Source: Labilithrix sp.
GTDB taxonomy: Bacteria > Myxococcota_A > Polyangia > Polyangiales > Polyangiaceae
NCBI GenBank assembly: GCA_019637175.1
Contig: JAHBWD010000033.1
Location: forward strand, 1 to 64,000
DNA length: 64,000 nucleotides
Direction: 5' to 3'
Shown here: positions 1 through 64,000 of the stretch, in pieces
Numbering within the stretch: position 1 is the first letter of the stretch
Layout: the number at the start of each line of letters is the position of its first letter
Made by a program: the position numbers and the translations under genes
Notes under the pieces: generated by a model
Told to the model about the DNA's origin: nothing
The model's input: the letters and a program-made list of their open reading frames with translations, nothing else
Database searches by the model: none

Positions 1-749
1 CCGGGCTTCGCGCCGCTGCCGTTGCCTCCCCGCGACAGGACGCCGAGCACCGCGCCGCTCTCCGCGAACGCGGGGCCTCCGCTGTCGCCCGAGCAGCCGC
101 TCTCGCCGAGCTTGAACTCCGCCGGCCCGAGGCGATCGGCGGGGCCGACCTCTTCGACCTTCACGCCCGATCGCTGCTGGCGAACGTCGGGGTTCGGCGA
201 CTTCTCGGTGACGCCCCAGCCCACGACCGTGACCGTCTCGTCCTTGCGCGGACCGCCCTCGAGGCGAACGGGCGCGATCTTCGCGTCTCTCATCGGTCGC
301 TCGAGGAGGAGGAGCGCGATGTCGTTGTCGCACAGCGTCTTGGCGCCCGTCGTGAGGATCTCCTGCGCGCGCGCGGCGCGATCGAGCCCCGAGATGAAGT
401 CGGGGCGCGTGGTGCCGGAGAACGCGTAGAGCTTCGAGGCGACGTGATCGGACTTCACCTCCGCGCCGAACGTGGGCTTTCCCGCCGAGTCGCAGGCCGC
501 GCTCCCGTCGGTGATCGACACGCAATGCCGCGCAGTGAGCACGAGGCGAGGCGTGAGGAGGATGCCCGTGCAGCCCGCGGTGCCGCCGCCGAGCTGCACG
601 GCGTCGTAGTGCATGATGAGCACCACGGCGTCTTGCTCGGACGGAGAGTCGGTGCCGTTGATGATCGCCGACGAGACCGCGCCCGTGCGCTCGACGCGAT
701 CCGAGCACGAGAGCGCCGCGATCGCGAGGACGAGAGCGGCGCGCTTCAT
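1..749 (-). CDS. Trypsin-like serine protease, secreted lipoprotein (3' end outside window)
   Basis: Chymotrypsin-fold (S1) serine protease; 249 residues are visible and the C-terminus lies beyond base 1. The start ATG gives a signal peptide with a lipobox-like LSCS at about residues 12-15. The catalytic triad is readable in order: His in LTARHC, Asp in DNDIAL, Ser in GDSGGPAF. IINGTDS near residue 28 resembles the activation-site N-terminus of this fold (IVGG-like). The start overlaps the stop of the upstream metallopeptidase gene by four bases (ATGA), so it is the last visible gene of the receptor/HmuY-like operon. It probably acts at the cell surface or outside. Family assignment is secure; substrate unknown. 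Confidence 0.93.
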   Translation of the reverse strand, partial: MKRAALVLAIAALSCSDRVERTGAVSSAIINGTDSPSEQDAVVLIMHYDAVQLGGGTAGCTGILLTPRLVLTARHCVSITDGSAACDSAGKPTFGAEVKSDHVASKLYAFSGTTRPDFISGLDRAARAQEILTTGAKTLCDNDIALLLLERPMRDAKIAPVRLEGGPRKDETVTVVGWGVTEKSPNPDVRQQRSGVKVEEVGPADRLGPAEFKLGESGCSGDSGGPAFAESGAVLGVLSRGGNGSGAKP

Positions 750-2104
750 CGACGCCGCGCGCGCGAGAGCACGAACGCGACCGCGAGCGCCGCGAGCGGG
801 AGCGCCGCGAGCGGATCGCGCGCCGACGAGGGCGACGTCGAGCACCCGCCCTCCTCGCCGCTCGCGCCGCCGGACGAGGAGCTGCCCGCGTCGGGCGCGC
901 CGATGCGGACGGTGAACGGCGCGTCGGTCTTCTTCGTGGTGATGCCCGCGACGACGACGAGCACGTCGCCTTCGAAGTCGGCCGGGAGGGCCTTGGCCTG
1001 CGCGAGATCGGCCTTGCCTCCTTGGAGGGGAACGACCACGCCCGCGTTGCGCGTCGCGTCGGTCTCGAGGGAGATCTTCGACGGCGCGTCGAGGACGCCC
1101 TGGTAGACGAAGTAGCCGAGGCCCGAGGTGATCGCGGAGACGCCGTCGGCGAGCGCCTCGATCTTCACGCCGGGGTACTTCGCCGCGTCGGGGTAGCCGC
1201 CGGAGCCCGCGAGGCTCTTCGTCGCCGCGTTCCACGCGCCGAAGAGCGGATAGGTCTCGGCGAGCGACGATCCCTTCGCCGCGAGGACCGCTTCGGTGGC
1301 GGCGAGCGCCTTCGTGCCGTCGGCCTCGGCCTCGAAGATCTTCTGCACGGTGTCGGGCCCGTGGCGCAGCGTGAGGAAGAGCGGCCAAACCGCGGAGCCG
1401 TAGAGGTAGCCCGCGGTCACGCCCGAGGGCTGCGTGTCGAGCGAGCGCGTGTTGTCTTTGAAGAAGGCGGGGAGCTGCCTCTCGAAGTCGACGAGCTCGG
1501 GGAAGACCGACTTCATCGCCCACTGCGCGGTGCCCTCCGCCCAGAAGCGCTCGATGTCTTGGTCGTACGCGTTCTGCACCGCGTGGAAGAGCTCGTGCGA
1601 CACCACGGTGCGGAAGCCCTCTTCGATCGAAGGGTAGCCGCGGCCGAGGAAGCTCGAGTCGACGAGCATGAACGTCGAGCACACGCGCCCGCTGCACGCC
1701 TCGGGGACGGCGCTGCCGTCGGCGCCGGCGAAGGCGACGAGGTAGATGTCGAGCTTGTCGTCGCCGCCGTTCGAGGCGCACGCGGCGTCGCTCGGCGGGC
1801 TCTTGAACCCCATCTCGGCGTACTTCGCGAGCGCCTGCTGGCCGCTGTCGCCCGCGAGCGCGACGACGTCGGGCACGCCGTCGCCGCGCGTCGTCGCCAG
1901 GTTCGGGGCGTACGCGCCTGTAGTTGCATAATGCACACGTATCGCGGCGGTGGCGTACGACCTCACCTCCGCGGCGCCGTAGCTGTAGCCCTGGTATCCG
2001 GCCGCGTCGGTCGGGCGACCTCGGCACTGCGCGCTCGCGTCGCGCGAGGCCGCGAGCGAGCAGGCGACGACCGCCGCGGCCGCCGCGACGGATCGCGCCG
2101 TCAT
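746..2104 (-). CDS. Secreted zinc metallopeptidase-like protein with MYXO-CTERM tail
   Basis: A 452-residue exported protein. Residues 1-26 form a signal peptide ending in ASA. Residues 170-174 are HELFH, the HExxH zinc site of gluzincin/metzincin-type peptidases, in a context (SHELFHAVQNAY) followed by a Trp-rich EGTAQW segment that could supply the third ligand. The C-terminus has a Ser/Gly spacer, the motif GGCSTS, one hydrophobic helix and RARRR. That is the layout of the MYXO-CTERM sorting tail, which is processed and gives surface anchoring in myxobacteria. The gene overlaps both neighbours by four bases (ATGA), suggesting translational coupling. The peptidase role is inferred from the motif; the tail makes surface display likely. 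Confidence 0.85.
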   Translation of the reverse strand: MTARSVAAAAAVVACSLAASRDASAQCRGRPTDAAGYQGYSYGAAEVRSYATAAIRVHYATTGAYAPNLATTRGDGVPDVVALAGDSGQQALAKYAEMGFKSPPSDAACASNGGDDKLDIYLVAFAGADGSAVPEACSGRVCSTFMLVDSSFLGRGYPSIEEGFRTVVSHELFHAVQNAYDQDIERFWAEGTAQWAMKSVFPELVDFERQLPAFFKDNTRSLDTQPSGVTAGYLYGSAVWPLFLTLRHGPDTVQKIFEAEADGTKALAATEAVLAAKGSSLAETYPLFGAWNAATKSLAGSGGYPDAAKYPGVKIEALADGVSAITSGLGYFVYQGVLDAPSKISLETDATRNAGVVVPLQGGKADLAQAKALPADFEGDVLVVVAGITTKKTDAPFTVRIGAPDAGSSSSGGASGEEGGCSTSPSSARDPLAALPLAALAVAFVLSRARRR

Positions 2105-2850
2105 AGCGCCGAGACCTGGAGGAGGTAGAACGCGGTGGCCATCATGTTGCGCGATCCGCCGTCGGCGAGCGCGTCGTTCGCCTTGATGCCGACCTTGTAG
2201 CGCGTGCCGTCGGCGCCCTTGACGATGTAGGTCACGGCCCTGGGCGTCGGAATGTTCGTCGCCTGATCGTAGTCGTACCAGTCCATGAACGTGGTCGCGG
2301 GCCCGCCGAGCGGCTCGGGCAGCGCGGTGCAGCTCTCGTCGAAGAACTGCTCCGGCACGATCTCCGCGGCGTCGGCGTCGGCGGCGGTGACCGACGCGAA
2401 CGGCTTGTTGACCCGCGCGGCGCCGCCTTGGCCGGGGCCGCCCTCGCCGCTGTTCGTGTAGATCACGGTGCGCTTGAGCGCGAGGTCCCACTCGGTCGAC
2501 TCGAAGGCCGCCTTGTCGCTCACGTCGACGCGCTTGCCCTCGGCGAGGTTGACGTAGACGCGCGGGCTCGAGGCCGCTCTCATCGAGCCGCCGACCGAGG
2601 CGTCGACGTAGATCGTCTTGACCCCGCCGCTGTCCGAGAGGACGAGCACCTCGCCCGTCGCCACCTGCGCGATCGGACCGAGGAGCTTGTCGCGCGCGGA
2701 GGTGCACTGCGTGCCGCTCCCTGCGTCGGTCGGTCCGTCGGCCGCCGCGGCGTCGCCCGTCGCGGCGGGCGTGGTGCTCGAGCTGCACGCGCTCGAGAGC
2801 GTCAGGGGAGCGACGAGGATCGGCGCGAAGAACAAGGCGAAGCGGTTCAT
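2101..2850 (-). CDS. HmuY-like lipoprotein (paralogue 1)
   Basis: A 249-residue lipoprotein; the signal peptide ends at a lipobox-like SSAC at about residues 19-22 and a Ser/Ala/Asp-rich linker follows. The middle contains WDLALKRTVIYTNSGEGG, then a Gly-rich GQGGAA, the signature of the HmuY family. HmuY of Porphyromonas binds haem and passes it to the TonB receptor HmuR. The haem-binding histidines of HmuY are not evident here, so the ligand may differ. It sits between a second HmuY-like gene and a metallopeptidase, downstream of a TonB-dependent receptor, which supports a surface ligand-capture role. Its stop overlaps the next start by four bases. Confidence 0.8.
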   Translation of the reverse strand: MNRFALFFAPILVAPLTLSSACSSSTTPAATGDAAAADGPTDAGSGTQCTSARDKLLGPIAQVATGEVLVLSDSGGVKTIYVDASVGGSMRAASSPRVYVNLAEGKRVDVSDKAAFESTEWDLALKRTVIYTNSGEGGPGQGGAARVNKPFASVTAADADAAEIVPEQFFDESCTALPEPLGGPATTFMDWYDYDQATNIPTPRAVTYIVKGADGTRYKVGIKANDALADGGSRNMMATAFYLLQVSAL

Positions 2851-2861
2851 GGTGGTCTCTC

Positions 2862-3992
2862 TCACTTCACGGGTTTGATGCGCATCACGATGGTGCCCGC
2901 GCTCTCCGCGGTCGCGCCCTCGAATCGCGCGAAGCCGAGCAGGTACTTCGAGGTTCCGTCGGCGCCGACGACGAGCCACGCGGTGCGCGCGGGCGCGGGC
3001 GGGCTCACGCCGCGCTGGAGCCAGAGCGTGCCGAACGCGCTGACGACGCGATCGCCGCGGAACGCGTGACCGGCGAGCGCCTGATCGTCGACGGCGTCGA
3101 AGCGCGCGCGCTCGCTCTGATCGCTCCGCGTGCGGATGTCTTCGAACGTCTCCGTCGGCGACTTGTCGGCGTCGAGATCGACCGCGCCGACGCCGCGCGG
3201 GCCGCCGATCTCGCCGTTGACGCTGATGTCTTGGCGGCGGAAGCAGACGTGCCACGTGCTCACGGTGCGGGCGACGCTGGGCGCGAGCATCTGGCGCGCG
3301 CCGGTGCCGAGATCGAGGCACTCGATCGGAGCGTCGGGCTTGCCTTGCGGGCCGCCGGCGGTCCCGTCGAGATCGGCCGCCTCCATCACCTGCCCCGACG
3401 CGCCGCCGGCGAGCACCTCGGCCCAGCGCACCTTGTAGAGCGCGCTGATCGGCGCGCCGTCGCGCTGCCCGTAATAGTTGAGGACCTGGAGCTTGAAGAG
3501 CTTGTCGCCGTCTTTGATCCCGTACGTGTGGTAGCGCGAATAGAGCGCGTGATCGGGCGCGCCGCCGTAGAACCACCAGCGGATGAACGCGCCGCCGGTG
3601 GTGTCGGGCGAGAGAAAGGGAACCGTGGGCGCGATGTCTTCGAGGAAGACGATCGCGTCGAGCGGACCGAACGCCGCGCCGTTGCCTCCGCCCGAAGGTC
3701 CGCTGTTGGTGAAGACGTCGAGGCCCTGGAACGCGATGTCCCAACCCTTGTCGGTCGCCGGATCGGCGGGCGTGACCACCGCGGGCGGATCGGAGAGCTT
3801 GACGTGAACGCGGCCGCCCCCGAGCGCGACGCGCAGCTCGGTGCCCGAGTCGAAGCTCACGGCGGCGTCGTCGCCCGCGTCGGCGCCGGGCGCGGGCGTC
3901 GACGTCCCCGCGCTGTCGCTGCACGCGGCGAGGCTCGTCGCGACGGCGAGCGACGCGCCCGCGATCGCCTGCCAATCAAGCACCCACTTCAT
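2862..3992 (-). CDS. HmuY-like lipoprotein (paralogue 2)
   Basis: A 376-residue lipoprotein. The signal peptide ends in SLAAC at about residues 20-24 and is followed by an Ala/Asp-rich linker. WDIAFQGLDVFTNSG and a Gly-rich GGGNGAAF match the motif in the neighbouring paralogue and in HmuY proteins. It is longer than paralogue 1, with an extra central and C-terminal beta-rich region (residues about 180-376). The ATG overlaps the stop of the TonB receptor gene (ATGA), so receptor and lipoprotein are probably translated together. By analogy with HmuR/HmuY it would be an outer-membrane accessory that captures an iron- or haem-containing ligand; the ligand is inferred only. Confidence 0.8.
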   Translation of the reverse strand: MKWVLDWQAIAGASLAVATSLAACSDSAGTSTPAPGADAGDDAAVSFDSGTELRVALGGGRVHVKLSDPPAVVTPADPATDKGWDIAFQGLDVFTNSGPSGGGNGAAFGPLDAIVFLEDIAPTVPFLSPDTTGGAFIRWWFYGGAPDHALYSRYHTYGIKDGDKLFKLQVLNYYGQRDGAPISALYKVRWAEVLAGGASGQVMEAADLDGTAGGPQGKPDAPIECLDLGTGARQMLAPSVARTVSTWHVCFRRQDISVNGEIGGPRGVGAVDLDADKSPTETFEDIRTRSDQSERARFDAVDDQALAGHAFRGDRVVSAFGTLWLQRGVSPPAPARTAWLVVGADGTSKYLLGFARFEGATAESAGTIVMRIKPVK

Positions 3993-5980
3993 TCGTCCTC
4001 CCAAGGAAAGTCGGCCTTGAGGCCCACGTAGAGGATACGCCCCAAGGGCGACCTCGTGTCGCCGATGCGCCCCGGGTCCTGCTTCACGTCGAGGAGGTTC
4101 ACCGATCCCACGTAAAGCTGCGACCTCGGCCACAGCGCTCGCCCTACACGGACGTCCAGGGTCTGGTAGCCGGGCGCGCGCGTGTCCTGGTCGAGGAAGG
4201 AGTCGGTCACGATGCGCGACCTCACGTAGAGCTCCATCTTCCAGCCCGGCTCGATGCGAAGAGAGACGGTGACCTGATGCGGCGGTCGCCCTGGGAGCGG
4301 GCGATCGTTCACGTCGTCGCGTGTCCACGTGTAAGCGTAGCTCGATTCGGCGCGCAGGAAAGGCGCGGGCTTGAACGCGGCGTCGATCTGCCCGCCCGCG
4401 GTGCGCGCCTTGCCGAAGTTCGCGTAGGAGTACTGCACGACTCCGCCGTCGTTGATCCCGCCGCCGAGATCGATGTCGATGAGATCTTCGACCCAGTTCG
4501 AGAAGACCGACCCGCGGAAGGTCATCGTCGACGCCGGCGTGACGGTGGCGTCGGCGCTGACACCCCACGATTTTTCCGGCGCGAGCGCGTCGTTGCCGAT
4601 GATCCGGTAGCCGAACACGGAGTGATCGAAGAGGAATCCGAGCTCCTTGGCGCTCGGCGCGCGGAAGCCTCGCCCGCCGGAGAGGCGGAACGTGACGAGA
4701 TCGGACGCGCGCCACGCGGCGGCGAGGCGCGGCGCGATCGACTCGCCGTAGCGCGTGTGCGCCTCGAAGCGCGCGCCGGGCATGACCGTAAACGCGCCGA
4801 GCTTCCACGAGAGCTGACCGTAGAGCGCGGCGATGCCGTAAGAGAGCGGCGTCACCTCCGGCGCCCTCGTCGTGACGGGGCCCTCCGACGTGCTCGACGT
4901 TCGCGTGAGCTCCTGCTCGAAGTGCTCCGCTTCGAAGCGCGCGCCCGTCACCCACGTGCGGGGGCCGTCGGCGAACGTGCCGACGGCCTCGAGGCTCTGC
5001 ATGCGGTGGGTGCGATCGTGCCTTTCGTCGATGACGGAGTCGCGGCGATCGCGCGCGGTGAAGTTGTCGAACCACTGGCGACCGAGCGTGAGGCGCAGGT
5101 TCGATCCCTTGTCGCCGATCTTCGTCACGTGGATGACGTGCATCGTGTAGCGATCGGTCTGCGCCGGCGTGTCGATGGTGAAGCGGCCGAGGCCGGGCGT
5201 CTGCTGCGTTTCGAGGCCGTCGAGCCGATCGCGGAAGCTCCGCAGGCGGATGCGCACGTCCATCGCGCGCGAGAGCTGCGTGCCGGCGCGGATGCCGACC
5301 ATGCGCCGCGACGTGTTCGGCACGCGGAGATCGGGGAGCCCCGGCGTCTTCTCGATCCCGTCGAGGCGCGACATGTTGAAGTCGAGCATCGCCCACGTCG
5401 CTCTTCCTCGTCCGGCGTATGCGGCGTTGCCTTGGAGGACGACGCCGTTCAGCGAGCGGCCCTCCATGCGGAGGCGCGCCGTCGGGCCCTCCTGGCGCGG
5501 CGGTCCGGTGATCACGTTCACGACGCCGCCGATCGCCGCGGATCCGTAGAGCGCGCTCGTCGGGCCGGCGACGATCTCGAGTCGATCGATGTCGCCCGTC
5601 GGGATCGCCGACAGATCGACCGCGCCGCCGACGTCGCCGACGACGCGCTCGCCGTCCTCGAGGATGAGGACGCGATCGCGGTCGAAGCCCTGGATCTGGA
5701 GGGCGCTCACGCCGCCGAGGAAGCCGTACGAGCCCGGGTTCACGACGAGGCCCGGCTGGCTCGCGAGCGCGTCGGCGACGTTGGTCGCGCCGCGACGCTC
5801 GGCCTCTTCGCGCGTGACGACGTCGGTCTTCACGGTCGCGCGCTGGGCGCGCTCGGGCGTGCGCGTGCCGGTGATGACGACCGTGTCGGCGTCCTTGTCC
5901 TTCTTGGGCGGCTCGTCGGCGCGAGCGACCGCGGGGAAGGCGACCCCGATCAGCGCCAGCGCGGCCACCCGACGAAGCAC
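3989..5980 (-). CDS. TonB-dependent outer-membrane receptor
   Basis: A 663-residue receptor if the GTG at 5980 is used. That start places a clean signal peptide (ending VARA) at the N-terminus; an upstream TTG at 6019 would add 13 residues in front of it and looks less likely. After the signal comes a TonB-box-like DTVVITGTR at about residues 32-40. Next is a plug domain containing VADALASQPGL and LEIVAGPTSALYGSAAIGG, and then a 22-strand type barrel ending in FPWEDE. It imports a scarce ligand across the outer membrane using TonB energy. The two HmuY-like lipoproteins directly downstream point to haem or an iron complex. It is the first gene of the minus-strand operon and shares a divergent promoter region with the gene at 6124. 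Confidence 0.93.
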   Translation of the reverse strand: MLRRVAALALIGVAFPAVARADEPPKKDKDADTVVITGTRTPERAQRATVKTDVVTREEAERRGATNVADALASQPGLVVNPGSYGFLGGVSALQIQGFDRDRVLILEDGERVVGDVGGAVDLSAIPTGDIDRLEIVAGPTSALYGSAAIGGVVNVITGPPRQEGPTARLRMEGRSLNGVVLQGNAAYAGRGRATWAMLDFNMSRLDGIEKTPGLPDLRVPNTSRRMVGIRAGTQLSRAMDVRIRLRSFRDRLDGLETQQTPGLGRFTIDTPAQTDRYTMHVIHVTKIGDKGSNLRLTLGRQWFDNFTARDRRDSVIDERHDRTHRMQSLEAVGTFADGPRTWVTGARFEAEHFEQELTRTSSTSEGPVTTRAPEVTPLSYGIAALYGQLSWKLGAFTVMPGARFEAHTRYGESIAPRLAAAWRASDLVTFRLSGGRGFRAPSAKELGFLFDHSVFGYRIIGNDALAPEKSWGVSADATVTPASTMTFRGSVFSNWVEDLIDIDLGGGINDGGVVQYSYANFGKARTAGGQIDAAFKPAPFLRAESSYAYTWTRDDVNDRPLPGRPPHQVTVSLRIEPGWKMELYVRSRIVTDSFLDQDTRAPGYQTLDVRVGRALWPRSQLYVGSVNLLDVKQDPGRIGDTRSPLGRILYVGLKADFPWEDE

Positions 5981-6022
5981 GTCTGATTCATATCCCAGAC
6001 TTGGCCACGTCTGGCTCAAGTT

Positions 6023-6067
6023 GCGCCATGAACGAATGGCGCCATTTCGGCGTCTAAGGCGCCATGG
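6023..6067. promoter_or_regulatory. Cluster of GGCGCCAT repeats in divergent promoter region
   Basis: The element GCGCCAT occurs at 6023-6029, 6039-6045 and 6059-6065. The middle copy is part of a perfect 10-base palindrome ATGGCGCCAT (6036-6045), and the first copy forms an inverted repeat with ATGGCGC (6036-6042). The cluster lies between the TonB receptor (minus) and the metallopeptidase lipoprotein (plus), where an operator controlling both would be expected. No -10/-35 hexamers could be assigned with confidence. The repeats are seen directly; the regulatory role is inferred. Confidence 0.45.
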
Positions 6068-6123
6068 CTTCGAATTTCGCGCCGTCGTCGAAACGGCATG
6101 ATCACTGCTTGGTGAGGGCCCCG

Positions 6124-7605
6124 ATGCGAAAGCTTCTCGGTTTCTTCGTGTGTGCTTTGCTCGCGACGACGGCCTGTACGGAACAAATCATCATCAAGCA
6201 GGGGCCGGCGCCGGACGCTCCCACAGTGGACGACGAGGAGCCCGCCCCCACACCGTCGCCCACGCCCCCCACGCCCTCCGATCCGCTGGTCGTCGATCTG
6301 GGAGCAGTCCAGGCGGGCGTCGACGTGCCGTTCGAGGTGCCCGCGGGCGCTCTCGGCTTCAACATCGTCATGGAAGGCGAGGTCGCCGATTTCGACCAAG
6401 ACCGCCCCTACGGCATCGAGCGCATCGTCGATCCGAACGGCAAGACCGTGCACGCGAGCTTCATGCCGGTCGGCGGAACGAAGTCGACGAGCACCGCGGC
6501 CTTCGACACGATCGCGGCCGCGAGCGTGCCGCAGAGCGAGGCGGTCGCAGAGACGATCCCCGCGGGCAAGTGGACGGTGCGCTTCGGCGTGGAGAACAAC
6601 CCGTCGGCGAAGCCGACCGTGTACGCGAAGGTGCGGATCCAATCGAGCGGCGACGGCGCGTTCTACGGCGGCAAGCTCGATCTCCACGTCCACGTGCCGA
6701 CGGGCCTGCGCGTCGGCGGCGCGACGGTGAACCCGGCGGAGGCGGCGAGCGACTCGCGCATCAAGGAGCGCCTCGATCTGTTCTTCCAGCTCACGACCCA
6801 GCTGCTCGGCATCGAGCGTGGCGAGGTGACGTTCCACACCGCGGCGGCGCGCTTCGCCGAGCTCGACGATCAAGAGATCCTCCAGGGCTTCGCCGTCTCG
6901 CGGGGCGCGGAAGACGGCACGCAGGCGCTGCACGTCCTCTTCACGAACGAGATCAGCCAGGGCGGGCAGCCCATCGCCGCGGGCATCTCTCCGGGCATTC
7001 CCGGCGCGGCGACGGTCTTCGGGCGCGGCGTCTCCGGCATCATCGTCGCGACCTACTCGTCACGCGACGAAGACGTCCTCACGATGTTCCACGAGGCGGG
7101 CCATTTCTTCGGCCTCAATCACACGACCGAGTTCGACGGGCAGAGCGCCGATCCGCTCGCCGACACGCCGCGCTGCAACGGCATCTCCGGCGGCAACCTC
7201 GGGAGCTGCCCCGATCGCACGAACATCATGTTCCCCGCCGGGGCGATCGACGGACCGGTCACGCTGTCGCCCACGCAGAAGCGCGTCTACCGCGGCTCGC
7301 CGATCTACAAGGCGTTCCCCGCGGGCACGAAGCAGACGCAATCGTGGTCTCCGTTCGCGCCGCAGGCGATCGACCTCTCGACGATCCGTCGCCGATTCCG
7401 CGCGTCGGGCCGCCCGCTGTCGAGGGTGGAGAGCGAGCTCTCTCTCGGCTACTGCGGGCTCACGCCGATCGACGCGGGCGGCATGGTGGCGCGGCTCGGC
7501 GAAGCGACGGCCGTCGCGCAGCTCTCGGCGGCGGCGAACGATCTCGATCTGTCGCCGATCATTCGCGGCCGCGCGAAGGTCGCGCTCGCGAAGCTCGGCC
7601 ACTGA
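6124..7605 (+). CDS. Secreted lipoprotein metallopeptidase (metzincin-type)
   Basis: A 493-residue lipoprotein. The ATG at 6124 is preferred over one at 6064 because it is preceded by GGTGAGGG and directly gives a signal peptide with lipobox TTAC (about residues 15-18). A Pro/Thr-rich linker and a beta-rich domain (about 60-180) precede the catalytic part. HEAGHFFGLNH at 323-333 is the HExxHxxGxxH zinc motif of metzincins (His323, Glu324, His327, His333). NIMFP about 50 residues later fits the Met-turn region. It would degrade proteins at or outside the cell surface. It is divergent from the TonB receptor operon and ends seven bases from the convergent kinase gene. Confidence 0.88.
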   Translation: MRKLLGFFVCALLATTACTEQIIIKQGPAPDAPTVDDEEPAPTPSPTPPTPSDPLVVDLGAVQAGVDVPFEVPAGALGFNIVMEGEVADFDQDRPYGIERIVDPNGKTVHASFMPVGGTKSTSTAAFDTIAAASVPQSEAVAETIPAGKWTVRFGVENNPSAKPTVYAKVRIQSSGDGAFYGGKLDLHVHVPTGLRVGGATVNPAEAASDSRIKERLDLFFQLTTQLLGIERGEVTFHTAAARFAELDDQEILQGFAVSRGAEDGTQALHVLFTNEISQGGQPIAAGISPGIPGAATVFGRGVSGIIVATYSSRDEDVLTMFHEAGHFFGLNHTTEFDGQSADPLADTPRCNGISGGNLGSCPDRTNIMFPAGAIDGPVTLSPTQKRVYRGSPIYKAFPAGTKQTQSWSPFAPQAIDLSTIRRRFRASGRPLSRVESELSLGYCGLTPIDAGGMVARLGEATAVAQLSAAANDLDLSPIIRGRAKVALAKLGH

Positions 7606-7611
7606 CGGCGA

Positions 7612-10359
7612 TCACTTCGGCACTTCGAACGAGTGCCGTACGGTCTGCGGTGTTCCGCTGAACGCGTTCACCTTGGCGCGACGGAGCTGAGCCGCCACGC
7701 AGTCGCCCGTGGGCGTTCCCGCGAACGGCGGATCGACGTGCACGCCCGAGACGGCGCCGTCGGTACCGAACGTGACCGTCGCGTTGCCCGGCCCGGTCGG
7801 ACCGCCCTCTTTCTTGCAGAACACGAGCACGCCGTTCGCGACGCTCAGCCTGCCGCGCGCCGCGCCCTCGTTCCACGCGTTCGGATCGACCGCCGGCTTC
7901 GCCGACGCGGTCGGCGGGGGCGTCGCCGTCGGCGGAGGCCACGTGAACTGCGGCGCGGACGTCGTCGGCTGCGCGGCCGTCGCCGCCGGCGCGGAAGCGG
8001 ACGCGGAAGGCGGGGCGCTCGGCTCCGGTGTCTCCGTGGGCGCGGCGGCGACCGACGCGTCTTCCGCCGGAGTGTCGGTGCCCGGCGGAGCGGTCGCGTC
8101 GACTTCCTCCGTCGCCACCGGCGGCGCCGTCGCCGGCTCCGTGGGCGACTCCGTCGGCATCGGGACCGGCGTCGGCGTGAGCTCCGCGCTCTCGGCCGAC
8201 GCGACGCCACCGTCAGGAGCGACCGATCGCGCGCGAAGCGCGAACAACCCGAGACCGAGGCCGCCGACCGCAAGCACGGCGAGCCCGATCGCGATCGGCA
8301 CGATGGGAAGGGGCTTCGCGGGCGCTTCGACCGCGGGCGCGGAGGGCGGCGGGAACGGCGCCGCCGGCGGCGCCGCCGCGAACGGCGTTTGTGCCGTTCC
8401 GAAAGGCGCCGGGGGCGTGTGCGAGATGAGCGGCTGCGCCGACACCACGGCGCTGGCCTGACCGAAGGGAGCCTGCTGCGGCGGCGGCTGCGGGATCGCG
8501 GCGACCGCGGGGATCCCGCGCGGCGGCGTTCCTCGCGCGCCGGGAATGCCTTGCATGCCCGGCGCCGGAACGGGCGGCGACATCGCGACCGTCGACCCGA
8601 GACCGCCACGCTGCGGAGGCGGCGGAGGTTGCGGCAGCTCTTGCTGCTGTTGCGCCAAGGCCTGCGCGACCGCGGAGCGCGCCGCCTGGGCGTCGCCGGG
8701 CGCCATCATCATCGTTCCGCCGCTGCCTCCTCCCGAGGGCGGCACCGGCGTGACACGCGCGGGCGCATCCGGCGGAGGCGCCGGCGCGGCCGCGGGCATG
8801 CGCGTCGACGAAGGCGCGGCGGCGCGCGCGGCGTCGGCGAGATCGTCGACGTCGGCGCCCGCGATCGCTCGATCCACGGCCGCGCGCGCGGCTTGCGCGT
8901 CGGCGAGCGCGAGGGTGCGGAGCACCTCTGCGCCCGGCGCGTGGATCTTCGTCGCTTCCTCTTCTTCGCCGGCCGCGGCTGCCGCGATCGCGATCGGCGC
9001 GGTCGCGATCGACGTCGGCGGCTCGCTCGCTCGCCTCGCGATCGTCTCGGCGTCGGGCGCGGAAGGAAAGCGCGCCGTCGGCGGCGAGCCCGCCGGACGA
9101 TCCGACGGAGGACGCGCCGCGGGACGCGGAATGCCGGGCATCCCCGGCGAGCTCGGAGGACGCGCCGTCGTGCGCAGCGGCGCCGCGGGCGGAGCGGGCG
9201 CCGCGCCCGGACGCACCGGCGGGATCCCGATCGTCGTCGGAATGCGCGGCCGCGGCCCAGGCTTCGGCGCGCCGGGCACGCCGGGCGTGCTCGTGCCGAG
9301 CGGCAACGTGCCCGCGTGCTTCATCGGCGCCGCGACGGTCTCCTTCGCGTCCTTGGGCGCGGGCGGTCGAGCCCCGATCGCGAGCGGCGGCGTCTCGCGC
9401 GCCGCCTGCTCGTACTTGTGCTCGCTCGCGACCTTCATCGCGATCGTGAGGCTCTTCCAGAAATCGCCGACCGACTGCCACCGCGCCTTGGGATCGAGCA
9501 GCGTCGCGCGCGCGAACGCCGCCTCGACCTCGTCGGGCACCTCGACGCCGAGCGACCGCGGCGTCGGCCGTTTGTTCGGATCCGTGGTCGCGGTGGCGAA
9601 CTCGCCGATGTGCGTTCCTTCGTTGACCGTCTTGTCGCGGAGCGCCTCCAACAGAACGAGCGCGAACGCGTACACGTCGGACGCGGCGCCGACCGCGCCG
9701 ATGCGATCGTCGAACTGCTCGGGCGAGCCGTACGCCGGCGCGAAGATCCGGATCTGCCCCACCGTCTGCGCGCGCGGCCCGAGGTTGAGCGCGCCGTCGT
9801 GCATGATCTTGGCGACGCCGAAGTCGAGGACCTTCATCTTCACGCCCTGCGGCGTGGTGGCGAGGTAGAAGTTGCCCGGGTTGAGATCGCGGTGCACGAC
9901 GCCCTGTGCGTGCGCGTGCGCGAGCCCGTCGGCCGCCGCGTCGAACAGCTTCACCACCTCGTCGAGCGTGCGGCCCTTCTCGCCGACGGTGCGGCGCACG
10001 GTGAAGTCGTTCTGGAGCGAGCGGCCCTCGAGCCACTCGAGCACCATGTAAGGAATGATCGCGCCCGTCGCCGGCGCCTGCGTCGTGCCCGCCGCGACGC
10101 TCCTCACGATGTGGAGGTTGCCCTGCGAGAGGCGATAGAGGATGCGGCTCTCGTCGCGGAAGCGCTGGATGAAGGTGTCGACGAGCGAGGTGCCGAGCGC
10201 CGCGGGCAGCTTGAGGCACTTGATCGCGATCGGCTCGTTCAGGCCCTGGTGGTGGCCCTTGTACACCGTGCTGAAACCGCCCTCACCGACGAGCTGATCG
10301 ACACGAAATTGGCCGTCGAGGACCTGACCCACGAGCCCGAACGGGTCGGCTGGATTCAC
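7612..10359 (-). CDS. Membrane Ser/Thr protein kinase (PknB-like) with periplasmic C-terminal domain
   Basis: A 915-residue kinase with a GTG start. The kinase domain covers about residues 15-310: glycine loop GEGGFS, ATP lysine Lys47 in AIKCLK, HRDLN with Asp158, and DFG at 179-181, so it should be catalytically active. A long Pro/Ala-rich, low-complexity segment (about 330-690) follows, then one transmembrane helix at about 700-725 (LPIVPIAIGLAVLAVGG). A second Pro/Thr/Ala-rich linker leads to a C-terminal domain of about 85 residues with NGVLVFCKK. Such C-terminal beta domains recur in myxobacterial envelope proteins. It probably senses an envelope signal. It converges with the metallopeptidase lipoprotein gene. 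Confidence 0.93.
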   Translation of the reverse strand: MNPADPFGLVGQVLDGQFRVDQLVGEGGFSTVYKGHHQGLNEPIAIKCLKLPAALGTSLVDTFIQRFRDESRILYRLSQGNLHIVRSVAAGTTQAPATGAIIPYMVLEWLEGRSLQNDFTVRRTVGEKGRTLDEVVKLFDAAADGLAHAHAQGVVHRDLNPGNFYLATTPQGVKMKVLDFGVAKIMHDGALNLGPRAQTVGQIRIFAPAYGSPEQFDDRIGAVGAASDVYAFALVLLEALRDKTVNEGTHIGEFATATTDPNKRPTPRSLGVEVPDEVEAAFARATLLDPKARWQSVGDFWKSLTIAMKVASEHKYEQAARETPPLAIGARPPAPKDAKETVAAPMKHAGTLPLGTSTPGVPGAPKPGPRPRIPTTIGIPPVRPGAAPAPPAAPLRTTARPPSSPGMPGIPRPAARPPSDRPAGSPPTARFPSAPDAETIARRASEPPTSIATAPIAIAAAAAGEEEEATKIHAPGAEVLRTLALADAQAARAAVDRAIAGADVDDLADAARAAAPSSTRMPAAAPAPPPDAPARVTPVPPSGGGSGGTMMMAPGDAQAARSAVAQALAQQQQELPQPPPPPQRGGLGSTVAMSPPVPAPGMQGIPGARGTPPRGIPAVAAIPQPPPQQAPFGQASAVVSAQPLISHTPPAPFGTAQTPFAAAPPAAPFPPPSAPAVEAPAKPLPIVPIAIGLAVLAVGGLGLGLFALRARSVAPDGGVASAESAELTPTPVPMPTESPTEPATAPPVATEEVDATAPPGTDTPAEDASVAAAPTETPEPSAPPSASASAPAATAAQPTTSAPQFTWPPPTATPPPTASAKPAVDPNAWNEGAARGRLSVANGVLVFCKKEGGPTGPGNATVTFGTDGAVSGVHVDPPFAGTPTGDCVAAQLRRAKVNAFSGTPQTVRHSFEVPK

Positions 10360-10393
10360 GCGCGCAGCCTACCAGCAGAAGGCCGAGAAGACT

Positions 10394-11104
10394 CTATCGT
10401 TCGTCGGCCGTGACCGATCCTCCGTACCAGGCCATGCGGAAGCCGAAGGAGAGCCAGTGGCGCTCGGCGGGCTTGCTGAAGATCGCGTCGTACTCGACGT
10501 AAGGTCCGCCCGAGACGTGGCCACCGAGCATGCGGAAGAAGCGCCACTCGTGGTGCACGCCCGCGCCGAGGAACGACTGCGTCCCGTCGGCGCCGGGGTA
10601 CGGCCCCTTGGCTTGAAGCTCGGTCGCGCCGACGCCCATCATGCCGTAGATCGCCAGATCCGCGAGCCTGGGCACGAGCCGGTAGAACGGGAACGCCTCG
10701 GCGCGGAAGCCGACGCCGAAGCCCGTCGACTTCCACTTCTCGGTCTCCATCCTCGCGCTGCTCACCATTGGCCCGAACGAGAGGTAGTCGGTGAGCGCGC
10801 CCATCACGAAGATCGAGCTCGACGTTCCGACGAGGAGCGGGCTCTCGGAGTAATAGTCGGGGTTTCCGATGAGCTTCGAGTCGTTGGGATAGCCGCTCGC
10901 GCCCGCGAACGCCGGGCCGAACGCGAGGCCGATGACGACGCCGGCGCGGCGCTCGGCCGGAACGCTCTGCATCGCCGCCTCGCTCGGCGACGGCGAGACC
11001 GAAGAAGGAGAACCGGTGTCGCCCACCGCCGAATCGGCGAGCGCGAGCGCGGGGGAGAGCGCGAGAGCGCCCGACGCGAAGAGGGCCGCGGAGAGCCGAG
11101 CCAT
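10394..11104 (-). CDS. Predicted outer-membrane beta-barrel protein
   Basis: A 236-residue exported protein with a signal peptide ending ALADSA (about residue 25). It then has alternating hydrophobic/aromatic strands typical of small barrels (for example [22 protein letters not shown] and [13 protein letters not shown]). The ATG is preceded by a strong Shine-Dalgarno sequence, AGGAGGGGG, a few bases upstream. The gene lies just upstream of the kinase gene on the same strand (34-base gap) and may be co-transcribed with it. No specific function can be assigned. Confidence 0.75.
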
Positions 11105-11178
11105 GCCCCCTCCTTATATACGGTTATGTGCGGCGGCTCACGGATGACGCGGCGAGATTTGTGGAGTATCCGCTTGGC

Positions 11179-12456
11179 ATGCCCGAGCGAACGTTGCTGG
11201 ACGCCGACCCGGAGATCGCCAAGCTCATCGACGAAGAGAACCGTCGCGAGCACGAGACGATGCGCCTCATCGCGAGCGAGAACTACGCCTCGCGCGCGGT
11301 GATGGAGGCGACGGGCAGCGTCCTCACGAACAAGTACTCCGAGGGCTACGCGAAGAAGCGTTACTACGAGGGCCAGCAGGTCATCGATCAGGTCGAGGAG
11401 CTCGCCATCGCGCGGCTGAAGAAGCTCTTCGGCGCGACGGCCGCGGCGGGCGGCGAAGACGATCTCCACGTCAACGTCCAGCCGTACTCGGGAAGCCCGG
11501 CGAACCTCGCCGTGTACCTCGCGTTCTGCAGCCCGGGCGACGTCGTCATGGGCCTCGGCCTCCCGGCCGGAGGCCACCTCACGCACGGACACACCGTGTC
11601 GATCACGGGCAAGTACTTCAAGAGCGTGCCCTACGGCGTGCGACGCGACGATCACCGCATCGACATGGACGAGGTGCGCAAGCTCGCGAAGGAGCACAAG
11701 CCGAAGCTCCTCTGGGCGGGCACGACGGCGTATCCGCGCATCCTCGACTTCGCGGCGTTCCGATCGATCGCCGACGAGGTCGGCGCGATCCTCGCCGCCG
11801 ACATCGCCCACATCTCCGGGCTCGTCGCCGCCGGCGTCCACCCTTCGCCGATCGGCGTCGCCGACGTCGTGACGTCGACCACGCACAAGACCTTCCGCGG
11901 CCCGCGCGGCGGGATGATCTTCTGCAAGAAGGCGCACGCCGCGGCGATCGACAAGGCGGTCTTCCCCGGCCTCCAAGGCGGGCCGCACAACCACACGACG
12001 GCGGCGATCGCGGTCGCGGCGCGCGAGGCGCTCGAGCCCTCGTTCAAGGAGTACGCGAAGAGCGTCGTGGCGAACGCGAAGGTGCTCGCGGGCGCGCTCG
12101 TCGAGAAGGGCTTCGGCGTCACCACGGGCGGCACCGACAACCACCTCATGCTCGTCGACCTCACGAGCAAGAACATCGCGGGCAAGCCCGCCGCGCAGGC
12201 GCTCGACCGCGCGGGGATCGTCGCCAACTACAACGCGGTGCCCTTCGATCCGCGTAAGCCCTTCGACCCTTCGGGCCTTCGCATCGGCACGCCCGCGGTC
12301 ACCTCGCGCGGCATGGGCAAGGCGGAGATGGAGAAGCTCGCGAGCTGGATCGATCGCGTCGTAGCGAAATCCACCGACGAGGCCGAGATCGCGAAGGTCG
12401 CCGCGGAAGTGAAAGATCTCTGCCGAGGATTCCCCGCTCCCGGAATCCGCGTCTGA
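11179..12456 (+). CDS. glyA: Serine hydroxymethyltransferase
   Basis: A 425-residue PLP enzyme, the normal length for GlyA. It interconverts serine and glycine while charging tetrahydrofolate with a one-carbon unit, in the cytosol. Recognisable parts: [14 protein letters not shown] near the N-terminus, [12 protein letters not shown] (substrate loop), [13 protein letters not shown] with the PLP-binding Lys, and the C-terminal R-G-P-A-type segment [13 protein letters not shown]. The ATG at 11179 matches the family N-terminus; an upstream frame-compatible start at 11128 would add a non-homologous extension. It is divergent from the barrel gene at 11104 over a short AT-richer spacer. Confidence 0.98.
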
Positions 12457-12542
12457 TTCTCGGTCCAGCGACGCTATTTTGCGGAGCAGCGGACGACCGT
12501 CCTCTGTGGGTCCATGTCGCACTCCATCGAGGCTGAGACGCT

Positions 12543-12558
12543 CTTTTGAGCTCAAAAG
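12543..12558. promoter_or_regulatory. 16-base perfect palindrome upstream of hydrolase gene
   Basis: CTTTTGAGCTCAAAAG is a perfect 16-base palindrome in the spacer between glyA and the next gene, 28 bases before the GTG at 12587. Its AT-rich arms stand out from the surrounding GC-rich sequence. It could be an operator, or a weak hairpin terminator for glyA. No repressor is identified. Confidence 0.4.
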
Positions 12559-12586
12559 ATCTCCGCCGCCACTAGGATGCGGCGCC

Positions 12587-13654
12587 GTGCAGACGAGGCG
12601 CACACGACTGTCCATGCTCGGCTTCGCGCTCGCGTGCGCGATCGTCGCCTCGCCGCGCGCGCGCGCCGAAGAGCCGGTCCACGAGCTCGTGCGCCTCGCG
12701 CCGCCGCCTGCGCGCGCCCCGGAGCTCGCGCCCGAGTCGCTGCGCGACGTCGCTCCGCCCATCGCGTTCGATCGCTGGCGCGGCCTCAGCTTCGGATCGT
12801 ATCTCGCGCCGGAGAGAGACTTCGTGCGCGACGACGGCGGCGTCGACGTCGTGTTTCACTTCCACGCCGGCCAGATGGCGGAGCGCCAGCTCAAGGAGAG
12901 CGGCCTCAACGCCGTCTTCGTGTCTTGCGGCTTCGGCCTCGGCAGCGGCGCGTACGCCGACGCGTTCGCGAGCCCGGCGCGCTTCGGCCGGATGCTCGAC
13001 GAGCTGTCGAAGAGCCTCGCGAAGGCGACCGGCAAGTCGAACGTCCACGTGCGGCGCCTCGGGCTCGCGTCGTGGAGCGCCGGCTTCGCCGCGGTGAGCC
13101 GGATCCTCAGCGTCGAGCGCTATTACGGGATGGTCGACGCGGTCGTCCTCAACGACAGCATTCATGCGCAATACAAGGATTCGGGGTCTCGCCCGAAGGC
13201 CGCCGCGCAGGGCGCCGATCAGGTCGACGTGAAGATGATGGGCTCCTTCGTCCGCTTCGCGAGAGACGCCGCGGCGGGCCGCAAGGTGATGGTCCTCACC
13301 CACTCGGCGATCATCCCGCCGGACTACGCAAGCTCGACCGAAGCGACGCAGGCCCTCCTCACGGCGATCTCCGTGCCGCTGCGCACGGTCGACAGCGACG
13401 CCGATCCTGCGATCCCGAGCCTCTCTCCCGACAAGGTGCACGCGGCGATCGCGTCGCGCGGCGCCTCGGGCAAGCTGTCTCTTCGAACGCGCGCCGACGC
13501 CGGGAACCTCCATGTGCGAGGCTTCCGCGGACAGGGACCGCGCGACCACTTCGACCATCTGTACCTGGTCGGCGAAGCGCTGAGATCTTGGGTAGTTCCG
13601 CGCTGGAAGCGAGACGATCGACTCGTCTATACTCTGGCCGGTGAGCAGCTCTGA
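12587..13654 (+). CDS. Secreted alpha/beta-hydrolase-like protein
   Basis: A 355-residue exported protein. The GTG at 12587 follows AGGA at a suitable distance and gives a signal peptide with an Arg-rich n-region (VQTRRTRLSM) ending SPRARA. An ATG at 12614 is the alternative start and would leave only the hydrophobic part. LASWSAGF at mid-protein resembles the GxSxG nucleophile elbow, with Ala in the first Gly position. A late DHFDHLYL segment could supply the His. I cannot place it in a named family. Its 3' end overlaps the GTG of the priming glycosyltransferase gene by 14 bases, so the two are probably co-expressed. Confidence 0.7.
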   Translation: MQTRRTRLSMLGFALACAIVASPRARAEEPVHELVRLAPPPARAPELAPESLRDVAPPIAFDRWRGLSFGSYLAPERDFVRDDGGVDVVFHFHAGQMAERQLKESGLNAVFVSCGFGLGSGAYADAFASPARFGRMLDELSKSLAKATGKSNVHVRRLGLASWSAGFAAVSRILSVERYYGMVDAVVLNDSIHAQYKDSGSRPKAAAQGADQVDVKMMGSFVRFARDAAAGRKVMVLTHSAIIPPDYASSTEATQALLTAISVPLRTVDSDADPAIPSLSPDKVHAAIASRGASGKLSLRTRADAGNLHVRGFRGQGPRDHFDHLYLVGEALRSWVVPRWKRDDRLVYTLAGEQL

Positions 13655-16346
13655 CGAGAGCGGTGCCCCGAAGGCGCCCGACGATCTGAAGGCGACGCTC
13701 GCGTCGAGGCTCCCCGAAGCGGCGAAGGCCGCCCTCGACGAGGCTGCAAAGTCCGTCGCCGAAGCGAACGGCGAGGCGAAGGAGCCGCCGAACGGCGACG
13801 CCAAGCCCGACGCGAACGAAGCGAAGACGGACGCGCACGAGACCAAGAGCGACACGCCCCCTCCGAGCGCGAGCGTCGACGTCGAGGTGAGCGTGCTGCG
13901 CGGGCCGATCGTTCCCGCCGCTGCGATCGTGATCGGAGACCCCGCGCCGCCGGTCAAGAGCCCGAGCTCCAAGCCGCCTCCCGTTCCCGCCAAGCGCGCC
14001 GGATCGGCGACGCTCATCGGCATCACCAACCCGCCGCCGATCGTCCCGCGGCGGCGCACGCCGATGTCGGGAACGCCCGCGCCGCTTCCCCACGAGCACG
14101 GGCGCGCGAACACGATGATCGCCGCGGTCCCGCCGGTGCCTCGCATGACGCCCGCGGCCGGCACGCCCGCGCCCGGCGCGTACGTGCCGAAGATCGCGGT
14201 CCAGAAGCAGCCTTCTTCCCCACCGTCGACGATCAGCCCCGACGGCGGCGTGATCGAGAGCGACCGCGAGTCGCCGAACCCGCCGCCTCCGCCCGACCAC
14301 ACCATCCCGCCGATCGTGCGCATTCCCCAGGGCGGGCTGCTCGGCGCGTCGACCACGACGAAGCCCGAGCGCTCGGGGAGCCTCCTCTGCGAGGTCCTCG
14401 TCAAGAACGGATCGGTCACGCAAGAGGCCGTCGATCGCGCGATCGCCATCCAAGAGGAGCGCGGCGGCCAGATCGGGCGCATCCTCGTGTCGATCGGCGC
14501 GTGCTCGGAAGAGGCGATCGCGCGCGGCCTCATCGATCAGCTCAAGGTCCGCAAGCAGAGCGGCTACCTCACCGACATCTCGGCGGCCGCGCGCGAGAAC
14601 AAAGACGTCGCCGGCCTCAAGGTCCTCACCAGCCCGACGCGCACGGTCCTCACGCTCTTCACGGTCGATCTCGTTTCGCTGTTCCTCGCCGCGTTCCTCG
14701 CGACTGGCGTGCACTGGGCGCGCACGTACGAGGAGCTCGGCGGCATCGACTGGAGCGCCTGGCTCGTCGTCGGTCCCGCGATCGCGCTCTGCGTGCTCAC
14801 CTACCTCGGGCTCGAGCTCTACTCGCCGATGGCGAAGAGCACGCCCGACGAGATCCGCGACGTCGTGTTCTCGACGTCGCTCGTCCACCTCGGCGCCTCG
14901 CTCCTCTCGACCCTCGGCAACCTGCCGATCGTCAAGTGGGGCGTCTTCGTCCGCGGCGTATGGTGGCTCGCGACGCTCTTCCTCGTGCCCGTGCTCCGCG
15001 CGCTCGTCCGCGGCAAGCTCTCGATCCAGCCTTGGTGGGGAATCCCCGTCTGCGTCCTCGGCGCGGCGAAGACCGGCCGCCTCATCGTGCGCACGCTCAA
15101 GGCGCAGCCGCGCTCGGGCCTCAAGCCCGTCATGCTCCTCGACGACGACAAGGAGAAGCACGGCACGCTGCGCGCGAGCTTCACGAACGAGGTGATGGAC
15201 GTCTACTCCGTCAACGTCTCCGCCGCGCACTTCATGAGCGACTCGCAGCGGCAGGCGCTCTCCGACGACCTCTTCGGCCCCGAGGGCGACGCCTCGACCG
15301 GTCCGATCAGCTCCGATCACATCCCGGTGCCGCCGTCGTCGTGGCACTCGAGGGTCGACGTCACCGGCGGCACGACGAGCGACGAGCATCAGTTCCTCGG
15401 GCCCGAGAGCCAGAAGCCGCGCGGCGGCGCGCCGCGCCTCACGCGCGACGCCTCCGAGTTCCCGCGCGGGAAGTTCGCCGAGGTCGACGGCGTACCCGTC
15501 GTCGGCGATCTCTCGCTCGCGCCGATCCTCGCGCAGCGCCTCAAGATCCCGTACGCCGTCCTCGCGATGCCCGGCGTCGAGGGGCCGAAGCTCCTTCAGA
15601 TCGTCGAGCGCGTCGGCGGCAAGTTCTCCCACTTGCTCGTCATCCCCGACCTCTTCGGCTTCGCGACGCTCGGCGTCCCCGCCAAGAACCTCGGCGGCAT
15701 CCTCGGCGTCGAGGTCCGGCAGCAGCTCCTCCTGCCCGGCCCGCGCCTCGCGAAGCGCGTGATGGACGTCGCGCTGACGAGCATGGGCGCGCTCTTCGTG
15801 CTCCCGTTCCTCGCGCTCATCGCGCTGCTCATCAAGCTCGATTCGAAGGGCCCGATCTTCTACACGCAGAAGCGCCTCGGCAAAGACGGCGAGCACTTCC
15901 GCGCCTACAAGTTCCGGACGATGCACGGCGACGGCGAGGAGCGCCTCAAGGCCATCCTCGACGCGGATCCCGCGCTCCGCGCCGAGTACGAGATCTATCA
16001 CAAGCTCAAGAAAGACCCGCGCGTCACGCGGATCGGCCGCGTCCTCCGGAAGTTCTCCCTCGACGAGTTCCCGCAGCTCTTGAACGTCATCAACGGCGAC
16101 ATGAGCCTCGTCGGGCCGCGCCCGTACATCGAGCGCGAGCTCACCGAGATGGGCGGGCAGGAGAAGATCATCCTCCGCGCGCCGCCGGGGATGACGGGCA
16201 TGTGGCAGGTGAGCGATCGCAACGCGACGAGCTTCGCGCAGCGCGTGCAGATCGACGTGTACTACGTGCGCAACTGGTCGCCGTGGCTCGACATCCACAT
16301 CCTCGCCAAGACGTTCGGCGTCGTCATCAAGGGCTCGGGCGTCTGA
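13641..16346 (+). CDS. Polyprenyl-phosphate hexose-1-phosphate transferase (priming GT) with MshEN-like N-domain
   Basis: A 901-residue protein with a GTG start overlapping the previous gene. Residues about 1-245 are Pro/Ala-rich and disordered. About 248-305 holds two copies of a helix-turn-helix-like motif (LVKNGSVTQEAVDRAIAIQ and LVSIGACSEEAIARGLIDQ), which resembles the GspE N-terminal/MshEN domain. Several transmembrane helices (about 335-460) and a nucleotide-binding-like region follow. The C-terminal 200 residues are the bacterial sugar transferase domain, with KRVMDVALTSMG, GPIFYTQKRLG, YKFRTM, KFSLDEFPQL and NGDMSLVGPRPY. It starts exopolysaccharide repeat units by moving a sugar phosphate onto undecaprenyl phosphate at the inner membrane. 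Confidence 0.93.
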   Translation: MSSSDESGAPKAPDDLKATLASRLPEAAKAALDEAAKSVAEANGEAKEPPNGDAKPDANEAKTDAHETKSDTPPPSASVDVEVSVLRGPIVPAAAIVIGDPAPPVKSPSSKPPPVPAKRAGSATLIGITNPPPIVPRRRTPMSGTPAPLPHEHGRANTMIAAVPPVPRMTPAAGTPAPGAYVPKIAVQKQPSSPPSTISPDGGVIESDRESPNPPPPPDHTIPPIVRIPQGGLLGASTTTKPERSGSLLCEVLVKNGSVTQEAVDRAIAIQEERGGQIGRILVSIGACSEEAIARGLIDQLKVRKQSGYLTDISAAARENKDVAGLKVLTSPTRTVLTLFTVDLVSLFLAAFLATGVHWARTYEELGGIDWSAWLVVGPAIALCVLTYLGLELYSPMAKSTPDEIRDVVFSTSLVHLGASLLSTLGNLPIVKWGVFVRGVWWLATLFLVPVLRALVRGKLSIQPWWGIPVCVLGAAKTGRLIVRTLKAQPRSGLKPVMLLDDDKEKHGTLRASFTNEVMDVYSVNVSAAHFMSDSQRQALSDDLFGPEGDASTGPISSDHIPVPPSSWHSRVDVTGGTTSDEHQFLGPESQKPRGGAPRLTRDASEFPRGKFAEVDGVPVVGDLSLAPILAQRLKIPYAVLAMPGVEGPKLLQIVERVGGKFSHLLVIPDLFGFATLGVPAKNLGGILGVEVRQQLLLPGPRLAKRVMDVALTSMGALFVLPFLALIALLIKLDSKGPIFYTQKRLGKDGEHFRAYKFRTMHGDGEERLKAILDADPALRAEYEIYHKLKKDPRVTRIGRVLRKFSLDEFPQLLNVINGDMSLVGPRPYIERELTEMGGQEKIILRAPPGMTGMWQVSDRNATSFAQRVQIDVYYVRNWSPWLDIHILAKTFGVVIKGSGV

Positions 16347-16347
16347 C

Positions 16348-16944
16348 GTGGGTGTCCTCCGCAAGCTCCTCACCGACGCCGTCGAGCTCGCGCGCGGAAT
16401 GCGCGCGAAGGGCGGCGCGCCCGCCGACATGAACGCGACGCCGCCGCTCAAGGAGGCGGTGAAGGCCGCGCTCTCGCAAGACGGCTACAAGGTGCTCCTC
16501 TCCACGCGCCTGCGCGAAGCCGCGCGAAGGTGGCACGTCCCCGGCGCGAACCACGCGCTGCGCCTCGCGACGACGGTGCTCTACGGCATCGAGATCGGCA
16601 ACGACATCGAGCTCGGCGACGGCGTCAATTTCGTCCACACGCTGGGCACGGTGATCGGCGGCACGTCGAAGGTCGGCGCGCGCGTGAAGTTCATGGGCAA
16701 CAACACCGTCGGCACCGCGAAAGACAACGGCTGCCCGATCATCGAAGACGACGTCGTCGTCGGCTGCGGCGCGCGCGTCCTCGGGCCGATTCGCGTCGGG
16801 CGCGGCGCCTTCATCGGCGCGAACGCCGTCGTGCTCTCCGACGTTCCGCCGGGCGCGGTCGTCACCGGCATCCCGGCGAAGGTCCGCGAGCCCAGGAAGA
16901 ACGACGCCGACGCCGACGACGCGAAGACCAACGGCGCCGAGTAG
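16348..16944 (+). CDS. Serine-acetyltransferase-like hexapeptide (LbH) acyltransferase
   Basis: A 198-residue left-handed beta-helix acyltransferase with a GTG start one base after the preceding stop. The helical N-terminus (about 1-80) is followed by hexapeptide repeats: IGNDIELGDGV, IIEDDVVVGCGARVLGPIRVG and GAFIGANAVVLSDVPPGAVVTGIPA. VNFVHTLGTVIGG resembles the catalytic His region of CysE-type enzymes. It differs from true CysE by a short N-domain and by its place directly behind a priming glycosyltransferase, so it more likely acetylates an exopolysaccharide sugar than makes O-acetylserine. That role is inferred from context. Confidence 0.85.
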   Translation: MGVLRKLLTDAVELARGMRAKGGAPADMNATPPLKEAVKAALSQDGYKVLLSTRLREAARRWHVPGANHALRLATTVLYGIEIGNDIELGDGVNFVHTLGTVIGGTSKVGARVKFMGNNTVGTAKDNGCPIIEDDVVVGCGARVLGPIRVGRGAFIGANAVVLSDVPPGAVVTGIPAKVREPRKNDADADDAKTNGAE

Positions 16945-16953
16945 TGGAGCGCT

Positions 16954-17526
16954 TCAGGCCCGCGCGGCGTCCACGTCGACGACGGCGTAGAGCTCGGTGA
17001 CGTCGAAGGAGATCCCTTCGCCCACGCTGACGCGCTCGCCCCCCCTCACCTCTCGCTCGATCCAGGCGTTCCCCTGTCGACTGACGACTGTCACCTGCTG
17101 ACGGCGGTGCGAGATCAACAAGACCGTCTCGAGCGACGGGAGCTGCTTGTACTGACTGAGCTTGTCGCCGCGGTCGTAGTCCTCGGTCGACGGGCTCGTG
17201 ACCTCGACGAGGAAACGAGGATTGGTCACGGCGTTCGGATCGTCGGCGGCGCGCTCGACCGCGCCGCACACGATGGAGACGTCCGGGTACGTCGCGAGAT
17301 CGGTGGCGGCGACGCGGACCTTCACGTCGGAGGAGTAGACCGTGCACGCCTTCGAGAGCGACGCCGACACCAGGCGGACGAACTGCATCGCGAGCGCGCC
17401 GTGCTCCGGCGTGCCGCCGGCCATCGCGAAGATCTCTCCGTCCGAGAACTCGAGCTTCAGCGGCGATGCTCTCTCGAGCTGGAGATAGTCTCCGTACGTG
17501 TGCCGGTACCGGCGCGCGGTCGACAT
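16954..17526 (-). CDS. Uma2-family (DUF820) putative nuclease
   Basis: A 190-residue cytosolic protein of the Uma2/DUF820 group, which has a PD-(D/E)xK restriction-endonuclease fold and is abundant in cyanobacteria and myxobacteria. Family marks seen: YRHTYGDYLQLE at the start, FSDGEIFAMAGGTPEHGAL, the catalytic-type YPDVSIVCG, and PRFLVEVTSPSTEDYDRGDKL. Length and motif order are complete. Function in cells is poorly known for the family. It converges with the acyltransferase gene (9-base gap) and diverges from the esterase gene at 17603. Confidence 0.9.
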   Translation of the reverse strand: MSTARRYRHTYGDYLQLERASPLKLEFSDGEIFAMAGGTPEHGALAMQFVRLVSASLSKACTVYSSDVKVRVAATDLATYPDVSIVCGAVERAADDPNAVTNPRFLVEVTSPSTEDYDRGDKLSQYKQLPSLETVLLISHRRQQVTVVSRQGNAWIEREVRGGERVSVGEGISFDVTELYAVVDVDAARA

Positions 17527-17602
17527 GGGCCTGATCCTAGCGCTTGTGCCCGAGGAGATCCTCTCGGAGCGTCCGGTTGCGCTCGCGCCTTCGTCGACTA
17601 CG

Positions 17603-18535
17603 ATGCACCGAATGCGACTTTTCTTCTCGGCCGCCGGTCTCGCGGCCGCTCTGCTCGCGGTGGTGGCTTGCGGCGACGACTCCACCGGCGGGTTCACGGC
17701 CGACGTCGAGGCAGGCGCCGAAGGCAGCGTCTCCGGCGAAGACGCCGGGCCTCCCCCGGATCCCACGCCCGGGTGCGGCGCGACCGGCGTCAAGCCGGGC
17801 TTCAACGGCAGCCAGACGATCACCGTCGGCGGCGAGTCGCGCACCTACGAGCTTTACGTCCCCGAGGCGTACGACGGCAAGAAGGTCTACCCCGTCGTGC
17901 TCCTCTTCCACGGCCAGGGCGGAACGGGCGCGGGCATGCGAAACACGTTCGCGATCGAGGCCGAGTCGCAGGGCGGCGCGATCTTCGTCTACCCCGACGG
18001 CGTCGGGCGCACGTGGCGCTTCGACAACGCGACGGGGCTCGCGGCCGACGTCGGATTCGTCGACGCGATCGTCGACTCGATCGGCAAGACGCTCTGCGCC
18101 GACAAGAAGCGCCTCTTCGGGGTGGGCTATTCGCGCGGCGCGTACTTCACGAACATGCTCGCCTGCCTCTCGACGAGCGGCTTCCGCGCGGTCGCGACGC
18201 ACGCGGGCGGCGGCCCCTTCGGCGTCGACGGCTCGGGAACGAAGTACGACAACTCGGGCAACCTGGTGTGCCCCGCCGCGCCCGTCGCCGCCCTCCAGGT
18301 GCAAGGCACGAACGACGGCGCCGTGCCACCCTCCGAGGGAACGAAGGCGCGCGAGCACTGGCAGCGCGCCAACGGCTGCGCCGCCACGACGACGCCGTAC
18401 GATCCTTCACCGTGCGTCGCGCACGACGGCTGCGCGCCCGAGCGCCCGGAGATCTGGTGCCTGATTCCGGGGCTCGGTCACACGATCTGGCAGAACGGCG
18501 TGAAGGCGACCTGGGACTTCTTGAAGACGAAGTGA
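17603..18535 (+). CDS. Secreted lipoprotein esterase, PHB-depolymerase/feruloyl-esterase (CE1-like)
   Basis: A 310-residue alpha/beta hydrolase of the polyhydroxybutyrate depolymerase/feruloyl esterase group (LpqC-like). The signal peptide has a lipobox VVAC. Family marks: YELYVPEAYDG and YPVVLLFHGQGGTG (oxyanion region), GYSRGAYFTNMLAC with the nucleophile Ser in GxSxG, and GLGHTIW near the end supplying His. Two adjacent starts (17603, 17612) differ by three residues; neither has a clear Shine-Dalgarno sequence. It would hydrolyse ester bonds in polymers or cell-wall material outside the cell. Its TGA abuts the stop of the convergent SMP-30-like gene with no intervening base. Confidence 0.87.
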   Translation: MHRMRLFFSAAGLAAALLAVVACGDDSTGGFTADVEAGAEGSVSGEDAGPPPDPTPGCGATGVKPGFNGSQTITVGGESRTYELYVPEAYDGKKVYPVVLLFHGQGGTGAGMRNTFAIEAESQGGAIFVYPDGVGRTWRFDNATGLAADVGFVDAIVDSIGKTLCADKKRLFGVGYSRGAYFTNMLACLSTSGFRAVATHAGGGPFGVDGSGTKYDNSGNLVCPAAPVAALQVQGTNDGAVPPSEGTKAREHWQRANGCAATTTPYDPSPCVAHDGCAPERPEIWCLIPGLGHTIWQNGVKATWDFLKTK

Positions 18536-19618
18536 CTACTGCGCGAGGCCGGGCACCTTCACCACGACCTGGTACACGCCCGCGGATCCCACCGGATCCG
18601 ACCCGTTCGCCGTCATGTAGAGCGTCTTCTTGTCGGCGCCGCCGAAGGCGAGGCCGTTGATGCCCTTCGGCGTCGTGATCTTGCCCCACTTGGTGCCGTC
18701 GGACTTGAACACCTCGACGCCGTCTTTGACGGCGGCGTAGACGTTGCCGTTCGAGTCGACCGCGACGCCGTCGGCCGCCGAGTCGACGGGCGGGAGCTTC
18801 GCGAAGAGCGCGCTCGGGCCGAGCGAGCCGTCGGTGTTGACCGGGTACTTGAGGATCTCCGGCGGCAGCACCTGCGGATCGGTGAACGAGACGTAGAGCG
18901 TCTTGTCGTCGGGCGAGAGCGCGATGCCGTTCGGACGGCCGGCGAGCGCGATCTCGAAGACGGCGCCGGTCGGCGTGATCCGCCAGATGTGGTTGATCGC
19001 CGGGGCGCCCTGGTAGCCCGGATCGGTCACGTAGAGCGTTCCGTCGCTCTTGCGCGCGACGACATCGTTCGGCGAATCGAAGACGTTGCCGCCGGCGTCG
19101 AACGTCAACGCGATCGGCGTGGCCACGCCGGCCAGCGTCGTGCGGATCAGCGATCCGCCGCTCACACCGCCGCCCGTGACCTCGCACGTCACGAAGGTGT
19201 TCGTCTTCTCGTCGAACGTGGTGCCGAGCGGGAGATCCGTCGCAGTGACGACGTTGCGGAAGACGGTGTTGGCCGCCGGCGGCACGTGCTTGATGAGGAC
19301 GCCGCCGGGGCTCTTGTACTCCGCGACGTAGAGGCTGTCGCCGCGCCACACCGGCCCCTCGGTGTAGAGGCCGTTGAAGATCGCGACCGCGGTCGGCGTG
19401 CCGATCCCCATGATGGGGTTCGTGTTCGGATTGCTCGAGTCGGGATCGGTCGGCGAGTCCGTTCCTGCGTCGTCGTTCGGCTTCGGGCTGTCGGGCGTTC
19501 CCGGTCCGCCCTCGGGCGTGTTGTCGTTCGGAGGCGGGTCTTCGGTCTTGTCGGAGGAGCACGCGTAGACGAAGAGGGCCGGAGCGAAGAGCAAGGCGAA
19601 GGTCACAGAACGCTTCAT
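18536..19618 (-). CDS. SMP-30/gluconolactonase-like beta-propeller lipoprotein A
   Basis: A 360-residue lipoprotein with a signal peptide and lipobox VYAC, then an Asp/Pro/Asn-rich linker to about residue 65. The rest is a six-bladed propeller of SMP-30 type with repeated motifs: TEGPVWRGDSLYVAEY, SPNDVVARKSDGTLYVTDPGY, RPNGIALSPDDKTLYVSF, and DSAADGVAVDSNGNVYAAV. Acidic and Asn residues at these positions bind the divalent metal in known members. It is a paralogue of the next two genes but is separated from them by a hairpin terminator, so it probably has its own promoter. A sugar lactone or similar ester substrate is plausible, not shown. Confidence 0.88.
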   Translation of the reverse strand: MKRSVTFALLFAPALFVYACSSDKTEDPPPNDNTPEGGPGTPDSPKPNDDAGTDSPTDPDSSNPNTNPIMGIGTPTAVAIFNGLYTEGPVWRGDSLYVAEYKSPGGVLIKHVPPAANTVFRNVVTATDLPLGTTFDEKTNTFVTCEVTGGGVSGGSLIRTTLAGVATPIALTFDAGGNVFDSPNDVVARKSDGTLYVTDPGYQGAPAINHIWRITPTGAVFEIALAGRPNGIALSPDDKTLYVSFTDPQVLPPEILKYPVNTDGSLGPSALFAKLPPVDSAADGVAVDSNGNVYAAVKDGVEVFKSDGTKWGKITTPKGINGLAFGGADKKTLYMTANGSDPVGSAGVYQVVVKVPGLAQ

Positions 19619-19659
19619 GAGCCGAGCGTAGCACCCTGTTTTGGGCGCGTCGACGCGCG

Positions 19660-19697
19660 GAAAAGAGGCGAACGCGCGTTCGCGCTCGCCTCTTTTC
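19660..19697 (-). terminator. Strong hairpin terminator between SMP-30-like genes
   Basis: GAAAAGAGGCGA (19660-19671) pairs perfectly with TCGCCTCTTTTC (19686-19697), and the loop contains a further GCG/CGC-rich self-complementary stretch. Read on the minus strand the right-hand arm ends in TCTTTTCC, giving a short U-rich tail. It lies about 50 bases past the stop of the gene at 19749 and before the gene starting at 19618. Short direct repeats of CTCACGTCT follow at about 19697-19730. Confidence 0.8.
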
Positions 19698-19748
19698 TCA
19701 CGTCTCTCGTCTCACGTCTCACGCTCGGGCGTCGCGCCGCTCACGCCA

Positions 19749-20897
19749 TCACTGCGCGAGACCGGCGACTTTCACCTTCAGCTCCAAGGCCTTGCCGTTG
19801 GTGGTCGTCACGAGCAGGCTCTTTCGCGCCTGCCCGATGAAGGTCACGCCGGTGACCTCTCCCGCGATCGGCGTCTGCGGGAGCTTCGCGCCAGCGCCGC
19901 CGTAGGGCTCTCCCGTCGCCTTGAAGACGGCGATGCCCGTCTTGAGCGCGACGAAGAGGTTGTCGCTCTCGTCGAGGGCGAGGCCGTCGGGCTGCGAGTC
20001 GACGGGCAGCTCGATGAACTTGCCCACGTCGGTGAGCGATCGGTCGGCGTTGATCGTGTACTTGCGCACGTACGGCAGCGTTCCGAAGGGCGGCTGCGTG
20101 AAGCCGACGTAGAGCGTCTTCTGATCCTTCGAGAGCGCGATGCCGTTCGGGCTCGGGTTGGTGTCGTACGTCTGCGCCGCCGTGACGTTGACCCTCCCGG
20201 TGGTGGCTTCGGGCGCGGAGATCCGGATGAGGTGCCCCTTGTCTGGACGCGGCGTCACGGCGTAGCCCGGATCGGTCACGAAGATCGTGCCGTCGTCGAG
20301 GGCGACGAGGTCGTTTGGCGTGTCGAACTTGACCGGAACCTCCGCCGGGTTCTGCGGGTTGATCGGCGAGTACGCATCGGCGATCGTCGTCACCGTGCCG
20401 TCCGGCGTGGTGCGCGTGATCGACTTCAGCTCCGCGGAGATGAGGTTGCCGTCCTTGTCGATCGAGTTGCCGATCACGCCGGTCGTGAGGTTGTCGCCCG
20501 CGCGCAGCTCGGTGTAGTTCGTCCCGTCCTCCTTGAACGTCGTGAGGATGCCCCTGCCTCCCTCGAGGTTGCGGGCGAGCGGGAGCGAGACCCACATCGC
20601 GTTGCGCGCGGCGCTCCACTGCGGTCCGTCGACGAACTGCGCCTCGCCGCCGGCGTTGAACGAACGGACCTCGCGCGGCGGTCCGAGCAGGATCGGGTTG
20701 CCCGTCGGATCTTCGGTGCCGGGCGGCGGGCCGACGTCGCCTCCGGCGTCGTCGGTCGCCTGCGGCGTCGCGCCGGCGTCGTCGTCGATGGTGGGCTCGG
20801 GCGGGGTTCGGTCGCCCTCGTTCTCCTCCTTCTTCGAGCAGGAGAACGCAGCGGCCGCAACGAGCAGCGAAAGGGGAAAGAGATGGATCGTACGCAT
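19749..20897 (-). CDS. SMP-30/gluconolactonase-like beta-propeller lipoprotein B
   Basis: A 382-residue lipoprotein from the ATG at 20897; a GTG at 20909 would add four residues. The signal peptide ends at lipobox FSC (about residue 20) and is followed by an acidic linker. Propeller marks match paralogue A: FVDGPQW, TPNDLVALDDGTIFVTDPGY, SPNGIALSKDQKTLYVGF and SQPDGLALDESDNLFVAL. It ends VKVAGLAQ, nearly the same as paralogue A (VKVPGLAQ). It lies 16 bases behind paralogue C and is followed by the hairpin terminator at 19660-19697, so it is probably the last gene of a deacetylase-propeller-propeller operon. Confidence 0.87.
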   Translation of the reverse strand: MRTIHLFPLSLLVAAAAFSCSKKEENEGDRTPPEPTIDDDAGATPQATDDAGGDVGPPPGTEDPTGNPILLGPPREVRSFNAGGEAQFVDGPQWSAARNAMWVSLPLARNLEGGRGILTTFKEDGTNYTELRAGDNLTTGVIGNSIDKDGNLISAELKSITRTTPDGTVTTIADAYSPINPQNPAEVPVKFDTPNDLVALDDGTIFVTDPGYAVTPRPDKGHLIRISAPEATTGRVNVTAAQTYDTNPSPNGIALSKDQKTLYVGFTQPPFGTLPYVRKYTINADRSLTDVGKFIELPVDSQPDGLALDESDNLFVALKTGIAVFKATGEPYGGAGAKLPQTPIAGEVTGVTFIGQARKSLLVTTTNGKALELKVKVAGLAQ

Positions 20898-20913
20898 GGA
20901 CACTCTCACTGGC

Positions 20914-21882
20914 TCACTGGTTGATGCCCGTGACGTTGACCTTGATCGTGAAGATCTTGGTCTTCGCCGTGGTGATGAAGAGGGTCTTCAGATCGTCGCC
21001 GCCGAACGCGAGGCCGGTCGGCTGATCCGGGACGGCGACGTTGCCGATCTTCTTGCCGTCGGGCTTGAACACCGTGACGCCGGCCTTGTTCGCGACGTAC
21101 ACGTTGCCCGCCATGTCGACCTCGATGCCGTCGGGGCTCGAGTCCATGTCGAGCTCGGCGAACCGCGAGTGCTCCGCGAGCGCGCCGTCTTCGAGCACGT
21201 GGTACTTCTCGAGGTAGGGCTTGGTGCCCGCGGTCGGCTTCTCGAAGCCGACGTAGAGCAGATCCTGGTTCGGCGAGAGCGCGACGCCGTTCGGACGAGG
21301 CACGTCTTGGAACTGTTCGGCGACGGTGACCACGCCGTCCGGCGCGACCCGGTAGAGGCGGTTGGCCGTCGGCGGCGGATCGACGAAGTAGCCCGGGTCG
21401 GTCACGTACATCGTGCCGTTCTTGTGCACGACGACGCCTTTGAGCGTGTCGAACGCTCCCTCGGGGTAACCCGTCGCGACCGTCGCGTCGCCGCGGATCA
21501 AGCGCTTCGCTTCGGCGGTGACGAGCTCGCCGCTCTTGGTGACGGCGTTGCCCACGGGGAGCTGCCCCGACTTGAGATCGCCGCCGCGTACCTTCATCGC
21601 CGAGCCGTCGGGCCGGACGCGATAGAGGCCGGGGATGTCGCCTTCGCCGAAGGGCACGGTGAAGAAGAGAACCTTCTCCGACGCCTGCCACACCGGACCG
21701 TCGGTGTACTGACCGGTCTCGATCAGGAGCCGCGGCGCGCCGACGGCTTGGATGGGGTTTCGCTTCAGCTCCTCGGGGTCGATTCCATTCTCGCCCGCCG
21801 TCTCCTCGTCGCTCTTGCACGACGACAGAGAGAAGACGCCGAGACCGATCGGAAGCACGAGCAGCAGATGGATCGTCTTCAT
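20914..21882 (-). CDS. SMP-30/gluconolactonase-like beta-propeller lipoprotein C
   Basis: A 322-residue lipoprotein, the shortest of the three paralogues because the linker after lipobox SSC is brief. Conserved propeller motifs: YTDGPVW, GVVVHKNGTMYVTDPGYF, RPNGVALSPNQDLLYVGF and SSPDGIEVDMAGNVYVAN. A GAGGGAG Shine-Dalgarno sequence lies in the 19-base gap after the deacetylase gene, supporting the ATG start and co-transcription. The pairing with a polysaccharide deacetylase suggests work on an envelope or external carbohydrate, but no substrate can be named. Confidence 0.87.
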   Translation of the reverse strand: MKTIHLLLVLPIGLGVFSLSSCKSDEETAGENGIDPEELKRNPIQAVGAPRLLIETGQYTDGPVWQASEKVLFFTVPFGEGDIPGLYRVRPDGSAMKVRGGDLKSGQLPVGNAVTKSGELVTAEAKRLIRGDATVATGYPEGAFDTLKGVVVHKNGTMYVTDPGYFVDPPPTANRLYRVAPDGVVTVAEQFQDVPRPNGVALSPNQDLLYVGFEKPTAGTKPYLEKYHVLEDGALAEHSRFAELDMDSSPDGIEVDMAGNVYVANKAGVTVFKPDGKKIGNVAVPDQPTGLAFGGDDLKTLFITTAKTKIFTIKVNVTGINQ

Positions 21883-21901
21883 CGCTTTCTCCCTCGTTCA
21901 T

Positions 21902-22858
21902 TCACAGGCAGGGATCGACGGCCGTGCCGTCGCCCTCGGGGTTCGTGCCGTCCGGCGTCGCCTCGCCGCCGTCGGCGGCGCCCGCCGGCGCGCCGCCGGG
22001 CAAGAGCGCAGCGATGTCGGGGACCTCGTCGACGCGGACGAACGAGTAGCCCTTCGACTTCAGGATCGGCACCATGTACTGGACCATCTGGTACGTGCCG
22101 CCCGACTCGGGGTTGTTCTGCTGGATGAAGTAGGGATCGTGCAAAAGGACGATCCCCTTGCCGACGCTGTCGATCTCCTTGAGGTAGAGATCTCCGCAAT
22201 CGGTCACCGTGTGGAGCGTCTCCGGCTTCCAGCACTCGGCGTCGGAGGCGGTCGTCTCGCTCATCATTCCGCCGACGTTCCACAAGATCGGGCCGACGTA
22301 CTTCTTCATCGGCGTGCCCTCGAGGACGGTGAGCACGCGATCGTCGAACTGGCCGTACGGCGGCCGGAACAGCCACTTGTTGTCCTTCACGAACGGCGTG
22401 ATGGCGGTGTCGACCTCGGTGAGCTCGGCGACGATCTCCTGGTCGGTGAGCGCCGTCGGCTTGTTCTCCGTGAGCGAGCGATGCGTCTCGGTGTGGTTCG
22501 CGACGAGGTGTCCGTCGTCGACGAGGTGCTGGAGGATTCCCGCCGCGCCGCCTTCGTTCTTGAGCGCGCCGCCCCAGATGAAGAACGCCGCGCGAATTCC
22601 CTCGGACTTGAGGTACGCGGAGAGCTCGACCGTCCGCAGCCCCGGCCCGTCGTCGAACGTGAGGGAGATCTGCTTGAGCTTCATCGACGAGCCCGTCAGC
22701 GGCACCTTGCTCAGCGCCTGCGCGCCTCGGCAGTTCGACTCGGCCTGCGACTCGCTCTTCTTGCAGCCTGCGTCCGTAAACGCGAGCGTCGAGAGCACGA
22801 TCGCAGATGCGATCGTCGCAAAGCCATGGTGGGGTCGGAGCTTGCGGCCTTCGTTCAT
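21902..22858 (-). CDS. Polysaccharide deacetylase (NodB/CE4) lipoprotein 1
   Basis: A 318-residue lipoprotein with lipobox DAGC (about residues 29-32). The NodB domain has the metal/base motif TFDDGPG, VANHTETHRSL with the HxxxH metal ligands, PPYGQFDDRV (motif 3), and IVLLHDPYF near the end. CE4 enzymes remove N- or O-acetyl groups from sugars such as GlcNAc in chitin-like or peptidoglycan polymers. It is a close paralogue of the next gene and sits near exopolysaccharide genes, so trimming acetyl groups from that polymer is likely. It heads an operon with two SMP-30-like genes. A 15-base block shared with its paralogue lies 13 bases upstream. Confidence 0.92.
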   Translation of the reverse strand: MNEGRKLRPHHGFATIASAIVLSTLAFTDAGCKKSESQAESNCRGAQALSKVPLTGSSMKLKQISLTFDDGPGLRTVELSAYLKSEGIRAAFFIWGGALKNEGGAAGILQHLVDDGHLVANHTETHRSLTENKPTALTDQEIVAELTEVDTAITPFVKDNKWLFRPPYGQFDDRVLTVLEGTPMKKYVGPILWNVGGMMSETTASDAECWKPETLHTVTDCGDLYLKEIDSVGKGIVLLHDPYFIQQNNPESGGTYQMVQYMVPILKSKGYSFVRVDEVPDIAALLPGGAPAGAADGGEATPDGTNPEGDGTAVDPCL

Positions 22859-22870
22859 GCGGTAGCGTCT

Positions 22871-22886
22871 TGCAGAGGTCGGGCCA
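22871..22886 (-). promoter_or_regulatory. Sigma-54-like -24/-12 element upstream of deacetylase 1
   Basis: On the minus strand the block reads TGGCCCGACCTCTGCA. It carries the invariant GG and GC ten bases apart and differs little from the sigma-54 consensus TGGCAC-N5-TTGC. The core GGCCCGACCTCTGCA occurs again, at almost the same distance, before the paralogous gene at 23003-23953. The spacing to the ATG (13 bases) would put the transcription start at or next to the start codon. Sequence identity is seen; sigma-54 use is inferred. Confidence 0.45.
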
Positions 22887-23002
22887 TGCTTGACCTGCGA
22901 TGATCTCGAAGCGCTTGTCGCGTTTGCGCTGCCGTTGCCGCAGAACCATCCGCTCAGGCTCGCCTCGCTCGTGACAGCGCGCCACGCGCACTCGCGCGCT
23001 CG

Positions 23003-23953
23003 TCAGCGGCAAGGATCGACGAGCGCGCTCGACCCGCCCGACGCCGGCGCGCTCGCGTCGGCGCTGGACGCGTTCGCGATCGAGGCGTCGCTTCCCCCAT
23101 CCGCGGTGCTGGGCGGGATCGGCGGGAGGAGCTCGGCGATCGCCGGCACCTCGTCGACGCGGACGAACGCGTAGCCCTTCGCCTCGAGCGCGGGCACGAG
23201 GAGCTTCACCAGATCGACCGTGCCGCCCTTCGCCGGGTCATCGTCGATGAAGTACGGATCGTGGAGCAGCACGATCCCTCGACCGACCGTGTCGATCTCC
23301 TTCGCGTAGAGATCGGCGCACTCCGCGGGCGTCTTCACGACGCCGTCGGACTCGGGCTTCCAGCAGTCCCAGTCGGCGGCCTGCGCCGGGCCCATGTGAT
23401 CGCCGATGTCCCAGCCGATCGGTCCGACGTACTTGTTCATCGGCGAGGCGGCGACGACGGCGTACGTTTGCGCGTCGTAGTCGCCGAACGGCGGGCGGAA
23501 GAGCCAGCGTTCGTGGGTGACGTACGGCGCGATGAGCGCGTCGGTCTGGGTGATCTCGGAGACGACGTCGGCGTCGTTCATCCGGCCGAGGCCGGTCGAT
23601 CGCCCGGTGAGCGAGCGATGCGTCTGCGTGTGATTCGCGATGAAGTGACCGTCCGCCACGAGCTTCGCGAGGACGGACGCGTCGCCGATCATCTGGCCGT
23701 TCACGAAGAACGCCGCGCGTATCCCGCGCGCCTCGAGGTACGTCGAGAGCTCGGGCGTACGCGGGCCCGGCCCGTCGTCGAACGTGAGCGCGATCTGCTT
23801 GGCGGCGAGCGACGTCCCGCGGATCTCGAGGGCCTGCATCGCTTGCGCGGCGCTGCACGCGCGCTCCTCTTCGCCCCCGCCTGCCTTGTTGCAGGCGAAC
23901 GTCGCCCCCAAGGCGGCCGTGAAGGCCGCCGCCGCCATCGAGCGCATGTGCAT
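23003..23953 (-). CDS. Polysaccharide deacetylase (NodB/CE4) lipoprotein 2
   Basis: A 316-residue lipoprotein from the ATG at 23953; an in-frame ATG six bases on is equally possible. Lipobox TFAC is at about residue 20. The catalytic motifs match paralogue 1: TFDDGPG, IANHTQTHRSL, RPPFGDYDAQ and IVLLHDPYF. Both proteins also share an insert with a conserved CWKPE and two Cys residues and a C-terminal Ser/Ala/Asp-rich tail ending DPC. It probably removes acetyl groups from an envelope or secreted polysaccharide. It lies 47 bases downstream of the Wza-like gene but has its own sigma-54-like element. Confidence 0.92.
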   Translation of the reverse strand: MHMRSMAAAAFTAALGATFACNKAGGGEEERACSAAQAMQALEIRGTSLAAKQIALTFDDGPGPRTPELSTYLEARGIRAAFFVNGQMIGDASVLAKLVADGHFIANHTQTHRSLTGRSTGLGRMNDADVVSEITQTDALIAPYVTHERWLFRPPFGDYDAQTYAVVAASPMNKYVGPIGWDIGDHMGPAQAADWDCWKPESDGVVKTPAECADLYAKEIDTVGRGIVLLHDPYFIDDDPAKGGTVDLVKLLVPALEAKGYAFVRVDEVPAIAELLPPIPPSTADGGSDASIANASSADASAPASGGSSALVDPCR

Positions 23954-23964
23954 GCAGCGGCCGA

Positions 23965-23980
23965 TGCAGAGGTCGGGCCC
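23965..23980 (-). promoter_or_regulatory. Sigma-54-like -24/-12 element upstream of deacetylase 2
   Basis: GGCCCGACCTCTGCA on the minus strand is identical to the block before deacetylase 1. GG and GC are again ten bases apart, and the block ends 12 bases before the ATG at 23953. Two identical copies at matching places make a chance match less likely, though recent gene duplication alone could also explain it. Confidence 0.42.
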
Positions 23981-24000
23981 GCGACGCTGCGGCTGCTCGA

Positions 24001-24588
24001 CTATTCGACGACGACGACGTCGCCGGCTTGCAGCGTGAACGCCACGCTCCGCGCCTCGTGCGAGCGGAGATCGCTGAAGCGGAAGCGCACGCGCTGAGGC
24101 ATCGACCTGCGGAGGACGAAGATCTTGTCGCTGTCCGCGTAGTCGGTGAGGCCGCCGGCCGCGGCGAGCGCGTGAAGGACGTTCGAGCCCGGATCGAGCT
24201 GGAAGACGCCGGAGTTGCGCACCTCGCCGACGACCGAGACCTTGAGCTCGGCGGGCTGCTCGAGCGTCACGATGACCGACGGCACCTTCACGATGTCCTT
24301 GAGGCGCTCCTGGATCTCGCCGGCGAGCTGGGCGGGGCGCTTGCCTCGCGCGACGACCTCGCCGATGACGGGGATCGAGATGCGCCCGTCGGATCGCACG
24401 CGCTCGCGCGTCGAGAGCGGATCTTGGTTGAAGACGCGGACGTTGAGGATGTCGCCGTCTTGGATCACGACGTCGTTGGCGCGCGCGGACTCGGGCGGGA
24501 GGCTCTCGACCCAGACGTACGGACCGGTGCCGCCGCACGCGACGGCGAAGAGGGCGATCAGCGCGCCAAGCGCGAGGCTTCGTCTCAT
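24001..24588 (-). CDS. Wza-like polysaccharide export lipoprotein (short form)
   Basis: A 195-residue outer-membrane export protein. The ATG at 24588 gives a signal peptide with lipobox AVAC. The polysaccharide export domain follows (VVIQDGDILNVRVFNQDPLSTRERVR, SDGRISIPVIGEV), then one SLBB domain (LKVSVVGEVRNSGVFQL, ALAAAGGLTDYAD). It lacks the second SLBB domain and C-terminal helix of the E. coli Wza (about 380 residues), so it would need another outer-membrane pore or a different assembly. It follows the glycosyltransferases at 24634-27269 on the same strand. Its partner would be the Wzz protein at 41828. Confidence 0.92.
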   Translation of the reverse strand: MRRSLALGALIALFAVACGGTGPYVWVESLPPESARANDVVIQDGDILNVRVFNQDPLSTRERVRSDGRISIPVIGEVVARGKRPAQLAGEIQERLKDIVKVPSVIVTLEQPAELKVSVVGEVRNSGVFQLDPGSNVLHALAAAGGLTDYADSDKIFVLRRSMPQRVRFRFSDLRSHEARSVAFTLQAGDVVVVE

Positions 24589-24633
24589 GACGCGGCCATC
24601 ATACACGAGTCGGCGGCTCGGCGACGGCCGCGC

Positions 24634-26250
24634 TCACCCGCCGCGAACCCCGACCTCGGGGATCGGCGCGTGCACCACCGACCGGGGCGGAACGCTCTTT
24701 GCGAGGACGCAGCCGGCCATGATCTTGCTCCCCGCCCCCACCACGATCGGCCCGAAGAGCGTCGCGCCGATCCCGACGTGCACGTCGTTCTCGAGCAGCG
24801 GCGCGCCGCCGGCGCTCTCGCGCGAGTCGGGATCGTTGCCGAAGCCGAGCGTCACGTTCTGGAAGATGATGCAGCCGCTCTTCACCTTCGCGGCATAGCT
24901 GATCGCCAGCCCGAAGCCGTGCACGATCACGACGCCGGGCTCGAGCTCTGCGTCCCAGTGCACGTCGGAGGCGAACGCGTGGCGGATCGATCGAGACATG
25001 AGCTGCGCGCCGAGCCCGAGCCCCGCGGCGCGGAAGAAGCGCATCACGCGGTACGCGATCATCAGCTGAAAGCCGATCTTCTTGACCGCGTCGCTCGCGA
25101 GGCTCGCCCCTTGGCTCGATCGCGCGTCGTACTTGTCGGCGTAGAAGCGGATCATCCGGTGATCCTCGCGGATCCCCTCGACGAGCCCTCGCCACGCCGC
25201 GCCGTCGCCTCTCTCGCCGCGGCGCAGGAGATCGATGCCGCGCTTGAACTCGCGATACTCCCGCGCGGCGGCGACGGCGCTGCCGGTCTCTCGCCGCACG
25301 CCGCGGTAGTACTGGATGCCGTAGACGAACGTCGCGCCGGCGATCGCGATCGGCTCGAGGCCGACTTTGTCGAAAGCGACCGCGGTGCGCGCCGCCGCCT
25401 CGGCGACGAGGCTCGTCGTCGCCGGCGCGGCGACGCTGAGCGCCATGAACGGACGCGACACCGGGTTCAGATCGGGCAAGTGCCGCCACGGGCTCGCGCC
25501 GGGCAGATCGGGGTGCTTGCGCGCGAGCTTGGTCTGGTAGACGCCGTCGCGGTACGCGCGATCCATCCACTTCTTCATCGACGTCCAGTCGGAGCCGTGG
25601 AGCGTCTCGGCGTCGTTCGCGAACGCGAACTTCGCGCCCGCCTTCTCGAAGCGGATGCCGAGCTCTTCGTCTTCGAGCGCGCGAAACTGCGGATCGAAGC
25701 CGCCGGCTTGGAGAAAGAGCGTGCGCGAGAACGAGACGTTGCCCGTGTACACGCTCTGACCGACGACGGGCGTCTTGCCCGACGCCCAGTCGTCGCCCTT
25801 CTTGCCCATGACGCGCGCGTAGAAGCGTTCGAAGAGCGGCATGTCGGCGAGCTTCTGATCGGGGCGCAGGCGCCCGAGCACCACCGTGCGATCGTCGTCG
25901 TGCTTCGCGAGGTGGTTCTCGAGGAAGGCGGGCTTGACCTGCATGTCGTCGTCGATGATGACGATGATCTTCCCCCGCGCGATGTCGACGCCACGCTGGC
26001 GCGCGACCGCGGGCCCCGCGTTCTCTTGGCGCTCGATGCAGAGCGTGTAGCGCGTCTTCAGATCGGCGAGCTTGTCGCGCGGATCTTCCTTCGATCCGTC
26101 GTCGACGACGATCACCTCGTAGCGCGCGGGATCGAGCGTCTGCGCGTCGAGCTGCTCGAGCAGGCGCCGGAGGAGCGCGGCGCGGTTGTACGTAGCCATG
26201 ACGAGGCTGACCCACACGCCGTCGCCGAACCGCGCCTCGAACGAAGCCAT
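24634..26250 (-). CDS. Glycosyltransferase family 2 fused to hexapeptide acyltransferase
   Basis: A 538-residue two-domain protein. Residues about 12-250 are a GT-A (GT2) glycosyltransferase: VSLVMATYNRAALL, YEVIVVDDGSKED, the DxD-type IIDDDMQ and LEDEELGIR. A helical linker follows. Residues about 425-535 are a left-handed beta-helix acetyltransferase like CysE: VIVHGFGLAIS, IIFQNVTLGFGN, DVHVGIGATLFGPIVVGAGSKIMAGCVL and PPRSVVHAPIP. One chain could thus add a sugar and acetylate it on the same lipid-linked oligosaccharide. It sits between a second GT2 and the Wza-like gene on one strand. Confidence 0.9.
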   Translation of the reverse strand: MASFEARFGDGVWVSLVMATYNRAALLRRLLEQLDAQTLDPARYEVIVVDDGSKEDPRDKLADLKTRYTLCIERQENAGPAVARQRGVDIARGKIIVIIDDDMQVKPAFLENHLAKHDDDRTVVLGRLRPDQKLADMPLFERFYARVMGKKGDDWASGKTPVVGQSVYTGNVSFSRTLFLQAGGFDPQFRALEDEELGIRFEKAGAKFAFANDAETLHGSDWTSMKKWMDRAYRDGVYQTKLARKHPDLPGASPWRHLPDLNPVSRPFMALSVAAPATTSLVAEAAARTAVAFDKVGLEPIAIAGATFVYGIQYYRGVRRETGSAVAAAREYREFKRGIDLLRRGERGDGAAWRGLVEGIREDHRMIRFYADKYDARSSQGASLASDAVKKIGFQLMIAYRVMRFFRAAGLGLGAQLMSRSIRHAFASDVHWDAELEPGVVIVHGFGLAISYAAKVKSGCIIFQNVTLGFGNDPDSRESAGGAPLLENDVHVGIGATLFGPIVVGAGSKIMAGCVLAKSVPPRSVVHAPIPEVGVRGG

Positions 26251-26279
26251 AGGCCCGTCAGTGTACTACGACGGGCACG

Positions 26280-27269
26280 TCAGCCGCCCGCGCTCGTCTT
26301 CTCCGCCGCGGCCTCCGCGGGCGTGGGCTGAACGACCTCGACGGGCGGCCGGCGGTAGCGCTCGACGACGAAGCGATCGAGAAAGAACACCTTCCCCAGG
26401 CCGCCCGCGGCCTCGGCGAGCATCTTGCGGGCGAAGACGGGCGCGACGACCAAGGTCGACGAAGCGAGCAGCGCGCCGCCCGTCGCCTGCACGGCGCCGA
26501 TGGCGACCCACTTCGCGAGCTGGCGATACGAGCGCGAAGGCCCGGCGTAGAAGTGGCGCGAGCGGAGCTGCCCGGAGCTGAAGCGCCGCTCGAGCAGGAA
26601 GCCGAGCCTCAGGCGATCGGGCGGAACGTGCTCGCGCACGCGCCCTTCCTTGCACCAGACGAGCGTGCCTCCGCGCTCGGCGATCTTCTTGATGACCGCC
26701 GAGTCTTCGCCGCCCGTGAGGTTGAGCGTGGGGTCGAAGGTCTTCTTGCCGTCGAGCGCGCTCGCGCGGAAGAGCGAGTTGTTCGTGCCGAGCTTCGCGA
26801 TGAGCTTCGGCGGAACGCGCCCCGAAGGGATCTCGAAGCGGCGCGAGAGCGGATCGAAGAAGATCTCCGCGTAGGGCGGCGCCTCGACCTTCGTGTACGG
26901 CTCGACCCACCCGAAGACGGCCTCGGCGTCGTTCGCGCGCTGCGCCGCGATCATGCGCTCGAGCCACTCGGGATCGGCGACCTGATCGTCGTCGAGGAAC
27001 GCGATGAGCTCGCCCCTCGCCACGCCGAGGCCGGCGTTGCGCGCCGAGGAGATCCCGGGCGTCTTCTCGCTCACGTAGATCACGCGGTGGGACGCGGTCG
27101 CCGCGAACCGTTCGACCTGCGTCTGCGCCGAGCCTTCGGGCGAGTTGTCGACGACGATGACCTCGAACGGATCGCCGAGCCGCTGCGCGCCGGTGCTCTC
27201 GAGCGCGATCGCGAGATCTTCGGGCCGACGATAGGTGAGGATGATGATCGAGCAGACCGGCGCCGGCAC
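26280..27269 (-). CDS. Glycosyltransferase family 2
   Basis: A 329-residue GT-A glycosyltransferase. N-terminal CSIIILTYRRPEDL and FEVIVVDNSPEG form the nucleotide-sugar site, FLDDDQVADPEW gives the DxD metal motif, and GGEDSAVIKKI the acceptor-side acidic motif. A hydrophobic segment near residues 255-285 may tie it to the inner membrane. It lies 18 bases after the ATP-grasp gene and 29 before the fusion glycosyltransferase, implying a shared transcript. It likely extends the exopolysaccharide repeat unit. Confidence 0.93.
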   Translation of the reverse strand: MPAPVCSIIILTYRRPEDLAIALESTGAQRLGDPFEVIVVDNSPEGSAQTQVERFAATASHRVIYVSEKTPGISSARNAGLGVARGELIAFLDDDQVADPEWLERMIAAQRANDAEAVFGWVEPYTKVEAPPYAEIFFDPLSRRFEIPSGRVPPKLIAKLGTNNSLFRASALDGKKTFDPTLNLTGGEDSAVIKKIAERGGTLVWCKEGRVREHVPPDRLRLGFLLERRFSSGQLRSRHFYAGPSRSYRQLAKWVAIGAVQATGGALLASSTLVVAPVFARKMLAEAAGGLGKVFFLDRFVVERYRRPPVEVVQPTPAEAAAEKTSAGG

Positions 27270-27287
27270 GAAGCCGAGATTATCAAA

Positions 27288-28568
27288 TCATCGGTTGTAG
27301 ACGAAGCTTCGCACGAAGCTCCGCGGGTGCTTGGCGAAGTGCTGCACCCACGACGCAGCGTCGATCACCGCGGGCATGCGATCGTCGGGATCGCGCACCG
27401 CATCGGTGGCGGCGTCGCGGCGGCGGGCGAAGGCGTGCCAGTCTCGCCACTTGCGCACGTCGCCCCTCGACATCTGGCCGGACATTCCCTGGAGCGTCAA
27501 CACGAGCTCGAGCATCGTCTTGTGGCAGTAGACTTCGTCGCCGCTCGCCGTCCACGCTCGCGCTGACGCGAGCTCACGCTCGAGCTCGGCGCGCTCGCCG
27601 CGGGCGGCGTGCCACACGAGGATGGGCAGCGGGAGCCCGCGGGCGATGTCGAAGCCCATCTGACTGTAGAACCGCGGATTGAAGTCGATCAGCAGACGCC
27701 GATCGCCGTCGGCGATGAACTCGGATTCGAACGCGCCGCGGTAGCCGATCTTCTTGCAGAGCGCGCCGAGCTTCTCGACGAGGATCGGCTCGACGGCGCG
27801 GCCTTCGAAGCAGAGACCGATGCCGACCTTGCGCGGCCGCTGGAGCACCTTCATCGCCGCGCGCGGGATGATCTCGCCGCCGTCGGTGACGAAGCCCGAC
27901 ACGCTGAAGATGCTCGTCTCGGCCGCGACGAGATACTCTTGCACCATCGGCTCGGCGATGTCGGGGTGTCGTTCGGTGAGGACGCGGTTGAAGGCGACGA
28001 GCTGGCGGTAGCGCGCGAGCTCCGCGGCGAGCGCCGCGCGATCGTGGACGATGAAGCCCTTGATGCCGCTCTCGAGGAACACCTGCGTCCGCGGCTTGAG
28101 CAGCACCGGGTAGCGGAGATCGTCGGCGACGGGCGCTTCGGCGCCTTGCTCCCCGAGCGCGAGCGTGTGCGGCACGTCGATGTCGACCGCCGGATCCGCG
28201 CACGCGTCGTGCATTCGCTTCTTGTCGAGGAGCGTGAGGATCGCCTCCTCGCTCGGCGAGTACATGACGAACGCCTCCGCGAGCGCCTCCCGATGCGCCG
28301 CGAAGAGCCACGAGAGGTGATCGTTGGGCGGATAGAGCAGCGTGCCGGGGTGCGCCCTGCCCCACGAGACGAGCCAGTCGATGAGCTCCTCGGGCCGCGA
28401 AATCGGCGGATGCACGAGCTTTTCGGCGACGTGCCGCGAGTAGAGGGCGCGCGCGCGCTTGCTCTCGTCGGCCATCGTGACCCGGATGCCGCGCTTGCCG
28501 TAGCAGCGGGCGGCCGCGAGCGTGCCGTAGTAGTCCGCGCCGAGGAGGAGGACGCCGTCGTTCTTCAT
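27288..28568 (-). CDS. ATP-grasp ligase-like protein
   Basis: A 426-residue protein of the ATP-grasp fold (carbamoyl-phosphate-synthase/biotin-carboxylase-like). N-terminal VLLLGADYYGTLAAARC is a Rossmann-like pre-ATP domain. LLDKKRMHDAC opens the grasp, YPVLLKPRTQ carries the ATP-binding Lys, and FIADGDRRLLIDFNPRFYSQMG holds the Mg-binding Asp/Asn. The ATG at 28568 is used because longer versions run into the divergent gene. It is the first gene of a run with two glycosyltransferases and Wza. It may attach an amino acid or similar group to the polysaccharide or a lipid carrier; the substrate is unknown. Confidence 0.85.
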   Translation of the reverse strand: MKNDGVLLLGADYYGTLAAARCYGKRGIRVTMADESKRARALYSRHVAEKLVHPPISRPEELIDWLVSWGRAHPGTLLYPPNDHLSWLFAAHREALAEAFVMYSPSEEAILTLLDKKRMHDACADPAVDIDVPHTLALGEQGAEAPVADDLRYPVLLKPRTQVFLESGIKGFIVHDRAALAAELARYRQLVAFNRVLTERHPDIAEPMVQEYLVAAETSIFSVSGFVTDGGEIIPRAAMKVLQRPRKVGIGLCFEGRAVEPILVEKLGALCKKIGYRGAFESEFIADGDRRLLIDFNPRFYSQMGFDIARGLPLPILVWHAARGERAELERELASARAWTASGDEVYCHKTMLELVLTLQGMSGQMSRGDVRKWRDWHAFARRRDAATDAVRDPDDRMPAVIDAASWVQHFAKHPRSFVRSFVYNR

Positions 28569-28632
28569 CCGTCGACGGCGAGCATACAAAAAGTACGCAA
28601 CCAGATCGCCCCGACGGCCGATGGGGGGCGTC

Positions 28633-29058
28633 ATGAGTCACCTCGACGTCGCTCTCCTGGCCCTGGGGGCGCTCGCCCTCGCCGGATGCGGAGGCACCAC
28701 GCTCCAGATCACGAGCTGCCCGAACCCCGTCCTCCTCGGCCCCGTCGATCGCGTCGGCGGGCACCGCGCCGAGCGCGCCGCTTCGAGGGGGCACGTGAGC
28801 GTCGAGGCCGAAGACTGGATGACCGCGTCGACGGAGACGAAGGGGCGCGTCACGACCGCCACCGTGTCGGGCGCCTCCGACAAGGCCGAGGGCGCCGGCC
28901 TGATGCTCCTCGCGAAGACCGAGGGCCGCAAAGACCGCGACGTGCGGGTCGCGAAGCTACCGGTCGGAGCATGGGCCTGGATCCTCACGACCGGCGCCGG
29001 CACGAGCTCGTGGGCCGGCCTCGAGGCCGACGTCGTGGAGGTGCGCCGTGATCGCTGA
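28633..29058 (+). CDS. Hypothetical lipoprotein
   Basis: A 141-residue lipoprotein; the ATG follows a GGGGGG Shine-Dalgarno-like run and gives a signal peptide with lipobox LAGC (about residues 14-17). The remainder has a variable linker and a small beta-rich part (ASDKAEGAGLMLLAK, WAWILTTGAG). I do not recognise a family. It is the first of three small exported-protein genes that overlap one another, and it diverges from the ATP-grasp gene. Confidence 0.7.
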   Translation: MSHLDVALLALGALALAGCGGTTLQITSCPNPVLLGPVDRVGGHRAERAASRGHVSVEAEDWMTASTETKGRVTTATVSGASDKAEGAGLMLLAKTEGRKDRDVRVAKLPVGAWAWILTTGAGTSSWAGLEADVVEVRRDR

Positions 29059-29530
29059 TCGACTCCTCCCTCTCGTCGGAGCCGTTCTCCTCGCGGCGAC
29101 GACGGGCTGCGCCGGCGCGCGAAGCAACCTCACCGCCGATCGAGCGAGCTATCCGGTCTCGCTCTCGCGCGCGGTGCGAGACGCCGACGGCGACATCGTC
29201 GCGCAAGATCGCACGAAGAAGGTCGCGTCGTTCCGCCACGACACCTCGAGCGTCGCCATCTTCTACTCGTACGGCGGCGCGCCCAAGAAAGACATCTCCA
29301 AGGCGATCAACGATCAGATCGCGGCGCACGGCGGCGACGCGATCGTGAACCTCCGCGTGACGGTGAAGCAGTGCGGGCTCAACTTCGTTCCGCTGCTCTA
29401 CTTGATCCCGATCTGGCCCGGCTGCGCGAAGATCGAGACCGAGGGTGACATCATCAAGGTCGCGCCGAAGGCGGCGCCCGCGCCCGAAGTGCCTGGGGCC
29501 GCGATCGCGTCCCGCGAGGTGACGCCGTGA
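29048..29530 (+). CDS. Hypothetical lipoprotein
   Basis: A 160-residue lipoprotein with a GTG start inside the last codons of the previous gene (11-base overlap). Lipobox TGC is at about residue 19-21. A repeat-free beta-rich domain (YPVSLSRAVRDADG, ISKAINDQIAAHGGDAIVNLRVTV) is followed by a hydrophobic LLYLIPIWPGC and an Ala/Pro tail. The IVNLRVTV segment resembles small heavy-metal- or envelope-associated lipoproteins, but no family is secure. Overlaps suggest translational coupling with both neighbours. Confidence 0.68.
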   Translation: MIADRLLPLVGAVLLAATTGCAGARSNLTADRASYPVSLSRAVRDADGDIVAQDRTKKVASFRHDTSSVAIFYSYGGAPKKDISKAINDQIAAHGGDAIVNLRVTVKQCGLNFVPLLYLIPIWPGCAKIETEGDIIKVAPKAAPAPEVPGAAIASREVTP

Positions 29531-29997
29531 AGCGCGCCCTCGCCGTCCTCGTCGTCGTCGCCGCTTCGTTCGCGGGCCGCCGCGCGGCCGCCGATGCGCC
29601 CTCCCCTCCTCCGCTGCCCACGGGGATCCACGTCCTCGACGAGCCCGCCGACGCGTGGCTCCACGATCACTGCAGCTACCGCGGCATCGTCGAGTACTCG
29701 ACGAAGCTCCTCGCGCAGCCGGGCACGATCGCCAAGCTCGCGTCCACGCGCGGCGCCGCCCGCGACGTGAAGGTGTTCCGGTGCGTCGAGGCTCCGCCGT
29801 TCGTGAGCTACGCGTTCAAGCCGGCGCCGATCGAGTCCGTCACGTGCACCGAGGCGCGCCCCGCGCCTTCGCTCTGCGTACCGCCGATCTCCCTGCCGAA
29901 GGCCGCCCCGCGCGCGAACGCGGCCGTGTCGGTCCGCGACGCGGGCGCCACGGTGACGTGGTCGCCCGCGATCATTCGCGTTCGCGCGGCACGGTGA
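29527..29997 (+). CDS. Hypothetical exported protein
   Basis: A 156-residue protein with a signal peptide ending RRAAADA (about residue 24). Four Cys residues in the mature part could form two disulfides. No family is recognised. The ATG overlaps the previous stop by four bases. Its last 26 bases overlap the 3' end of the convergent histidine-kinase gene, an unusually tight arrangement that could allow antisense pairing. Confidence 0.65.
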   Translation: MKRALAVLVVVAASFAGRRAAADAPSPPPLPTGIHVLDEPADAWLHDHCSYRGIVEYSTKLLAQPGTIAKLASTRGAARDVKVFRCVEAPPFVSYAFKPAPIESVTCTEARPAPSLCVPPISLPKAAPRANAAVSVRDAGATVTWSPAIIRVRAAR

Positions 29998-31768
29998 ACG
30001 CGACGAGAGCCCCGCGGTCGCGGCCCGCCGCATCGTGATTGGACTCGATCCAGATGCGCCCGCCGTGCGCGTGCACGAGCCCGCGCGCGATGAAGAGGCC
30101 GAGGCCGATGCCGCCCTTCTTCTTACCGCACGTCCACTGCTCGAAGACGCGCTCACGATCCTCGACCGGGATGCCCGGCCCCTCGTCGGCGACCGAGAAG
30201 CGGACGCCGCCGTCGTCTTCGATCGCACGGATCTCGACCTCGCTGTCGTCGGGCGCGAACTTGATCGCGTTGCCGGTGAGGTTCGAGAGAACCTGCATGA
30301 TGCGCTGGCGGTCGCAAGAGATCTGCGCCTCGGAGAGGCCCGAGGCGACGCCGGCCGTCATGCGGATGCGCTTCTTCTCCGCCAGCGGGCGCGCGAGATC
30401 GAGGGCCTCGTTCACGATCTCCTTCACGCCCGCGGGTGCGCGCTCGATCGAGAGGTGCGCCGAGTCGATCGCGGCGACGTCGACGAGATCGTCGATGAGG
30501 CGGCCCATGTGCAGCGTGTTGCGGTAGATCGTCTCGAGATCTCGCTTCAGCTTCTGCCCGAGATCGCCCTCGGGGACTTGTCGCATCATCACCTGCGACT
30601 TGAGCTGGGCGACGCCGAGCGGGTTGCGTAGATCGTGCGCCACCATCGCGAGGAGCGACTCGCGCTGGAGCGCGGCCGCCTCGGCGGCGGCCTTCGCCCG
30701 AACGATGCCCTCCTCCGCCTTCCGCCGCGCGATGGCCTGCGCGAGCTGCGTCGCCACCGTCACCGCCACGCGAAGATCGTCGGTGCCGAAGGCGCGCGGC
30801 TGGCGCGCGTAGATGACGAATTTTCCGAGGAGCTTGCCCTCGTAGCACAGCGGCACGAACCCGATGGCGCCGACGCACTCGACCTCGAACACGTCACGGT
30901 AGCGCGCGAGCGTCGGCTCGCGCGTCACGTCGCCCACGAGGATCGGCGTGGGATCGATCGCGTCGGCCTGCCACGGCGAGTGCCCCTCGACGGCGCGTCG
31001 ATACGCCGCGCTGAGCCCGCGCCAAGCGCAGAACCGCATGTGGAGGCGCCGATCGTCGAACAGGAGGATGCTCGCGCGATCGACCGCGAGCGCGCGGCAC
31101 ACGGCGTCGAGGGCCGGCTCGAAGATCGCGTCGAGCGAGTCGGCGCGCATCATCGCGCTCGCGAGCTCGTAGAGGATCTCGGTGCGCATCCGTGCGCGAT
31201 GCTCTTCCTCGAACAGACGCGCTCGCTCGAACGCGAGCGCCGCGTGGCCGACGAGGATCTCGAGGTACGGCAGGTCGTCGCGATCGAACGCGCGCGTGGC
31301 GCCCCAGCCGAACATGATGGCCCCGAGGACGTTCCCGTCGACGACCATCGGGAGGGAAGCGAGCGCGCTCGGAACGCCGCCGCACGGCGGGAAGCGCTTC
31401 GCCAAGGCCGGATACCGCTTCACGTACTCATCGACGCTCTCGGCGATGACCGCCTTGCGCAGGCGGATGGAATCCATCAACGGCGCGGCGTCGGAGAGCC
31501 GCAGACGCGCGGTCGCCGCTCGTTGCTCGTCGGAGAGGCCCATCGAGCCGACGAGGCGCGCCTCGTCACCGCGCGTGAGCCAGACGCCGGCGACCACGGC
31601 GCCGACGGTCCGTACGCCGCTGCGGACGGTGACCTCCGCGACGCAGCGCTGCTCGAGGGCGCTCGCAAGCTCGGTCGTGACGGTCTGGAGCGCGACGAGA
31701 CGATCGAACGCCTGGCGGGAGCGTTGTCCGGTCTTCGGTTCGAGCGCGTCTTCTACGGCGGACGTCAC
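29972..31768 (-). CDS. Cytosolic GAF-GAF sensor histidine kinase
   Basis: A 598-residue histidine kinase with a GTG start and no membrane segment. Residues about 20-180 and 200-345 are two GAF-like sensor domains. The dimerisation/phosphoacceptor domain follows with AHDLRNPL (His378). The ATPase domain has NLTGNAIKF (N box), DEGPGIP (G1) and GIGLGLFIARGLV (G2). No response regulator gene lies next to it, so its partner is elsewhere. GAF domains could sense a small molecule or redox state. The gene's 3' end overlaps the convergent gene by 26 bases. Confidence 0.95.
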   Translation of the reverse strand: MTSAVEDALEPKTGQRSRQAFDRLVALQTVTTELASALEQRCVAEVTVRSGVRTVGAVVAGVWLTRGDEARLVGSMGLSDEQRAATARLRLSDAAPLMDSIRLRKAVIAESVDEYVKRYPALAKRFPPCGGVPSALASLPMVVDGNVLGAIMFGWGATRAFDRDDLPYLEILVGHAALAFERARLFEEEHRARMRTEILYELASAMMRADSLDAIFEPALDAVCRALAVDRASILLFDDRRLHMRFCAWRGLSAAYRRAVEGHSPWQADAIDPTPILVGDVTREPTLARYRDVFEVECVGAIGFVPLCYEGKLLGKFVIYARQPRAFGTDDLRVAVTVATQLAQAIARRKAEEGIVRAKAAAEAAALQRESLLAMVAHDLRNPLGVAQLKSQVMMRQVPEGDLGQKLKRDLETIYRNTLHMGRLIDDLVDVAAIDSAHLSIERAPAGVKEIVNEALDLARPLAEKKRIRMTAGVASGLSEAQISCDRQRIMQVLSNLTGNAIKFAPDDSEVEIRAIEDDGGVRFSVADEGPGIPVEDRERVFEQWTCGKKKGGIGLGLFIARGLVHAHGGRIWIESNHDAAGRDRGALVAFTVPRERE

Positions 31769-31808
31769 GGGCGCTCATTTACCCTACCACCCGGATCGAG
31801 GTGAGGTT

Positions 31809-31829
31809 CATGAGGCGTCCTGCCTCATG
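31809..31829 (-). terminator. Hairpin after glycosyltransferase-acyltransferase gene
   Basis: CATGAGGC (31809-31816) and GCCTCATG (31822-31829) form a perfect 8-base stem with a five-base loop, eight bases past the stop of the minus-strand gene at 31837. No U-run follows on the minus strand, so it is a weak intrinsic terminator or a 3'-end stabilising hairpin. Confidence 0.5.
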
Positions 31830-31836
31830 CGCGCGA

Positions 31837-34800
31837 TCAGTCGTGAAACCGTCCCTTCAGCTTCAAGAACGGCGACTCGAAGAAGCGGAAGCTGATCGAC
31901 GCTGCGACGTAGATGATCGCGATGCCGCCCACGATCACCGCGGAGCAGAGCGCCATCTGCGTCCCCACGCCCATCGTCGCCTGCATGCGCGTGAGGTACG
32001 GCACGAGGAGCACCACGAGCGGCCAGTGGAAGATGTACATGCCGTAGCTCACCTTGCCGCAGGCGACGAGCGGGCTCCACGACAGGAGCTTGCGCGTCCG
32101 CTCGCCGATCACCGCGTCGGCGCACATCGAGATCGTGCTCGCGAAGAAGAGCGCGAGCGCGACGTAGCCGATGCCCATGATGCGGCGATCGTAGTCGTTG
32201 AGCCCGTTGGCCAAGACGTAGAGGCCCGAGAGCGCGAGCGCCGTCGCGATGAAGACGGGGAAACGGAGGCGGCGCCACGCCTTCGACACCGGATGCGACA
32301 CCTCGCGCTGCGTGACGGCGACGAACGCGCCGAGCAAGAGCCCGTCGGCGCGTGAGAACGTCGCGCGATAGACGAACTTCGCGATGCTGTGCTCGTCCTT
32401 GAGCCAGGCCTGGAGCGTCTCGACGTGGCCGCCCTTGAAGATCATGCCGCCGCGGATCAACACCACCGCGGGGACGAGGATCAAGATCGTCGGGATGAGC
32501 CTGCGGCGCGAGACGACGAGCGCCACGATCGGCCAGACGAAGTAGAACTGCTCCTCGATCGCGAGCGACCAGAAGTGCGCCGTCCACCGGAGCACCTCGT
32601 CGTCGAACGCGAGGGCGTAGTTCTGCATGTAGAGCCAGTACGAGAGCGTCGGGATCCAGCGCGCGCCGATCACGAGCGCCGCGACCGTCCCGACGATCAC
32701 GAAGGCGTAGTAGAGCGGGAAGATGCGGAGCACGCGGCGCATCCAGAACATGCGCAGGCGCGTGCCGAGCGGCTTCTTCGAGGGCGCGACGAGGCCGCGC
32801 GTGATGAGGTAGCCCGAGAGCACGAAGAAGAGGTCGACGCCCGTCCAGCCCGACCAGAGGAACGCGTGCGCGCGCGCCGCGACCTTCTCGGTGAGGCTCA
32901 CGGCGGTCGTGGGATCGTCGCCGGGGAACGTCCACGCGAAATGGAACATGAGCACGAGGAGCACCGCGATGCCGCGCATGCCGTCGAGCGTGGGTATCGC
33001 GCGCGCGTCGGCGCCCTTCAGCGACGCCTGGCTCGCTTCGTCGAGCGCCTCGTCGGAGGTCGGCGCGGCGTCGTCGAGATCGTCGAACGTCTCGTGATCC
33101 TTCACGGTCGCGCGGAAGGCGACCGCCACCACGAGCCCGAACGCGAGCACCATCAGGATGTCGACCGTCACGAGCGCGGGCGGCAGCGCGGCCTTGATCT
33201 CGGCGAGCGCCGCGTGGAGCGTCTCGCCGCTCACCATCTCGCGCCCGATGAGATCGCGCCGCGCCACGGGGGCGTCGGCCCTGAGGCGCATCCCGTTCGG
33301 GAGCGTCTCGAAGCCGAGGCTCGCGATGTAGGCCTCGTCGACGGGGTTCACGTCGACCGTCTCGACGATGAGATCCGACTTTCGCTCGCCGAGGCTGTAC
33401 GCGTAGTCCCACTTGTCGTGGCCCGGCGAGAAGACGCCGCGAGGCGCGAGCTTCGCGACGTGACGATCGTTCTTGCCGAGGAGATCTTCGGTCGGACGCT
33501 GCGCGAAGTACGGCGTGGCGCCGGCGGCGGCGACGGCCATGCGCAGCGACGGCGGCGTCGTCTCGCGGATGAGGACGCCGAGGCGCGTGTAGTTCGCTTC
33601 GTCCTTGTACTGCGCGGCGTTGCCGGTCGCCCACCGCCCGAACGGGAGGAGGTGGCACGGCAGCCACACGATCGTCATCGCGAGGAGCGCCGCGCCGACG
33701 ACGGTCTTCTTGCTCGCGAGGCGCCTCGCCAGCGCGGAGAGGCCCTCGGGGATCCCTTCGCGGAGATCGCGCAGCCGGAGGAGGAAGCCGAGGAAGAGGA
33801 ACGCGCCGCCGGCGGCGAACGCGACCTTGCTGAAGACCATCGTCGCGGCGATGCCCGGCTCGGGGAACTTCTTCGCGTAGCCGTTGAGCGCGACGAGCAC
33901 CAACCCGGAGACGATGAACGCGACCGAGAGGCGCCTCACGAAGAGCGCCATCCGCTCGGTGTCGGTCGCCGCGGCGATCACGCGCGAGAGGAGCACCGCC
34001 ACGAGGAGGATGAGCGCCGGCATGCCGACGCACATGTAGCGGTTCGCGTAGAGCATCCACTCCCACGCGTCGCCGCCGACGTACGTCGCGTAGCCGATCT
34101 GGGCGACGAAGATGGTGCCGAGCAGGACGAGGCGGCGAACGCTGCGATCGTCGCGCAGGACCTGGAGCCAGCCGCGCAGCCCGCCCTCGGGCTTCTCGCC
34201 GAGCGAGAACACGCTCGCGAACGCGACGCTCAGGGGCACCGCGAGGTGCAGGGCGAGCACCTGCAGCGCGACGAAGAGCCCGCGCTTGACGCGCGCGAGC
34301 GTCGAAATCTTGTAGAGCTTCAGGAAGTACGTGTTCGGCAGCGACTCGTGGAAGTACTGCTTGCGGAACACGGTCTGCCCGCCGACCGCCGTGCCGGCGA
34401 ACGCGCCGATCACCGCGGCGAACAGCCAGCGGCGCGAGCACGTGAGGAACCCGTAGAGCGAGATGAGGCCCACGGGCACGACCGAGTCGCTGCGGATCAA
34501 GAGCGCGCCGGCGGTGAGCGCGCCCATCGCCAGCGTGCGCGGCAGGCTGAACTCGTCTTCGTTCTCGAGGGCGAGCCAGAGGAGCGTGTACACGATGACC
34601 GTGAGCGCGCCGACCTCCATGCCGCGGAGCGTCCAGAAGACGAGCGGATAGTCGAAGAGGGTCGCGGCGAGCACCGCGAGCGGCACCCACGCCGCGGTCG
34701 TGAGCTTGCGGGCGATCTTCGCGGCGACGAGGCCGGTGGTGATCAAGATCGCGATGCCCGTCAGCATGATGAAGAGCGAGATCTTCGACTCCGAGAGCCC

Positions 34801-35061
34801 GAGCTCGTGGGCCACGCTCATCCAGAGCACCCACAAGAGGTTCGTGAAGCCTTCGATCGGCGCCTCGCCGATGTTCCACACGAGGCCGTGGCCGTCGGCG
34901 AGGTGACGCGCGTAGCGCATCGAGATCATCGCGTCTTCGAAGAGCACGAAGTAGCGCGCGCCTCCGACGGAGAAGCTCGTTCGGAGGATGAAGAGCACGT
35001 AGAACGCGAGCGCCGCGAGCGCGACCCAGAGGCGCCCCTTCGAAGACGAGCTCGCGCTCAC
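31837..35061 (-). CDS. Membrane glycosyltransferase (AftB-like) fused to acyltransferase 3 (OafA-like)
   Basis: A 1074-residue integral membrane protein. The first 600 or so residues are a multi-pass GT-C-like region with ISMRYARHLADGHGLVWN and GFTNLLW, the N-terminal signature seen in AftB-type arabinofuranosyltransferase relatives. After an acidic linker (about 655-685) the C-terminal 385 residues are an acyltransferase 3 domain: TLDGMRGIAVLLVLMFH, DLFFVLSGYLITRGL, RRVLRIFPLYY and WSLAIEEQFYFVWP. The chain could glycosylate and O-acylate the same polymer at the inner membrane. The GTG start overlaps the stop of the kinase gene (GTGA), tying the two together. Confidence 0.88.
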   Translation of the reverse strand: MSASSSSKGRLWVALAALAFYVLFILRTSFSVGGARYFVLFEDAMISMRYARHLADGHGLVWNIGEAPIEGFTNLLWVLWMSVAHELGLSESKISLFIMLTGIAILITTGLVAAKIARKLTTAAWVPLAVLAATLFDYPLVFWTLRGMEVGALTVIVYTLLWLALENEDEFSLPRTLAMGALTAGALLIRSDSVVPVGLISLYGFLTCSRRWLFAAVIGAFAGTAVGGQTVFRKQYFHESLPNTYFLKLYKISTLARVKRGLFVALQVLALHLAVPLSVAFASVFSLGEKPEGGLRGWLQVLRDDRSVRRLVLLGTIFVAQIGYATYVGGDAWEWMLYANRYMCVGMPALILLVAVLLSRVIAAATDTERMALFVRRLSVAFIVSGLVLVALNGYAKKFPEPGIAATMVFSKVAFAAGGAFLFLGFLLRLRDLREGIPEGLSALARRLASKKTVVGAALLAMTIVWLPCHLLPFGRWATGNAAQYKDEANYTRLGVLIRETTPPSLRMAVAAAGATPYFAQRPTEDLLGKNDRHVAKLAPRGVFSPGHDKWDYAYSLGERKSDLIVETVDVNPVDEAYIASLGFETLPNGMRLRADAPVARRDLIGREMVSGETLHAALAEIKAALPPALVTVDILMVLAFGLVVAVAFRATVKDHETFDDLDDAAPTSDEALDEASQASLKGADARAIPTLDGMRGIAVLLVLMFHFAWTFPGDDPTTAVSLTEKVAARAHAFLWSGWTGVDLFFVLSGYLITRGLVAPSKKPLGTRLRMFWMRRVLRIFPLYYAFVIVGTVAALVIGARWIPTLSYWLYMQNYALAFDDEVLRWTAHFWSLAIEEQFYFVWPIVALVVSRRRLIPTILILVPAVVLIRGGMIFKGGHVETLQAWLKDEHSIAKFVYRATFSRADGLLLGAFVAVTQREVSHPVSKAWRRLRFPVFIATALALSGLYVLANGLNDYDRRIMGIGYVALALFFASTISMCADAVIGERTRKLLSWSPLVACGKVSYGMYIFHWPLVVLLVPYLTRMQATMGVGTQMALCSAVIVGGIAIIYVAASISFRFFESPFLKLKGRFHD

Positions 35062-35972
35062 GACGAGCCCCGGGGGTCGGCCGCGTCGGTCACGAGGCGC
35101 GCGAGATCGTCGAGCATCTCCTCCGCCTTGACGTAGCGCTCGGCGGGCCTGCGGCGCAGTGCCTTCGTGATGATCCGCTCGAAGCCCTTGGCCATCGGAT
35201 CGTCACGTCCGGTCTGGAGCGGCCGCGCCTCTTGCTGCAGCTTCTCGCGCAGGCTCTCCCGGGTGTCGAAGGGGAGCGCCCCGGCGACCGCGCGGTAAAG
35301 GATCGTCGCCGTCGAGTAGACGTCGGAGGCCTCGTTGACGCGGCGCGCGTCGAGCAGCTGCTCCGGGGCCATGTAAGGCACCGTCCCGATCGCAGCGTGC
35401 ATCGACGTGAGGCTGCTCATCTTGCCGCCGGGGTTCTTCACGCGGCTCAAGTTGAAATCGAAGATCACCGCGTGCCATCCGTTCTCGTTCGGACGGAGGA
35501 TCACGTTCTCTGGCTTGATGTCCCGGTGAATGATGCCGATCGATTGCATTTCCGCCACGCCGCTGAGGACGCCCACGCCGAGACCGATCGCGTCTTCCAC
35601 CGAGAATCTCGCGCGCTTCAGCACGTCCGACAGGAGCTCTCCCTGGATGTATTCCATGACCAGTGCCATCCCGAAGGGCGGGCCGGTGAGGAACTCGAAC
35701 ATGCGGGCGATGTGCGGGCTCTGGAGGCGGGAGAGCGCCCACGCCTCGCGGCGGAAGCGCTCGACGCTCTCGCGCGACACCGCGGCTTGGGGGTGGAGCA
35801 CCTTGATCGCCACGCGATCGCTGAAACCGGCCGGTCGGCCGGGGCCCGCCTGGCCTCCGTCCGTGCGACGCGCCAGCCACACCACGCCGAACGCCCCGGA
35901 TCCAAGCAATGATTCGAGGACATAGACCCCGATTTGGGATCCGGGCAAAAGCTGCACTGCGCCATGGTACAC
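35058..35972 (-). CDS. Ser/Thr protein kinase with DFN instead of DFG
   Basis: A 304-residue cytosolic kinase, essentially the catalytic domain only. Seen: glycine loop GSGAFG, ATP lysine Lys57 in AIKVLH, HRDIKPEN with catalytic Asp151, and APE-type APEQLL. The metal-binding loop reads DFN (172-174) rather than DFG, while the Asp itself is kept, so activity may persist with altered activation-loop behaviour. A GTG at 35972 is the assumed start; a second GTG five codons in is possible. It overlaps the membrane glycosyltransferase-acyltransferase gene and probably controls it. Confidence 0.9.
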   Translation of the reverse strand: MYHGAVQLLPGSQIGVYVLESLLGSGAFGVVWLARRTDGGQAGPGRPAGFSDRVAIKVLHPQAAVSRESVERFRREAWALSRLQSPHIARMFEFLTGPPFGMALVMEYIQGELLSDVLKRARFSVEDAIGLGVGVLSGVAEMQSIGIIHRDIKPENVILRPNENGWHAVIFDFNLSRVKNPGGKMSSLTSMHAAIGTVPYMAPEQLLDARRVNEASDVYSTATILYRAVAGALPFDTRESLREKLQQEARPLQTGRDDPMAKGFERIITKALRRRPAERYVKAEEMLDDLARLVTDAADPRGSS

Positions 35973-36037
35973 GCCCCATCGACGATGACGCGACCCCTAA
36001 ACGGCTGACAAACCGCTAACTTGGAATTCGGAGTGCG

Positions 36038-37525
36038 ATGACGGAGGAGGCGCAGAGCTCCCGGGCGCCGGCGCGGGAAGGCATGCTCGCCCTGGGCAAC
36101 GCGGCGAAGCTCGCCGCGTCGATGATCCTCACGTGGGGCGTCGCCCTCATCGTGACGTTCAAGCTCCCGAAGTACCTCGGCCCCGAGCGCTTCGGCCACT
36201 ATCGGTTCGGCGATCAGTTCGCGATGTCGCTCGCCGTCTTCTTGAGCCTCGGCGTCGACACCTACATCTCCCGCGAGATCGCGGTGCGGCCCAAGCACGC
36301 GAGCGACTTCTTCGCCGGCGTCCTCGTGACGCGCGCGCTCGTTCTCCTGCCGCTCGTCGTCGTCGCCTACTTCGTGCTCGACGGCGAGGTGCACGAGCGA
36401 CGCGTCGCCGCCGTGCTCTTCGGCCTCGCCTACGTCTTCACCGCGCTCAACCAGACGTTCCAGCAGACGCTCCAGGCTTCTTCACAGGTCGGAGGTCTCG
36501 CGATCGCCAACGTCGTCGCCAAGGTGCTCTGGGGCGGCGGCACCTTCGCCGCGGTCACGCTCGAGGCGCCCTTCTGGGTGTTGCCGCTGCCGATGGTCTT
36601 CGCCGAGGGCCTCAAGGCCGCGTTCCTCTACGCCGCGACCAAGAGCGCGGTCGATCTGAAGCTCCGCCTCGACTTCGAGGAGACGAAGAAGGTCCTCAAG
36701 ATCGCCTTCCCCTTCTTCATCGCCAACGTCGCGGTCAACCTCGGCTCGTCGATCGACGTCGTGATGCTGGGCAAGATCGTCCCCAAGACCTCGGAGGAGG
36801 TCGGCTGGTACGGCTCCGCGCGTCAGATCGCGCAGCTCTCGGCGCTGCTCTCGCCGATCATGAGCGGCGTGCTCATCCCCATGATGAGCCGCGCCAAGGC
36901 GCGCGACGAGCAGGAGTTCTATCGCATCCTCCGCCGCGGCTTCGAAGCGGTGATCGTGATCTCGATCCCGCTCACGCTGCTCCTCGCGCTCGGCGCCGAG
37001 TTCTGGATCCACGTCACCATCAAAGACAAGTTCCTCCCCGCCGCGGGCAGCCTCCGCTGGCTCGCGCCGACGTTCGTGTTCGCGTACGCCAACGTGCTGC
37101 TCTGGCTCGCGCTCATGATCCTGGATCGATCGTGGACGATCACGATCATCTCCATCGCCGGCCTCGCGCTCCTCCCGCTCTTCATCTTCATCGCCGTCCC
37201 GCTCGCGACGCCGCTCGGCCCCGGAGGCGCCGGCACCGGCGTCGCGATCGCCCTCTCGACGCGCGAGCTCGTCATCGTCCTCACGTTCCTCGCGTTCTTG
37301 CGCGGCAAGGCGCTCGACCGCCGCGGCGCGGCCTCGGCGATCAAGTCGCTCGTGATCTGCGGCGTCGTCATCGCCGTCGATCACTACGTTCCCTTCCACC
37401 CCGTCGTGCGCCTCTCGATCGACGCCGCGCTCTACGGCGCGCTCGCCCTCGCCCTCGGCGTGATCGCGCCGCGCGACATCAAGGCGGTCTTGAAGATGAT
37501 CAAGGACCGAAAGAAAGCCTCGTGA
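36038..37525 (+). CDS. Oligosaccharide flippase (Wzx-like, MOP superfamily)
   Basis: A 495-residue protein with about 12-14 membrane helices. N-terminal NAAKLAASMILTWGVALIVTFKLPKYLGPERFGHY is the typical polysaccharide-biosynthesis flippase start (short motif LGPERFGHYRF seen). SREIAVRP, FFIANVAVNLGSSIDVVMLG and QIAQLSALLSPIM are further family-like parts. It moves lipid-linked repeat units from the inner to the outer leaflet of the cytoplasmic membrane for Wzy-type polymerisation. It diverges from the DFN kinase gene and is followed by a Cys-rich protein and a glycosyltransferase on the same strand. Confidence 0.93.
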   Translation: MTEEAQSSRAPAREGMLALGNAAKLAASMILTWGVALIVTFKLPKYLGPERFGHYRFGDQFAMSLAVFLSLGVDTYISREIAVRPKHASDFFAGVLVTRALVLLPLVVVAYFVLDGEVHERRVAAVLFGLAYVFTALNQTFQQTLQASSQVGGLAIANVVAKVLWGGGTFAAVTLEAPFWVLPLPMVFAEGLKAAFLYAATKSAVDLKLRLDFEETKKVLKIAFPFFIANVAVNLGSSIDVVMLGKIVPKTSEEVGWYGSARQIAQLSALLSPIMSGVLIPMMSRAKARDEQEFYRILRRGFEAVIVISIPLTLLLALGAEFWIHVTIKDKFLPAAGSLRWLAPTFVFAYANVLLWLALMILDRSWTITIISIAGLALLPLFIFIAVPLATPLGPGGAGTGVAIALSTRELVIVLTFLAFLRGKALDRRGAASAIKSLVICGVVIAVDHYVPFHPVVRLSIDAALYGALALALGVIAPRDIKAVLKMIKDRKKAS

Positions 37526-37544
37526 CGCATGCTACGCTCCGATC

Positions 37545-38417
37545 GTGACGCGCCGCAGGTCGACGTGCTTGTCGTGCGGGCTCCTCGGGGTCGTCGCCGC
37601 CGCTTCGTGCCGTGATCCGACGGAGGTAAAGGTCGTCATCACGACCGGCGAAAAGTGCGCGGACATGTCGCGCGTGCAGACCGTCGTCGCGTCGAGCCCT
37701 CTCGTGACCCAAGAGCGGTTTCAGGGCCGGTACACCACCGCGCAGAGCGACGCGTGCGGCGCGGACGGATTCGTGGGAACGCTCGTGATCACGCCGGGCG
37801 GAGCGACGGGCAGCATCCTCGTCGCGGCCGGCGTTCGCGTCGGAGGCGAGCCGCCGCCGGACGCCGCGTCTTGCGCCCAGCCGGAGATCGCCAAGCGCTG
37901 CATCATCGCCCGGCGCGCGTTCGCGTTCATCTCGAACACTTCGCTCTCGCTGCCGATCCGGCTCGATCCGCTGTGCGTGGGCAAGCCATGCGATCCGGCG
38001 ACGACGTGCTTCAAAGGAGCTTGCGTCGACGCGACGGTCACGTGCAACGGCGCCGAGTGCGGTCTGCCGCAAGAGCGACCGGGCGAAGGCAACGTCGACG
38101 GAGGCTCGTTCGACGGCGCCTACGACGCCGACCTCGACGCACCAGGCTTCGAAGACGCCTCGTTCGACGCGCCCGACGGAACCAGCGTCGTCGACGGCGG
38201 CCCCGACGCCGCCGGCGCCGACTCGGGCTTCCCGAGCTGCGGCAACGTCGGCACCGGCTCTCCGTACTGCTACGCGCCGGCGAACGGCACGACCACCGCG
38301 GGCCCGTGTCCGGCGGGCGCGGGCGCGTTCTGCTGCCAGTGCGCCTGCGGCAGCATGGCGGCGAGATGCGAGCCGGGCGGGCCCGCCATGAGCTGCCGCC
38401 CGAACCCGTGCCCATGA
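37545..38417 (+). CDS. Secreted Cys-rich protein, hypothetical
   Basis: A 290-residue exported protein with a GTG start and a lipobox-like ASC at about residue 21-22. It has two Cys-rich parts: CVGKPCDPATTCFKGACVD at about 148-166, and a C-terminal region of about 65 residues with nine or more Cys. They are joined by a Gly/Asp/Ala-rich linker. This is a common build for myxobacterial surface proteins, with no known function. The last bases overlap the next start (ATGA), suggesting co-expression with the glycosyltransferase. Confidence 0.72.
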   Translation: MTRRRSTCLSCGLLGVVAAASCRDPTEVKVVITTGEKCADMSRVQTVVASSPLVTQERFQGRYTTAQSDACGADGFVGTLVITPGGATGSILVAAGVRVGGEPPPDAASCAQPEIAKRCIIARRAFAFISNTSLSLPIRLDPLCVGKPCDPATTCFKGACVDATVTCNGAECGLPQERPGEGNVDGGSFDGAYDADLDAPGFEDASFDAPDGTSVVDGGPDAAGADSGFPSCGNVGTGSPYCYAPANGTTTAGPCPAGAGAFCCQCACGSMAARCEPGGPAMSCRPNPCP

Positions 38418-39091
38418 GCCTCGTCGCCCTCGTTCCCGTCGCGACAGCGATCGAGCCGGAGTGCGAGGCCTCGCTCGCGAAGCTGCGCACGCAGGGCGTG
38501 AAGGTTCGCGTGATGCGCGGAGCTTCGGCCATCGATCAAGCGCGCTCGATGATGGTGCACGACGCGCTCCGCGACGGGTTCACCGAGGTGCTCTGGGTCG
38601 ACGCAGACATCGCGTTCGAGCCGAAGGACGTCGACCTCCTCCTGTCGCACGATCGGCCGTTCGTCTGCGGGATCTATCCGAAGAAGGGCGCGCGAACGCT
38701 GGCGTGTCACACGCTGCCGGAGACGCGCGAGCTCGTGTTCGGCGAAGAGGGCGGGCTCGTCGAGATCCTCTACGCCGCGAGCGGCTTCGCGCTCGTGCGC
38801 GCCTCCGTGTACGCCGCCGTTCGGACCCACAGCGGCCTGCCGACGTGCAACGCGCAGTTCGGCGCACCGTTCGTCCCGTACTACCAACCCATGGTCCACG
38901 AGACGAGCGACGGCCCGTGGTATCTCGCCGAAGACTTCGCCTTCAGCGAGCGCGCGCGAAGGGCTGGGGTCTCGATCTACGCCGACACGCGCATCCGTCT
39001 CCGCCACATCGGCCGCTACGCCTACCAGTGGGAGGATGCGGGCACCGAGCTCAAGCGACACGCGCGCTTCCGCGTCCTGCTCGACCCCTGA
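38414..39091 (+). CDS. GT-A-fold glycosyltransferase-like protein
   Basis: A 225-residue cytosolic protein. VALVPVATAIEPECE starts the fold, ARSMMVHDALRDGFTEVLWVDADIAFEP contains the DxD metal motif (DAD; short form LWVDADIAF), and YLAEDFAFSERARRAG the acidic ED motif. CGIYPKKG follows the DxD. This matches small glycosyltransferases annotated in phage and polysaccharide loci. The ATG overlaps the previous stop by four bases. It likely adds a sugar to the exopolysaccharide or a surface protein. Confidence 0.85.
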   Translation: MSLVALVPVATAIEPECEASLAKLRTQGVKVRVMRGASAIDQARSMMVHDALRDGFTEVLWVDADIAFEPKDVDLLLSHDRPFVCGIYPKKGARTLACHTLPETRELVFGEEGGLVEILYAASGFALVRASVYAAVRTHSGLPTCNAQFGAPFVPYYQPMVHETSDGPWYLAEDFAFSERARRAGVSIYADTRIRLRHIGRYAYQWEDAGTELKRHARFRVLLDP

Positions 39092-39104
39092 GTCGCCGCG
39101 CGCG

Positions 39105-40478
39105 TCAGAAGCGCCCGGGCAGCGGCTGCCACAACAGGCCCGCGTAGACCGTGGCCTGGCTGATGTCGTTGACGCGGATCGCGTTGTCGATGTTCTGGAT
39201 GCCGTAGCGGACGCCGCCGTCGAGCGCGAACGTCGGGTGGATGCGATAGCGCACGCCGCCTTCGGCCTGCACGAGCTGATACTGCGCGACCGATCGCGGC
39301 GTGTTGACGACGCGCGCGTACGAGCCCTGCACGCGCAGCGTCGTGCGATCGACGGTGTAGTTGGTCGCGAGCGTCCCCACGAAGCGCTGCTCGAGCTCGC
39401 CGGAGAAGAGATCGACCCACGGCGTCGCCTTCGCGATGAGGCCGACCTGGAGCCGCTGCCCGTGGCCGGGCGGAGCGCCCATCGGCGGCGCGCCGGGCTC
39501 GAGGCGCACGAGCGGATAGCTGTCGTAGAGCAGGCCCGCCGACGCGATCGAGAACAAGGAGAAGCCGGTGATCTCGTCGCCGCCCACCGTGCCGCCGGCG
39601 ATGAGCTCGGTCGAGAGGTTCTTCGAATACCAGTGGCGCCACGACTGCGTCGCCTCGGCGCGGAGGATGGTCGCGCCCTCGCGATCGTCTTGGAACGCGG
39701 TCACGATGCGCGCCGCGCCGAGGCTCGTGGTGAGACGATCGTCGCGCGTGGCCGCGACCTCGAGCGCGAGCCCGGCGCCGGGGCCCGACGTGAGCGCGAT
39801 GACGCCGCGCGACTCGCTGTCGGCGCCGCCGAACGCGTTGTAGACGAAGCTCGGCGTCAGCGCGACGCGGCGGCTGATGCGGATCGGCACCTGCACCTGC
39901 GTCTGGAGGAAGAGGAGCGTGAGACGCACCGCGATCGTCGAGGGGATGATCGGGTTCGGATCCGGCGGCGGCCCGTCACCCGTCCACGGCGCCTGCACGA
40001 GGAGCGACGTGGTGGTGACCGGTCCGTAGGCGAAGAACTGATAGACCGAGAGCCGGTATCGCTGCCGCAGGATCTCGATGCCGCCGCCGCCGCCGTGCAG
40101 CGTCGAGAGGGGCGTCCGGTTCGGGTCGCGGAGGTTCTCGAGGTTCAGCGTCTCGGGGTTGACGACGTTCTCGTCGATCGTCGGCACCTGGAAGGTGTGC
40201 GTGTAGACGAGGCGTGGCTGATAGAGCGCGACGAAATGGTTCTGCCCGTGCCCCCAGATGAGATCGTAGCGAACGAGCGGATTGAGCTCCGTCTCCGCGG
40301 CCGTCGTGTCGTTGCCGCTGCGAAAGCGTTCCTCGGCGCGCACCTGCACGTAGGCCTGGTTCGCGACGTCCATGTGGACGGGGAAGAACGGCAGCATCGA
40401 CCCTCGCCACCATAACAAGGCTCCGCCTTCGGCGGCATGCAGATTGCGACCCGTCGAATCCATGGCATCCATGAACAC
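39105..40478 (-). CDS. Outer-membrane beta-barrel-like protein lacking a visible signal peptide
   Basis: A 457-residue protein with the alternating pattern of a large barrel and a C-terminal Phe after PLPGR, as required for outer-membrane assembly. Strand-like parts include RLTLLFLQTQVQVPIRISRR and TTLRVQGSYARVV. No signal peptide is seen from the ATG at 40478. The frame is open upstream only to a TAG at about 40560, and the added codons do not give one either. The start may be wrong, the gene may be truncated, or it may be exported unusually. Its 5' end overlaps the divergent gene starting at 40471. Role unknown; the family resembles barrels in myxobacterial polysaccharide export loci. Confidence 0.65.
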   Translation of the reverse strand: MFMDAMDSTGRNLHAAEGGALLWWRGSMLPFFPVHMDVANQAYVQVRAEERFRSGNDTTAAETELNPLVRYDLIWGHGQNHFVALYQPRLVYTHTFQVPTIDENVVNPETLNLENLRDPNRTPLSTLHGGGGGIEILRQRYRLSVYQFFAYGPVTTTSLLVQAPWTGDGPPPDPNPIIPSTIAVRLTLLFLQTQVQVPIRISRRVALTPSFVYNAFGGADSESRGVIALTSGPGAGLALEVAATRDDRLTTSLGAARIVTAFQDDREGATILRAEATQSWRHWYSKNLSTELIAGGTVGGDEITGFSLFSIASAGLLYDSYPLVRLEPGAPPMGAPPGHGQRLQVGLIAKATPWVDLFSGELEQRFVGTLATNYTVDRTTLRVQGSYARVVNTPRSVAQYQLVQAEGGVRYRIHPTFALDGGVRYGIQNIDNAIRVNDISQATVYAGLLWQPLPGRF

Positions 40479-41007
40479 GAACAGGTCCGGCCGAGCCTCC
40501 GGCTCGAGCCGGGTGACGGTGGACCACGACGAGATCCGAAGCTGGGTGGAGTCGCACGGCGGCTATCCTGCACGGGTCAAAGGAACAGGGCGGCTGGGCG
40601 ACGCCGGCATCTTGCGCATCGACCACCCCGCGTCCCGCGGAACCGAAGCCCTCGAGAGGGTTCGCTGGGACGAATGGTTCGACACGTTCGAAGAGAACGA
40701 TCTCGCGTTCGTCTACGCCGATCCTCGGAGCCGCCTTTCGAAGCTTGTCGCGCGTGTCGCGGTGGCCGATCAGCTGCGCGGCCGCCCGCGCGCGAAGCGC
40801 AGGCGCGCGAGCACGGCCGCCTCGCCCCGCCGTGGCGTCGCGACGAAGCGCACCGCCGCGAAGAAGCGCGCCAAGACGACGCGGGTGAAGCGCGTGACGG
40901 CGCGCCCCGCGGTCAAGCGCACCACGGTGAAGAAGACGCGGGCCAAGCGCCCGCGCGTGCGTGCCGCGAAGCGCACGACGCGGACGGGCCGCGCGCGTCG
41001 CGCGTGA
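40471..41007 (+). CDS. Small protein with histone-H1-like Lys/Arg-rich tail
   Basis: A 178-residue protein (ATG 40471; a GTG at 40513 is possible). The N-domain (about 15-100) contains VDHDEIRSWVESHGGYPARV, a GDAGILRIDHP core and RWDEWFDTFEENDLAFVY, a pattern I have seen in many uncharacterised proteobacterial proteins. The C-terminal 80 residues are dense in Lys/Arg/Ala/Thr (KRTAAKKRAKTTRVKR), like histone H1 or AlgP tails. It probably binds nucleic acid through the tail. Its start region overlaps the divergent barrel gene by eight bases. Confidence 0.8.
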   Translation: MNTNRSGRASGSSRVTVDHDEIRSWVESHGGYPARVKGTGRLGDAGILRIDHPASRGTEALERVRWDEWFDTFEENDLAFVYADPRSRLSKLVARVAVADQLRGRPRAKRRRASTAASPRRGVATKRTAAKKRAKTTRVKRVTARPAVKRTTVKKTRAKRPRVRAAKRTTRTGRARRA

Positions 41008-41109
41008 CCGTCACCCTCCCTTCGCGAGCGCCTCCCGCGCGGGCGCTCGCGAGGGCGCGTGATCGCGCGGCTCGTCGATCGCGCGGCTCGACCCTACGCT
41101 CGGGGGAGG

Positions 41110-41823
41110 ATGGACGGCCCCCGCACGCTCGAGTCCGACATCGTCGTCCGCGGCGTGACGATCCCCGCCGGCTCGACCTTCCACGACGAAGAGCCCTTCG
41201 ATCACCGCATCTTCGTGCTCTCGCGGAGCACGGTCGTCCACGGCGCGCGCGTCGCGAAGGGCGGGACGCTCGAGGTATGGCCGTTTCCGCCGCCCGTCTC
41301 CGTCGTCGTCAGCGCCCTGCTCTTGCCGCTCTATCCTTGGTTCGCGTGGCGCACGTACCGCGACGTCGTGGCGCCCGCGCGCTTCGGCGTCGAGCCTGTC
41401 GAGCCCCTGATCGTCGACGGCGTCGAGATCCGCGCAGGCGATCGCGTCTGGCTCGAGCGCCGCGGCATCGCGTCGCTCACGATCGGCTCACCCCGCGTGA
41501 TCGAAGGTCACGCCCTCGAGACCGGCACCGTCATGTTCGCGACGGGCGGCCGGCCGCGGTCCGTCATCCTCTACCGCTCGCAGGCGCTCGGCGGCCTCCC
41601 GTGCTTCGGCTCGGGCCTCGTGGGCACCGACGTGCTCCTCGACGAAGCCGGGCGCGTCCGTCGCTGCGTGCTCTCGGAGGACGCGCTCGTCGACGGACGC
41701 CGATACGCCCGCGGCACGCGCCTCGATCTCGACGAGAGCGGCCGCGTGCGCGCGACGAAGGCGATGAACGTCGACGTCGCGCTCTACACGCCGCGTCCCG
41801 ACGTCATGAACCGCTTCGGTTGA
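41110..41823 (+). CDS. Hypothetical membrane-associated beta-helix-like protein
   Basis: About 237 residues from the ATG at 41110. A GTG at 41059 would add 17 residues and is possible because GGGGGAGG abuts the ATG too closely to act as its ribosome site. Repeated short beta motifs (IVVRGVTIPAGSTF, GVEIRAGDRVWLE, GHALETGTVMF) frame one hydrophobic segment (VVVSALLLPLYPWFAW). No family is recognised. It converges with the Wzz gene with four bases between them. Confidence 0.65.
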   Translation: MDGPRTLESDIVVRGVTIPAGSTFHDEEPFDHRIFVLSRSTVVHGARVAKGGTLEVWPFPPPVSVVVSALLLPLYPWFAWRTYRDVVAPARFGVEPVEPLIVDGVEIRAGDRVWLERRGIASLTIGSPRVIEGHALETGTVMFATGGRPRSVILYRSQALGGLPCFGSGLVGTDVLLDEAGRVRRCVLSEDALVDGRRYARGTRLDLDESGRVRATKAMNVDVALYTPRPDVMNRFG

Positions 41824-41827
41824 GCGA

Positions 41828-43360
41828 TCAGGAGAACGTCGCGAACACCGGCAGGCCGAGGCGATCGCGGACCTCGCGCGGCTCGAAGAAGATCCCCGAG
41901 AAGCGATCGGCGAGCGCAGCCACCGCGAGGATCGCGGCGATGGTCGACAGGAAGCCGATCGCGACGGCGATGAGGTGCACCGGGCGCTTCATCCCCGCGG
42001 GGATCTCCGCCGGATGCGTGATCTTGTAGCGGTTCTTGTACGCCGCCTCCTGCTCCTGCATCTGCACCTGGAGCTCCTGGAGCGTCTTCACGAGGGCCTG
42101 GTAGGTCGCGGTCACGGTGTCGAAGCGGACCTGTGCATCTTGCACGGACTTCGGCGCCGTCGCCGCGAGCACCTCGGGCGCAGGCGAGGGCGCAGCAGGA
42201 ACCGGCGCCATGGTCGGCGCGCGAGGCGCCGGCTTGGCCTCCTTCTGCGCGGCGGCCTTGGCGGCGATCTCGTTCAGGATCTCGCGCTCCTGCGCGCGGA
42301 GCTGCGCGAGCTGCGGCGGATCCTGGTCGGTCGCGGCGATCGTCTGCTTCAGCCCGATGACCTCGGGGTGACCGGGCCCGAGCGTCTGCTGCTTCTCGAT
42401 GAGCTGCTGGTGGAGCTCCTGCGAGCGGCGGTTCTTCGCGTCTTGCAGCGTCGCGATCTGCCCGCGCACGTTCTCGAGCTTGGCGCGGAGCGCGGGATCG
42501 GCGTCGACCGCCGGGCCCGGTTGATCGCGCACGCCCTGGGGCAGCGTCGGGATGACGACGTTCACCTTCTTGTTCGGATCGTTCGCCTTCTGGAGCCGAA
42601 CGAGCTCGCTCGCGGCGGCCTCGAGATCTTTGTGGGCCTGGGCGACGAAGCCCTCTTGGATCTTGAGGCGCGCGGGGATGACGCCGACCTCCGACTGGAA
42701 GCGCGCGTCGAGGAAGTTCTTCACCGCGGCGTCGACGATGTCGCGCGCCGCTTCCGGGTGCGACCACTCGAGTCGCACCGTGACCGTCGTCGCGTCGACC
42801 CAGACCTTCATCCGATGCTCGATGTTGCCGACGAGCGCTTCGAACTTCTCGTCGTCCGACGGCGCGGCCTTGCCGAGCTTGCGGTTGATCTTGTCGATGA
42901 GCTTGCGGTGCGGCTGCCTCATGTCGTCCCAGCGGGCGACGAGGTCCTTCTGCTTGACGATCGCGAGGATGTTGTCGCGCGCCATCACCTGCTCTTCGTA
43001 CTCGCGGGCGATGTTGCGCATCTCCTCGGGGCTCACGTACACCTGCTGGTTGCCCGTGAGGTTCGCGGTGCGCTGCACGAGCACGCGCGACTCCACCTCG
43101 TAGCTCCGGGGCGCGAACATCGCGCCGAGCACGGTGAGCGCGAGGCCGAGCATCATCACCACGAACGAGAGGCCCTTGCGCCGCCGGGCGGATCGCGCCG
43201 CCTCGCCGATGCGCTCGCGGATCGCGATGCTCGGTCCGTCGTCGTCGTCGCCGCCGCCGCGCCCGCCGCCTCCGCCCGCGCCGCCGCCGCCGCCGGGCCG
43301 GCCGGGATACTGGAGCTTCGGGTCCGGACGAAAGAGGGTCGCTTCCTCGATGCGCGCCAT
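41828..43360 (-). CDS. Polysaccharide chain-length determinant (Wzz/GumC-like)
   Basis: A 510-residue inner-membrane protein. After a Gly/Asp-rich N-terminus, helix one is at about 66-86 (LSFVVMMLGLALTVLGAMF) with the Wzz-type YEVESRVLVQR next to it. A long periplasmic coiled-coil region (about 120-460) follows, then helix two at about 465-487. It ends without a tyrosine-kinase domain, so the kinase part, if any, is separate; the CpsD-like protein at 49894 is a candidate. It sets polymer length and bridges to the Wza-type exporter. It lies 24 bases after a Ser/Thr kinase gene on the same strand. Confidence 0.92.
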   Translation of the reverse strand: MARIEEATLFRPDPKLQYPGRPGGGGGAGGGGGRGGGDDDDGPSIAIRERIGEAARSARRRKGLSFVVMMLGLALTVLGAMFAPRSYEVESRVLVQRTANLTGNQQVYVSPEEMRNIAREYEEQVMARDNILAIVKQKDLVARWDDMRQPHRKLIDKINRKLGKAAPSDDEKFEALVGNIEHRMKVWVDATTVTVRLEWSHPEAARDIVDAAVKNFLDARFQSEVGVIPARLKIQEGFVAQAHKDLEAAASELVRLQKANDPNKKVNVVIPTLPQGVRDQPGPAVDADPALRAKLENVRGQIATLQDAKNRRSQELHQQLIEKQQTLGPGHPEVIGLKQTIAATDQDPPQLAQLRAQEREILNEIAAKAAAQKEAKPAPRAPTMAPVPAAPSPAPEVLAATAPKSVQDAQVRFDTVTATYQALVKTLQELQVQMQEQEAAYKNRYKITHPAEIPAGMKRPVHLIAVAIGFLSTIAAILAVAALADRFSGIFFEPREVRDRLGLPVFATFS

Positions 43361-43384
43361 GAATCTGTTTCCTCTTTTACTCTG

Positions 43385-45280
43385 CTACTCGGGCGTACCG
43401 AACGGATCGGGCGCGAGGCCCGGCGGTGTCGGCCGCGAAGTGGGCTCGGTCGTCGCGGCCGGCGGCTCGGCGGTGGGCGCCGCCGGCGTCGGCCGCGGCG
43501 CGGGGCGGGTCGTGTGACCGCCGGCGGGCACCGCGGCGGGCTTCCACGGGAACGTATTGGCTGGACGCGCCGTCGGCGCCGAGAGCGCCGACGCGCCCGC
43601 GTCGGTCGCGCCGAGGCCCGCGCGCGTGTCCGCGGGCGCCGGAACGGGCGCCGGCGGAGGAACGACGGCCGTCGAGGGCGTCGCCGGAGGTGGAGGCGGA
43701 GGCGCCGTTTCCGTGGGCGCCGGAGGCTCGGCGCTCGGCACGTCGCCCTGTCGGCCGGAGAGCGGCCCGCGCTTGACGGCGAAGAACGCGATGCCGCCGA
43801 GCGCCGCGGCGGCGAGCATCACCGCCATGAGCCAAACCGCGACGGTGCCCTTGCGACGAACGCCGAGCGCGGCGACGTCGATCTCGGAGCTCTCCTCGGC
43901 GCCGAAGTTCAGCGTGTTGCTGTGCGCCGGAATGCTCCCTTCCTGTCCGTCGGGGCGCGACCCGCGCAGCGCGTCGGGCGTCGGCAGCCGCCGCATCACG
44001 GCCGCCGGGTTGAGCGCGGGCGGAGGCGGCGGTCCGGTCTGCGGCGCGCCCTGGGGCGCGAAGCTCACGCCGGGCGTGAACGGCGTCGAGCCCATTCGGG
44101 CGCGCGCGGGCAGCGGCGGCGGGTTCGAGGGCGGGATCGACTTCGGCTGCGCGGCGAACGCGTCGCGCGGCGGCGGCCCGGTGTTGGGCGCCGCGGCGGG
44201 GATCGATCCGTCACTGCCGACGATCGAAGAGATGCTGCCGTCTTGGCTGCCGATGCCGATGAACGTTCCGCTCGGGCCCTCCGGCAGCTCGGTCGCCTGA
44301 CGCATCGTCGCGGAGCCGTCGAAGACCTCGCCCGGCGGTCCGCCGCCCTTGTCGACGTGCGTCGACTCGTCGAGCGACATGTCGAACGCGCGCGCGGCCG
44401 GCGCGGCGGGACGACCGAGCCCCGCGCCTTCGCGCGCGTCGCGCAGCGCGCGACGGAAGGCGTCGGTCGTCTGCCACCGATCTTCCTTCTTGAACCGGAG
44501 CGCCATGTCGATCGCCGCGGCGATGGGCGACGGGAGATCCTGCTTCACGAGCGTGATCGAGCGCGCCTTGACCGTGGCCGCCGCGAGCAGCTTCGCCTGC
44601 ACGTTCGCGCCGAGGTGCACCGTCTCGCCGGTGATCGCGGTGAAGAGCGTGGCGCCGAGCGACCAGATGTCGCTGCGGTGATCGACCTTGTCGCGCGAGC
44701 CGAGCGCTTGCTCCGGCGACATGAACGAGGGCGTGCCGAGCACGAGGCCGAACATCGACAGCTTGCTCTGCGAGGTGCGGTCGAACACGCGCGCGACGCC
44801 GAAGTCGAGGAGCTTGACCGTGCCGTCGTCGCAACAGAAGACGTTCTGAGGCTTGAGGTCTCGATGGATGATGCCCGCCGTGTGAACGGCCGAGAGGCAG
44901 TCCATGAGCTTGTCGGCGATGTCGAGCGCCTCCACGACGGGGATCTTGTTGCCCCGTTTGACGCGCAGCGCCTCGAGGGTGTCGCCCTCGAGCAGGTCCA
45001 TGGTGAGGAAGACGCAGCCGTCGTCGGTGACGCCGTCGTCGAGCACGCGCACGATGCCGGGGTGCTTCACCGAGTTGGCGAGGTAGCCCTCGCCGAGGAA
45101 GCGCTCACATACCGCGGGGTCGGTGCACAGCGTTGGATGCAGGATCTTCAACGCCGCACGGGCGCCGTTGCGATGCGTCACGGCGTAGACGGCAGCCATC
45201 GACCCCGAGCCGAGCAGCGCATCGACGCGCCACTTGCCGCCGATGATGGTCCCCACCCTCCGCTCGGCCTGCTTGTTCAT
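43385..45280 (-). CDS. Membrane Ser/Thr protein kinase (PknB-like)
   Basis: A 631-residue kinase. The catalytic domain (about 15-285) has glycine loop GSGSMA, ATP lysine Lys45 in ALKILH, HRDLKPQN with Asp141, and DFG at 159-161. A Pro/Gly-rich linker (about 300-470) leads to one transmembrane helix (AVWLMAVMLAAAALGGIAFF). A Pro/Ala/Thr-rich, probably periplasmic tail of about 130 residues follows. It is placed directly upstream of wzz, so phosphorylation could control exopolysaccharide output. The first promoter on this strand is likely in 45281-45510, where I see no other feature. Confidence 0.94.
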   Translation of the reverse strand: MNKQAERRVGTIIGGKWRVDALLGSGSMAAVYAVTHRNGARAALKILHPTLCTDPAVCERFLGEGYLANSVKHPGIVRVLDDGVTDDGCVFLTMDLLEGDTLEALRVKRGNKIPVVEALDIADKLMDCLSAVHTAGIIHRDLKPQNVFCCDDGTVKLLDFGVARVFDRTSQSKLSMFGLVLGTPSFMSPEQALGSRDKVDHRSDIWSLGATLFTAITGETVHLGANVQAKLLAAATVKARSITLVKQDLPSPIAAAIDMALRFKKEDRWQTTDAFRRALRDAREGAGLGRPAAPAARAFDMSLDESTHVDKGGGPPGEVFDGSATMRQATELPEGPSGTFIGIGSQDGSISSIVGSDGSIPAAAPNTGPPPRDAFAAQPKSIPPSNPPPLPARARMGSTPFTPGVSFAPQGAPQTGPPPPPALNPAAVMRRLPTPDALRGSRPDGQEGSIPAHSNTLNFGAEESSEIDVAALGVRRKGTVAVWLMAVMLAAAALGGIAFFAVKRGPLSGRQGDVPSAEPPAPTETAPPPPPPATPSTAVVPPPAPVPAPADTRAGLGATDAGASALSAPTARPANTFPWKPAAVPAGGHTTRPAPRPTPAAPTAEPPAATTEPTSRPTPPGLAPDPFGTPE

Positions 45281-45510
45281 GTCCGCCTAGGGTACCTACG
45301 TTAGCACGACTAGTGCCGGGGTCCGCGAAGAGTCCCAAGCACGCGGGAATTCTCGAAAAAAGTCAGCGTGCGGCACCGGCGCCGAGCGCGTTTTGCACCC
45401 TCTCGATGCGCCGATTTGCGCGCCGTCGCGTCTCGCCCGGGTGAGATACGAAAAGGTCGCCCGTCCGGTCTCGCCCGCCCGCTACATCCCGCTGCGTCAA
45501 ACGCGTCCGT

Positions 45511-47193
45511 TCAGGGTGGGGCGGCCCGCACCGCCAGGCGCGTCGCGACGGCGAACGCCACGCCGAACGTCACGAGCGTCATGTAGCTGTTGAAGCCCTG
45601 GTCGCCCCATATCTGGACGACGCACACGACCATCGCGCCGAGTGACGCCAGCGCCGAGCTCCGCTCGAGCGGCGACTGCGCCGCGCGATAGCCGCGCAGC
45701 GCGAGCGTGCCCGCCATCGGATAGATCGTCCAGAGGAGCGAGAAGCCGACGACGCCCGCGAGCGACCAGATCCAGAGCACGCCGTTGTGCGCGATGAGGC
45801 GGTAGTTCTTGAAGAGGTCGCCGAGATCGACGGGCGGGTTGTTCGGCGAGTATTGGTACTCGTGGCCGAAGCCCGACATGACGATCGGGCTCTGCCGGAG
45901 CGTGTAGATCAGGTTCTCGTTCTCGATGTCGCGCGAGATGCTCGAGTTGTCTTTCTGGTCCATGACCGAGACGACGAGCTTCGCCGGCTTGAGCAGCGGC
46001 GAGGGCGAGTTGATCTCCGAGCCGACCAGCACGTAGCCGATGACGAGCGGCACGAGGACGACGAGCGCCGCCGTGAGCCGGCGCTTGCGGCGGCTCGGCT
46101 TCATCGCGAGGTAGATCACGATCGGCGCGGCGGCGGCGCTGACGAACGCGAGGCGGCGGTTGTTCAAGACGATGCCGAGGAGGATCGGCACGGCGACCGC
46201 GAGCGAGCGCAAGATGACCTTCGACGTGCGCTGCTCGAGCGCGTGCGCGAGGAGGATCATCAAGGCGGTGACGAAGAGCACGGTGTCGGAGTGGTTGGTG
46301 CACCACTCGGGCTTGCCCGGCAGCGACGTGATGCCCTGAGGCACGCAGACGCCGAAGTAGACGTACGTCACGAGCAGGCTCCGCGTGACGGCGGCGGCGA
46401 CGTAGGCCGTCCCCACCGACGCGAGGTCTTCGGGCACGCGGAGCGCGTAGAGGAAGAGCAGCCCGACGAGCGGGAGCTGCATGAGGTGGATCGTCTGACG
46501 GAACGCGGGCTCGACGCCGCCGCCGCGGACGATGCCGAAGGCCGCGAGGCCGACGACGGTGCCGAGGAAGGCGAGCATCGCGCTCCTCGCGAACTTCGGC
46601 GGGCGCGTCCAGCCCTCGGGCTTCTTGCCCCACACGGCGCGATAGAGGAGGCCCACGGTCACGAAGAAGAAGACCGAGAGCGAGGCGCCGGGCATGCCGG
46701 AGAACTCTTTGAGCGTGCCGAAATAGGCGACGGCCGCCGGCCACATGACGGTGTTCCAGTAGCCGCCTTCGCCGATGTTCCCCTTCTGCTGGAACATCGC
46801 CTCGCTGAACGCCTCGATGAAGAGCGCGAGCACGAGGTAGATGCGGAGCGACTTGGCGACCTTCTGCCGCCCGATCACCCAGTAGAGGAGCGGCCCCCAG
46901 ATGACGACGAGCGCGGTGTCGATGCGGAACGAGTTCGCCCAGGCGCCCGGCCCGGAGAACGTCGGTCGCGAGATGAAGCTCGTCACGAGCGACGCGACGA
47001 AGACGCCGGCGATGATCTGGAGCGTCGGCTTCAGGAAGTCGTCTTGGAGGACCCTTCGATCCTGCTCCTCTTCCGGCGGGCGCGCGCCGAAGGATCCGTA
47101 CTTCTGCGCGACCTTCTGCTGGAGCGCGAGGAGCTGGTTCTGATCGGCGAGGTGGGGCGGCAGCGGCCCGCCGGGCGGTCTCGGACGATTCAC
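45511..47193 (-). CDS. O-antigen ligase/polymerase-like membrane protein (Wzy-like)
   Basis: A 560-residue protein with about 12 membrane helices after a 60-residue polar N-terminus. A larger periplasmic loop before the last helices (about residues 400-480: VLVGSEINSPSPLL, GFGHEYQYSPNN) matches the O-antigen ligase/Wzy layout. It would polymerise repeat units at the outer face of the inner membrane. The GTG start lies four bases after the esterase gene, so the two are co-transcribed. No other polymerase candidate is in the window. Confidence 0.87.
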   Translation of the reverse strand: MNRPRPPGGPLPPHLADQNQLLALQQKVAQKYGSFGARPPEEEQDRRVLQDDFLKPTLQIIAGVFVASLVTSFISRPTFSGPGAWANSFRIDTALVVIWGPLLYWVIGRQKVAKSLRIYLVLALFIEAFSEAMFQQKGNIGEGGYWNTVMWPAAVAYFGTLKEFSGMPGASLSVFFFVTVGLLYRAVWGKKPEGWTRPPKFARSAMLAFLGTVVGLAAFGIVRGGGVEPAFRQTIHLMQLPLVGLLFLYALRVPEDLASVGTAYVAAAVTRSLLVTYVYFGVCVPQGITSLPGKPEWCTNHSDTVLFVTALMILLAHALEQRTSKVILRSLAVAVPILLGIVLNNRRLAFVSAAAAPIVIYLAMKPSRRKRRLTAALVVLVPLVIGYVLVGSEINSPSPLLKPAKLVVSVMDQKDNSSISRDIENENLIYTLRQSPIVMSGFGHEYQYSPNNPPVDLGDLFKNYRLIAHNGVLWIWSLAGVVGFSLLWTIYPMAGTLALRGYRAAQSPLERSSALASLGAMVVCVVQIWGDQGFNSYMTLVTFGVAFAVATRLAVRAAPP

Positions 47194-47197
47194 GGCC

Positions 47198-48559
47198 TCA
47201 CCAGCACGTCTTCGATCGTATCGCGCCGGCGACCTGATCGGCCATGATGCGATGCACTTCGAGGTTCGGGTGGTAGTCGCACCCGAGGCCGTAGCGGCTG
47301 CCCATCTCGACGAGCTCGAACCAGTACACCTTGCCGTCGCCGGCTCCGTTGAGCTCGCTCACGATGCGGCTCAGCGCAGCGCGGAAGTCGCGCCGCGCGT
47401 TGTCGAGCGGGAACTTGTCGCTCAGCATCGGCGTGACCGCGAGGAAGATGTGCGCGTTCGGCCGCTTGCCGCGGACGAACTGGACGAACGCCTTGTAGCC
47501 CTCGCGGAACTGGTCGATGTCGAGGCCGTCGGCGATCGTGTCTTGGTTGAAGTCGCGCGCGAAGTCGTTCTGCCCGACGTTGATGACGACGACCGCGGGC
47601 TCCGGCTCCTTCGAGAAGTCCCAGAGGTTCGAAACCGCGGGCGGCATCGGCGGCGTGTCTTCGCGCACCGTCGCGATCGTTCGGAGGTAGTACTCCGGGA
47701 TGGTCGTCTTCGCGTCGGGATCGAACGCCTGACCCTTGAGATCGACGCCGGCGTTCGCCGCCTCCTGCGTGACCTCGCGGTAGTTCTTGACCATCCCCTT
47801 GCCGGAGAAGCAGATCGTGACCGCGTCGGCGTCGAGCTTGCGCGCCGCGATCGAGCCGTACGCGAGATCGATGTTCTGCGTCTTCGGGATCTTGACCTGC
47901 GCGACCGTGCCGTCGGGCTCGGTGATCTCGCGCACCGTGACGTTGTACGGGCACGTCGCGTTGGGGCCTTCGTTGCCGTAGCCGCACGTGATCGAGTCGC
48001 CGATGTACTCGATGCGGCGCGCGCGCTCGGTCGGCGGAAGCTGCGTCCCGCCGGGGAAGGTGAAGGGCACGAGCACCGACACGCCGAAGAGCGCCTCGCT
48101 CGATCGAACGACGCTGATCTCGTGCACGCCTGGACCGACGTCGTGGGTCTTCGTGTTCGGCTGCCCGCCGCCGAGGATGACCTCTTGGGAGACGCCGTCG
48201 ATCGTGACCTCGAAGATCGTCTCGCGCGTCTCCTTCGCGGGCGGCACGATGTCGACGCCCCAGGTGACCTGCGGGCCGTCGAAGCGCGCCGACATGATGT
48301 TGCCCGACCAGTCGAAGCGCGGTCGATCGGGGTTCTGCATGTCGAAGCGGCCGATGAACTTGGTCTTCACGTCCGCGCCCGGGGCGCCGCCGGGCAAGAC
48401 CTGAATCGCGCCGCAATCGGCGGCCGCGCCCGAGACGCCGCCGTTCTCGAGCGGGGCGTTGCGCTCGTTCAGGCGAACGACGCACGCCGCCGAAGCGACG
48501 AGGCTCACGATCAGGGCCGTCCGCGCGATCCGGAGCGACATCGCAGGAGAATCTAGCAT
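47198..48559 (-). CDS. CE2-like SGNH esterase lipoprotein A
   Basis: A 453-residue lipoprotein. The ATG at 48559 is preferred because AGGGGG lies eight bases upstream; the ATG at 48541 (MSLRIA) is the alternative. Lipobox SAAC is near residue 25-30. A beta-sandwich domain (about 60-185, KFIGRFDM, HDVGPGVHEISVVR) precedes the SGNH hydrolase: YIGDSITCGYGN (nucleophile Ser), VVINVGQNDFARD (Asn), CDYHPNLEVHRIM (Asp/His). That order is the carbohydrate esterase family 2 plan, which removes acetyl groups from polysaccharides. It lies directly before the Wzy-like gene. Confidence 0.9.
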   Translation of the reverse strand: MLDSPAMSLRIARTALIVSLVASAACVVRLNERNAPLENGGVSGAAADCGAIQVLPGGAPGADVKTKFIGRFDMQNPDRPRFDWSGNIMSARFDGPQVTWGVDIVPPAKETRETIFEVTIDGVSQEVILGGGQPNTKTHDVGPGVHEISVVRSSEALFGVSVLVPFTFPGGTQLPPTERARRIEYIGDSITCGYGNEGPNATCPYNVTVREITEPDGTVAQVKIPKTQNIDLAYGSIAARKLDADAVTICFSGKGMVKNYREVTQEAANAGVDLKGQAFDPDAKTTIPEYYLRTIATVREDTPPMPPAVSNLWDFSKEPEPAVVVINVGQNDFARDFNQDTIADGLDIDQFREGYKAFVQFVRGKRPNAHIFLAVTPMLSDKFPLDNARRDFRAALSRIVSELNGAGDGKVYWFELVEMGSRYGLGCDYHPNLEVHRIMADQVAGAIRSKTCW

Positions 48560-48585
48560 GTTCCGTTCCCCCTCGGACGCGCGCG

Positions 48586-49740
48586 TCACGGTCCGAGCTT
48601 CGCGCGCAAGGCCTGCTCGACCTGCCGCGCGAGGATGCGGTGCATCTCCGCGTTGGGGTGCGCGTCGCAGCCGACCCTCGATCCTTGATGCTCGAGCTCG
48701 AGCAGCGTGATCCGCCGATCGCCGGCCTCCGCGCGGCGCGCGACGACGCGATCGAGGCTCGCGCGCGCGACGCCGGGCCCGAGCATCGGGCTCGTCGCGA
48801 CGAAGATCCACGCGTCGCGGTAGACCTCGCGGATCCGCGCGGCGAAGCGGACGTACGTCGCCTCGAAGGCGGGCACGTCGAGGGGCTCGCCCTTGCCGCC
48901 GGCGAAGTCGTTCGTGCCGAGCGCGACGATCACGGCGTCGGGCGCCGGCGCGCGGAACGCCCACGGCACGCCGGGCGGCGTCGGGATCGTGCGCTCGAAG
49001 AGCACCGGCATCGTCTCCTCGGTGCTGCCGTCGTAGTTCCGCAACACGCCGCGGCCCGACCAGCAGAGCGTCGTGACGTCCGCGTCGAGGGCGCGACCGG
49101 CGAGCGCGGGGTACGCGAGGCTCGCGCGCTCGGTCTCGTAGGTGAACGGGCAGCGCGCGTCCGCGCCGAGGACGCCGTAGCCGCACGAGATCGAGTCGCC
49201 CACGATCTCGACGCGCCGCGCGCGCGATCGCGGCGGAAGAAAGACGCCGCCCGGCGGGAGATCGAGCCCGAGGAATTCGTGGACGCCCGCGAACGCCTCC
49301 GCGTCGCGGCTGATCGCGATGTCGTGCGGCTTGCCGTCGTCGAGGCCCGTCGCGAGCTCGTACGACGCGCGCTCGTGCGACACCTGAATCGCGACCGGCG
49401 GGCGATCGTCGACGCGGACGGTGTACGTCGTCGTCTTCTCGTGGAGCAGGACTGGCTTTTCGTCGACGACGACCGCGTGAGGCTCGAGCGGCGCGGCACG
49501 CAGACGCATCGCGATCGACTTCGCGACGAAGCGCGCCTCGATCGTCGATCCCGACCACGCGAATCGAGATCCGCCGTCTCCGTGATCGAAGCGACCGACG
49601 AAGCGGATCTCCGGCGCGGCCGCCGGAGCCGGAGGTGCAGCTCCGCCCCCGCACGCGCGAGCGCCACACGCGCTGATCGAGATCGCGACGAGCGCGAAGA
49701 GCGCTGCGAGCCGCCTCCGAGGCGCTGGCGGCCCACGCAT
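48586..49740 (-). CDS. CE2-like SGNH esterase lipoprotein B
   Basis: A 384-residue lipoprotein from the ATG at 49740; a start 24 codons upstream would put charged residues before the signal peptide. Lipobox SAC is at about residue 24-26. Same plan as paralogue A: RFVGRFDHGDGG, IVGDSISCGYGV, VIVALGTNDFAGG and CDAHPNAEMHRIL. It sits 26 bases upstream of paralogue A, so the pair is a tandem duplication in one operon with the Wzy-like gene. Acetyl removal from the secreted polymer is the likely role. Confidence 0.9.
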   Translation of the reverse strand: MRGPPAPRRRLAALFALVAISISACGARACGGGAAPPAPAAAPEIRFVGRFDHGDGGSRFAWSGSTIEARFVAKSIAMRLRAAPLEPHAVVVDEKPVLLHEKTTTYTVRVDDRPPVAIQVSHERASYELATGLDDGKPHDIAISRDAEAFAGVHEFLGLDLPPGGVFLPPRSRARRVEIVGDSISCGYGVLGADARCPFTYETERASLAYPALAGRALDADVTTLCWSGRGVLRNYDGSTEETMPVLFERTIPTPPGVPWAFRAPAPDAVIVALGTNDFAGGKGEPLDVPAFEATYVRFAARIREVYRDAWIFVATSPMLGPGVARASLDRVVARRAEAGDRRITLLELEHQGSRVGCDAHPNAEMHRILARQVEQALRAKLGP

Positions 49741-49893
49741 GAGCTGGCGCGCATCGTGCCTCGCATCGGCGTAAGCGCTCCGGGCGCCCGCTTTCTCGAT
49801 GAAAAACCTCACGGAATCGACCTTCTAGCCGGTGGGACGTTATGGCTATACTCGCACGTGATGAGGCGCGGCTTTGAGCGGTAGGGCGAACCC

Positions 49894-50436
49894 ATGAACA
49901 AGCGCCCGATGGCGGAGACCGCGCCGATGCCGTCGCAGGCTCCGGCGCCGTCGCAGTCGGTCCCGAATTTCGACGCGATGCCCTCGATGCTCGGGGGCTC
50001 GAACACGATGGATCCGGTCTGGCAGCGCCTCTGGCTCCGCTGCCAGCAGCACGACTGGCAGTCGCTCGCCTTCATCGGATCGTCCAAGCGCGATCCGGAC
50101 GGCGTGCTCGAGATCGCGCACGGCATGGCGCGCCTCGCGAGCGAGCTCGGCCAGGAGCTGACGGTCTTCGACGCGCGCAACCTCGGCCTCAAGGACATGG
50201 GGCGGATGCTCGCGCAGATCCAGAGCATCACGAGCCGCGGCAAGCGGTGCATCGTCGTCCTCAAGCTCGTCACCGAGAACGCCACCACCGTACCGATGGC
50301 GCAGAACGTCGACGCGGCGCTCCTCGGCGTCTTCATCGGCGAGACGAGCGTGATCGCGGCGTCGCGAACGGTCGACGAGGTCGGCCGGCCGAAGTTCCTC
50401 GGATCCGTCGTGCTCAACGCCTCGCTCTCCCGGTGA
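49894..50436 (+). CDS. CpsD/BY-kinase-like small protein without a P-loop
   Basis: A 180-residue cytosolic protein. After a Pro/Ser/Gln/Met-rich N-terminus (1-40), WLRCQQHDWQSLAFIGSSKR resembles the first strand and loop of capsular tyrosine-kinase (Wzc/CpsD-like) ATPases. The loop reads GSSKRDPDG, which lacks the Gly-Lys-Ser/Thr of a Walker A site. Later ELTVFDARNLGLKD, RCIVVLKLVTENATTVPMAQNVDA and GVFIGETSV look like the remaining strands of a ParA/MinD-type sheet. It may be a non-catalytic regulator of the Wzz protein. Its stop overlaps the glycanase start (GTGA). Confidence 0.7.
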   Translation: MNKRPMAETAPMPSQAPAPSQSVPNFDAMPSMLGGSNTMDPVWQRLWLRCQQHDWQSLAFIGSSKRDPDGVLEIAHGMARLASELGQELTVFDARNLGLKDMGRMLAQIQSITSRGKRCIVVLKLVTENATTVPMAQNVDAALLGVFIGETSVIAASRTVDEVGRPKFLGSVVLNASLSR

Positions 50437-51563
50437 AGCGCCTCGTCCGCGAGTCGTTCGCGCTCCTCGCGCTCGCTGCGGCGTGCGCGGCGGCGTGCGG
50501 ACCGAGCGCGCCGCCCGTCGCGCCGTCGGACATCGTGCCGACCTCGACGCCGGCGACGATCGCGCCGCCCGACGTCGGCGACACCGGCGGAGGGCCGATC
50601 ACCGGCTGGCTCCGCGTGCAAGGCAACCGGATCGTCGCGCCCGACGGCAAGCCGTGGCGCGGCCGCGGCGCGAACGTCCACGACACGCGATCGTGCGACT
50701 CCTGCTCGTGGGAGAAGCCTCACGTCGAAGAGGTCACGCGCCGCATCGACGCGCTCGTCGACGACTGGCACGCGTCGTTCGTGCGCCTCTTGCTCGAGAG
50801 TTACCCCGATCGCGGAACGGGCAAGGGGCGCGTCCACTACAAGAACGCGCTCGAGGACGAAGACTACTACCGCGACGTCCTCAGGATCATCGGGCACGTC
50901 GGGAAGAAGCGCGGCGTCTACGTGATGGTGTCGCTCTGGCACGATCCGACGCTGAGCCCGATGGGTTGGCCGACGGAGCGCACGCGCACGCTGTGGAAGA
51001 AGCTCGCGCGGGCGCTCAAAGACATGCCGTTCGTGATCTTCGGCCTGGTGAACGAGCCGCAGAAGAACCAAGACGGCGCGCTCGACGGCGAGGTGTGGAC
51101 GGCGATGAACGAGACCGTCGCCGCGATCCGGAGCGTCGAGGAGCCGGGCAAGCACCACGTCATCACGGTGCAGGGCACGCGCGAGTGGGCGCGCGTGCTC
51201 GACTACTACGTGGCGCATCCGATCACCGCGGGCGGAGGCGTCAACATCGCCTACGAGACGCACGTCTACGATCGCCAGGCGCGCTTCGACGAGCTCGTCA
51301 CGCGGCCCGCGAAGAAGCTCCCCGTGGTGATCGGCGAGATGGGCACGATCCAAGACAAGAACGCGACGATGCTGCCCGAAGACTGCGTCGCGCTCATGGA
51401 TCTCGCGGAGAAGCTCGACGTGCCGTGGCTCGCGTACACCTTCCACACGAACTGCCCGCCGAACCTCCTCGTGGAGAAAGCCGGCGCGTGCGTCGTGGGC
51501 GACGCGCTCGAGCCGAGCCCTTGGGGCCGCATGGTGAAGGAGCGCCTCGCGAAGCCATGGTGA
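50433..51563 (+). CDS. GH5 endoglycanase lipoprotein
   Basis: A 376-residue lipoprotein with a GTG start overlapping the previous stop. Lipobox AAC lies at about residue 21-23. The catalytic (beta/alpha)8 domain shows family 5 marks: GRGANVHD near the start, FVRLLLES, the acid/base Glu208 in GLVNEPQ, ETHVYD, and the nucleophile Glu302 in VIGEMG. It hydrolyses beta-linked polysaccharides outside the cell. It is coupled to a CpsD-like gene and lies near the CE2 esterases, so it could trim or clear the organism's own exopolysaccharide; a role on prey or plant polymers is also possible. Confidence 0.92.
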   Translation: MKRLVRESFALLALAAACAAACGPSAPPVAPSDIVPTSTPATIAPPDVGDTGGGPITGWLRVQGNRIVAPDGKPWRGRGANVHDTRSCDSCSWEKPHVEEVTRRIDALVDDWHASFVRLLLESYPDRGTGKGRVHYKNALEDEDYYRDVLRIIGHVGKKRGVYVMVSLWHDPTLSPMGWPTERTRTLWKKLARALKDMPFVIFGLVNEPQKNQDGALDGEVWTAMNETVAAIRSVEEPGKHHVITVQGTREWARVLDYYVAHPITAGGGVNIAYETHVYDRQARFDELVTRPAKKLPVVIGEMGTIQDKNATMLPEDCVALMDLAEKLDVPWLAYTFHTNCPPNLLVEKAGACVVGDALEPSPWGRMVKERLAKPW

Positions 51564-51583
51564 GGCTATAGTTCGGCGGATCG

Positions 51584-52420
51584 ATGGCGACGACCCAGGC
51601 CAGCCACACGGCGCTCATGATCGCCGCCTACCGCGCGCGCGCGACCGCGGCGGAGGGCGCGCTGATCTCGGATCCGTGGGCGGCCGCGCTCGCGGGTGAA
51701 GACGGGATGCGCATCGCGCGCGAGCTCGACGCGGTGTATCCCCACATGGAGCTCTGGACGGCGGTGCGGACGGCGCTGCTCGACGACCTCGTGGAGACGT
51801 ACACGTCGCCGCCGCACGACTTTCGTCAGGTGATCATGTTGGGGGCGGGGCTCGACACCCGCGCCGCGCGCCTCGCGAAGGGCGGCGTTCGTTTCTACGA
51901 GGTCGATCAGCCGAAGACCCAGGCGGAGAAGAGAAAGCGCATCGAAGCGCTCCCGGGCTACCCGAAGGGCGCGGCCATCTTCGTGGAGTGCGACTTCGAG
52001 CGCGACGCGCTCGCGGAGAAGCTCACGCTCGCGGGCGTGGATCTCGGCGCGCCCGCGCTCGTGATCTGGGAGGGCGTGACGCCGTACCTGGTGGAGGCGG
52101 CGGTGCGCGCCACGCTGCGCGCGATCGCGACGACGCTCCATCCGCGATCGGTGGTCGTCTTCGATCACCTGCTGAAGAAGCAAGCGGAGCAGAAGGAGCA
52201 CGCGCAGGGCTACGTCCAGCGCCTCGGCGAGCCCGTCGTCTTCGGCACCAACGATCCCGTGCCGATGCTCTACGAAGAAGGCTTTCGCCACGTGCGCAGC
52301 CTCTCGTTCGACGAGGCGTGCCTCAGCTTGACCGGCACGTACGCGCGCGAGCGCGAGTTCCGCTTCCAACGCATCGTCCTCGCGAGCGCCACGGCGCCCG
52401 CGAGGCCGTCGACCATCTAG
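51584..52420 (+). CDS. SAM-dependent methyltransferase (leucine carboxyl/PPM-type)
   Basis: A 278-residue methyltransferase of the leucine-carboxyl-methyltransferase-like group common in mycobacteria and myxobacteria (TIGR00027-type). Marks: TALMIAAYRA at the N-terminus, VIMLGAGLDTRAARL (SAM site), FYEVDQPKTQAEKR, and VIWEGVTPYL. Those members often act on polyketides, sugars or unknown small molecules. Start ATG at 51584, 20 bases after the glycanase gene on the same strand. The 237-base gap after it has no gene and holds the gasdermin leader. Confidence 0.93.
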   Translation: MATTQASHTALMIAAYRARATAAEGALISDPWAAALAGEDGMRIARELDAVYPHMELWTAVRTALLDDLVETYTSPPHDFRQVIMLGAGLDTRAARLAKGGVRFYEVDQPKTQAEKRKRIEALPGYPKGAAIFVECDFERDALAEKLTLAGVDLGAPALVIWEGVTPYLVEAAVRATLRAIATTLHPRSVVVFDHLLKKQAEQKEHAQGYVQRLGEPVVFGTNDPVPMLYEEGFRHVRSLSFDEACLSLTGTYAREREFRFQRIVLASATAPARPSTI

Positions 52421-52590
52421 CCGCAGGCCGCCGCAGGATCGCCTCGATAACGAGCCGCGACCCGCCGAACTCAAACCGTCCCGCGTCGTCGCTGAATGAA
52501 GCGAATGGACCGCGCGCTCGTGCCCATGGGTCGTGTCGTCCAAGGTACGAAAAGAGCGACCGTACACGCAGACAACGTGACGAACGTACT

Positions 52591-52605
52591 CCCTAGGCCC
52601 TAGGG
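52591..52605. repeat. Interrupted palindrome CCCTAGGCCCTAGGG
   Basis: CCCTAG and CTAGGG flank GCC, giving a perfect 6-base inverted repeat about 55 bases before the gasdermin start. CTAG is rare in high-GC genomes, so two copies here stand out. It could be an operator or a stem at the 5' end of the gasdermin leader. Confidence 0.45.
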
Positions 52606-52619
52606 GGGTTGACCGCCGC

Positions 52620-52657
52620 GGAGGCTTCCTGCCTCCTTGGGCCCGAAGGAGGGGATC
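52620..52657 (+). promoter_or_regulatory. Leader with two alternative hairpins over the gasdermin Shine-Dalgarno site
   Basis: Three short segments are involved: GGAGGC (52620-52625), GCCTCCTT (52631-52638) and AAGGAGG (52646-52652). The second pairs perfectly with the first (six pairs, loop TTCCT) or with the third (CCTCCTT with AAGGAGG, seven pairs, loop GGGCCCG). The third contains the Shine-Dalgarno sequence of the ATG at 52658. The two foldings exclude each other, so the leader could switch translation on or off. Pairing is seen directly; regulation is inferred. Confidence 0.55.
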
Positions 52658-53449
52658 ATGGGACTCTGCACCGACGACGCGACGACCTACCTGAAGCGCC
52701 TCGGCTACAACGTCGTTCGCCATCCGCGCGAGGGCGTGAACCCGCTGGACCTGGTCGGCAGGCAGAACGGCGAGACGCGATATCTGGGCTCGCTCGATCA
52801 GCTGATCAAGCGGCCACCCGAGACCGCCCTTCCTCCGGTGAAGACCGACGAGGTCGCCGGTGATGTGCAGGGCCAGGCATCCAGCAAGCTCAATTTCGCG
52901 ATCGGCGTGAACCTGCTCCAGTCCGTTCTCTCGGCGCTAGGAGGGAATGCCGGCATCAACGTCGGCTACAAGGGCGCAAAGACCGTTCAGTTCGTCTTCG
53001 ACAACGTGCTCACGGACTCCGTCCGCCCGCTCGACCTCGGGGACTACCTGAAGGCCGGCGAGGTCGACGACGCTAACCTCATTCTCCAGCAGTACGTGCT
53101 CGGCAACGGACGCCTCTTCGTCGTGACCCGCACAGTGAAGACCAACAAGTTCACCGTGAAGGCCGAGTCGTCGAGCGGCACCGAAGCCGCGCTCGACGTT
53201 CCCGCGATCCAGAAGATCGTCAGCGGCAACGTGAAGGTGACCGCGGCGGCCGAAAAATCAGGCACCGTCTCCTACGAAGGCGACAAGAAGCTCGTCTTCG
53301 GGTTCGAGTGCTTCGAGGTCGGGGTCGCCGGGGGCACGCTCTCGCTCATGTCCTCGAAGTCGGGCGCCGTCGCGCTCTCCGCCGGCTCATCGACGACGGT
53401 GAAGCCCACGATCGTTGATGAGAACGGACTTCTGGACTTCGACGAATGA
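52658..53449 (+). CDS. Bacterial gasdermin (pore-forming cell-death effector)
   Basis: A 263-residue protein of the bacterial gasdermin family. It starts MGLCTDDATTYLKRLGYNVV, with Cys4 at the place of the palmitoylated N-terminal cysteine in characterised members. HPREGVNPLDLVGR, SKLNFAIGVNLLQSVLSALGG, RPLDLGDYL, QYVLGNGRLFVVTR and LVFGFECFEVGV fit the family core as I recall it. Length agrees with known members (about 250-270). The last 45 residues (after Cys218) include the short inhibitory tail that a protease removes to let the N-domain build membrane pores. The ATG has a strong AAGGAGGGG. The stop overlaps the CHAT protease start by four bases. An upstream TTG at 52637 is rejected. Confidence 0.92.
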   Translation: MGLCTDDATTYLKRLGYNVVRHPREGVNPLDLVGRQNGETRYLGSLDQLIKRPPETALPPVKTDEVAGDVQGQASSKLNFAIGVNLLQSVLSALGGNAGINVGYKGAKTVQFVFDNVLTDSVRPLDLGDYLKAGEVDDANLILQQYVLGNGRLFVVTRTVKTNKFTVKAESSSGTEAALDVPAIQKIVSGNVKVTAAAEKSGTVSYEGDKKLVFGFECFEVGVAGGTLSLMSSKSGAVALSAGSSTTVKPTIVDENGLLDFDE

Positions 53450-55674
53450 GCGCGAGAAAAGCGGGGCCGTTGGAACGCGCCCTCGCTCTTCGCGATCCCG
53501 CGAAACGCTGTCGGGCGCTCCTCGCCATTCTGCCGAAGCTCCCCAAGGAGCTCAGGATGCGCGTGGCGCGAGCAGCGCTCGCCGTGGCGAACGCAGTCAA
53601 GGACGAGAAGAAGCGCGCCGTCTTGAAGCAGCGAGCCATGCGCGCGATCGCGGACATCCAGCTCCGTGCCCAGATGGAACAGCTCGCCGGTCGACAGCGC
53701 ACGAGAGGCAAGGCGGCGCCGCCCGCGGGTGTGCCGAGCATGCTGGGAGGCGTCCCGAGGAAGAAGAAAAAGAAGTCGGCCGCGAAGAAGACGAAGGCAA
53801 CGGCGAAGAAGCCGGCCCCGCGCAAGCAGAGCCCCAAACGCGGGGCCGCGAAGCCCAGGCCCAAGTCTCGCGCCGCGCCGCCGACGGAGCAGCTCGAGGC
53901 CGATCAGCCGGCCGTCGTGAACCTCGGCTTCAGCGATCCGACGCAGCCCGACTACCCGCTCGTGAAGGACCGCGCGCTCGCGCCGGGTGAGACCTACTAC
54001 TTCTGGCTCGAGGTCGGCAGCGAGGTCCGCGGAAGCATCTCCGAGACGCCGACCGCGCTTCCGCTCGAGCACCTGCCGCGCGAGGCGACGCTCGGCGTCA
54101 TGCTCTTCGGCAACGAGGGCGGATTCGAGCTCAAGGCAGTCGCCGGCTGGCTGCGGCTTCACGCTGACGGCACCGTCGACGTCGCGACACCCGCGGACGT
54201 TCCGGAGGACCTCTTCAACGAGCACGTCGCGCGCCAGCGGCTGTTTTTCGAGGTGCGAGCCCCCAGGACGCCCGGCATCCATCGCCTGCGTTGCTGCATC
54301 TGCTTCAAGGGGGCGCTCGTTCAGTCGTACGACATCGAGGCACTGGTCGACGAGGACACGAGCACGCGTCGTCCCGAAGCCGTCCTTCGATCGCGGATGG
54401 ACTACACGCTCTCGTCGACGCTCGGCAGGCAAACGCTCGACAGCTATGGCGAGCACCGCCTCACGATCATGCTCAACGACAACGGCAAGGGAACCCATGG
54501 CTTTCGCGTCATGGGCGAGGGCGGCGAGTACTACCGGAACCGCACCTTCGACGGGCAGGAGGTCCAGGACATCGTCGAGCGCGCGCGACGCGCGCTTCGC
54601 CGTGTGTCGTGGGGCTCCGACCAGCCCTGGAAGCAGGGCGACGGCTATCTCTACGAGCAGGATGCGCAGCGGAGCCAGCTGACGAGCGATCTGGTTCGCC
54701 TCGCGATCGCGGGCTACCGAAACTACGACGTGATCGCGTCACGTCTCGACGAAGGAACCGGAACACTTCGCGACTTGATGCGCACGCCCGCGACCGTGCA
54801 GCTCGCGCTCAAGGAGACGGCGCGTCTCGTGCTCCCTCTCGCGCTTCTCTACGATCACACCCTCGATACCGACGGCGATCCGAGCGAATACACCCTCTGC
54901 GACACCTTCACCCGCGCGACAGGCAACCTCGAGGAGCATCCCTGCTTTCTCGGAGACTGTCCGCACCGCGACACGCAGGGGAGCCGCGTGGTCTGTCCCA
55001 GCGGGTTCTGGGGCTATCGACATCAGCTCGGTATCCCACCCACGCTCGGATCGACGACCGAGTCGCCCGCGGAGCTCCCGGGCGTCCTCGAGTGCGCGGG
55101 TGAGCCCAACGTTCTGATCTCCGTGAGCACCGACCCCGCGATGCGCGAGCGAGATGATCACGTACGGGCACTCACCGAGCTCTTGAAGAAAGACAACGTC
55201 ACCTACGCAGAGACGCGCAAGGCCATCATCGGTCATCTCCGCAGCGCGCGGGCGCACGTCGTCTACTTCTATGGGCACGGCGGCGTCGACGACGGTGTTC
55301 CGTACATGCAGGTCGGCGCTCCCAACGAGCGCATCAGCCGGGCGACGCTCCGAGCGGAGAAGGTCGTCTGGTCGAACCCGCGCGCGCTCGTCTTCTTGAA
55401 CGGCTGTCACACGACCAATCTCGAGCCCGAACGTGCGATCGAGCTCGTGAGCGGTTTCGTGCAGACCGCCCGAGGCTCGGGTGTCATCGGCACGGAGATC
55501 ACGATCTTCGAGCCGCTCGCGACCTTCTTCGCGGAGGTGTTCATGACGGAGCTGGCCAAGCGCACCACGGTCGGTGAGTCGATTCGGCGCGCGCGGCTTC
55601 GCCTCCTCGAGAAGTGGAACCCGCTCGGGCTCGTCTACGTGCCCTACGCGCTCGCCTCTCTCAGGCTGTCATGA
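53446..55674 (+). CDS. CHAT-domain caspase-fold protease, probable gasdermin activator
   Basis: A 742-residue protein overlapping the gasdermin gene (ATGA). A helical N-terminus (1-90) leads to a Lys/Arg-rich stretch (about 107-150, KKKKKSAAKKTKATAKK). A beta-sandwich region (about 155-300, FYW-rich GETYYFWLEVG) and an alpha/beta region follow. The CHAT protease occupies about 560-742: His611 in YFYGHGG and Cys654 in LNGCHT form the dyad, and it ends PLGLVYVPYALASLRLS, as in other CHAT proteins of this build. CHAT and caspase-like proteases encoded beside gasdermins cut off the inhibitory tail. The middle region likely senses the trigger or binds partners. Confidence 0.93.
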   Translation: MSARKAGPLERALALRDPAKRCRALLAILPKLPKELRMRVARAALAVANAVKDEKKRAVLKQRAMRAIADIQLRAQMEQLAGRQRTRGKAAPPAGVPSMLGGVPRKKKKKSAAKKTKATAKKPAPRKQSPKRGAAKPRPKSRAAPPTEQLEADQPAVVNLGFSDPTQPDYPLVKDRALAPGETYYFWLEVGSEVRGSISETPTALPLEHLPREATLGVMLFGNEGGFELKAVAGWLRLHADGTVDVATPADVPEDLFNEHVARQRLFFEVRAPRTPGIHRLRCCICFKGALVQSYDIEALVDEDTSTRRPEAVLRSRMDYTLSSTLGRQTLDSYGEHRLTIMLNDNGKGTHGFRVMGEGGEYYRNRTFDGQEVQDIVERARRALRRVSWGSDQPWKQGDGYLYEQDAQRSQLTSDLVRLAIAGYRNYDVIASRLDEGTGTLRDLMRTPATVQLALKETARLVLPLALLYDHTLDTDGDPSEYTLCDTFTRATGNLEEHPCFLGDCPHRDTQGSRVVCPSGFWGYRHQLGIPPTLGSTTESPAELPGVLECAGEPNVLISVSTDPAMRERDDHVRALTELLKKDNVTYAETRKAIIGHLRSARAHVVYFYGHGGVDDGVPYMQVGAPNERISRATLRAEKVVWSNPRALVFLNGCHTTNLEPERAIELVSGFVQTARGSGVIGTEITIFEPLATFFAEVFMTELAKRTTVGESIRRARLRLLEKWNPLGLVYVPYALASLRLS

Positions 55675-55679
55675 CGCGT

Positions 55680-56492
55680 TCAGATCTCGAAGGGCCTGCT
55701 GCTCTCGAACGCTCTGTCGATCTGCCCCACGCGAAAGAGGTTGGGGGTTTGATCGGCCGGCATTTTCCGCACGATCGAGCGGTAAAAGTCGACGTACGAG
55801 CCGGCGAACGCACGGTTGTTCCACACGCGCAGCAGCGTCGACGTGAAAAGCCCGTTGAAGGGACCGTCGGACGAGAGCTGGTTGTCCTGGCAGCCAGACA
55901 TGAGGAGGGCGGTCGCGACGACCTTGCCCTCGGCCTGGGCGAGCGACTTGTCGGTGAGCACCTTGTCGTAGGTGGACTGGTTGTCTCGGTAGGTCCGCAT
56001 CGCAATCTCGACTGGCATCGCGCGGTAACGTTTCCCCTCGGTTCGACCGTCGACCGCCTTGGCGTCCTTGAGCACGGTTCCGCTGTGGCAGCTATCGGAG
56101 AGCGCGTAGATGCGCACGCCCTTCTTGAACTCGCCGAGCAGCTTGAAGATCTCGTCGTCGACGAGCTGGCCATCGTACAGACACCAGGTCTCGTCGATGC
56201 CGTCGGGCTCGTCGCCATTCCGATCGGGGAGCTGCCCGCCGTGACCGGAGTAGGTGAGAAAGAAGATGTCTCCTCGGTCGAGCGTCGCCGCGGCCTGGGT
56301 GAACGCCTTGCGAACGGCGGTGCGGGTCGCGTCTTTGGTCAGGAGCTTCTTGGTCTTGTACTCGAACGAGCGCGCGATCTCGCAGAGGTCGTTCGCGTCG
56401 GCCTCGCACGCATTCAGCTCGCCGGACCAACCGCTGTAGTGAGCTGCGCTGACGGAGTTGAGGCCGATATGCAGAGAGATTCCCTTCGGCAT
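55680..56492 (-). CDS. Metacaspase-like protein (peptidase C14)
   Basis: A 270-residue caspase-fold protease. SIXXG-type start GISLHIGLNSV, LNACEADANDL, LTYSGHGGQLPD with catalytic His84, and LSDSCHSGTV with catalytic Cys135 are the type I metacaspase p20 marks. MSGCQDNQLSSDG follows in the p10-like part. AGGGA-type Shine-Dalgarno sequence precedes the ATG; a longer start 20 codons upstream has none. It has no transmembrane or recruitment domain. It converges with the CHAT gene, five bases apart. It could be a second gasdermin activator or a separate death protease. Metacaspases cut after Arg/Lys, and SSKSG and other basic sites occur in the gasdermin tail region. Confidence 0.93.
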   Translation of the reverse strand: MPKGISLHIGLNSVSAAHYSGWSGELNACEADANDLCEIARSFEYKTKKLLTKDATRTAVRKAFTQAAATLDRGDIFFLTYSGHGGQLPDRNGDEPDGIDETWCLYDGQLVDDEIFKLLGEFKKGVRIYALSDSCHSGTVLKDAKAVDGRTEGKRYRAMPVEIAMRTYRDNQSTYDKVLTDKSLAQAEGKVVATALLMSGCQDNQLSSDGPFNGLFTSTLLRVWNNRAFAGSYVDFYRSIVRKMPADQTPNLFRVGQIDRAFESSRPFEI

Positions 56493-56545
56493 GACACTGT
56501 CCCTCCCCGTTGTGAACGGCGAGTGTACCTTCGGAGCAACTGAGG

Positions 56546-57610
56546 ATGTCAATCGCCAACAGCGTCGAGAGATCCTCCCGAGAGCGTCGCCGAACGCGGC
56601 TCATGGCGCTGGTCGTCGCCTCCGCCGTCGGCCTCGGCCTGGTGGGCAGCGCGGCGTGTGGGAGCGGTGAGCCGGACCCGGTGAGTCCCCTCACCTCTGC
56701 GTGCAAGAGCACCGAGGAGTGCCCCCGCGGCAGGCGTTGCGAGATGCGCCGCTCGTCCGCGACGAAGTGCGATCTCAGCCCGACCGACACGCTCGAGCCG
56801 CGAGAGGACATCGCGTGCCGTGTGCCCATCAACCGCGGGAAGTACGAGCTCGCGGGTGGCTTCGACGTCGACGAGCTCGACTTCAAGATCGAGAGTCCCC
56901 AGGGAACTGCCAACGTCAACGTCGCCTGGATCCCCCCCGAACGAGCGCGGACCGTCACCTGCGCCCTCTTCTCGTGCCTTCCTGAGTTCTCGACGAAGGA
57001 GCATGAAGGGACGACTCGCCCGCGTCTCGTCACGCTCGACCATTGCGTCCTCGCGAGCGAGACTTTCAACGCGACCTCCCGCGAGATCACGCTGGCGCAG
57101 CTCACGCGGCGCAAAGAGATGTGCCCCATCGAACAGACCGAAGGCAGGAAAGAGTGCGTCCCCGCGATCCTGGAGCAGCTGTCGATTGGCTGCTGGGCCT
57201 ACGACGACATCAAGGTCATCGCCGCAACGCGCCTCGAGAGCGTCGATCCCCAACGAAGCTTCGTCGCCGCGCGCTTTGCCGCCGACTGCAAGCAGCAGGG
57301 TGCAGAAGGCAAGAGCTGCGTCTTCGCCGATCAGTCTCCCTTCGGCACCTGTTTGGAGGGGGACTGTCTGGCGCGATGCCTCTCCCCCGATGACTGCGCG
57401 GGCGCGCCGCTCACGGCGGAGCCCATCGAGACGTCGAGTGACGCCGGTATCGACGCGGCGACCGCCGACGTCGACGCCGAGGTCGACGATACGGGTGACG
57501 CCTCCGACGCTTCGCCTGACGGTGGAGCCAACCTCTGCCGCCACACGTGCCGTGGGAAGCCAAAGTACGGCGACTTCCGTCTCTGCGAGCCGAAGAAGCC
57601 CTCGCCTTGA
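56546..57610 (+). CDS. Cys-rich lipoprotein, hypothetical
   Basis: A 354-residue lipoprotein. From the ATG at 56546 (GGAG nine bases upstream) the n-region is long and Arg-rich (SRERRRTRL); the ATG at 56603 would give a standard 19-residue signal. The lipobox is SAAC. About 18 Cys residues are spread over the mature part, ending in an Asp/Ala-rich linker and a Cys-containing tail (LCRHTCRGKPK). No family is recognised. It is divergent from the metacaspase gene over 53 bases and ends 13 bases from the convergent barrel gene, so it may belong to the same island. Confidence 0.7.
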   Translation: MSIANSVERSSRERRRTRLMALVVASAVGLGLVGSAACGSGEPDPVSPLTSACKSTEECPRGRRCEMRRSSATKCDLSPTDTLEPREDIACRVPINRGKYELAGGFDVDELDFKIESPQGTANVNVAWIPPERARTVTCALFSCLPEFSTKEHEGTTRPRLVTLDHCVLASETFNATSREITLAQLTRRKEMCPIEQTEGRKECVPAILEQLSIGCWAYDDIKVIAATRLESVDPQRSFVAARFAADCKQQGAEGKSCVFADQSPFGTCLEGDCLARCLSPDDCAGAPLTAEPIETSSDAGIDAATADVDAEVDDTGDASDASPDGGANLCRHTCRGKPKYGDFRLCEPKKPSP

Positions 57611-57623
57611 CAGGCGAGAGTGC

Positions 57624-59831
57624 TCAGAAGACTCCGAGCTCCGCTCGAAGGGAGAGCGCGAACAACAATAGGGACGTGACGCTGCCCTTCATCGGGAGCG
57701 GAGTTCCGTCATCGTCGAGCGCGTGGCTGTAGATCGGTTCGCCAAAGTGAGCACGCGGCTCGTAGGCGAGCCAGAGCGACCGGTAGAGCCGCGCGCGAGC
57801 GCTCAGGTACGCCGCCAGGGACACGTTCAGCGATCCCACTCGTTCGGCGGCTTCGCTGCCCAGCCCGTGCCCAATCATGGGGCCGAGCCCCGCGCCGAAC
57901 GCCCAGCGCGAGCTCGCATACACGCTCACACCGAGCTGCATCGGGATACGTGCGTAGGCGACCTGCTCGGGAGCACGCCGACTGGCTGCCGATCGTCCGA
58001 GGACGAAGTAGTCGCGCTCGCTCAACATGTAACCGCCGCTGAGATCGAACGCGAGGCGCCATCCTGCGGGCCGGTAGGAAGCCCCGAGCGTTCCGCCGCC
58101 GTAGGACCAACCGGATAGATCCTCGAAACGCGGACCGCGCGAGTCGGCGGCCCAGGCAAAGCCGCCACCGACGCTGATGTGCGCCATCACGGTCTTCAGC
58201 GTGTGCTCCGGTTCGGGAATCTCCATGCGCTCGGAGTCGATCACGACGCGATGTTGCGAGTACCACCGGTCGCCGTGCAGCTGATAGGTCAGCGCGGATC
58301 CCGGGCGAAGTCCCGCGGCTGGGAGGCGCGTGTCACCTGGTGGAATCAGGTACGGTTGACCGCCGCCGACCGTGACGTCGATGGCGGTGATGTGGTCTGC
58401 ATCACGCGACGCGCGGTCGTCGCCCCACGGGACGATCAGCTGGATATAGCGCTCGCCGCTCGGCAAGTATCCCGAGAGAGGCTGATCGTCGTGGACGAGA
58501 ACCTCGCTCCACACGTCGCTGTCGTAGTCTCGCTTCCGAAAACGCACGACGGTGGGGAGCTGGAACTGCACAGCGCGAGAAGGATGCGCGCAGACGTACT
58601 TGCAGAGCCTCCCGGCTTCCTTTGCGACGGGCGCACAAACGACACCCGCCTGGGAGAGCTCGGCGCGCGGGCATTCCTCCTGGGCCGCGTTCGCGCGCGG
58701 CGGCGCATAGATCGGGTCGGTGACCCAGGTGAAGGAGGTCTCCGTGCGTTTGAGCTCGATGACAGGCAGCGCGCGCTCCTCCGACCATTGAGCCGATGCC
58801 GAGCGGATCGGGACCTTGTCCAGCTCATGAGGCTTCGCGACTGCCGCCCGACAGCTGTCCGGCGTCGCGTCCTTCGCTTCGGAGCTCGCCGTGCGCGCGC
58901 CGAGGACCTTCAGCTCCCCAGCAAGGCCGTTCGGGACGACGATCTTGACGTCGGCGTTGGGCTGAACGTCCGTCGTCGTGCAAGCCAGGAGCTTCTGGCC
59001 GGCCGTCGCCGCGAACGACGTCGGCCCGCTCCAGCTCGCAGGAAGGCGAACGGTGCGCTGACGACAGCGCGTCGTCACCGGGACCCGGACGAGCGACGAG
59101 AGCCCGTCCGGCCGGCCCTGGCTCACGGCGTTGCGCTCCGTCTCGATGTAGTGTCCGCCGAGCACTCGCACGCTGAAGAAGTCAGCTCGCTGATTGGCGG
59201 GGACGTCGAGCTCCAGTGAGGCGACGTTGCCGTCGAAGTAGGGCTTCTTCAAGAGCGGCGTCGCGTCTTCGCCGGTGAAGGAATGAAAGTCCATGAAGAC
59301 AACGAGCACCCGACTGGCCGCGGGCGTGTCCGCCTTGTTGGCGCGGTTGTCGATGCACATGACGCCCAGCTGATCGCGCGACTTCTTCTTTTCGGCCTCG
59401 CCTTTGCCGACCTCTCGACTGGCGAGCGCATTGGGATCGAGGTGAATGACAGGATCGCAATACGACGATGAGCTCGGGTTGACCTGAAGGCCTCTGACCG
59501 CCTCGACCAACCGGTTCTCGCTGTTCTGTCCCTTCGCCAGTGCCGAAAAGTTCTTCTCCAACTTTTCCTTGTCCGACTCCGAGCTCGGTTTGCCGAAGCG
59601 AAGCAGGTTCGCCTTCTCGTCCATGGTGCCCAGCCCGATCACCGTGCTCACGTTCACGAACGTCGTCCGCTCGGCGCGCCGGTTCACGATGCACATCGTG
59701 GTCGGGGCATCTCCCGGCTCGGCGTCGAGCTCGAGAACGGCTGCGGTGGCGAGCGCCTCACGCGGGATGAGGAGCACGAGCGCCATGGCGAGCAGTGCCC
59801 CGAGCTTGCAGCGATCATCGAGGCGTCTCAT
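57624..59831 (-). CDS. Large exported protein with C-terminal outer-membrane barrel
   Basis: A 735-residue exported protein; signal peptide ends EALATA (about residue 27). The first 500 residues are beta-rich with several Cys (TTMCIVNRRAE, YCDPVIHLD, VMCIDNRANK, and later KLLACTTTDV). The last 190 or so alternate like a membrane barrel (SVGGGFAWAADSRG, WRLAFDLSGGYML, MQLGVSVYASSRWAFGAG) and end LSLRAELGVF with a C-terminal Phe. It is translationally coupled to the membrane caspase-like gene (ATGA overlap). It may be an outer-membrane receptor, pore or anchor for the caspase-like protein across the periplasm; function is inferred from layout only. Confidence 0.72.
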   Translation of the reverse strand: MRRLDDRCKLGALLAMALVLLIPREALATAAVLELDAEPGDAPTTMCIVNRRAERTTFVNVSTVIGLGTMDEKANLLRFGKPSSESDKEKLEKNFSALAKGQNSENRLVEAVRGLQVNPSSSSYCDPVIHLDPNALASREVGKGEAEKKKSRDQLGVMCIDNRANKADTPAASRVLVVFMDFHSFTGEDATPLLKKPYFDGNVASLELDVPANQRADFFSVRVLGGHYIETERNAVSQGRPDGLSSLVRVPVTTRCRQRTVRLPASWSGPTSFAATAGQKLLACTTTDVQPNADVKIVVPNGLAGELKVLGARTASSEAKDATPDSCRAAVAKPHELDKVPIRSASAQWSEERALPVIELKRTETSFTWVTDPIYAPPRANAAQEECPRAELSQAGVVCAPVAKEAGRLCKYVCAHPSRAVQFQLPTVVRFRKRDYDSDVWSEVLVHDDQPLSGYLPSGERYIQLIVPWGDDRASRDADHITAIDVTVGGGQPYLIPPGDTRLPAAGLRPGSALTYQLHGDRWYSQHRVVIDSERMEIPEPEHTLKTVMAHISVGGGFAWAADSRGPRFEDLSGWSYGGGTLGASYRPAGWRLAFDLSGGYMLSERDYFVLGRSAASRRAPEQVAYARIPMQLGVSVYASSRWAFGAGLGPMIGHGLGSEAAERVGSLNVSLAAYLSARARLYRSLWLAYEPRAHFGEPIYSHALDDDGTPLPMKGSVTSLLLFALSLRAELGVF

Positions 59832-62503
59832 TCGACACAGACGTGGGTACATTGTGGCTTCAGGGTTCCGCCCGTCGCCAGGAAGCATTTGCCCCTCGGG
59901 CCGGGCAGTGGGTCGCCGCTCAGGTTGTCGCAATAGACAGGGGGGCACTCGGTCAACGTTGCCGGCCAGCAATACCAAGCCTCGGTCGCGGTCGTTTCAC
60001 CCACCCACTTCGACTTCAAGGTGCCCACGCTGAGCTCCCCGTTCGCTCCGCGACACGTCGGCGGAAGGCTCGACCGTCGGCCGACCCGGAACGTGCCGCC
60101 ACGCGGCGCCTCGCAGCGGATGGTGCCGAGCTTCTTCTCGTCTTTGCCTTGCCCCGTGACGATGCTGATCTGGTCGGGTAGCGCCTGACCAGGGACCTCG
60201 AAGAACGCCTTGCGTTCCCCGCTGGACGGGCTCGCGAGGACTTCGACCTTCCCGGTCCTGGGAATGCTCTTGCTCGTGCACGCGAGCCAATGATCGGTCG
60301 TACGCGTCGGCGTCCATGCACAGAGGCCGTCGACAGTCACCGAGACCGCGCCGGCGCCGAACTTCGCGACGACCAACCCGTCGGGCTCCGACTTGGCGGC
60401 TGCCAAGAGCGCACCCGCGAGCTGCCCGTTCGCGACCGTCACTACGTTGCCTCGAGGAACGCCTATCTCGTGCGCGCCGCTCGGAACGGTGACGGCCACT
60501 TCGCCCTCGAAAGCGGGAGCGGACCAGGTGAGGCTCGTCTTGTCGCCAGCCGCCTGTGCGAGGGGAAGGCGCGCCCATGTTTCCACGTGCGCGTTGACGG
60601 GACCGGGATCGAAAAACTCCGCCGCCGAATCGCTGAACTGTGGGCCCATCGTCACACGCACGTCGGCTGCATCGGCGACCGCGCCGGGCACCACCTTGCG
60701 CAACGAGAAGGTCGCTCTCTTCGCCCTGGCCTCCGCGAGGCTGACCTCGCACGAACCGGGCTTCAGTGGGATGAGCGGCGGCGGCACGTCGGTGTACTTC
60801 CCGATCCCCCAGCGCTGCGGACAGAACGCATGGAGCCTCTTCCGCACGAGATGCCCGATGGCCGGGATGTCAGGTTGTTTCGCGGCGTATTCGGACGGAA
60901 CTGCCTTCTCGTCCGTATCGAAGACGTGCTTCCCCTTGAAGTTGGCTTGGCCGTTGCCGAGCATGATGCGCGCCGTGCCCGGCTCGATCGGATTGGGATC
61001 GCCCTCGTAGGTGAGCGCAGTTCTCCCGAGGTTGACCACGATGGTCCCAAAGGCCGCGATCGTCCCCGCGGGCAGCGCGATCACGACGAAGGCGAGGCTG
61101 AAGCACCACACGGGGCGCGGCGTCCACGTCGTATCCTTGCTCATCAAACCGAACTTCTTGATCAACCAGGCCAGCACGGTGGCCACGGCGCCGTAAAACG
61201 CGATGAGCTTCTGAACTGGCGTGAAGACGCCCACGGTCGCGAACGCCGTGTGCGCGGGAACGCTCAGAGCGCCGAGCAAGACGACGATGCTCGCGAAGAG
61301 CACCCATCGAGGAACGACGTGGAGCTTCGCTTCGGCGAGCAGCGTCTCGTCGCCGTGCTTGATCTGGACCTCGATGGTGGTCGTCACCTTGCTCGAGAAG
61401 GGCGGGAGCGGGAGCTCGCGGGAAGCTTCGATCGGCCAGGGTCGCCGCTTCCCGTCGAGCGTCGAATCAGTCTCTATCTCCACTTCCTCGACGTCATCGG
61501 TGCGCTCGTCTGCCGGAACGTCCTCACCGCTCATCTCGACGGTGGAGCGCGGCAGCGCGGTCGCTCGTTCGCGCTCGGATTCGGCGCCCGCGAGCTCCGG
61601 CGACGACCGCGGAGGCGCGGGGGCTTCCGCCGCCGCGGCAGGCTCCTCGAGGGCTTCCTCCGGAGGCGGCTCTTCGTCGTTGGCGAGCGGCTCTTCGGGG
61701 GGAGCAAAAAAGTCCCGATCCTGGATGCGGACGTGAAGGGCGAGCTTGTCGGGGAGCTCGCCCTCTGCCGGGGGATCGACCTTCACGAAGATCGGACCGC
61801 GATCGAGCACCCACGGCTTGGTCACCGTTCGCGTCCGTCCCGTTCCGATCTTCTGCAGGAAGCTCACGACCGGCGCAGAGGGACGGGCCGCCCGTTTCAG
61901 AACGAACGTCCCGAGATCGACGTTCCTCCGCTGGCACAGCCGCACGCTCTTGACGTGCTTGCGATGTACAGCCGACCTGCGTAGCGCCGCGACGCCCTCC
62001 TTGAACGCCGCGAGCACGCTCGTGTCGGGGCGACCCGCGGCCAAGTAGAACGCCGCGCAGAACTCGTTTGCCGCCGTCTCGGGAATCACGCCTTCGAAGC
62101 CGATGGCGAACGGCACGACGCGAGCCATCCATCTCGCCTGCTCACGCGAGTGACACGCCGAGAGAACGACGCCGCTGACGAAGCCGAGGCGCTGTACGTC
62201 AGCCGCGAGCCCTTCGACCGTCGCTTCGGCACTGGCTGTCTTCCCTCGGAACGGGCTCGCCTCTTCGAAGACCAGACGTCGCGCCGAGCTACCGTGACCG
62301 CTGAAGTGGATGAGTGTCGTGCGACCGAACCCCCCGGCAGTCGCCTTGCGCAGAACGTGAGCGACCTTCCAGAGCTTCGTCTTCAGGTACGGGCGTATCT
62401 CGCAAGTATCGGCTTCTGCGAGCGTGCTTAGCTCTTCGTCCCCGTCGATCGGAGCCTGATCGTTTGGACTCGCGCGAACGAGGGCGATGCGCAGCTTCGC
62501 CAC
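59828..62503 (-). CDS. Membrane-anchored caspase-like (CHAT/C14 fold) protein
   Basis: An 891-residue protein from the GTG at 62503, which follows GAGGAC. The N-terminal 175 residues are a compact caspase-fold domain: LIHFSGHGS with His70 and VVLSACHSRE with Cys117 give the dyad, and CEIRPYL and FAAFYLAAG-like segments complete it. An acidic/Pro-rich linker (about 270-370) precedes three membrane helices (about 397-415, 420-445, 463-483). The rest (485-891) is a beta- and Cys-rich, probably periplasmic part. It would link an envelope signal to cytosolic proteolysis. It is preceded by a small helical protein and followed, with a four-base overlap, by a secreted barrel protein. Confidence 0.85.
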   Translation of the reverse strand: MAKLRIALVRASPNDQAPIDGDEELSTLAEADTCEIRPYLKTKLWKVAHVLRKATAGGFGRTTLIHFSGHGSSARRLVFEEASPFRGKTASAEATVEGLAADVQRLGFVSGVVLSACHSREQARWMARVVPFAIGFEGVIPETAANEFCAAFYLAAGRPDTSVLAAFKEGVAALRRSAVHRKHVKSVRLCQRRNVDLGTFVLKRAARPSAPVVSFLQKIGTGRTRTVTKPWVLDRGPIFVKVDPPAEGELPDKLALHVRIQDRDFFAPPEEPLANDEEPPPEEALEEPAAAAEAPAPPRSSPELAGAESERERATALPRSTVEMSGEDVPADERTDDVEEVEIETDSTLDGKRRPWPIEASRELPLPPFSSKVTTTIEVQIKHGDETLLAEAKLHVVPRWVLFASIVVLLGALSVPAHTAFATVGVFTPVQKLIAFYGAVATVLAWLIKKFGLMSKDTTWTPRPVWCFSLAFVVIALPAGTIAAFGTIVVNLGRTALTYEGDPNPIEPGTARIMLGNGQANFKGKHVFDTDEKAVPSEYAAKQPDIPAIGHLVRKRLHAFCPQRWGIGKYTDVPPPLIPLKPGSCEVSLAEARAKRATFSLRKVVPGAVADAADVRVTMGPQFSDSAAEFFDPGPVNAHVETWARLPLAQAAGDKTSLTWSAPAFEGEVAVTVPSGAHEIGVPRGNVVTVANGQLAGALLAAAKSEPDGLVVAKFGAGAVSVTVDGLCAWTPTRTTDHWLACTSKSIPRTGKVEVLASPSSGERKAFFEVPGQALPDQISIVTGQGKDEKKLGTIRCEAPRGGTFRVGRRSSLPPTCRGANGELSVGTLKSKWVGETTATEAWYCWPATLTECPPVYCDNLSGDPLPGPRGKCFLATGGTLKPQCTHVCVE

Positions 62504-62510
62504 GACGTCC

Positions 62511-62852
62511 TCAGAACATGCCGACGAGCTTGGGCAGCAACCCAAGCAGCGCCGGCACGACCTTGTCGAGAAAGAACTTCCCCAGCGTATCGAGGATATT
62601 CTGCGTCGCGACCTCCATCCGGATGAGCGCCATCAGCTTGACGTGGTTCACCGTGTCCGCCGCCGCCGCCAGATAGGCCTTCTTCTTCGCTTCGGTGTCG
62701 GCCGCCGCGGCTTTGGCGTTGAGGCCGATGAGATCGGCCGCGCGCGCCTTGAGGAACGCCTCGTCTTCGGCCTTCCAGAGGTCGGCCTTCAACTGCTTGC
62801 CGGCGTCTCGAAGCGTGGTCGTGACTTGTAGCGTGAGATCGTTGTCGGCCAT
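62511..62852 (-). CDS. Small helical protein with amphipathic C-terminal helix
   Basis: A 113-residue protein with no signal peptide, rich in Ala/Lys/Leu and predicted almost all helical. The C-terminal 24 residues (LGKFFLDKVVPALLGLLPK plus VGMF) are hydrophobic with spaced Lys, like a membrane-lytic or holin-like helix. It lies seven bases before the membrane caspase-like gene. It resembles no family I can name. A second membrane-active effector, or a docking partner for the caspase-like protein, is possible. Confidence 0.7.
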   Translation of the reverse strand: MADNDLTLQVTTTLRDAGKQLKADLWKAEDEAFLKARAADLIGLNAKAAAADTEAKKKAYLAAAADTVNHVKLMALIRMEVATQNILDTLGKFFLDKVVPALLGLLPKLVGMF

Positions 62853-62861
62853 GAGTCCCCC

Positions 62862-63152
62862 TTATTGAGGCGTGTGCGCGCCGAGCCAGTCTTTGCAGTC
62901 TGCCTTCCAGTCCGCGATCGACTTCATGCATTTGCACGCGCCCGATTCGACCTCGGTCTTGCCGTCGGCCTGGTCGATCCGGCATTGCAGCGCCGAGTCC
63001 TTCATCACGAGCTGCTTCCGCACCGCGTCGTCGGGAATGAGCGCGTACTGCCCGTCGGCGCGCGCCGGCAGCTCCGTCGCGAACTGCCTGACCGATGGCG
63101 GTATCCCCCCGCAAGACGCAGTCAACAGCGCGACGACGAGCGCGATCCTCAT
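62862..63152 (-). CDS. Small lipoprotein, hypothetical
   Basis: A 96-residue lipoprotein. The ATG follows AAGGGGGTGAG, a strong ribosome site, and gives a short signal peptide with lipobox TASC (about residues 12-15). Three to four Cys (LQCRID, GACKCMKS, DCKDW) lie in the second half and could form disulfides. It is the first gene of the operon that continues with the helical protein, the caspase-like membrane protein and the barrel protein. It could be the outer sensor or inhibitor of that set. Confidence 0.75.
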   Translation of the reverse strand: MRIALVVALLTASCGGIPPSVRQFATELPARADGQYALIPDDAVRKQLVMKDSALQCRIDQADGKTEVESGACKCMKSIADWKADCKDWLGAHTPQ

Positions 63153-63796
63153 GCTCACCCCCTTCACATGTCGAGAAGACGCGATCGCAGGGCGTCTTTC
63201 AACCTGATCGGGTGTTTATCATCCTCCGGGGGTAGGACGGCTGCACCGGTCCGAAATAGATTCGGGCCCCGATGAAGACCCGCCGCGACGCGCGTGCCGA
63301 CGCCCGGCTCACGTACCAACCCGCCTGCATTCGCTGGCGCGCCCGGCGCGACGCGGGCTCGGGCTGCTAAGGCAGCTCGGAGGAGGCTTCGAGATCCGCC
63401 CGTTCGAGATCCCGGAGGTCGCTGGATCGATCGGGAGCTCCTCCGTCTGCGGTCGGTCGCGCGACCGTTCGACCGACCGTGCACGCCGCCCCCTCCTTAC
63501 GACGTTGCCTCCATCACGCCGGCCGCCCATGTCCGGGCGCGCTCGTCACGCTCACCGGTACGGGCTTCGACGTGCAGGTCCTCTGCTGCAACGCCCCGAG
63601 CGGACCTGCCACGGGATGCGGTGCCGGTGCGGGCGGCCAATGGGCGTGTACCTACGGGTCGCACGGGGCCGGGACATGCGGCGGCTGTCATCTCTACATG
63701 GACGCGGGGACGTAGACGTCCGACGCCTCTCCAGCTCAGTCGTCGATGATTCGCGCTAGGCCGCTCGGCCTCGTGTTCGACTAGAATACGAACGCG
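63153..63796. other. Gene-poor stretch, possible promoter and a doubtful Cys-rich frame
   Basis: Besides the inverted repeat at 63176-63198 I see no firm gene here. A plus-strand frame at 63479-63715 (78 codons from a GTG) has a Cys/Gly-rich end (CGAGAGGQWACTYGSHG, TCGGCHLYMD) like the tails of myxobacterial Cys-rich proteins, but it has no ribosome site or signal peptide and may be a gene remnant. Other frames here are Arg-rich shadows. Confidence 0.35.
63176..63198. promoter_or_regulatory. Inverted repeat upstream of the caspase-like operon
   Basis: AAGACGC (63176-63182) and GCGTCTT (63192-63198) form a 7-base inverted repeat with a nine-base spacer, 24 bases upstream of the lipoprotein ATG at 63152. 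Spacing and position fit an operator for the operon; it might also fold in the leader RNA. On the minus strand a TTGAAA lies just upstream and may be part of a promoter, but no -10 box is clear. Confidence 0.4.
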
Positions 63797-64000
63797 ATGC
63801 AGAAGGCGCTGCTCATCAGCATCCTCGCGGCGACGGTGCTGATCCCGATCTTCGCCGCGCGCGGCGGATCGGTGAAGCAGGCCGTGAAGCGGAGCACGGT
63901 CGCGACGGTCGTCTTCTGCGTCGTCTACTGGATCGGGCTCGTGTTCGTGTACCCGAGCCTCACGCCGTCGAAGAAGAAGCCCACGCAGCCGGGGATGACC
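63797..64000 (+). CDS. Small membrane protein, cut by window end
   Basis: The first 68 codons are visible. MQKALLISILAATVLIPIFAAR forms one hydrophobic helix, and TVATVVFCVVYWIGLVFVYP a second, followed by a basic Pro-rich KKKPTQPG. It is probably a short inner-membrane protein; no family is recognised. The end is outside the window. Confidence 0.6.
   Translation, partial: MQKALLISILAATVLIPIFAARGGSVKQAVKRSTVATVVFCVVYWIGLVFVYPSLTPSKKKPTQPGMT

Follow-up and report, generated by a model that had tools for sequence, protein, structure and literature searches.

The closest described counterpart of the locus reported here is found in Porphyromonas gingivalis, where gingipains free haem that is then bound by HmuY (PMC10100897). 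The same source describes a second role of the gingipains, the detachment of HmuY from its anchor, and places their genes in a part of the genome other than that of HmuY. HmuY-like genes have already been noted in Myxococcus xanthus and Stigmatella (PMC2671838), so the presence of HmuY in myxobacteria is not in itself new. The operon described here lies at one end of a 64,000-nucleotide stretch of Labilithrix sp. DNA (hereafter the window) and resembles P. gingivalis HmuYRSTUV and its gingipains in the combination of a haemophore-like HmuY lipoprotein, a TonB receptor, haem transporter genes, and proteases, which in P. gingivalis free haem (PMC10100897, PMC12106395). It differs in that the P. 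gingivalis proteases are of the cysteine type and their genes are unlinked to HmuY, whereas the present operon itself encodes one zinc and one serine protease, and in that two proteins share three HmuY repeats between them. Compared with the Yersinia-type HmuRSTUV/HemRSTUV systems, the receptor shares a FRAP-like box and histidine, and HmuT-U-V and a HemS protein are found at a second locus of the genome; unlike those systems, HmuY proteins and proteases have been added. We propose, with moderate confidence, that the operon encodes a surface haem-scavenging unit, in which proteases cut haemoproteins and HmuY passes the haem to the receptor. In the vicinity of the cell, two proteases, one of them probably anchored by a MYXO-CTERM-type tail, would cleave proteins that carry haem. 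The haem so released would be bound by HmuY1 and the two-repeat HmuY2, delivered to the TonB receptor, and moved by the receptor into the periplasm, there to be handled by HmuT-U-V and the HemS-like protein of the second locus. We infer haem as the ligand of the window copy, its release by the proteases, and the joint working of the two loci; the cutting of haemoproteins, with prey as the haem source, is likewise a presumed step.

Base 1 of the window is also base 1 of its contig, in a genome assembly of 9.1 Mb and 151 contigs. The genes follow one another on the minus strand in the order TonB receptor (3989–5980, 663 aa), HmuY2 (2862–3992, 376 aa), HmuY1 (2101–2850, 249 aa), metalloprotease (746–2104, 452 aa), and trypsin-like serine protease (1–749, 249 aa), the last truncated at its 3′ end by the contig start (P0001 to P0005, respectively). 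ATGA overlaps join the receptor to HmuY2 (3989–3992), HmuY1 to the metalloprotease (2101–2104), and the metalloprotease to the trypsin (746–749), and an 11-bp gap separates HmuY2 from HmuY1. An earlier note on this DNA had proposed a coupled five-gene unit with three such overlaps, which the coordinates and the Pfam and NCBIfam families bear out. The interval that it gave, 746–5980, holds for four of the genes; the incomplete trypsin gene lies beyond it.

The metalloprotease matches the MXAN_6640 family model NF045524 at 175.5 bits (cut-off 140). Like that family and M30 metallopeptidases such as lugdulysin, it combines HExxH with a downstream glutamate in the same predicted fold. H170, E171, H174, and E190 are each present in 22 of 22 aligned sequences, with the zinc-binding HELFH motif encoded at 1583–1597 and Glu190, the candidate third ligand, at 1535–1537. 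The AlphaFold2 model (pLDDT 86.4, pTM 0.81) finds its best match in lugdulysin, an M30 zinc metallopeptidase (VIA Z 21.8, rmsd 3.9, 289 residues aligned), and reaches a Z of about 14 against M1 aminopeptidases. The MYXO-CTERM metallopeptidase of the earlier note is thus upheld as a metalloprotease, while its C-terminal tag scores 16.2 bits against TIGR03901, under the cut-off of 20, with a GCSTSP motif, a predicted helix at 431–451, and an RARRR end all present. According to PMC11980579, M. xanthus directs tags of this kind to its surface. A MYXO-CTERM-type tail occurs in about half of the MXAN_6640 family (10 of 20 members at E ≤ 0.05), and this, together with the linkage to HmuY, sets the family apart from M30 enzymes such as lugdulysin. 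The second protease matches PF00089 (68.9 bits, 7.4e-19, cut-off 20.6), and its translation shows the catalytic triad motifs TARHC, NDIAL, and GDSGGP; the C-terminus is missing. A trypsin fragment at another contig start of the same genome (G000:C10:7-339), which matches residues 156–264 of the homologue in relative L036 at 58%, might relate to this cut gene.

Both lipoprotein-like proteins exceed the PF14064 cut-off of 27 bits, HmuY2 with 31.2 and HmuY1 with 38.7. The earlier note had placed HmuY2 in the right family and had missed that it carries two HmuY repeats, which account for its unusual length: its first and second halves match the HmuY1 family profile at 99.9% and 99.65% probability. 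A direct comparison of the two halves showed no likeness (0.2% probability), the link between them running only through HmuY1. The AlphaFold2 model of HmuY2 (pLDDT 84.3) matches P. gingivalis HmuY best (3h8t; Foldseek E 1.7e-6, VIA Z 17.1, rmsd 4.1, 155 residues aligned), and as this alignment spans residues 49 to 376, the repeats of the modelled protein may be intertwined rather than arranged as beads on a string. For HmuY1, the fold is assigned by profile only, through the solved relatives 8b6a (E 1e-16) and 3h8t (E 6.6e-12). Its sequence contains no histidine, and no histidine or methionine is conserved in its family; iron ligation in the P. gingivalis manner, judged from sequence, therefore cannot apply to HmuY1. 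Other HmuY proteins are described as binding without iron ligation (PMC12106395). In HmuY2, three histidines are conserved (H148 in 22/22, H155 in 21/22, and H248 in 20/22 sequences), their residue-by-residue match to His134 and His166 of P. gingivalis HmuY being ambiguous. According to PMC2671838, Arg79 of P. gingivalis HmuY contacts a haem propionate. Arg79 aligns with R127 of HmuY1, a residue shared by all 24 sequences compared, and R253 of HmuY2, invariant in 22 rows, would in our reading of the shared W-x(5)-R spacing correspond to Arg79 as well. A different arrangement of repeats is seen in the order-level relatives L067, L069, and L071, where three HmuY matches fall in one open frame adjoining a receptor, compared with two plus one in the window operon.

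The association of the metalloprotease with HmuY extends far beyond this genus. The 96 genomes of our relatives' set contain 34 MXAN_6640 proteins that exceed the cut-off; 30 of these are encoded no more than 3 kb from a HmuY match, always on the same strand. We applied the same 3-kb definition to a phylum sample of 283 genomes, own genome included; for both counts, repeated HmuY matches inside one locus were dropped. At least 53 of 83 above-cut-off proteins were near HmuY among the matches listed, and once 26 genomes with misses had been searched again for HmuY, the count rose to 67 of 83, in 67 of 77 genomes, with 56 of the 67 linked cases on the same strand (47 + 9). Of the 16 unlinked proteins, several are second copies whose match is confined to the later part of the model. 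As a control, homologues scoring under the cut-off gave 0 of 67 near HmuY, among the matches listed, and simple arithmetic (few HmuY loci, genomes of several megabases) puts chance proximity within 3 kb at well under one per cent per gene. The coupling to proteases suggested in the earlier note is thus supported, and for the metalloprotease it holds phylum-wide. A search of a collection of open-access papers returned no account of a link between MXAN_6640 and HmuY; the name MXAN_6640 occurred in none of them, and none of the papers listed there for myxobacteria dealt with HmuY. Since the metalloprotease travels with HmuY genes across Myxococcota, the analogy suggests that the operon could be a hard-wired genetic version of the protease-plus-HmuY haem scavenging of gum-disease bacteria. 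MXAN_6640, a putative protease family without a described function, would gain a partner and a testable job, and the gingipain–HmuY idea, drawn from a human pathogen, would apply to bacteria of soil and water in the form of a single inherited operon.

Many HmuY–metalloprotease pairs have no adjoining receptor, and seven of the loci that we compared (L053, L055, L057, L063, L064, L066, and L068) are two-gene units of this kind. That the tightest and widest link is to HmuY alone is what one would expect under the main rival to haem scavenging by proteolysis, namely that the metalloprotease serves HmuY itself, trimming it or shedding it from the membrane to let this lipoprotein diffuse away and collect haem, with no digestion of haemoproteins. 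There is precedent in P. gingivalis, where Kgp is described as freeing HmuY from its lipid anchor (PMC10100897), and HmuY is reported to resist trypsin and gingipains (PMC2671838), which makes a limited cut plausible. However, a single processing cut needs no two enzymes, and a second protease, the trypsin, is present in all six loci whose contigs reach it and recurs in two rearranged loci (L093 and L095). We therefore regard shedding as unlikely, although it is the strongest of the alternatives. Our haem-scavenging reading can also be given a broader and more tentative form, which we consider quite possible while holding it with less confidence than the proposal for the operon itself. HmuY and the MXAN_6640 metalloprotease would be a pair dedicated to haem extraction, in which the protease opens haemoproteins and HmuY receives the freed haem, and this pair would be a basic unit across Myxococcota. 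It would have been duplicated in the Labilithrix-like clade, with one copy keeping the transporter and the other gaining the trypsin; HmuY1 would hold the porphyrin, and HmuY2 would ligate the iron.

FRAP and NPxL boxes with a histidine between them are a mark of haem receptors such as HemR and HmuR. The window receptor has both barrel and plug (PF00593, 129 bits; PF07715, 86 bits) and starts at GTG 5980, with GTG 5968 as a possible alternative. The haem, B12, and ligand-gated receptor models of NCBIfam all match it below their own cut-offs, and as the haem model TIGR01785 scores 131 bits against a required 316.85, we class the receptor as haem-like only. One could instead suppose that the operon imports something other than haem, for instance cobalamin, a siderophore, or a peptide, and that the HmuY-like proteins bind this ligand. 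The B12 model is indeed the best NCBIfam match by a hair, its E-value of 1.2e-38 being nearly equal to the 4.8e-38 of the haem model; BtuB is the best solved relative of the receptor; and the histidine-free HmuY1 and the want of a Fur-like box at the window operon point the same way. This alternative is nevertheless improbable, more so than shedding, for His453 (codon 4622–4624) is invariant in 21 of 21 aligned receptors and lies between a FRAP-like box and a GNxxLxPE box (FRAP-DHS-GNxxLxPE, encoded at 4574–4666), HmuTUV and HemS genes accompany the sister receptor clade, and a search of the genome at E ≤ 1e-20 gave, in this fragmented assembly, the window receptor as its only match and thus no second candidate of this type for supplying the haem transporter.

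That transporter is encoded at a second HmuY locus. Three HmuY matches were found in the genome, one on the window contig and two on another contig (C1), where the genes for HmuT, HmuU, an ABC ATPase, and a HemS-type protein begin only a few bases after a HmuY2–HmuY1 pair (locus L004). The labels of the ATPase and the HemS-type protein were checked on the relatives L041 and L046, in which the domains are confirmed. No receptor adjoins this locus. As the genome search gave no receptor match besides the one in the window, that receptor is most simply read as feeding the C1 haem transporter. Haem-transporter genes stand beside HmuY2 in ten distinct loci (L004, L035, L041, L045, L046, L047, L054, L060, L100, and L103), four of which (L045, L046, L054, and L060) also contain the metalloprotease. 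Because a paralogous HmuY pair directly precedes HmuT-U-V-HemS and the receptor keeps its invariant histidine, the haem reading is strengthened. The haem uptake put forward in the earlier note is supported by this paralogous locus, by the metalloprotease in four haem-transporter operons, and by the receptor motifs, with the lack of histidine in HmuY1 counting against it.

The gene order itself was compared across relatives. A PF14064 search matched 50 of 96 genomes, own genome included, and from the HmuY-bearing genomes we compared a selection of 40 regions, mainly from the organism's own family together with the best order-level matches. Genes were called with a custom unpublished script in these regions and at the C1 locus, giving 41 loci, and duplicate contigs were counted once (for example L074/L036, L075/L042, L076/L038, L101/L044, L077/L051, and L089/L043). 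The relatives that carry a name include assemblies of Labilithrix as well as Polyangium, Sorangium, and Minicystis rosea. In the receptor tree, built from 36 sequences, the window group forms one clade of 8 rows (support 100/100), and a neighbouring clade of eight rows (92/79) includes the transporter-type loci L035, L041, L045, L046, and L054. The full order receptor–HmuY2–HmuY1–metalloprotease–trypsin recurs in L036, L038, L039, L042, and L044, such that it is kept in six of the six own-clade loci whose contig reaches the trypsin, window included; a search for the same order in other genomes, proposed in the earlier note, has thus found it in every own-clade relative with a long enough contig. 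The contigs of L043 and L051 stop within the operon, and in L039 an opposite-strand gene stands between the receptor and HmuY2. The 4-bp overlap of HmuY1 and metalloprotease is present in all seven own-clade loci that hold both genes, again counting the window, and the other overlaps are less constant. L093 and L095 are rearranged, with metalloprotease, HmuY1, and trypsin together on a single strand opposite HmuY2, so that even with a broken order the partners remain neighbours. A loose cluster of surface proteins without common function, which one might suspect because trypsins are common here, the L036 trypsin homologue having 17 matches in the genome, is very improbable given the conserved order, the overlaps, and the phylum-wide linkage. 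The receptor–HmuY2 part is carried by cultured strains, Minicystis rosea DSM 24000 and members of Polyangium and Sorangium, which offer a means of studying how Myxococcota use haem.

Two further observations concern neighbouring genes in these relatives. Downstream of the trypsin, in L036 (12942–15637), L042 (8341–11080), and L038 (2350–5132), there follow a gene of 453–458 aa without a clear Pfam family and then a second trypsin-like gene, and the window genome may have the same two genes past its contig end. In the rearranged locus L061, a DUF6607 protein (10089–11171, 246 bits) is encoded between HmuY1 and the receptor.

The iron control of the window copy that the earlier note had anticipated finds no support upstream of the receptor. 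We scored Fur-like boxes out of 19 positions against a Fur consensus, with 299 genes as background. The best site before the window operon reaches 11 of 19, a score equalled by 10% of background genes, and no sigma-70-like promoter was found in 1–7700. Within the window's clade, three of eight loci reach 13 of 19, L036, L038, and L042 sharing one 13-of-19 site. Among the other HmuY2 loci, transporter-linked or sister, 9 of 12 score at least 13, versus 5 of the 299 background genes, and the C1 locus of the same genome scores 15 of 19. Two near-perfect palindromes (5995–6014 and 6018–6047) lie in the region between the receptor and a divergent gene (5981–6123), and from their sequence they are possible operators of some regulator. 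The divergent gene (6124–7605, plus strand) is metzincin-like, with weak M12/M43 matches and a visible HExxHxxGxxH motif; no counterpart of it was seen among the genes of seven compared clade loci. Upstream of the receptor, the window also holds a serine/threonine kinase gene (7612–10359, minus strand). In L043 and L039, a homologous kinase gene ends 5–8 bp before the receptor, and the two may be co-transcribed there; with a kinase also upstream in the window, regulation may therefore differ in this clade.

Follow-up and report, generated by a model that had tools for sequence, protein, structure and literature searches.

Overlapping hairpins at the Shine-Dalgarno sequence of a gasdermin gene in Labilithrix sp.: an interesting yet unproven, quite possibly accidental arrangement

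Is translation of a gasdermin gene in Labilithrix sp. governed by an RNA lock within its own leader, or are the complementary segments found there a product of chance? The question arises from a first-pass annotation of the 64,000-nucleotide stretch of DNA analysed here (hereafter the window), and the arrangement that it describes is, in our assessment, interesting yet unproven and quite possibly accidental. The protein-coding genes that define the locus are as follows:

52658–53449, + strand: bacterial gasdermin, 263 aa, beginning MGLCTDD... (PADLOC bGSDM, E-value 9.1e-76)
53446–55674, + strand: CHAT-domain protein, 742 aa (Pfam CHAT, E-value 3.6e-6)
55680–56552, − strand: Peptidase_C14 (caspase-domain) gene (E-value 4.5e-24)

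The bGSDM match covers positions 1–253 of the 257 in the profile, and on this evidence the gene encodes a genuine bacterial gasdermin; its product is a potentially toxic pore-former, with pore formation predicted here to follow cleavage. Bacterial gasdermin systems (PMC9079055) similarly combine a bGSDM with an adjoining protease-like gene, and of the caspase-like or CHAT proteases expected in the adjacent position this locus holds both (CHAT and Peptidase_C14). The N-terminal cysteine found in such systems (PMC9079055), which is C3 in the studied proteins, is Cys4 here. The CHAT-domain protein is a probable gasdermin-activating protease. Its start overlaps the gasdermin stop in the sequence ATGA and, because of this overlap, its translation is probably coupled to that of the gasdermin; any limit on gasdermin translation would therefore probably limit the partner protein as well. 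Additionally, the caspase-domain gene at 55680–56552 (−) is convergent with the gasdermin–CHAT pair and suggests a second protease in the locus. The known control of bacterial gasdermins consists of C-terminal autoinhibition and proteolysis (PMC9079055), and no report of RNA control was found in the literature searched, the coverage of which was partial.

Upstream of the gasdermin start codon we located the following elements, read from the sequence:

52591–52605, + strand: CCCTAGGCCCTAGGG, a tandem of CCCTAGG, or palindrome with two CCTAGG sites
52620–52625, + strand: GGAGGC, 5′ arm of the upstream hairpin (HP1)
52631–52638, + strand: GCCTCCTT, shared pivot arm with perfect complementarity in both directions
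52646–52652, + strand: AAGGAGG, gasdermin Shine-Dalgarno (SD) sequence and 3′ arm of the second hairpin (HP2)

The proposal that the pivot arm pairs perfectly with either the upstream GGAGGC or the downstream AAGGAGG, and that these pairings overlap, was verified at these exact coordinates. Likewise, the designation of AAGGAGG as the gasdermin SD was borne out by its position 5 nt before the ATG at 52658 of the bGSDM gene, and its SD match falls in the strongest group among the genes sampled from this genome. In HP1, GGAGGC (52620–52625) and GCCTCC (52631–52636) form 6 bp around the 5-nt loop TTCCT (−10.9 kcal/mol alone), whilst in HP2, CCTCCTT (52632–52638) and AAGGAGG (52646–52652) form 7 bp around the 7-nt loop GGGCCCG (−9.6 kcal/mol alone). 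The pivot accordingly has a double role, with 52631–52636 serving as the 3′ arm of HP1 and 52632–52638 as the anti-SD arm of HP2; because 52632–52636 are common to both helices, the two hairpins are mutually exclusive, a geometry that would allow a switch. The extra palindrome said to precede the hairpins is also present: the 15-mer CCCTAGGCCCTAGGG has a single occurrence in the 9.1-Mb genome, forms an 8-bp hairpin with its flanking bases (−10.3 kcal/mol), and is able to pair with the pivot arm through the G-rich right side of that hairpin. An in-frame TTG at 52637 (52637–52657 of the window), located 12 nt after the upstream GGAGG, constitutes an alternative gasdermin start that would add seven N-terminal residues; we judged its use unlikely because the N-terminal cysteine would be displaced.

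Folding of the leader was predicted as an ensemble using the standard nearest-neighbour energy model, with both the 5′ and 3′ ends varied. For 5′ ends from 52421 to 52560, HP1 accounted for 19–39 % and HP2 for 0–7 %, with the remainder made up of other pairings, including that of the G-rich side of the palindrome with the pivot. With 5′ ends at 52580–52609 the share of HP2 ranged from 0 to 94 %, small changes of the 3′ end producing large swings, and only for starts at 52626–52631 was it the dominant state (92–98 %), the probability of an open SD dropping to between 4e-6 and 3e-4 at 52626 or 52631. The HP1 and HP2 states differed by −0.41 to +0.10 kcal/mol for 5′ ends 52588, 52600 and 52609, and HP1 was favoured by 2.5–2.7 kcal/mol for 52560 and 52620. 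The suggested lock on the ribosome site is not supported by these folds: the SD-closing hairpin is predicted to dominate in short leaders, but to form to only 0–7 % in those starting at or before 52560, and predicted SD burial is ordinary. The cost of opening the SD (3.7–5.0 kcal/mol) was matched or surpassed in 31–62 % of 380 genes of the same genome that have an SD, and in 50–61 % of those with a strong SD, placing the gasdermin near the genome median. Moreover, the foldability of the leader did not rise above that of shuffled sequences (z-score −0.22, and +0.32 to +1.09 in a second test). A role as an RNA thermometer was rejected, since the probability of an open SD remained below 1 % between 15 and 50 °C and changed only gradually over that range.

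The rarity of the arrangement was assessed in a ∼0.96-Mb sample of this genome, from which 535 genes, 380 of them with an SD, were called by a simple frame-composition rule that is approximate and includes some wrong calls. Three of the 163 sampled genes with an SD match of at least 5 have a 7-bp SD stem with a loop of ≤ 15, and the gasdermin alone among these 163 combines such a stem with a competing partner of ≥ 6 bp. An unrelated gene of this genome, L062:6150 (L062 6090–6152), carries a 6-bp SD stem together with a 9-bp competing upstream helix. Under an order-2 Markov null, an SD stem had a probability per gene of 5.7e-3, and a stem accompanied by a competitor one of 1.6e-4; dinucleotide shuffling of the gasdermin leader, in which exact CCTCCTT was required, gave 1.2e-3 and 3.5e-5, respectively. 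In this genome of 70 % G+C, three-arm arrangements are in themselves common: the 6-bp/7-bp geometry is found at 112 sites across 0.96 Mb (7.5 per 64 kb). The gasdermin site is the sole one of the 112 to have a convincing SD as its third arm. For the whole window, with all of its genes allowed for, we estimate the chance of such a find at ∼0.5–1 %, which is unusual, not overwhelming, and which concerns a pattern picked out by a reader who could have remarked on any feature. Using a switch score, defined as the weaker of the two overlapping duplexes, the gasdermin leader ranked in the top 1–3 % of genes in its own genome at all settings.

Homologues were sought by protein and alignment scans of genome and viral contigs, plasmids and phages, and of genomes in the family, the phylum and three classes (one of these genome searches taking in just two genomes), and only three other gasdermins were identified, with overall protein identities of 28–36 %. 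These belong to the same order (L007/L010; 36 % identity, with a CHAT gene downstream), to the same class (L008/L011; 29 %) and to a Gloeothece plasmid (L021; 30 %), and all three match the bGSDM profile. Two other candidates were false matches, namely L002, by eye an MscS-like channel, and L009, an unrelated frame; L003 gave a weak match in the same query region as these two. The leaders of the three relatives do not align with the gasdermin leader. At the DNA level, no relative of the leader beyond short fragments was found in 108 family genomes, and the nearest methyltransferase homologue (L152; 59 % identity) has different surroundings and offers no empty site for comparison. A comparable alternative pairing is found in one of the three related leaders, that of L007, where it is longer-range, and is absent from those of L008 and L021. 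In the L007 leader (1405–1520), the SD GGAGG pairs with a CCTCC ∼35–40 nt upstream, and this CCTCC has an alternative partner, CGGGGGGA, further upstream. This SD is predicted to lie in a long imperfect hairpin (z-score −1.96; about −1.5 to −2), and its burial is in the top 4–6 % with the two shorter leaders and at 33 % with the longest. Its switch score reaches the top 1–7 % in its genome with loops of ≤ 45 or 60, and not with ≤ 30, a rank that is only suggestive as the long-loop setting was picked after the L007 fold had been seen. The switch score of L008 is ordinary in its genome, and that of L021, scored without a background genome, is low. The L008 gene begins 34 nt behind another gene and may for this reason not need a leader of its own.

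The leader had been likened to a translational attenuator, a comparison that is apt for its two exclusive hairpins, one of which closes the SD, but not for a leader peptide over the first arm. In the attenuators of erm methyltransferases and in topAI, a uORF-controlled toxin gene (PMC5118997, PMC12121999), alternative pairing is likewise arranged around a downstream ribosome site; in these systems, however, a ribosome stalled on a translated leader peptide or uORF remodels the hairpin, whereas the gasdermin leader has no SD-bearing equivalent. Only one short ORF on the forward strand terminates closely upstream of HP1 (52496–52603, 35 codons); none of its ATGs is preceded by an SD, and its stop codon falls within the palindrome, 16 nt before HP1. 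As no credible leader peptide was found among the short forward ORFs upstream of HP1, we do not class the leader as an erm-type attenuator. Resemblance is also seen to the type I toxin mRNA AapA3 of Helicobacter pylori (PMC6733600), which encodes a lethal protein and forms mutually exclusive, SD-closing hairpins that are transient during transcription, one of them with its anti-SD upstream of the SD. Similarly, a short hairpin can join the gasdermin SD to an anti-SD close by (CCTCCTT/AAGGAGG, loop of 7). In AapA3, a single SD is contested by different anti-SDs and is closed in each of the hairpins, whereas the gasdermin leader has one anti-SD with two partners and one of its states frees the SD; furthermore, AapA3 is characterized by covariation and in vivo probing, and the gasdermin leader by sequence and computed folds. 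An antisense RNA was not identified for the gasdermin. If functional, the leader would be closer in its mode of action to the SD-closing hairpins of type I toxins than to an erm attenuator. No Rfam family reached its gathering score within the window, and the leader accordingly carries no curated riboswitch or RNA-thermometer family.

Taking these observations together, we hold with moderate confidence that the three complementary segments most probably arose by chance. Accidental complementarity would follow from a near-consensus SD (AAGGAGG) lying in a leader that is rich in G+C and has, in addition, a second GGAGG and one CCTCC. In any leader that includes 52620, HP1 would be made first in transcription and occupy the anti-SD; since HP1 would be finished before the polymerase reaches the SD, the latter should initially be free. 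The SD would then be left about as accessible as in an ordinary gene of the genome, and the gasdermin would be controlled via autoinhibition and, presumably, proteolytic activation by its partner protease, with no RNA lock. The folding order, the lack of selection on the hairpins and the control through proteolysis are what we infer; the sequence of the hairpins, their mutual exclusivity and computed folds, and the average burial of the SD, are what we observe. We favour chance because of the median SD opening cost, the shuffle-like foldability and the 0–7 % share of HP2 in leaders from ≤ 52560; because three-arm sites occur at 7.5 per 64 kb, L062:6150 is comparable and two of three relatives lack the pattern; and because there is neither an Rfam family nor a leader ORF with an SD. 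Speaking against chance, and keeping our confidence moderate, are the rarity of the arrangement on an SD (1.6e-4 per gene, one of 112 sites), the top 1–3 % switch score and the L007 arrangement.

The same features would be explained by a selected RNA lock, which we regard as a tentative and rather unlikely alternative. HP2 would mask the SD of the pore-former and, via the ATGA coupling, also limit the partner protease, with HP1 acting as a competing anti-lock. The perfect 6-bp and 7-bp helices with their common arm on an SD, and the rarity of this combination, argue for such a design, although the net burial of the SD is ordinary. Similarly, the near-equal free energies of both states for 5′ ends 52588, 52600 and 52609 are as expected of a switch, yet the outcome depends strongly on where the 5′ and 3′ ends lie. 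The balance might, with no greater likelihood, be set by a factor freeing or blocking 52620–52625 (an sRNA, a protein, a paused polymerase or RNA processing); no leader peptide, sRNA gene or ligand domain was found. The similar, longer-range alternative of the L007 leader and its well-buried SD (z-score −1.96) also point towards selection, but this comparison was set after the fold was seen and fails at loops of ≤ 30, and L008 and L021 are without the arrangement. That the gasdermin and its coupled protease are held at translation by exclusive hairpins, with the order-level relative L007 following the same logic in a different sequence, we consider improbable.

A reading at the level of DNA, in which CCTCCTTgGGcCCgAAGGAGG, GGAGGC-n5-GCCTCC and the CCCTAGG tandem would be repressor-binding sites at the gasdermin promoter, draws its support from symmetry: CCTCCTTgGGcCCgAAGGAGG is a dyad with nine of ten pairs over 21 bp, the element at 52591–52605 is also symmetrical, and CCCTAGGCCCTAGGG is unique in the genome. 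Nevertheless, CCTCCTT-n7-AAGGAGG occurs at just one other genome site, apparently within coding DNA, and there is therefore no evident regulon; the dyad also overlaps the SD, by which the sequence of the dyad is already constrained, and we rate this reading as quite unlikely. Finally, a static lock, whereby a transcription start between ∼52621 and 52632 would make HP1 impossible and HP2 would permanently reduce gasdermin translation, agrees with the 92–98 % share of HP2 for 5′ ends 52626 or 52631, but is highly improbable given a leader of only ∼25–37 nt and no sigma-70 promoter in 52380–52720, in a scan limited to the sigma-70 type.

Were the translational lock real, it would provide an abortive-infection effector with a second layer of safety and connect gasdermins to the mRNAs of type I toxins. 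If accidental, the arrangement is a caution that two- and three-arm complementarity is easily found in genomes of 70 % G+C.
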